Of a stretch of 15,037 bases of DNA, positions 1 through 15,037 are shown one piece after another (the stretch's first letter is position 1; the number at the start of each line of letters is the position of its first letter). A program made the position numbers and the translations under genes. Origin of the DNA: Candidatus Bathyarchaeota archaeon (GTDB taxonomy: Archaea > Thermoproteota > Bathyarchaeia > TCS64); the NCBI GenBank assembly GCA_016867505.1, contig VGJH01000010.1, forward strand, positions 1 through 15,037, given 5' to 3'. The notes beneath the pieces are model-generated. The model worked only from the letters and a program-made list of their open reading frames with translations, did not search any database and was not told the origin of the DNA.

Positions 1-299
1 CTTGGCAACTGATAACATAAAGCACTAATAATTCCATAACTCTGAGCTGCTAAAGGTAAAATTTGACTACCAGCATCAACTCCAGCAACAACTTTGAAAG
101 AGTCATGTTTACTCATAGGAAAAAAACACATATCTTCACGAATCTTAAAAGATAAATCAACAATTTTTGGTTGATTAATTAAAAAACTTTCTGAAATTTC
201 TGTTAAGATTAAGTCTCTAACTGATAACTGAATATTATCTGACAATAACTTCATCTTTTCGTAATCCTGAAGTTGATACTTTCCCCCCTCTTGCAGCAT
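1..299 (-). CDS. NurA-like DNA-end processing nuclease, N-terminal part (runs off left edge)
   Basis: An open minus-strand frame runs from ATG at 299 to the left edge without a stop (99 codons seen). An AGAGG ribosome site at 311-315, 11 nt before the ATG, supports this start, and a TATA-like stretch lies at 351-360. After a charged helical stretch of about 68 residues comes a hydrophobic strand with an aspartate, GVDAGSQ (D75), followed by a second hydrophobic strand around residues 86-97. This layout resembles the start of the NurA nuclease domain, where the first metal-binding Asp sits in a VDGS-like strand. NurA works with the HerA ATPase on double-strand break ends in archaea. Only the first motif is visible, so the family call is tentative; the existence of a coding frame is better supported than its function. 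Confidence 0.5.
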   Translation of the reverse strand, partial: MLQEGGKYQLQDYEKMKLLSDNIQLSVRDLILTEISESFLINQPKIVDLSFKIREDMCFFPMSKHDSFKVVAGVDAGSQILPLAAQSYGIISALCYQLP

Positions 300-350
300 A
301 TTTATTACAGCCTCTAAAACTATTATCTATACAACACTTTTTTTCCTACA

Positions 351-360
351 TATTTAAATT
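351..360 (-). promoter_or_regulatory. TATA-like element for the NurA-like gene
   Basis: On the minus strand this reads AATTTAAATA. It lies about 55 nt before the ATG at 299, which would leave a leader of roughly 30 nt carrying the AGAGG ribosome site at 311-315. Assigned by inspection only. Confidence 0.35.
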
Positions 361-368
361 GATCTATT

Positions 369-456
369 TTATTGAGCATTATTTGGTTATAATGCCATTT
401 TATATATATACTAAGAAATTTATTTGCTCAAAATAATTTTTATTGCTCGCTAATAA
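369..456. promoter_or_regulatory. Tandem dyad repeats, candidate operators of the wHTH gene run
   Basis: The 211-nt gap 300-510 holds no credible gene. It contains two imperfect 17-bp dyads, TTATTTGCTCAAAATAA (420-436) and TTATTGCTCGCTAATAA (440-456), whose starts are 20 bp apart, about two helical turns. A related element in the opposite orientation lies at 369-383 (minus strand AATAATGCTCAATAA). The shared core is TTATT, GCTC, then AATAA. They sit 55-140 bp before the first wHTH gene (511) and between it and the divergent NurA-like gene. Binding by one of the wHTH proteins is an inference from position and spacing. Confidence 0.4.
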
Positions 457-477
457 CCTTGATGAACCAAAAGTAAT

Positions 478-487
478 GTTAATAAGA
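478..487 (+). promoter_or_regulatory. TATA-like promoter element of the wHTH run
   Basis: A TGTTAATAAG stretch is centred about 27 nt upstream of the ATG at 511. That is the usual archaeal distance from TATA centre to transcription start, so the first gene would be leaderless; no ribosome site precedes the ATG. Confidence 0.35.
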
Positions 488-510
488 AGTTATCCTCATT
501 TTTATTTAAA

Positions 511-750
511 ATGGTTGATGAATACTCATTAAGAGACATGATTTTAAGAACATTTTTGAAAGATAATTCTCTTGGACCTTCAGAAATGACAAAAAAGCTT
601 GATGCAAATTATAACTCAGTTAAAGCTGCTTTTGCTAAACTTACTGAAGATAAACTTTTACAACGTAGTAGCAGAGGCAATTACGAGCCAAATTATTCTG
701 GAATAATTCTTCATTTAATGAATAGGATCGAAGCATTGGAGAAGAAATAG
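511..750 (+). CDS. Small single-domain winged-helix protein (wHTH 1, type A)
   Basis: A 79-residue protein made almost entirely of one winged-helix DNA-binding domain. A first helix (residues 5-17) is followed by the helix-turn-helix, with GPSEMTKKLDANYNSVKAAF as helix 2, turn and recognition helix. Then come LTEDKLLQRSSRGNY as the wing, and an amphipathic C-terminal helix (about 62-77) that could dimerise. There is no ligand or metal domain. It resembles the third gene of the run in the helix-turn-helix, the R..RG.Y wing and an I(I/L)..L(M/L) tail helix. It is probably leaderless, as a TATA-like element lies about 27 nt upstream. The next gene begins directly after its stop, so they are likely co-transcribed. 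Role: DNA-binding regulator by fold; targets unknown. Confidence 0.75.
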   Translation: MVDEYSLRDMILRTFLKDNSLGPSEMTKKLDANYNSVKAAFAKLTEDKLLQRSSRGNYEPNYSGIILHLMNRIEALEKK

Positions 751-1020
751 GTGAAAATTATGGTAGAATTAATGGATAGAATAATTAATGATCTTTCACC
801 GGGGACTAGTCAGTTTAAAGTGATGGTTTTTCTCTCATTTAGAGGACCTAGTTCACCCAGTGTAATTTCGGATGAAACAGGCATGCCATCAGGAACGGTT
901 AGGCCAAGTTTAAGGAATTTATTAGAAAAAGGCTACGTTAAGCAATTAGAAGATGGAAATTATAAGTCTAACATTCCTTTTACGGAATTCATCTCATATC
1001 TTTATACTACAACTAAGTGA
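751..1020 (+). CDS. Small single-domain winged-helix protein (wHTH 2, type B)
   Basis: An 89-residue winged-helix protein starting at GTG directly after the previous stop. ATG at 760 is an equally good or better start, since GGTGA (750-754) lies 5 nt before it and the product would be 86 residues. The domain order is helix 1 (LSPGTSQFKVMVFLSFRG), a helix-turn-helix with GMPSGTVRPSLRNLLEKGYV as the recognition helix, an EDGNYKS wing, and a C-terminal helix (FTEFISYLY). It matches the fourth gene of the run at L.P.TS..K....L.F.G, PS.I, TVR..L..L...G.V and DG.Y.S.I, so the two are recent paralogues. The likely role is a DNA-binding partner or regulator; no effector domain is visible. Confidence 0.75.
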   Translation: MKIMVELMDRIINDLSPGTSQFKVMVFLSFRGPSSPSVISDETGMPSGTVRPSLRNLLEKGYVKQLEDGNYKSNIPFTEFISYLYTTTK

Positions 1021-1030
1021 GGTTGATATT

Positions 1031-1288
1031 TTGACGAGCTCTGATGAACTTGAAAGTCTTAAAAGAGCAGAAAGTCAACAACAGGTTCTACTATGCCTTG
1101 TTGAATCAGGTGAAGCTATGTCAAGCCAAGAAATTGCTGATAAATTAAATTTATCAGTTAATGCAATCAATATTGCTCTTTTTAATTTAAATAATAAAGG
1201 ACTCGTAGACCGAGTGGGTAGAGGGATTTATCGATATAAATTAGGGCCAATTCTTGTTAATCTTCTAAAGGAGTATTTTAATTCATGA
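1031..1288 (+). CDS. Small single-domain winged-helix protein (wHTH 3, type A')
   Basis: The start is chosen at TTG 1031, giving 85 residues. GAGGT (1019-1023) lies 7 nt before it, and it begins just after the preceding stop. A longer in-frame ATG at 953 would overlap the previous gene by 68 nt and add a hydrophobic tail unlike its relatives. The winged-helix domain has helix 1 (AESQQQVLLCLVESG), helix-turn-helix MSSQEIADKLNLSVNAINIA, wing RVGRGIYRY and a C-terminal helix GPILVNLLKEYF. It resembles the first gene of the run and even more the fifth, sharing KRA.SQ, LL.L...G..MS..E.A..LN and NLL. Its stop overlaps the next start (ATGA at 1285-1288), which suggests translational coupling. Confidence 0.75.
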   Translation: MTSSDELESLKRAESQQQVLLCLVESGEAMSSQEIADKLNLSVNAINIALFNLNNKGLVDRVGRGIYRYKLGPILVNLLKEYFNS

Positions 1289-1539
1289 TACAAGATAAAT
1301 TGGAAGCACTTGATCCTAAAACTTCAGCTTATAAAATCTTATGCCATCTAGCGTTTAAAGGTTGTATACTAAAACCTTCAGAAATAGCACTCGCACTGGG
1401 TGAAAACAATTCAACAGTTCGTGCTAGATTAGCTGAATTAAAAAAACAAGGATTAGTAGATTCTAAACCTGATGGATATATCTCAATGATTTCACCTTAT
1501 GACCTAATTTTAAAAATTTATAGAGATCTAAAAAACTAA
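1285..1539 (+). CDS. Small single-domain winged-helix protein (wHTH 4, type B')
   Basis: An 84-residue winged-helix protein. Its ATG overlaps the previous stop by 4 nt, and AAAGGAG (1267-1273) lies 11 nt upstream, so it is probably translated in step with wHTH 3. The domain has LDPKTSAYKILCHLAFKG as helix 1, a helix-turn-helix with GENNSTVRARLAELKKQGLV as recognition helix, a short wing PDGYIS, and a C-terminal helix SPYDLILKIYRDL. It is the clear paralogue of wHTH 2. The 79 nt after its stop are pyrimidine-rich and then AT-rich, and lead into the promoter of the fifth gene. No effector-binding region is seen. Confidence 0.75.
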   Translation: MIQDKLEALDPKTSAYKILCHLAFKGCILKPSEIALALGENNSTVRARLAELKKQGLVDSKPDGYISMISPYDLILKIYRDLKN

Positions 1540-1585
1540 CATTTCCACTTTCACTTTACTCTCTATTGTTCATTCATAAACATCA

Positions 1586-1600
1586 TTTAAAAATTTAAAT
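1586..1600 (+). promoter_or_regulatory. TATA/AT-rich promoter of the fifth wHTH gene
   Basis: TTTAAAAATTTAAAT is centred about 26 nt before the ATG at 1619, and no ribosome site is present. A leaderless transcript starting at or next to the ATG is the simplest reading. It would make the fifth wHTH gene separately controllable from the first four. Confidence 0.45.
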
Positions 1601-1618
1601 TATTAAATTAAAAATAAT

Positions 1619-2005
1619 ATGTCAGAAAAACAAAATTATAAAAAGAAAAATCTATCTGAAAACTTACTAAAAATTAAAAGAGCACCAAGCCAGTTTTTGA
1701 TTTTATTATATTTAATAGACACAGGTAAAACTATGAGTGTAAAAGAATTAGCTACAGAATTAAACATCACACCCAAAGCAACTGAAAGAGCAGTCTCAAA
1801 ACTACTAGAAAAAGATCTTATCCAACGTCATCCTTTTAGAGATGGAGGTTACAATTGTGACCTAAAACTCATTGTTCTTAACTTATTATTAGCTATAATT
1901 GATTTATACGATGAATATGAAAAAAGGAATCCTAATTTGAAGACTCAAGTTTCTCCTTTAATCGAGGAAGAACCTCGTCCTCAATCCACTTTACTCCCCG
2001 AGTAG
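1619..2005 (+). CDS. Winged-helix protein with acidic/proline-rich tail (wHTH 5)
   Basis: A 128-residue protein. A basic, lysine-rich start (residues 5-24) precedes a winged helix (about 22-90) with RAPSQFLILLYLIDTG as helix 1, MSVKELATELNITPKATERA as helix-turn-helix, KLLEKDLIQR before the wing, and a long hydrophobic helix LIVLNLLLAIIDLYDEYE suited to dimerisation. It is closest to wHTH 3 (KRA.SQ, LL.L...G, MS..E.A..LN, NLL). The last 25 or so residues (PLIEEEPRPQSTLLPE region) have no counterpart in the relatives. They are encoded over the 3' end of the convergent gene on the other strand, so this tail may have arisen by stop loss. Function is inferred only as DNA binding. Confidence 0.7.
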   Translation: MSEKQNYKKKNLSENLLKIKRAPSQFLILLYLIDTGKTMSVKELATELNITPKATERAVSKLLEKDLIQRHPFRDGGYNCDLKLIVLNLLLAIIDLYDEYEKRNPNLKTQVSPLIEEEPRPQSTLLPE

Positions 2006-2414
2006 TTAATTTATAGTAATTTTCGTGAGTGTTTGGTTTAAAGATATTACCCTTCTTAACCATTTCATATAATCTAGCTGGAACAATCACTTTTTTACCG
2101 CTTACATTTAAATACTCTTTAATTTCTTTGCTACTTGCTTGATTATCTTTTAGGCAATAAAAAAGTAAACCTATTGACTCATAGTGACTGATTTCACCTC
2201 TAAAGACAATTATTGGTTGATTATGCCTAACTTCTATTATTCCTTTTAATTTATCCTGTGACTGTTTCTCTACAAGTAAAGCAACCTTATCATTTAAATT
2301 GGCAATAAAATTTTTTGATAACCAGTCTAAGGCTTTCAATAATTCTTCAGGTGACTCACCACTAACACGGATTTCACCATATTCAGTCTTAACAGAAAGA
2401 CTAATCGTAGGCAT
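1932..2414 (-). CDS. Two-domain protein: N-terminal beta/alpha module plus winged helix
   Basis: A 160-residue protein. Residues 1-36 form a short beta-beta-alpha module (V..EYGEIRVSGESPEELLKAL). Similar modules with a G.E....G..EE(L/V)L pattern recur at the start of archaeal proteins of unknown role, which is my recollection of the type and not a named family. A linker and short strand (about 57-72) follow. The C-terminal winged helix (about 75-155) has ESIGLLFYCLKD as helix 1, SSKEIKEYLNVS, a long helix VPARLYEMVKKGNIF and wing ENYYKLTTRG. Its ATG overlaps the stop of the upstream gene by one base (TAATG), which points to coupled translation. The 3' end overlaps the convergent wHTH 5 by 74 bp. 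Probably a regulator; target unknown. Confidence 0.7.
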   Translation of the reverse strand: MPTISLSVKTEYGEIRVSGESPEELLKALDWLSKNFIANLNDKVALLVEKQSQDKLKGIIEVRHNQPIIVFRGEISHYESIGLLFYCLKDNQASSKEIKEYLNVSGKKVIVPARLYEMVKKGNIFKPNTHENYYKLTTRGVKWIEDEVLPRLKEKLESSN

Positions 2415-2854
2415 TACAGGTTCTCCTGAAGATTCATCGTATAAAGGTAACCTCTCTTTTTATCTTTGTAACGTCTAATAATTCCTTTTTTAACAAGCCA
2501 GACAAGTACACCTGAAAGTGTCGTTTTTGGGAAAAATATTGCATTTGCCTCCATTGCTTCACGTAATTCTGAAATTGTCCTAGGCGTCTTACCCCATTCA
2601 ACTGCAAGAAGTGAGGTAACAGCTTCACTACATTGTGTTGTTCTAGAAATTTGTGGAAAATGTTCTAGCTCAATAGATTCGACTGGCTTTTTCTGTCGTG
2701 GTTTGGTGATGGTTTCGCCATGAAATGCATCATTAACTTTATTGAATATAGTGGGGAGCTCATTTATAGTATCCAAAACTTCAGATTTTGTGCCACTTAA
2801 TTCAACCTCCATTTCCCCAATACGAATCTTGAGATGGAAGGGTTGAGTACTCAT
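2414..2854 (-). CDS. Two-domain protein: N-terminal beta/alpha module plus winged helix
   Basis: A 146-residue protein with the same layout as its downstream partner. Residues 5-40 hold the module (KIRIGEMEVELSGTKSEVLD), followed by a charged, likely flexible linker (about 43-70). The winged helix (about 72-142) has SEAVTSLLAVEWGKTPRTIS, a helix TTLSGVLVWLVKKGIIRRY and wing KDKKRGYLYTMN. The start is ATG 2854, with TGTGAT (5 of 6 bases of GGTGAT) three nt upstream and a TATA element about 44 nt upstream. The pair probably forms a two-gene operon, and the matching layouts suggest a duplication and perhaps a heterodimer. Function beyond DNA binding is not visible. Confidence 0.7.
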   Translation of the reverse strand: MSTQPFHLKIRIGEMEVELSGTKSEVLDTINELPTIFNKVNDAFHGETITKPRQKKPVESIELEHFPQISRTTQCSEAVTSLLAVEWGKTPRTISELREAMEANAIFFPKTTLSGVLVWLVKKGIIRRYKDKKRGYLYTMNLQENL

Positions 2855-2893
2855 AGAATCACATCATGTAATATAATAATTATTATTCACATT

Positions 2894-2901
2894 ATTTATA
2901 A
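2894..2901 (-). promoter_or_regulatory. TATA box of the two-domain wHTH pair
   Basis: On the minus strand this reads TTATAAAT. The expected transcription start, about 27 nt on, lies near 2871, leaving a leader of roughly 17 nt that carries the GTGAT ribosome site before ATG 2854. The gap 2855-2949 otherwise holds AT-rich sequence only, including T-rich sequence just after the gatE stop. Confidence 0.45.
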
Positions 2902-2949
2902 TACTATCCAAACTTTTAGATTTTAGATATCTTGAATTAAGAAATAAGT

Positions 2950-4848
2950 TTAAAATTTAAGATATTTTTTAATTTTTAATAAAATTTTTGTCTGAACATC
3001 AGAGGCCTTTACTTTACCACGTAAATCATTCATTACCATCCCCATTAATGGGCCTAATGCTTTTTCACCCATTTTTTTAATTAACTCTAGATTAGATTCA
3101 ATTTTTAAATCAATTATTTTATCGAGTTCAATTTCATCTATTAATGCTAAATTTAATTTTTTCAAAGCATTATCTACATTATTTTCGGGATTATGAGAAA
3201 GCCAGGTTAAGATGGGGATAATTGATTCTTTCACTAGTTTACCTTCTGATATGAATTTGAAAACATCTTTAATATTTTCATCAGATAATTCTTCTATTGG
3301 TATTCCGTCACGCTGAAGTTTTTTGAGGTCTTCAGTTAATGTAACAGATAATAGTGTTGATAGTGAAGGATAAGTTGATACAAGTTCTCCAAAAAGATTA
3401 ATGTAATCAGAATCAACAATTTGACGTGCTAATTTTTCATTTAATTGATATTTTTCTTGATATTTAAGTAATTTAACTTCAGGCATATCAGGAAGGTTTT
3501 GTTTTAATTGTGAAATTTTTTCAGGTAATATTATAATTGGTTTAACATCGGTCTCTGGGTACATCCTTGCAGCACCGGGCCTTGGACGAGTAAATCGAGT
3601 AGTTCCATCCGGATTTGCTGATCGTGTCTCAAGTAATACTCCATTAAATACTTCTTTACTTCTAAGAATAACAGTGTCTAATGCTTTTTGAGTTTTTTCA
3701 AGTCTGTCAGCCACTATAACAACTGCATCTAACTCGCTTGCATTAACGTGTGCTTTTAATTTTGATACTTCATCGACAGTTATATTGTATCCAGGTAATT
3801 CGTCTGTGTGGAAGAGGCCTTTTACTCCACCATAAAATTTTGCATAATCACTAATTTCAGTACCAAGTCGTCGTCCAGGGCACACTTCCTTACCAATTAT
3901 ACCTGCAAACCCAGGAAGCTTAACAGCGTATACTACACCATTATTATTTAAAGCACTTTTAATTATTTTAGACTCAGTTTGTTCAAATATTTTAGTTACA
4001 TTATGCTGAACACCGTCAATATTAATAGATGAGAATTTTTTTTGTTCTAAAATATTTTTTATCTCAACAAGAGTAGCTTGTCTTTTTGCCTCATAATCTA
4101 CAATTGTAGGAATTAATTCAAGCGCTTGAACTCCTTTAATTTCGACAACTGGACCACCAAATGTGCTGATATTGAGGTCTTGTCTAATTGTCCCTAATCC
4201 TCTACGTACTTGACCTGTTGCTCTTAGAATACTACCAATATGTTGAGCAACGACTTGAACCTCTTCTGGGGTAAACATTTCAGGCGCTGTCGTAATTTCC
4301 ATTAAAGGAATTCCGAGACGATCTAATCGATAATTTACTTGTTTTTCATCTTCATGTATGTTTCTAGCTGCATCCTCTTCAAGACATATTTGATTAATAT
4401 TATATTTCTTCCCAGAAACCTCTACAAATCCACCAAAAGCAATTACGCTGGTTCGTTGGAAACCACCAGTATTACTGCCATCAACAACAGTTTTTCGCAT
4501 TATCCAAATTTCATCAATTGGCTTACTATTAACCATTAAAGAGAAATTTAGAGTGATATCCAAAGCCTCTATATTGAGATTATGAGGAGGTTCTTCATCC
4601 ATTTCTACAAGACAGTTTGTTTCAGAATCTGCTTCATATTGAATTTGTTTTCCTTTCATAAATTCAAATAAAGCTGCAGGATCTATCTCACCTAACTCAC
4701 TTTGACTTGGTCTTAAATAACGTGTAAAAATGATTTCGGGTTTTCTATCACTCAATTTAGGTGGACAATTACAGAATAATTTATGTTGTGTGTCTAATTC
4801 TTGGTGAATTTCAATGCCACATTTTAGACTTATTTTATTATAATCCAT
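2950..4848 (-). CDS. gatE: Glutamyl-tRNA(Gln) amidotransferase subunit E
   Basis: GatE binds misacylated Glu-tRNA(Gln), activates the glutamate by phosphorylation, and accepts ammonia from GatD to make Gln-tRNA(Gln). The 632 residues match the family length. The GatB/GatE cradle domain opens with CGIEIHQELDTQHKLFCNCP (residues 10-29) and includes the GLGTIRQDLNIS segment (217-228). The AspRS-like insertion typical of GatE and absent from bacterial GatB lies at about 290-415 (YAVKLPGFAGIIGKE). The conserved FTRPRPGAARMYPETDV follows at 419-435, and a YqeY-like tRNA-binding tail ends with MGMVMNDLRGKV. ATG 4848 lies 2 nt after the gatD stop, and AGGAAGAA within the end of gatD is its ribosome site, so the two subunits are made from one message. 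Confidence 0.97.
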   Translation of the reverse strand: MDYNKISLKCGIEIHQELDTQHKLFCNCPPKLSDRKPEIIFTRYLRPSQSELGEIDPAALFEFMKGKQIQYEADSETNCLVEMDEEPPHNLNIEALDITLNFSLMVNSKPIDEIWIMRKTVVDGSNTGGFQRTSVIAFGGFVEVSGKKYNINQICLEEDAARNIHEDEKQVNYRLDRLGIPLMEITTAPEMFTPEEVQVVAQHIGSILRATGQVRRGLGTIRQDLNISTFGGPVVEIKGVQALELIPTIVDYEAKRQATLVEIKNILEQKKFSSINIDGVQHNVTKIFEQTESKIIKSALNNNGVVYAVKLPGFAGIIGKEVCPGRRLGTEISDYAKFYGGVKGLFHTDELPGYNITVDEVSKLKAHVNASELDAVVIVADRLEKTQKALDTVILRSKEVFNGVLLETRSANPDGTTRFTRPRPGAARMYPETDVKPIIILPEKISQLKQNLPDMPEVKLLKYQEKYQLNEKLARQIVDSDYINLFGELVSTYPSLSTLLSVTLTEDLKKLQRDGIPIEELSDENIKDVFKFISEGKLVKESIIPILTWLSHNPENNVDNALKKLNLALIDEIELDKIIDLKIESNLELIKKMGEKALGPLMGMVMNDLRGKVKASDVQTKILLKIKKYLKF

Positions 4849-4850
4849 GG

Positions 4851-6179
4851 CTAATTCTTCCTTTTATATAATGATCTTGTATTAAATTCACCAACAAAAT
4901 TATTTAGTAAAAGTTGTTGAGCCAGTATTATATCACTAGTTTGGCCAAGACACCACATCATTTTAACATATGCGGTCTCTGGTAACATATCTTCAAGGGG
5001 AATAACACCCCTATCAGTGAGCTCTCGACCCATACTATAGACATTCATATTCACTCGCCCCCAGAGACATTGGCTAGTCATTCCAAGTAACAACCCATGT
5101 CTTTTAGCAGATTCAATTGCATCATAACAGGCTTCACTAACATGACCTAAGCCCGTACCCTCGAATACAATTCCTTTGAAACCTGCCTCAATTAAGGAAG
5201 TAATTATCAAAGGATTAAATCCAGGATAAAATTTGATTAATGCTACCTTTTTTTCAAATTTATTTTTTATTACTGGCTTTAAAAAGCTCCTTTTCGGATA
5301 ATTATCAGCAATTATCTCCAATTCTCCATTCTTTTGTCTAGCAATAGGATCTGAATTAATTGTCTGAAAAGCATAACGAGCTGAAGTATGACATTTTCGA
5401 ACTTTTGTTCCAGGATGGAATATGATACTGTCATCGCTTGTTCCTTCATGCATGCATAAATAAACTCCAGTAAATGGAGCATAGGCAGCGGCTTTAACTG
5501 CAGCTACTAAATTAGTTGCTGAATCAGCGCTTGGTCTATCACTGCTTCTTTGAGAACCAACAAAAATTACTGGTATTGGGAGGTTTTGTACTGCGAAACT
5601 TATAGCTGCGGTACTATAACCCATGGTGTCTGTTCCATGAGTGATTACAATTCCATTTGCTCCATCATCAATTTTTTTTGCGATGTCATTTGCCATTCCC
5701 GTCCAGTGATCAGAATTAATATTTTCACTAAATACACTGTATAGAATAGTAGCATCAATTTTAGCTAATTCTGTCAATTCAGGTACTATACTTAAAAGAT
5801 CTTTACTACTCATCGCAGCATAGACTCCACCTGTAATATAATCGACTCTACTAGCAATTGTTCCGCCTGTACTGATAATATTCACTTTTGGGAGATTATC
5901 ATTACTCTTAGGCAGTGGAGGTGCGCGAAATTCGGGTTTTATCGCTTCTCCAATTTTTAACACTTCAAAATTATTAGTAAATGCAATCCCAATATTGTAG
6001 CCACTTTTTTGTTTTAACACTATATGCCAATCATCAGCTGATTCAACTCTCGGCATAACAGCCCCTTCATAAATATTAGAATCAACTTTTACTCGGACGA
6101 TGTCACCAATTTCAACCTTAGCTGTTTTTAAGACTTCAAGGAGTTTTCCTCTGTATCCTGGTAAACCTTCGACAGACAT
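4851..6179 (-). CDS. gatD: Glutamyl-tRNA(Gln) amidotransferase subunit D (asparaginase-type)
   Basis: GatD releases ammonia from an amide donor for GatE. Residues 1-90 form the GatD-specific N-terminal domain (GDIVRVKVDSNIYEGAVMPR). From about 96 there is an L-asparaginase domain. Its first motif, IISTGGTIAS, contains the nucleophile-type T104; its second, THGTDTMGYS, contains T183 and D184; and the basic residue is probably K262 in VRKCHTS. The R.SDRPS.D segment (about 211-219) is also typical. At 442 residues it has the family length. The next gene in the same direction is gatE, 2 nt on. Its leader (6180-6233) holds two hairpins and a ribosome site set unusually far from the ATG; an in-frame TGA within the proximal hairpin rules out a longer start. 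The gene is complete and the motifs look intact. Confidence 0.97.
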   Translation of the reverse strand: MSVEGLPGYRGKLLEVLKTAKVEIGDIVRVKVDSNIYEGAVMPRVESADDWHIVLKQKSGYNIGIAFTNNFEVLKIGEAIKPEFRAPPLPKSNDNLPKVNIISTGGTIASRVDYITGGVYAAMSSKDLLSIVPELTELAKIDATILYSVFSENINSDHWTGMANDIAKKIDDGANGIVITHGTDTMGYSTAAISFAVQNLPIPVIFVGSQRSSDRPSADSATNLVAAVKAAAYAPFTGVYLCMHEGTSDDSIIFHPGTKVRKCHTSARYAFQTINSDPIARQKNGELEIIADNYPKRSFLKPVIKNKFEKKVALIKFYPGFNPLIITSLIEAGFKGIVFEGTGLGHVSEACYDAIESAKRHGLLLGMTSQCLWGRVNMNVYSMGRELTDRGVIPLEDMLPETAYVKMMWCLGQTSDIILAQQLLLNNFVGEFNTRSLYKRKN

Positions 6180-6196
6180 CGAGAATCAGATTCTCG
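6180..6196 (-). promoter_or_regulatory. 17-nt palindrome abutting the gatD start codon
   Basis: The minus strand reads CGAGAATCTGATTCTCG directly followed by ATG of gatD. The arms are perfect (8 bp around one centre base). As RNA it would form a 7-bp stem with a CUG loop. The only good ribosome site, GAGGTT (6207-6212), is 27 nt before the ATG; folding this stem would leave about 10 nt between them. It could instead be a DNA operator. Either function is inference. Confidence 0.5.
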
Positions 6197-6209
6197 TATG
6201 TAAATCAAC

Positions 6210-6233
6210 CTCTTAAGGGCTACGCCCTTAGAG
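6210..6233 (-). repeat. GC-rich hairpin spanning the end of the small barrel gene
   Basis: The arms CTCTAAGGGC and GCCCTTAAGAG pair around a GTA loop on the minus strand (10 bp with one bulged A). The stem includes the TAA stop of the upstream gene (6228-6230), and its end abuts the GAGG ribosome site of gatD. No T-run follows, so it is not a typical terminator. It may stabilise or process the message, or mask the gatD ribosome site. Confidence 0.5.
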
Positions 6234-6533
6234 TATCCTAAAATACAATTTTTTTTCAGCAGATGGATTAATATCAGATATTAATTTTAAAAATTCTTCA
6301 AATAATTGTATCATTTGTGGATCATCATTAATCAATTTAAGAACTTCATTGTAATGATCAAAATCTTGAAAGCGATTAATCTCTAACCAATGGGTATTAT
6401 CTTTCATACCTCTATAAATTTCGACTGCGGTGCATCCTTTTTCTAAATAAATTTTAATCGCCTTTTTTTCAAGGCTGATAAATTGTTTAGCTTTCTCAGC
6501 AGGGATATTATAGGTGTAAACAGCTACAAACAA
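6228..6533 (-). CDS. Small dimeric alpha-beta barrel (ABM/NIPSNAP-like) protein
   Basis: A 101-residue protein with a beta-alpha-beta-beta-alpha-beta pattern: strand MFVAVYTYNI, helix AEKAKQFISLEKKAIKIYLE, strand TAVEIYRGM, strand THWLEINRF, helix DFDHYNEVLKLIN, helix DPQMIQLFEEFLKLI and a final strand KLYFRIL. This is the ferredoxin-like fold seen in antibiotic-biosynthesis-monooxygenase-type and NIPSNAP-type domains, which are diverse in function, so no reaction is claimed. The start is TTG 6533 with no strong ribosome site; TATTAAAA lies at about 6546-6553. It sits between elp3 and gatD in the same direction, 48 nt before gatD, and its stop codon is inside a hairpin. Co-transcription with gatDE is likely. 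Confidence 0.6.
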   Translation of the reverse strand: MFVAVYTYNIPAEKAKQFISLEKKAIKIYLEKGCTAVEIYRGMKDNTHWLEINRFQDFDHYNEVLKLINDDPQMIQLFEEFLKLISDINPSAEKKLYFRIL

Positions 6534-6570
6534 TATAACCGAGTTTTAATACGTTAAGGATGTTTTAAAG

Positions 6571-8151
6571 TTAAGTCAAGATTTTAGCCATATAGGGACC
6601 TTTTTTTTGGTAGCCAAGTCTTTTATAATACTGTTTTGTACCAAGAGCACTCATTACAATCATCTCTTTTGCACCATATTTCTCTTTAGCAGTTTTTTCA
6701 GCTTCAATTAATAGAGCTTCTCCCCAACCTTTATGTTGCCAAGCATCATCATTTTTTGTTCCAACCGGAACCATTGCACCATAAATATGTAGCTCTCTAA
6801 TTAATCCTGTATCATTTGATATTTCAAGTCTTTTTAGATTAGTTGAAGGCATTCTTAATCTAATGAACCCAATTAAAGAATCTGTAGTAGGATCTTCAAC
6901 ACTCATAAATTCCTCTATTCCCTCAGATGCATCGTAATTAGTATGTAGAATCCTAAGATTTTCTACATTAACTTTCTCATTCTTATGACCCACTTCACGA
7001 CAACGTATACACCTACATCGTCCTCCATGGCTTTCAAGTCGGTTTTCAGCCAATTGTCTCAGATTACTTTTATCTACACCAGCATCAATACGAGGGAGGG
7101 GAATATCCCTTTGTACACGCATAATTCTTACCCAAGGTGGAACAATTTTTTTAATTGAAGCTATTAATTCAACAGCTTGTTCAGTGGTTAAAGGTGAATA
7201 ATTTCCGTTAATCCACCAATCATACAATTTTGTTCCCTTAACAACAAGAGTTGGATAAATTTTTAACATGTCAGGCTTAAAACTTGGATCTTCAAATAAT
7301 TTCTGAAAACCTTTTAAATCTTTTTCAGGGTTTGAGCCAGGCAACCCAGGCATCATGTGATAACAAATTTTTAAAGCAGAATCCTTCAAAATTTGGGTAG
7401 CATCAACCACGTTTTTAACTGTGTGACCGCGATCAACCAATTCATAAATTTCATCATAAATATTCTGAACACCTAATTCAACGCGTGTTACGCCTAAATT
7501 AAGAAGGTTATCTACGTCTTTTTTATTAACACAGTCGGGCCTAGTTTCAACTGTTATTCCAACATTTCTTTTATGAGAATACTCTGCATGTAATTTTGCC
7601 TCAGAAAAAGATGTTGAGTCTATTCCGGTAATCGCATCCAGACATCCTTTAACAAAACATTCCTGATATTCAAGAGGTGAAGCAGGGAAAGTTCCACCCA
7701 TTAAAATTAAATCAATTTTATCAACATTATGTCCTATCATTTCAAGTTGTTTAACTCTACTTTTAACCTGTTTGAAGGGGTCAAAGTCGTTTTGTACTCC
7801 TCGCATAGCTGCTGGTTCAAATCCAGTATAACTTTGGGGTGTTGGGGTTTTAGCATCGGGGCCACCAGGACAATAGGCACATCTCCCATGAGGACAGGCA
7901 GAAGGCTTAGTCATAACAGCAACTACACTTACACCACTTAAGCTGCGAATCTTTTTCCTTATCAAAATAGGAATTAATTTTTCAGCCTCGTCTTCATTAA
8001 GTAATTCAATTATTTCGGAGTTACGTGGAATTTGCTTTAACTGATATAATTTTGAATATTCAATTTTAATTCTATCAACATCTTTCCGAGTAGGATTAGG
8101 TTCTTGAAGAAGTTTATTAATAATATCTCTCAGGGCCAAGCCTGAGTTCAC
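6571..8151 (-). CDS. elp3: Elp3: tRNA uridine-34 acetyltransferase, radical SAM plus GNAT
   Basis: Elp3 makes the carboxymethyl-type modification on wobble uridine of tRNA. The radical SAM domain carries CPHGRCAYC (C86, C91, C94; CX4CX2C), the motif that holds the iron-sulfur cluster, followed by SYTGFEPAAMRG and LILMGGTFPASP. The cysteine-rich zinc-type segment RCRCIRCREVGH is near 376-387. The C-terminal GNAT domain (about 390-526) holds the acetyl-CoA loop QHKGWGEALLIEAE and ends with YYKRLGYQKKGPYM. At 526 residues it has the usual archaeal length. The start is GTG 8151, 16 nt after the eS30 stop, with no clear ribosome site, so the start is less certain than the identity. Being adjacent to eS30 and upstream of gatDE places it in a translation block. 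Confidence 0.95.
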   Translation of the reverse strand: MNSGLALRDIINKLLQEPNPTRKDVDRIKIEYSKLYQLKQIPRNSEIIELLNEDEAEKLIPILIRKKIRSLSGVSVVAVMTKPSACPHGRCAYCPGGPDAKTPTPQSYTGFEPAAMRGVQNDFDPFKQVKSRVKQLEMIGHNVDKIDLILMGGTFPASPLEYQECFVKGCLDAITGIDSTSFSEAKLHAEYSHKRNVGITVETRPDCVNKKDVDNLLNLGVTRVELGVQNIYDEIYELVDRGHTVKNVVDATQILKDSALKICYHMMPGLPGSNPEKDLKGFQKLFEDPSFKPDMLKIYPTLVVKGTKLYDWWINGNYSPLTTEQAVELIASIKKIVPPWVRIMRVQRDIPLPRIDAGVDKSNLRQLAENRLESHGGRCRCIRCREVGHKNEKVNVENLRILHTNYDASEGIEEFMSVEDPTTDSLIGFIRLRMPSTNLKRLEISNDTGLIRELHIYGAMVPVGTKNDDAWQHKGWGEALLIEAEKTAKEKYGAKEMIVMSALGTKQYYKRLGYQKKGPYMAKILT

Positions 8152-8167
8152 TTTAAAAAATTATAGG

Positions 8168-8344
8168 TTAATACCTATCGTCTTGATTTCTAAAACGTGT
8201 CTCACGTGGAGCGTGTACGACCCTTTTTACGAAGTTTGTTCTATTTCTTTTCTTTGGATTTTTATTTGTATGAGGCATTGGCTCGATTTTTGGGGTCTGA
8301 GCTCTAACCTTTCCTGCCTTTGTTAGTGAACCATGTGTGGGAAT
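8168..8344 (-). CDS. Small ribosomal subunit protein eS30 (S30e), apparent ATT start
   Basis: A 58-residue basic protein, easily missed because no usual start codon exists. From ATT 8344 it reads (M)PTHGSLTKAGKVRAQTPKIE, the well-known N-terminus of eS30. The basic middle NKNPKKRNRTNFVKRVV and the tail RETRFRNQDDRY follow, ending in TAA at 8168. Upstream in frame the codons are ATT, GAT, GGT, GGC, TCG, CTT, CTT, CAT, AAG, GTC, AGT and then TAG, with no ATG, GTG or TTG. GGTGAT (8348-8353), a perfect match to the archaeal anti-Shine-Dalgarno, ends 3 nt before this ATT, and a TATA box sits at 8377-8384. The first internal ATG (residue 23) would delete the conserved N-terminus. eS30 binds near the decoding site of the 30S subunit. 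It lies 16 nt upstream of elp3. Confidence 0.9.
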   Translation of the reverse strand: MPTHGSLTKAGKVRAQTPKIEPMPHTNKNPKKRNRTNFVKRVVHAPRETRFRNQDDRY

Positions 8345-8376
8345 AATATCACCGCCCGAAAGAAGATGCTTGACAC

Positions 8377-8384
8377 TCTATAAA
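8377..8384 (-). promoter_or_regulatory. TATA box of the eS30 gene
   Basis: The minus strand reads TTTATAGA preceded by the purine-rich GAGAAAGG, which could act as a TFB recognition element. Its centre is about 27 nt before 8353, so transcription would begin at the GGTGAT ribosome site, giving a leader of about 10 nt. This supports an eS30 start at the ATT and not further upstream. Confidence 0.55.
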
Positions 8385-8406
8385 CCTTTCTCAAATAATG
8401 GTAAAA

Positions 8407-9216
8407 TTAATGATCCACAGGAATTAATTTACCAGAAGGATCTAGCTTTAATTTAGCAAATTCATTTAAAACATTTCTCAGCATTTCTGAATTAAAAACA
8501 GGACCATCTCGACACACTCTATAAGGCCCAATTGCACAGCTTCCACATAATCCCACTGCACATTTACAATATCGTTCTAAGCTAGCTTGCACTGGAATAT
8601 TCTTTAACTCAGCACTCTGAAAAATTTTTGACATCATCAATTCTGGACCACAAACATATATAATATCAAACTTATGTTCCTGTAAAATTATATCAAAATA
8701 GTTAGAAGCATACCCTTTAAAACCGACCGAACCATCATCAGTTGATAAAAATAGATTATTTCCAAAAAGTTGTTGAAGTCTTTTAAGAAATAGTAATTGA
8801 TTTCCACTTCTTGCTCCCATTAAAAATGATGGTTTTAAACTCGCTTCAACCATTTTTTTACCAAGAGGAAACAATGATGCAACACCAGTTCCTCCGCCTA
8901 TTAAAAGAGCTCTTGAATTAAATATTGTATAGCCATTACCAAAAGGTCCACGTATACCTATTTTATCTCCAGATTTTAGCTGACTCAAAGCTTTGGTCGC
9001 ATCACCTACAACTCTAACAGATATAGAAACAGGATTATCTAAGGAAGATAGGCTCATCGGAATTTCATCTATTCCTGGAATCCAAACCATTAGATATTGT
9101 CCTGGTTTTGCATTCAATTCAGTATCAAGAATAATTGTTGAGATGTCGACTGTCTCTTTAATTACTTCCTTGATTTTTACTGCTCGATTGAATTCAGGAT
9201 TTATGTGCAAGCCCAA
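8407..9216 (-). CDS. pyrK: Dihydroorotate dehydrogenase B electron-transfer subunit
   Basis: PyrK passes electrons from PyrD to NAD+ through FAD and a 2Fe-2S cluster during pyrimidine synthesis. The 269 residues show a FAD-binding barrel (about 10-95, with the PMSLSSL segment at 53-59 and IRGPFGNGY at 88-96). A nucleotide-binding domain follows with LIGGGTGVASLFPL (105-118) and YVCGPELMM (187-195). The C-terminal 2Fe-2S site is C219, C224, C227 and C235 (CX4CX2CX7C), ending in RVCRDGPVF; an extra C217 lies next to it. ATG 9216 gives a 23-nt overlap with the end of pyrD, so translation is probably coupled. Both cofactor sites appear intact. Confidence 0.95.
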   Translation of the reverse strand: MGLHINPEFNRAVKIKEVIKETVDISTIILDTELNAKPGQYLMVWIPGIDEIPMSLSSLDNPVSISVRVVGDATKALSQLKSGDKIGIRGPFGNGYTIFNSRALLIGGGTGVASLFPLGKKMVEASLKPSFLMGARSGNQLLFLKRLQQLFGNNLFLSTDDGSVGFKGYASNYFDIILQEHKFDIIYVCGPELMMSKIFQSAELKNIPVQASLERYCKCAVGLCGSCAIGPYRVCRDGPVFNSEMLRNVLNEFAKLKLDPSGKLIPVDH

Positions 9217-10129
9217 TCATCTCCTTAAGATCATTAAATTTATTTTCAACCATATATTGCGAAATTCCTTCATTAATTTCATTAAATATTTCAAAACCAT
9301 GAGTCATTATTGCTGTACCAACTTCAAGTGCAGTAGATCCAGCTAACAAATATTCGACAGCATCTCGCCAATTATTAATCCCACCACACCCAATTATCGG
9401 AATTTTGACTGCTTCATAAATTTCCCAAACATAACGTAGAGCTACAGGTTTTAATGCAGGACCAGATAAACCACCGGTTACGTTTGATAAGATGGGTTTT
9501 TTAAAATCGATGTCGATCGCCATTCCCTTCAGAGTATTTGTAACTGTGATTGCATCAGCCCCCCCAAACTCTGCAGCTTTTGCTATAGGAATAATATCAG
9601 TAACATTAGGTGAAAGTTTAACGAATAATGGGAGTTTTGTAACCGATTTTACTGCAGCAGTAACTTTTTCAGTTGTATAAGGATCGGTAGCACACATACC
9701 TGATTCACCACTAACATTTGGACAACTAAGGTTAAGTTCAAGAGCTCGAGCGCCAGCTCTCTCCAATTTTATACTACTATCAGTAAATTCATCAATTGTT
9801 GACGCGAAAAAACTAGCTATCACAGGTACTCCCGCATCAGATAATTCTTTTACTTCAATAGAAAAATAGTCTACTCCAGGATTAGGTAACCCCATTGAAT
9901 TTAATACTCCACCTTCAACATGAACCATGGTTGGATTTGGGTGACCAGGTCTACTCAATGGTCCAATACTCTTAGTAATAACAGCTCCTGTACCTGAATT
10001 GTAGACTCTTTTTAAAAGAGGAATAGATATGCCAAGTACCCCAGAAGCATTCATAATAGGAGATCGAAGCTTCAATCCTGCCAAGTCAACGGCTAAGCTT
10101 ATCTTAGTCAACTCTCCTTCATAGCTCAA
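9194..10129 (-). CDS. pyrD: Dihydroorotate dehydrogenase, class 1B catalytic subunit
   Basis: PyrD oxidises dihydroorotate to orotate with FMN. The 311 residues form the expected barrel: SPIMNASGVLG (23-33), KSIGPLSRPGHPNPT (53-67), NSMGLPNPG (77-85), the catalytic cysteine C136 in LNLSCPN, K171 in FVKLSPNV, TVTNTL (195-200), and the FMN phosphate region IIGCGGI and LEVGTAIM. A cysteine base plus an adjacent pyrK marks class 1B. The start is uncertain: TTG 10129 has no ribosome site and would be leaderless. TTG 10111, which gives the family-like MTKISLAVDL, follows GAAGGAG by only 2 nt. The gene lies 7 nt from the divergent Nop5 start, so their promoters must reach into each other's coding sequence. 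Confidence 0.95.
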   Translation of the reverse strand: MSYEGELTKISLAVDLAGLKLRSPIMNASGVLGISIPLLKRVYNSGTGAVITKSIGPLSRPGHPNPTMVHVEGGVLNSMGLPNPGVDYFSIEVKELSDAGVPVIASFFASTIDEFTDSSIKLERAGARALELNLSCPNVSGESGMCATDPYTTEKVTAAVKSVTKLPLFVKLSPNVTDIIPIAKAAEFGGADAITVTNTLKGMAIDIDFKKPILSNVTGGLSGPALKPVALRYVWEIYEAVKIPIIGCGGINNWRDAVEYLLAGSTALEVGTAIMTHGFEIFNEINEGISQYMVENKFNDLKEMIGLAHKS

Positions 10130-10136
10130 CTGTCTA

Positions 10137-11303
10137 ATGGATAAATCTATGGAGGGAAATAAAACGGTTAATATTCATTTAATAGAAACATTGATTGGAA
10201 TTTTTGCTTTAGATGATAACTATGAACTTATTGAAAAAGAATTATTTTCAAAAGATATAAACTACATTTCAGAAACTATCACAAAGCATTCTAAAGGTGA
10301 AATTACTAAAGAGGTAACAAGACTTATTGATTTATTGTTAAAAAATGGATATAAATCATTTATAATGACAAATACTCGCTTAGCTGAAACACTTCGGAGT
10401 AAATATAAAATTAATATAGTAATCGTAGATGAAAGTGATGCTGAAATAACTTTAAAAACAAAAATTCCAAGATTAGCTGCTGAAAATAAATTTATAACCA
10501 ACGACGAAGAATTTTTCGATTTTAATAATGAAATATCTACACAAATATCAAAAATTTCTATACAGAACACTCTTTCAAGTAAAGAGTCATTAATAACTCA
10601 AACTATACAATTGCTTGGAGAAATTGAGACAATTTTAAATGGTTTTGATGGACGAGTAAGAGAATGGTATGGCTTACATTTTCCTGAATTAAGCAGGATA
10701 ATAAAAGACCATGAATCATATGAAAAATTCATTATTGAAGTTGGTGATAAAGAAAACATAACTGAAAGCGTTCTATCTAAACTTCATTTTGACACAAAAG
10801 AACAGAATCAAATAATTAAGGCGCAAAAAAGGTCAATTGGGGCATCACTGGAAGAAGCAGATATTACCGAAATCAAGAAGTTAGCATTAAACACGCTTCA
10901 ACTTCATGAATTTCGAACAAACTTAACATTGTATATTACTAATTTGGCTACTTCAACTGCTCCAAATATCTCTGAATTAGCTGGACCAATTCTCGCAGCA
11001 AAATTAATTGAAAAAGCAGGCAGTCTTAGAAGATTAGCATTAATGCCTGCTAGCAGTATCCAGATATTAGGTGCTGAAAAAGCATTATATCGAGCTGTTA
11101 AAACAAAATCTAAACCACCAAAACACGGTCTAATTTTTCAACATCAATACGTAAATAGTGCCCCCAAAAAAATTAGAGGTATAAGAGCTAGACATTTAGC
11201 TGCTAAAATTTCGTTTGCTGCGAGAGCTGATGCAATTACAGGAAATAATATTGCAGCACAATTAAAGAAAGAATTAGAAGAATCAGCAACATGGTCAGAA
11301 TAA
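10137..11303 (+). CDS. Nop5 (Nop56/Nop58 family), box C/D RNP scaffold protein
   Basis: Nop5 bridges fibrillarin and the L7Ae-bound box C/D guide RNA for 2'-O-methylation of rRNA. The 388 residues comprise an N-terminal fibrillarin-binding domain (IHLIETLIGIFALDDNYE near 13-30) and a long coiled-coil middle. The Nop domain (about 270-375) has the signature APNISELAGPILAAKLIEKA, a GAEKALYRAVK segment, HGLIFQHQYVN and KKIRGIRARHLAAKIS. ATG 10137 lacks a ribosome site and is probably leaderless from TATA-like sequence near 10096-10105 inside pyrD; ATG 10149 is an alternative. A GGAGGG follows at about 10151-10156, oddly after both ATGs. Fibrillarin, its partner, is two genes downstream. Confidence 0.95.
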   Translation: MDKSMEGNKTVNIHLIETLIGIFALDDNYELIEKELFSKDINYISETITKHSKGEITKEVTRLIDLLLKNGYKSFIMTNTRLAETLRSKYKINIVIVDESDAEITLKTKIPRLAAENKFITNDEEFFDFNNEISTQISKISIQNTLSSKESLITQTIQLLGEIETILNGFDGRVREWYGLHFPELSRIIKDHESYEKFIIEVGDKENITESVLSKLHFDTKEQNQIIKAQKRSIGASLEEADITEIKKLALNTLQLHEFRTNLTLYITNLATSTAPNISELAGPILAAKLIEKAGSLRRLALMPASSIQILGAEKALYRAVKTKSKPPKHGLIFQHQYVNSAPKKIRGIRARHLAAKISFAARADAITGNNIAAQLKKELEESATWSE

Positions 11304-11362
11304 ATAAAACAAATGCTACTTGACCAATATATTCTAAAGATTTACATAGTGGCAGCTAACGA

Positions 11363-11373
11363 TTTTATTTAAG
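11363..11373 (+). promoter_or_regulatory. TATA-like promoter before the four-cysteine gene
   Basis: TTTTATTTAAG lies about 22-25 nt before TTG 11390 in the 86-nt gap after the Nop5 stop. No ribosome site is seen, so a leaderless message serving the small protein and fibrillarin is plausible. Confidence 0.4.
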
Positions 11374-11389
11374 ATATAGGGATAACACT

Positions 11390-11644
11390 TTGTCTACATT
11401 ATCTGAAGCTTTACAAGAAAAATTTGGTAGAAAAGATTGCCCATTCATATTTGACTGCGATGTCCAGGTCACAAAAGATTTCTTCTCAAGAGTCTGTAAA
11501 ACCCCTGCATATACCAATTGTCATCATTTTGCTAAAAGAGTAGGAGAATTACAACTCCCTATGACTTGGCTTCAAAAAATTGCTATAGATCAAGCACGAG
11601 TTACAGAACAAAGCATAGAAACATCAAAAGCTCATCCGGAGTAG
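11390..11644 (+). CDS. Small four-cysteine protein between Nop5 and fibrillarin
   Basis: An 84-residue protein that I do not recognise as a named family. Four cysteines, C17, C23, C36 and C44, with H45-H46 directly after the last, are spaced CX5CX12CX7CHH. Together with the segments CPFIFDCDV, FFSRVCKTPAYTNCHHFAKR and GELQLPMTWLQK, this looks like a compact zinc- or iron-sulfur-binding module with an exposed basic/aromatic face. The last 20 residues are polar. The start is TTG 11390, leaderless by promoter spacing; no in-frame ATG precedes the first cysteine. It lies between two box C/D RNP proteins and only 6 nt before fibrillarin, so a role in rRNA methylation or ribosome assembly is a reasonable inference, not shown. 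Confidence 0.7.
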   Translation: MSTLSEALQEKFGRKDCPFIFDCDVQVTKDFFSRVCKTPAYTNCHHFAKRVGELQLPMTWLQKIAIDQARVTEQSIETSKAHPE

Positions 11645-11650
11645 CTTTTA

Positions 11651-12340
11651 TTGATTAAGGATCCTATAAAAGAAATTTCACCAGGAATATTCAAAATTAT
11701 TCATAATACAGAAGAATTGTTGGTGACATTAAATCTAGTTCCAGGTAGAAGAGTCTATAATGAGCAATTATTTGAAATGCAAGGCAAAGAATTTAGGAGC
11801 TGGAACCCAACACGAAGCAAATTAGCAGCAGCAATTATCAGAGGGTTAAAAGAAATTCCAATAATTCCAGGGAATAAGATATTATATTTGGGAGTTGCTT
11901 CAGGCACAACCTGTAGTCATATTTCAGATGTTATTGGTGAAAAAGGTTACATCTGGGGTGTTGATTTTAGTGCACGACCAATACGAGATTTAATAGATAA
12001 TGTATCAAGATATAGGAAGAACATTATCCCAATATTCAATGATGCTCGACTCCCTAGTAATTATTCAATGATGGTTCCTCTTGTTGACATAGTTTATGTA
12101 GATGTAGCCCAACCAGACCAAGCAGAGATAGCCATTAAAAATTGTAATATGTTCCTAAAAAAAAGGGGTTATTTAATGTTAGCTATAAAATCACGAAGCA
12201 TTGATGTCTCTAAAGAACCAGATGAAATATATTCATCACAAATTGATATACTTAAAAAAACCAATTTAGAGATACTGGAAGTAATAAAATTGGATCCATA
12301 TGAGATTGATCATGCCTTTATTTTAGCTAGAAAATTATAA
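11651..12340 (+). CDS. flpA: Fibrillarin-like rRNA/tRNA 2'-O-methyltransferase
   Basis: Fibrillarin is the S-adenosylmethionine-dependent methyltransferase of box C/D RNPs. The 229 residues begin with the family's small N-terminal beta domain (residues 1-50, with LVPGRRVYNEQ). WNPTRSKLAAAI (51-62) follows, then the SAM-binding loop ILYLGVASGTTCSHISD (77-93), VDFSARPIRDL (104-114), D131 in FNDARLP, YVDVAQPDQ (149-157) with D151, and K180 in LAIKSRSID. H221 is near the end, consistent with the K-D-K-H catalytic set together with K57. The start is TTG 11651, 6 nt after the previous stop, with no ribosome site, so it may rely on coupling. The 3' end overlaps the convergent RNase HII gene by 6 bp. 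Confidence 0.97.
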   Translation: MIKDPIKEISPGIFKIIHNTEELLVTLNLVPGRRVYNEQLFEMQGKEFRSWNPTRSKLAAAIIRGLKEIPIIPGNKILYLGVASGTTCSHISDVIGEKGYIWGVDFSARPIRDLIDNVSRYRKNIIPIFNDARLPSNYSMMVPLVDIVYVDVAQPDQAEIAIKNCNMFLKKRGYLMLAIKSRSIDVSKEPDEIYSSQIDILKKTNLEILEVIKLDPYEIDHAFILARKL

Positions 12341-12973
12341 TGATTCGACTATTTTTTTGACAGGAACCCAAGAACATCTAACTTGATCTGGTAATACTGC
12401 ATTTTTTTTATACCAATTCTTTAACCATGTTATAGTTTTTGGATCACTTGGATAACCTGAATTAAAATCACCAAACACTTTTTTTAGATCTGAAATAATT
12501 GAATCTCTTTTAACTTTCGCTAGTATTGAAGCTGCACTCACAACTACATATCTACTATCTGCCTTATGTTCGCATACAATTTTTATTTTATTAGGAAGAA
12601 CTGCAAGGATCTGTCTTGCATATCTTTCAGGATCAACATCAGCAGCATCAACATATGCTTCAGAAGGTTCTAATTCTCGAATAATTTTTGCCATCCCCAT
12701 TGCTTCAAGGTAATTCAATTTTTTTAATTTTTTATTTCGTGTTACTACAATATCGATATATTTTGGTTCAAGTTGAAAATATTTAATATTTTTAGCGAGG
12801 CTAGCAACCTCAATTGCTAAATAGTCTCTTCTTTTCGGTGAAAGTTTTTTAGAGTCTTTAACTCCCAACTCTATTAATTTTTTTTGGTCTTGTTCTGATA
12901 TCGTTAAACCTGCAATAACTAAGGGACCAATTAAACAACCTCTTCCTGCTTCATCAACCCCAGCGATATCCAT
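12335..12973 (-). CDS. rnhB: Ribonuclease HII
   Basis: RNase HII cleaves RNA in RNA-DNA hybrids and removes single ribonucleotides from DNA. The 212 residues start with the signature GVDEAGRGCLIGP, giving D7 and E8 as metal ligands. VKDSKKLSPKRR (38-49) comes next, then D109 in YVDAADVD and D139 in HKADSRYVVVSAASILAKVKRD, all typical. The C-terminal part has GYPSDPKT and the conserved tryptophan segment RCSWVPVKK. ATG 12973 lies 29 nt after the stop of the upstream glycosyltransferase gene in the same direction. The message may be shared, although the genes are not functionally related. It converges on fibrillarin with a 6-bp overlap. Confidence 0.97.
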   Translation of the reverse strand: MDIAGVDEAGRGCLIGPLVIAGLTISEQDQKKLIELGVKDSKKLSPKRRDYLAIEVASLAKNIKYFQLEPKYIDIVVTRNKKLKKLNYLEAMGMAKIIRELEPSEAYVDAADVDPERYARQILAVLPNKIKIVCEHKADSRYVVVSAASILAKVKRDSIISDLKKVFGDFNSGYPSDPKTITWLKNWYKKNAVLPDQVRCSWVPVKKIVESL

Positions 12974-13002
12974 TTAACCACTTAAATTAAATTAATTGAA
13001 AG

Positions 13003-14142
13003 TTAAAAGGTTAAAAGTCCTTTGTAAATTTCAATTTGATTTATAACATTTTTCTCGATATTAAAATATTTGATTATTGTTTCTCTCGATTTTTCTCCAA
13101 TTCTTTTATTTTCAACTGCTTTAATAATTAAATTAGCTAAATATTCGTAATTATATGGAGGAAATAAATAACCATTAACATTTTCTCGAATAAGTTCCTC
13201 TGATCCACATCCGGTGCTAGCTATAGGTATACAACCTGAAGCCATAGCTTCTTGTAAACTAATAGATAATCCTTCACTAACTGAAGTTAAGACAAAAACA
13301 TCTAATAATTGATAAAATTTAGAGGGATCATTAATTTTTCCCAAAAACAGAACATTTTTTAACCCAAATTTAAAGACTAGTTTTTTCAACGAATATAAAC
13401 ACGGGCCATCGCCACCAATAATAAATAAAAAATCGTTCACTTTATTGACTAAGGCTGCAGCACAAATAAAGTCTTCAACACGTTTTTGTGGTACAAGTCT
13501 ACTAAGAGTACCAATCGTAACAACATTGTCAGGTATCCCAATTTTTTTTCTTAACATATTTCTCAAATTTGAAGGCTTAAAATTATTAGTATCAATTCCC
13601 AAGGGTAGAGTCTTAACATTTTTTCCCCCAAAAATTGTTGCCACTCTATTAATATGATTAGAGACTGTTAAGACAACATCAGCATGACTTAAAGTATAAG
13701 ATAGAAAGGGAGAAAATAGTGGATTATTTAGTGATGTTGTGCAATCACTTCCATGGCAAGTGACTACTTTAGGGATTCTTTTTTTGGATAATGAACTTAT
13801 GAAACCTAAGGGGATAGCTATATGAGAATGAATAATGTCAACATTCTTAGCACATATTTTAAAATATGCAGAAATTAGGTAAGTTGGGAGCTGGAGAATA
13901 TTTTGAAATGGTGCACCTTTCATAGTAGTATCAGAAAGTAATTCAAATTTTTTTAATGGAAAGTATTTAAAAGAATCAACAAGAAAAGGTGCTGAATATT
14001 CAATAGAAGATCTACTTCTTGGTGAAAGAACCTCAACAGTTATACCATTTTTAGATAAAAAATTACATTGATCATAAATGAATCTTCCATGAAAATCGTC
14101 TTTAAACCGAGGAAAAGAAGAGGTGACTATTAAAAGTCTCAT
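13003..14142 (-). CDS. Glycosyltransferase, family GT4 type
   Basis: A 379-residue enzyme with the GT-B two-domain fold. The N-terminal acceptor domain has VTSSFPRFKDDFHGRFIYDQ (6-25), IIHSHIAIPLG (103-113) and CHGSDCT (129-135). The C-terminal donor domain has TIGTLSRLVPQKRVEDF (209-225), IGGDGPC (242-248) and the EX7E motif, E290 and E298, in SEGLSISLQEAMASGC. It would transfer a sugar from a nucleotide donor to a lipid, glycan or protein; the substrate cannot be told from sequence. There is no signal peptide or membrane helix, so it is probably a cytoplasmic or peripheral membrane enzyme. It is divergent from a second glycosyltransferase 38 bp away, and leaderless from a TATA element at 14165-14173. 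Confidence 0.92.
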   Translation of the reverse strand: MRLLIVTSSFPRFKDDFHGRFIYDQCNFLSKNGITVEVLSPRSRSSIEYSAPFLVDSFKYFPLKKFELLSDTTMKGAPFQNILQLPTYLISAYFKICAKNVDIIHSHIAIPLGFISSLSKKRIPKVVTCHGSDCTTSLNNPLFSPFLSYTLSHADVVLTVSNHINRVATIFGGKNVKTLPLGIDTNNFKPSNLRNMLRKKIGIPDNVVTIGTLSRLVPQKRVEDFICAAALVNKVNDFLFIIGGDGPCLYSLKKLVFKFGLKNVLFLGKINDPSKFYQLLDVFVLTSVSEGLSISLQEAMASGCIPIASTGCGSEELIRENVNGYLFPPYNYEYLANLIIKAVENKRIGEKSRETIIKYFNIEKNVINQIEIYKGLLTF

Positions 14143-14150
14143 AATACTGC

Positions 14151-14173
14151 TTTTATACTCGAATATATTTATA
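14151..14173. promoter_or_regulatory. Overlapping divergent promoters of the two glycosyltransferase genes
   Basis: The 38-bp gap 14143-14180 holds one TATA element per direction. TTTTATAC (14151-14158, plus) is centred about 26 nt before ATG 14181. ATATTTATA (14165-14173; TATAAATAT on the minus strand) is centred about 27 nt before ATG 14142. Both genes would be leaderless, and both polymerase complexes would compete for the same DNA. Confidence 0.5.
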
Positions 14174-14180
14174 TTTTTAG

Positions 14181-15037
14181 ATGGATTTAAATGTATGTTT
14201 CATTTCAACAGAATTCTTTGATTGGGGAAAATATGGAGGAATTGGTAAAGCAACGAGGTTAATATGTACTGAATTAGTAAAAAGAGGGATAAAAGTTTCA
14301 GTTGTAGTTCCAAGAGGTAAAAACCAGAAACCAGTCGAATATGTGAATAATGTTTTTGTTTATAGCCATAAAATAAATGAGTATCCATTTACATCAAATA
14401 TTTTTAAAAAAATTAGCGCAGACATTTATCATTCAGAAGAGCCGAGCTGGGGTACTTTAATTGCTCAAAAAAATTTACCAAAATCCATTCATATTGCTAC
14501 AAGCCAGAATCCTAAAGACGTTTTTGATTGGAAAATGACAATTAAATATTATAAATTTCGTCGTAGATTGTTCAATCTATTTATTGAAAAATGGATAAAT
14601 CAAAACATTTTCAAGTTAGATAAAATATTTTGTCAAGCTAAATATATTATACCAAAAACACGGGAGTTGTATAAATTAAATTACGATCCATCTTTTTTAC
14701 CTAACCCAATCAAAGTTCCATTACAGACACCAAAAAAAGCGGAAAAACCCATAGTATGTTTTTTGGGTAGATTTGATAGGGAGAAGAATCCTGAAAGATT
14801 TTTTGAATTATCCAAAGAATTCCCAGAAATCGAGTTTATTGGCATGGGACAAGCTCATAATATTAAATTAGATAAGTATTATAGAGACAAATATTCTAAT
14901 TACCAAAATTTATTGTTACCAGGCCTAGTTGTAGGAAAAAATAAAACGGATATTTTAGATAAATCTTGGATTTTAGTAAATACAAGCGAATTTGAGTGTT
15001 TACCCATATCTTTTTTAGAAGCAGCAGCTCATAGATG
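14181..15037 (+). CDS. Glycosyltransferase, GT4 type, 5' part (runs off right edge)
   Basis: An open frame from ATG 14181 to the right edge without a stop (285 codons plus 2 nt). It is a GT-B enzyme. The N-terminal part, FISTEFFDWGKYGGIGKATR, has the glycine-rich loop seen in many GT4 enzymes. DIYHSEEPSWGT lies near residues 86-97. The donor domain begins around IVCFLGRFDREKNPERFFEL, continues with FIGMG, and has the EX7E motif at E272 and E280 (ECLPISFLEAAA). The end of the donor domain lies beyond the window. It pairs head-to-head with another glycosyltransferase gene and suggests a surface-glycan or glycolipid locus continuing to the right. The donor and acceptor sugars are unknown. Confidence 0.88.
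   Translation, partial: MDLNVCFISTEFFDWGKYGGIGKATRLICTELVKRGIKVSVVVPRGKNQKPVEYVNNVFVYSHKINEYPFTSNIFKKISADIYHSEEPSWGTLIAQKNLPKSIHIATSQNPKDVFDWKMTIKYYKFRRRLFNLFIEKWINQNIFKLDKIFCQAKYIIPKTRELYKLNYDPSFLPNPIKVPLQTPKKAEKPIVCFLGRFDREKNPERFFELSKEFPEIEFIGMGQAHNIKLDKYYRDKYSNYQNLLLPGLVVGKNKTDILDKSWILVNTSEFECLPISFLEAAAHR

Follow-up and report, generated by a model that had tools for sequence, protein, structure and literature searches.

A probable AUU start codon in a Bathyarchaeia eS30 gene and recurrent eS30 starts other than ATG, GTG or TTG in the class

How is translation begun on a core ribosomal protein gene whose reading frame has neither ATG, GTG nor TTG where the protein normally starts? The eS30 gene of the window, i.e., the whole stretch of 15,037 nucleotides of Bathyarchaeia DNA analyzed here, raises this question. 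The original prediction, made from the letters of the window, was that a complete eS30 has its normal first residue on ATT and that automatic gene finders would miss the gene. The gene is indeed omitted from the list of open reading frames with ATG, GTG or TTG starts (NTG below) and at least 50 amino acids, and a core ribosomal gene of Bathyarchaeia can thus escape gene finding that is limited to these three codons. Among the listed titles and abstract openings of open PMC articles, no report of archaeal non-AUG eS30 starts was found.

The eS30 gene of the window and its start codon

The window gene matches PF04758 Ribosomal_S30 with 44.1 bits (E 2.3e-11, cut-off 27), and NF006817 (30S ribosomal protein S30e) with 71.4 bits, slightly below the curated cut-off of 75. 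Its protein carries the family N-terminus PTHGSLTKAGKVR; across 14 eS30 sequences the columns P T H G S L, K A G K V R and Q T P K are invariant. It is the single eS30 match in its genome, which is 82% complete in 350 contigs. The features needed below are as follows.

8344-8168, minus strand: eS30 coding sequence, 58 codons plus stop, start ATT, TAA at 8170-8168
8344-8342, minus strand: probable ATT start codon, the second of two ATTs, at the conserved Met position of MPTHGSL; ATA in G001, ATG in G002-G005
8347-8345, minus strand: preceding in-frame ATT; AAT in G001
8353-8348, minus strand: Shine-Dalgarno (SD) site GGTGAT, ending 3 nt before the start ATT; identical in G001
8389-8379, minus strand: promoter motif AAAGGTTTATA (BRE + TATA), with AAAGG at 8389-8385 and TTTATA at 8384-8379
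8380-8378, minus strand: in-frame upstream stop TAG, from sequence reading
8278-8276, minus strand: ATG of codon 23, the sole in-frame NTG of the gene; missing from G001
6571-8151, minus strand: Elp3-like radical SAM/acetyltransferase gene, 16 nt downstream of eS30
8407-9216, minus strand: PyrK-like gene, upstream of the eS30 promoter

The minus-strand frame reads TAG AGT GTC AAG CAT CTT CTT TCG GGC GGT GAT ATT ATT CCC ACA CAT and onwards, and is translated as the start residue followed by PTHGSLTKAGKVRAQTPKIE and so on up to the TAA. Reading back from the ATT to the TAG we found no ATG, GTG or TTG, and the SD site and the TATA box stand where the original prediction had placed them, so that its description of the locus holds in all these respects.

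Comparison with close relatives, which could have overturned the AUU reading, left it in place. Among the best 80 of 436 named-record matches, the nearest is JAFGHP010000014.1 (Candidatus Bathyarchaeota) with 87% identity; the genome G001 contains this very stretch. G001 has ATA at the codon aligned to the window ATT, and its whole eS30 frame is devoid of ATG, GTG and TTG. Of the two ATTs in the window the second is the likelier start, because the first is AAT in G001. Between window and G001, codons 2-22, i.e., those before the first in-frame ATG, differ by 11 synonymous and no amino-acid changes, and the rest of the gene by 12 synonymous and seven non-synonymous ones. Promoter spacing was compared in 19 loci whose eS30 is preceded by AAAGGTTTATA or one of two close variants: the end of the motif lies 34 nt before the start in the window and in G001, and 30-35 nt before it in the 17 ATG loci. 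The ATT therefore occupies the position of the ATG in the relatives, and four of six genomes of the same genus carry ATG at the window's eS30 locus. Judged from this sequence comparison, AUU is very probably the real start codon of the window eS30.

Other accounts of the ATT have little room beside this reading. An error of sequencing or assembly might be suspected in a metagenome-type assembly of 350 contigs; however, G001, which was assembled separately, has a non-NTG start too, with another codon, and 26 of 156 eS30 loci are non-NTG, and we consider an error highly improbable. That the AUG is supplied by a short intron or by some other upstream start has some appeal from the probable bulge-helix-bulge (BHB) intron inside eS30 of three distant relatives, but in the window the TATA box is as far from the start as in ATG relatives, which leaves no room for an intron; the SD site directly adjoins the ATT, and the frame is free of NTG up to the stop. 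Most intron-free genes of the genus g31, too, have a TATA-like element and an SD site before the codon, with 75-95 nt from PyrK to the start, and this account is scarcely credible. Equally hard to believe is translation from the internal ATG of codon 23, or decay of the gene. This ATG is the sole in-frame NTG that the window gene offers, but the 11 changes in codons 2-22 altered no residue, most of the invariant N-terminal columns are located there, and the G001 frame has no NTG whatsoever.

The neighborhood of the gene gives two further observations. In 13 of the 15 first-type loci tested in the family f1, an Elp3 motif follows the His codon of eS30 at a distance of 435-473 nt, and it is possible that eS30 and the Elp3-like gene (window 6571-8344) are a decoding-related pair. 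In eukaryotes, eS30 is made as a fusion with FUBI; a fusion of this type is ruled out in the window because the TAG stop sits in frame immediately upstream.

Census of eS30 start codons and control genes

We searched 256 genomes of the class, found an eS30 match in 209 and read the gene in 104, 28 of which were hand-picked, many from clades already known for non-NTG starts. Named records were scanned with the pattern [MI]PTHGSLTK, a possible bias in that [MI] was used because the start column of our alignment A1 contained Ile, and with a second, unbiased pattern; from the best 80 of 436 matches this contributed one further non-NTG locus (L117, ACG). Altogether 153 distinct eS30 loci were read: ATG in 109, TTG in 13, GTG in six, ATG one codon off in one (L025), and no in-frame NTG in 23 (ATA eight, ACG seven, ATC four, ATT three, TTA one). 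Three split eS30 genes that the pattern missed begin with ACG, ACG and ATA and have no in-frame NTG, which brings the loci without an NTG start to 26 of 156. The locus L040, whose sole NTG is inside the SD site and whose start reads ATA GTA, belongs to the 153 but not to these 26. When the 28 hand-picked genomes are left out, nine of 80 genes in 76 genomes are non-NTG. Of the 27 eS30 loci fetched from outside the class, 26 were readable, and all 26 have NTG.

Two clades have no NTG start in any genome with a match. In the genus g31 (family f19) non-NTG starts are found in 16 of 16 genes, i.e., in all 15 genomes with a match, as ACG (eight), ATA (four), ATC (two), ATT (one) and TTA (one); ATG is found in the two further genera of f19 that were read (G077, G078). 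The group f12 is non-NTG in three of three (ATC, ATC, ATT), and no reversal to NTG was seen in g31 or f12 despite the rapid turnover of the codon. G095 has ATA and its tree neighbor G055 ATG. Three genomes (G005, G014, G023) have ATA at a second type of eS30 locus with no Elp3 motif nearby, and G005 and G023 additionally carry a first-type copy with ATG. In a tree built from 16 ribosomal gene clusters of 36 genomes (2305 columns), the nodes of window plus G001, f12, and G055 plus G095 have a support of 1.000, and g31 has 0.998. By count, the sequences point to at least five origins of non-NTG eS30 starts (window pair, f12, g31, G095 and the second-type copies), and L117, from a named Bathyarchaeota record, may be a sixth. 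The second-type copies are the weakest part of this count because metagenome bins can be contaminated.

A second eS30 gene in a different neighborhood was observed in four genomes: G005 (L012, ATA), G008 (L035, TTG), G018 (L040, ATA-GTA) and G023 (L039, ATA). Such copies may be either true paralogues or bin contamination.

Control genes were read for comparison. For rpoN, 47 of 50 loci were readable; 39 have NTG, three have their ATG one residue further on and were removed by hand, three are ambiguous and were set aside, and two (L194, L237) have no NTG near the conserved N-terminus. For eL37, read by eye, NTG was found in 42 of 42 readable loci (43 in total). The ribosomal-operon stretches of 36 genomes gave 665 genes in 30 clusters, of which 18 were flagged; seven with NTG at or near the start were dropped by hand and 11 lack NTG upon inspection. 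Named via Pfam (uL29 from one representative), these are uL29 with an apparent CTG start in five g31 genomes (L340, L341, L416, L417, L419), uS3 (L345, ACG), uL5 and uL18 (L346, CTG and probably ATC), uL24 (L412, ACG), uL6 (L407, start codon ambiguous) and an endonuclease-III-like gene. Overall, ACG, CTG, ATC and ATA are among the replacing codons, and uL24 (G073) and uL6 (G061) are non-NTG in genomes whose eS30 begins with ACG. Seven of 223 control genes are without NTG in the 13 g31 genomes for which operon stretches were read; in the window's own genome none of 19 was flagged. Please note that the operon contrast is a within-genome one and not a random sample, because the genomes were chosen partly with knowledge of their eS30 state. 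Two uS9-like genes (L179, L200) also lack NTG by our reading; they are candidates only, from a screen that mixed antisense frames, and stand outside the counts. For aIF1 (SUI1), the start was readable from the motif in eight of 30 loci, with in-frame NTG in eight of eight. The eL43 loci, which gave no clean reading, are left out of the counts.

With kinship ignored, Fisher tests of eS30 (9/80) give p 0.21 against rpoN (2/47), 0.026 against rpoN plus eL37 (2/89), and 8e-5 against all controls (13/754). An exact SD match of at least 5 nt precedes 88% of 24 non-NTG eS30 loci (L040 included, split genes not) versus 51% of 109 ATG loci, and the median SD duplex energy is -8.8 versus -7.1 kcal/mol (Mann-Whitney p 0.011, loci non-independent). 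The 19 GTG/TTG loci have such a match in 89%, like the non-NTG loci.

A candidate weak start and permissive initiation

Briefly, the reading that we lean towards, from sequence comparison and with reservation, is that of a weak start. The TATA promoter would drive transcription of eS30, and the TATA spacing suggests that the leader is about 10 nt long. Initiation would proceed through SD pairing (GGUGAU) at AUU, which the initiator Met-tRNA would decode with imperfect pairing while the SD pairing holds the complex, and the Met would then be expected to be removed, exposing Pro-Thr-His. The weak AUU would keep eS30 output low and make it dependent on the strictness with which the small subunit, aIF1 and aIF1A act against near-cognate codons. 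Such a weak start seems to be retained in several Bathyarchaeia lineages, with the codon drifting among AUA, AUC, AUU and ACG. That selection maintains the weakness has, by our reading of the sequences, slightly better than an even chance. The recurrence of non-NTG eS30 starts, the clades without NTG, their separate placements in the tree, the rarity of such starts in g31 controls (7/223) and among the controls of the window's genome (0/19), the firm SD sites of non-NTG loci and the location of the eS30 N-terminus at the A site speak for it, and the absence of NTG throughout a clade combined with a drifting codon is what one expects if weakness alone is selected. Against it are the ATG in four of six same-genus genomes, the non-NTG starts of rpoN, operon and uS9-like genes, the p of 0.21 against rpoN alone, and the equally firm SD sites of GTG/TTG loci.

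The competing explanation is permissive initiation, i.e., with a good SD site the start codon would be near-neutral in Bathyarchaeia, and AUG would drift to AUH, ACG or CUG whatever the gene. The drift would then be most visible in eS30, since conservation of its N-terminus reaches residue 2 and few NTG occur in its frame. Non-NTG starts in rpoN (L194, L237), uL29, uS3, uL5, uL18, uL24 and uL6, two of these (uL24 in G073 and uL6 in G061) in genomes with an ACG eS30, fit this explanation, as do the firm SD sites at both non-NTG and GTG/TTG eS30 and the comparison with rpoN alone. The class is indeed somewhat permissive, since control operon genes also, though rarely (11/665), lack NTG. However, eL37 has NTG at all 42 readable loci, 216 of 223 g31 controls do not lack NTG versus none of 16 eS30 genes with NTG, and neither g31 nor f12 returned to NTG even though the codon turns over quickly. 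We therefore give permissive initiation alone a real but lesser chance.

The weak-start reading has known parallels. The E. coli infC gene, encoding IF3, starts with ATT and is under IF3 feedback, and in Streptomyces infC starts with ATC and sigR with GTC, as described in PMC5472188. The near-cognate start of infC weakens initiation. Like infC, the window eS30 belongs to the translation apparatus and has a near-cognate start, with no canonical alternative in its frame; infC encodes a bacterial factor with proven feedback, and the window gene an archaeal ribosomal protein whose start codon is not fixed and whose feedback is hypothetical. As for conservation of the infC type, non-NTG is kept in the window and G001, in f12 (3/3) and in g31 (15/15 genomes), and ATG is found in four of six same-genus genomes. 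In eukaryotes, eIF1 is autoregulated through its weak start. The output of the stringency-setting BZW1/BZW2 is likewise reported to be tied to a poor start. These eukaryotic genes use a poor context around AUG together with scanning, whereas the Bathyarchaeia eS30 would use a non-AUG codon together with an SD site.

It is tempting to go one step further and suppose that eS30 both senses and sets start-codon stringency, i.e., subunits poor in eS30 would accept AUU, AUA or ACG and thereby yield more eS30, and replete subunits would reject them; we consider this plausible but less likely than not. In Saccharolobus solfataricus, the N-terminus of eS30, a protein of the same family, contacts h44 near the A site through Pro2, and in eukaryotes eIF1A touches eS30 residues 2-8 (PMC11698992); a role of eS30 in archaeal initiation was unstudied before the structures of that work, by its own account. 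The mammalian eS30 N-terminus may stabilize cognate codon-anticodon pairs (PMC5119991), and aIF1 acts against non-AUG complexes (PMC6237735). Such contacts near the A site make a link between the eS30 level and the acceptance of near-cognate codons reasonable. A true fidelity feedback on the eS30 start, doubtful as it is, would give archaea a ribosomal-protein equivalent of the loop between IF3 and infC, one that arose at least five times. Near-cognate starts recurring at one archaeal gene for a decoding-site protein would be natural evidence for stringency-based control beyond bacteria and eukaryotes, and a handle on the function of eS30 in archaeal initiation.

An interrupted eS30 gene in relatives

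In three g31 genomes (G062, G067 and G074; loci L323, L324 and L325), 31 nt interrupt eS30 after ...SLT-AA, between codons 9 and 10. The minimum-energy folds of L323 and L324 show a bulge of 3 nt (AAU) and a helix of 4 bp (GACC:GGUC), with UG unpaired on the opposite side; if the second bulge is taken as UGA and each bulge is cut behind its second base, TKAGKV is restored in all three. The fold of L325 is less clean, and the energies are unexceptional (z -1.15, -1.71 and 0.31). By this modeling the insertion is probably an archaeal BHB intron in a ribosomal protein gene; according to PMC2738675, splicing had by 2009 been confirmed among archaeal protein genes only for cbf5. The putative intron of these relatives leaves the window eS30 unaffected. 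G062, G067, G074 and one G066 copy have an insertion of about 1.1 kb just upstream of eS30 (L311, L323, L324 and L325), and on it, between PyrK and eS30, a gene of the LAGLIDADG type, tested with Pfam for L324 only.
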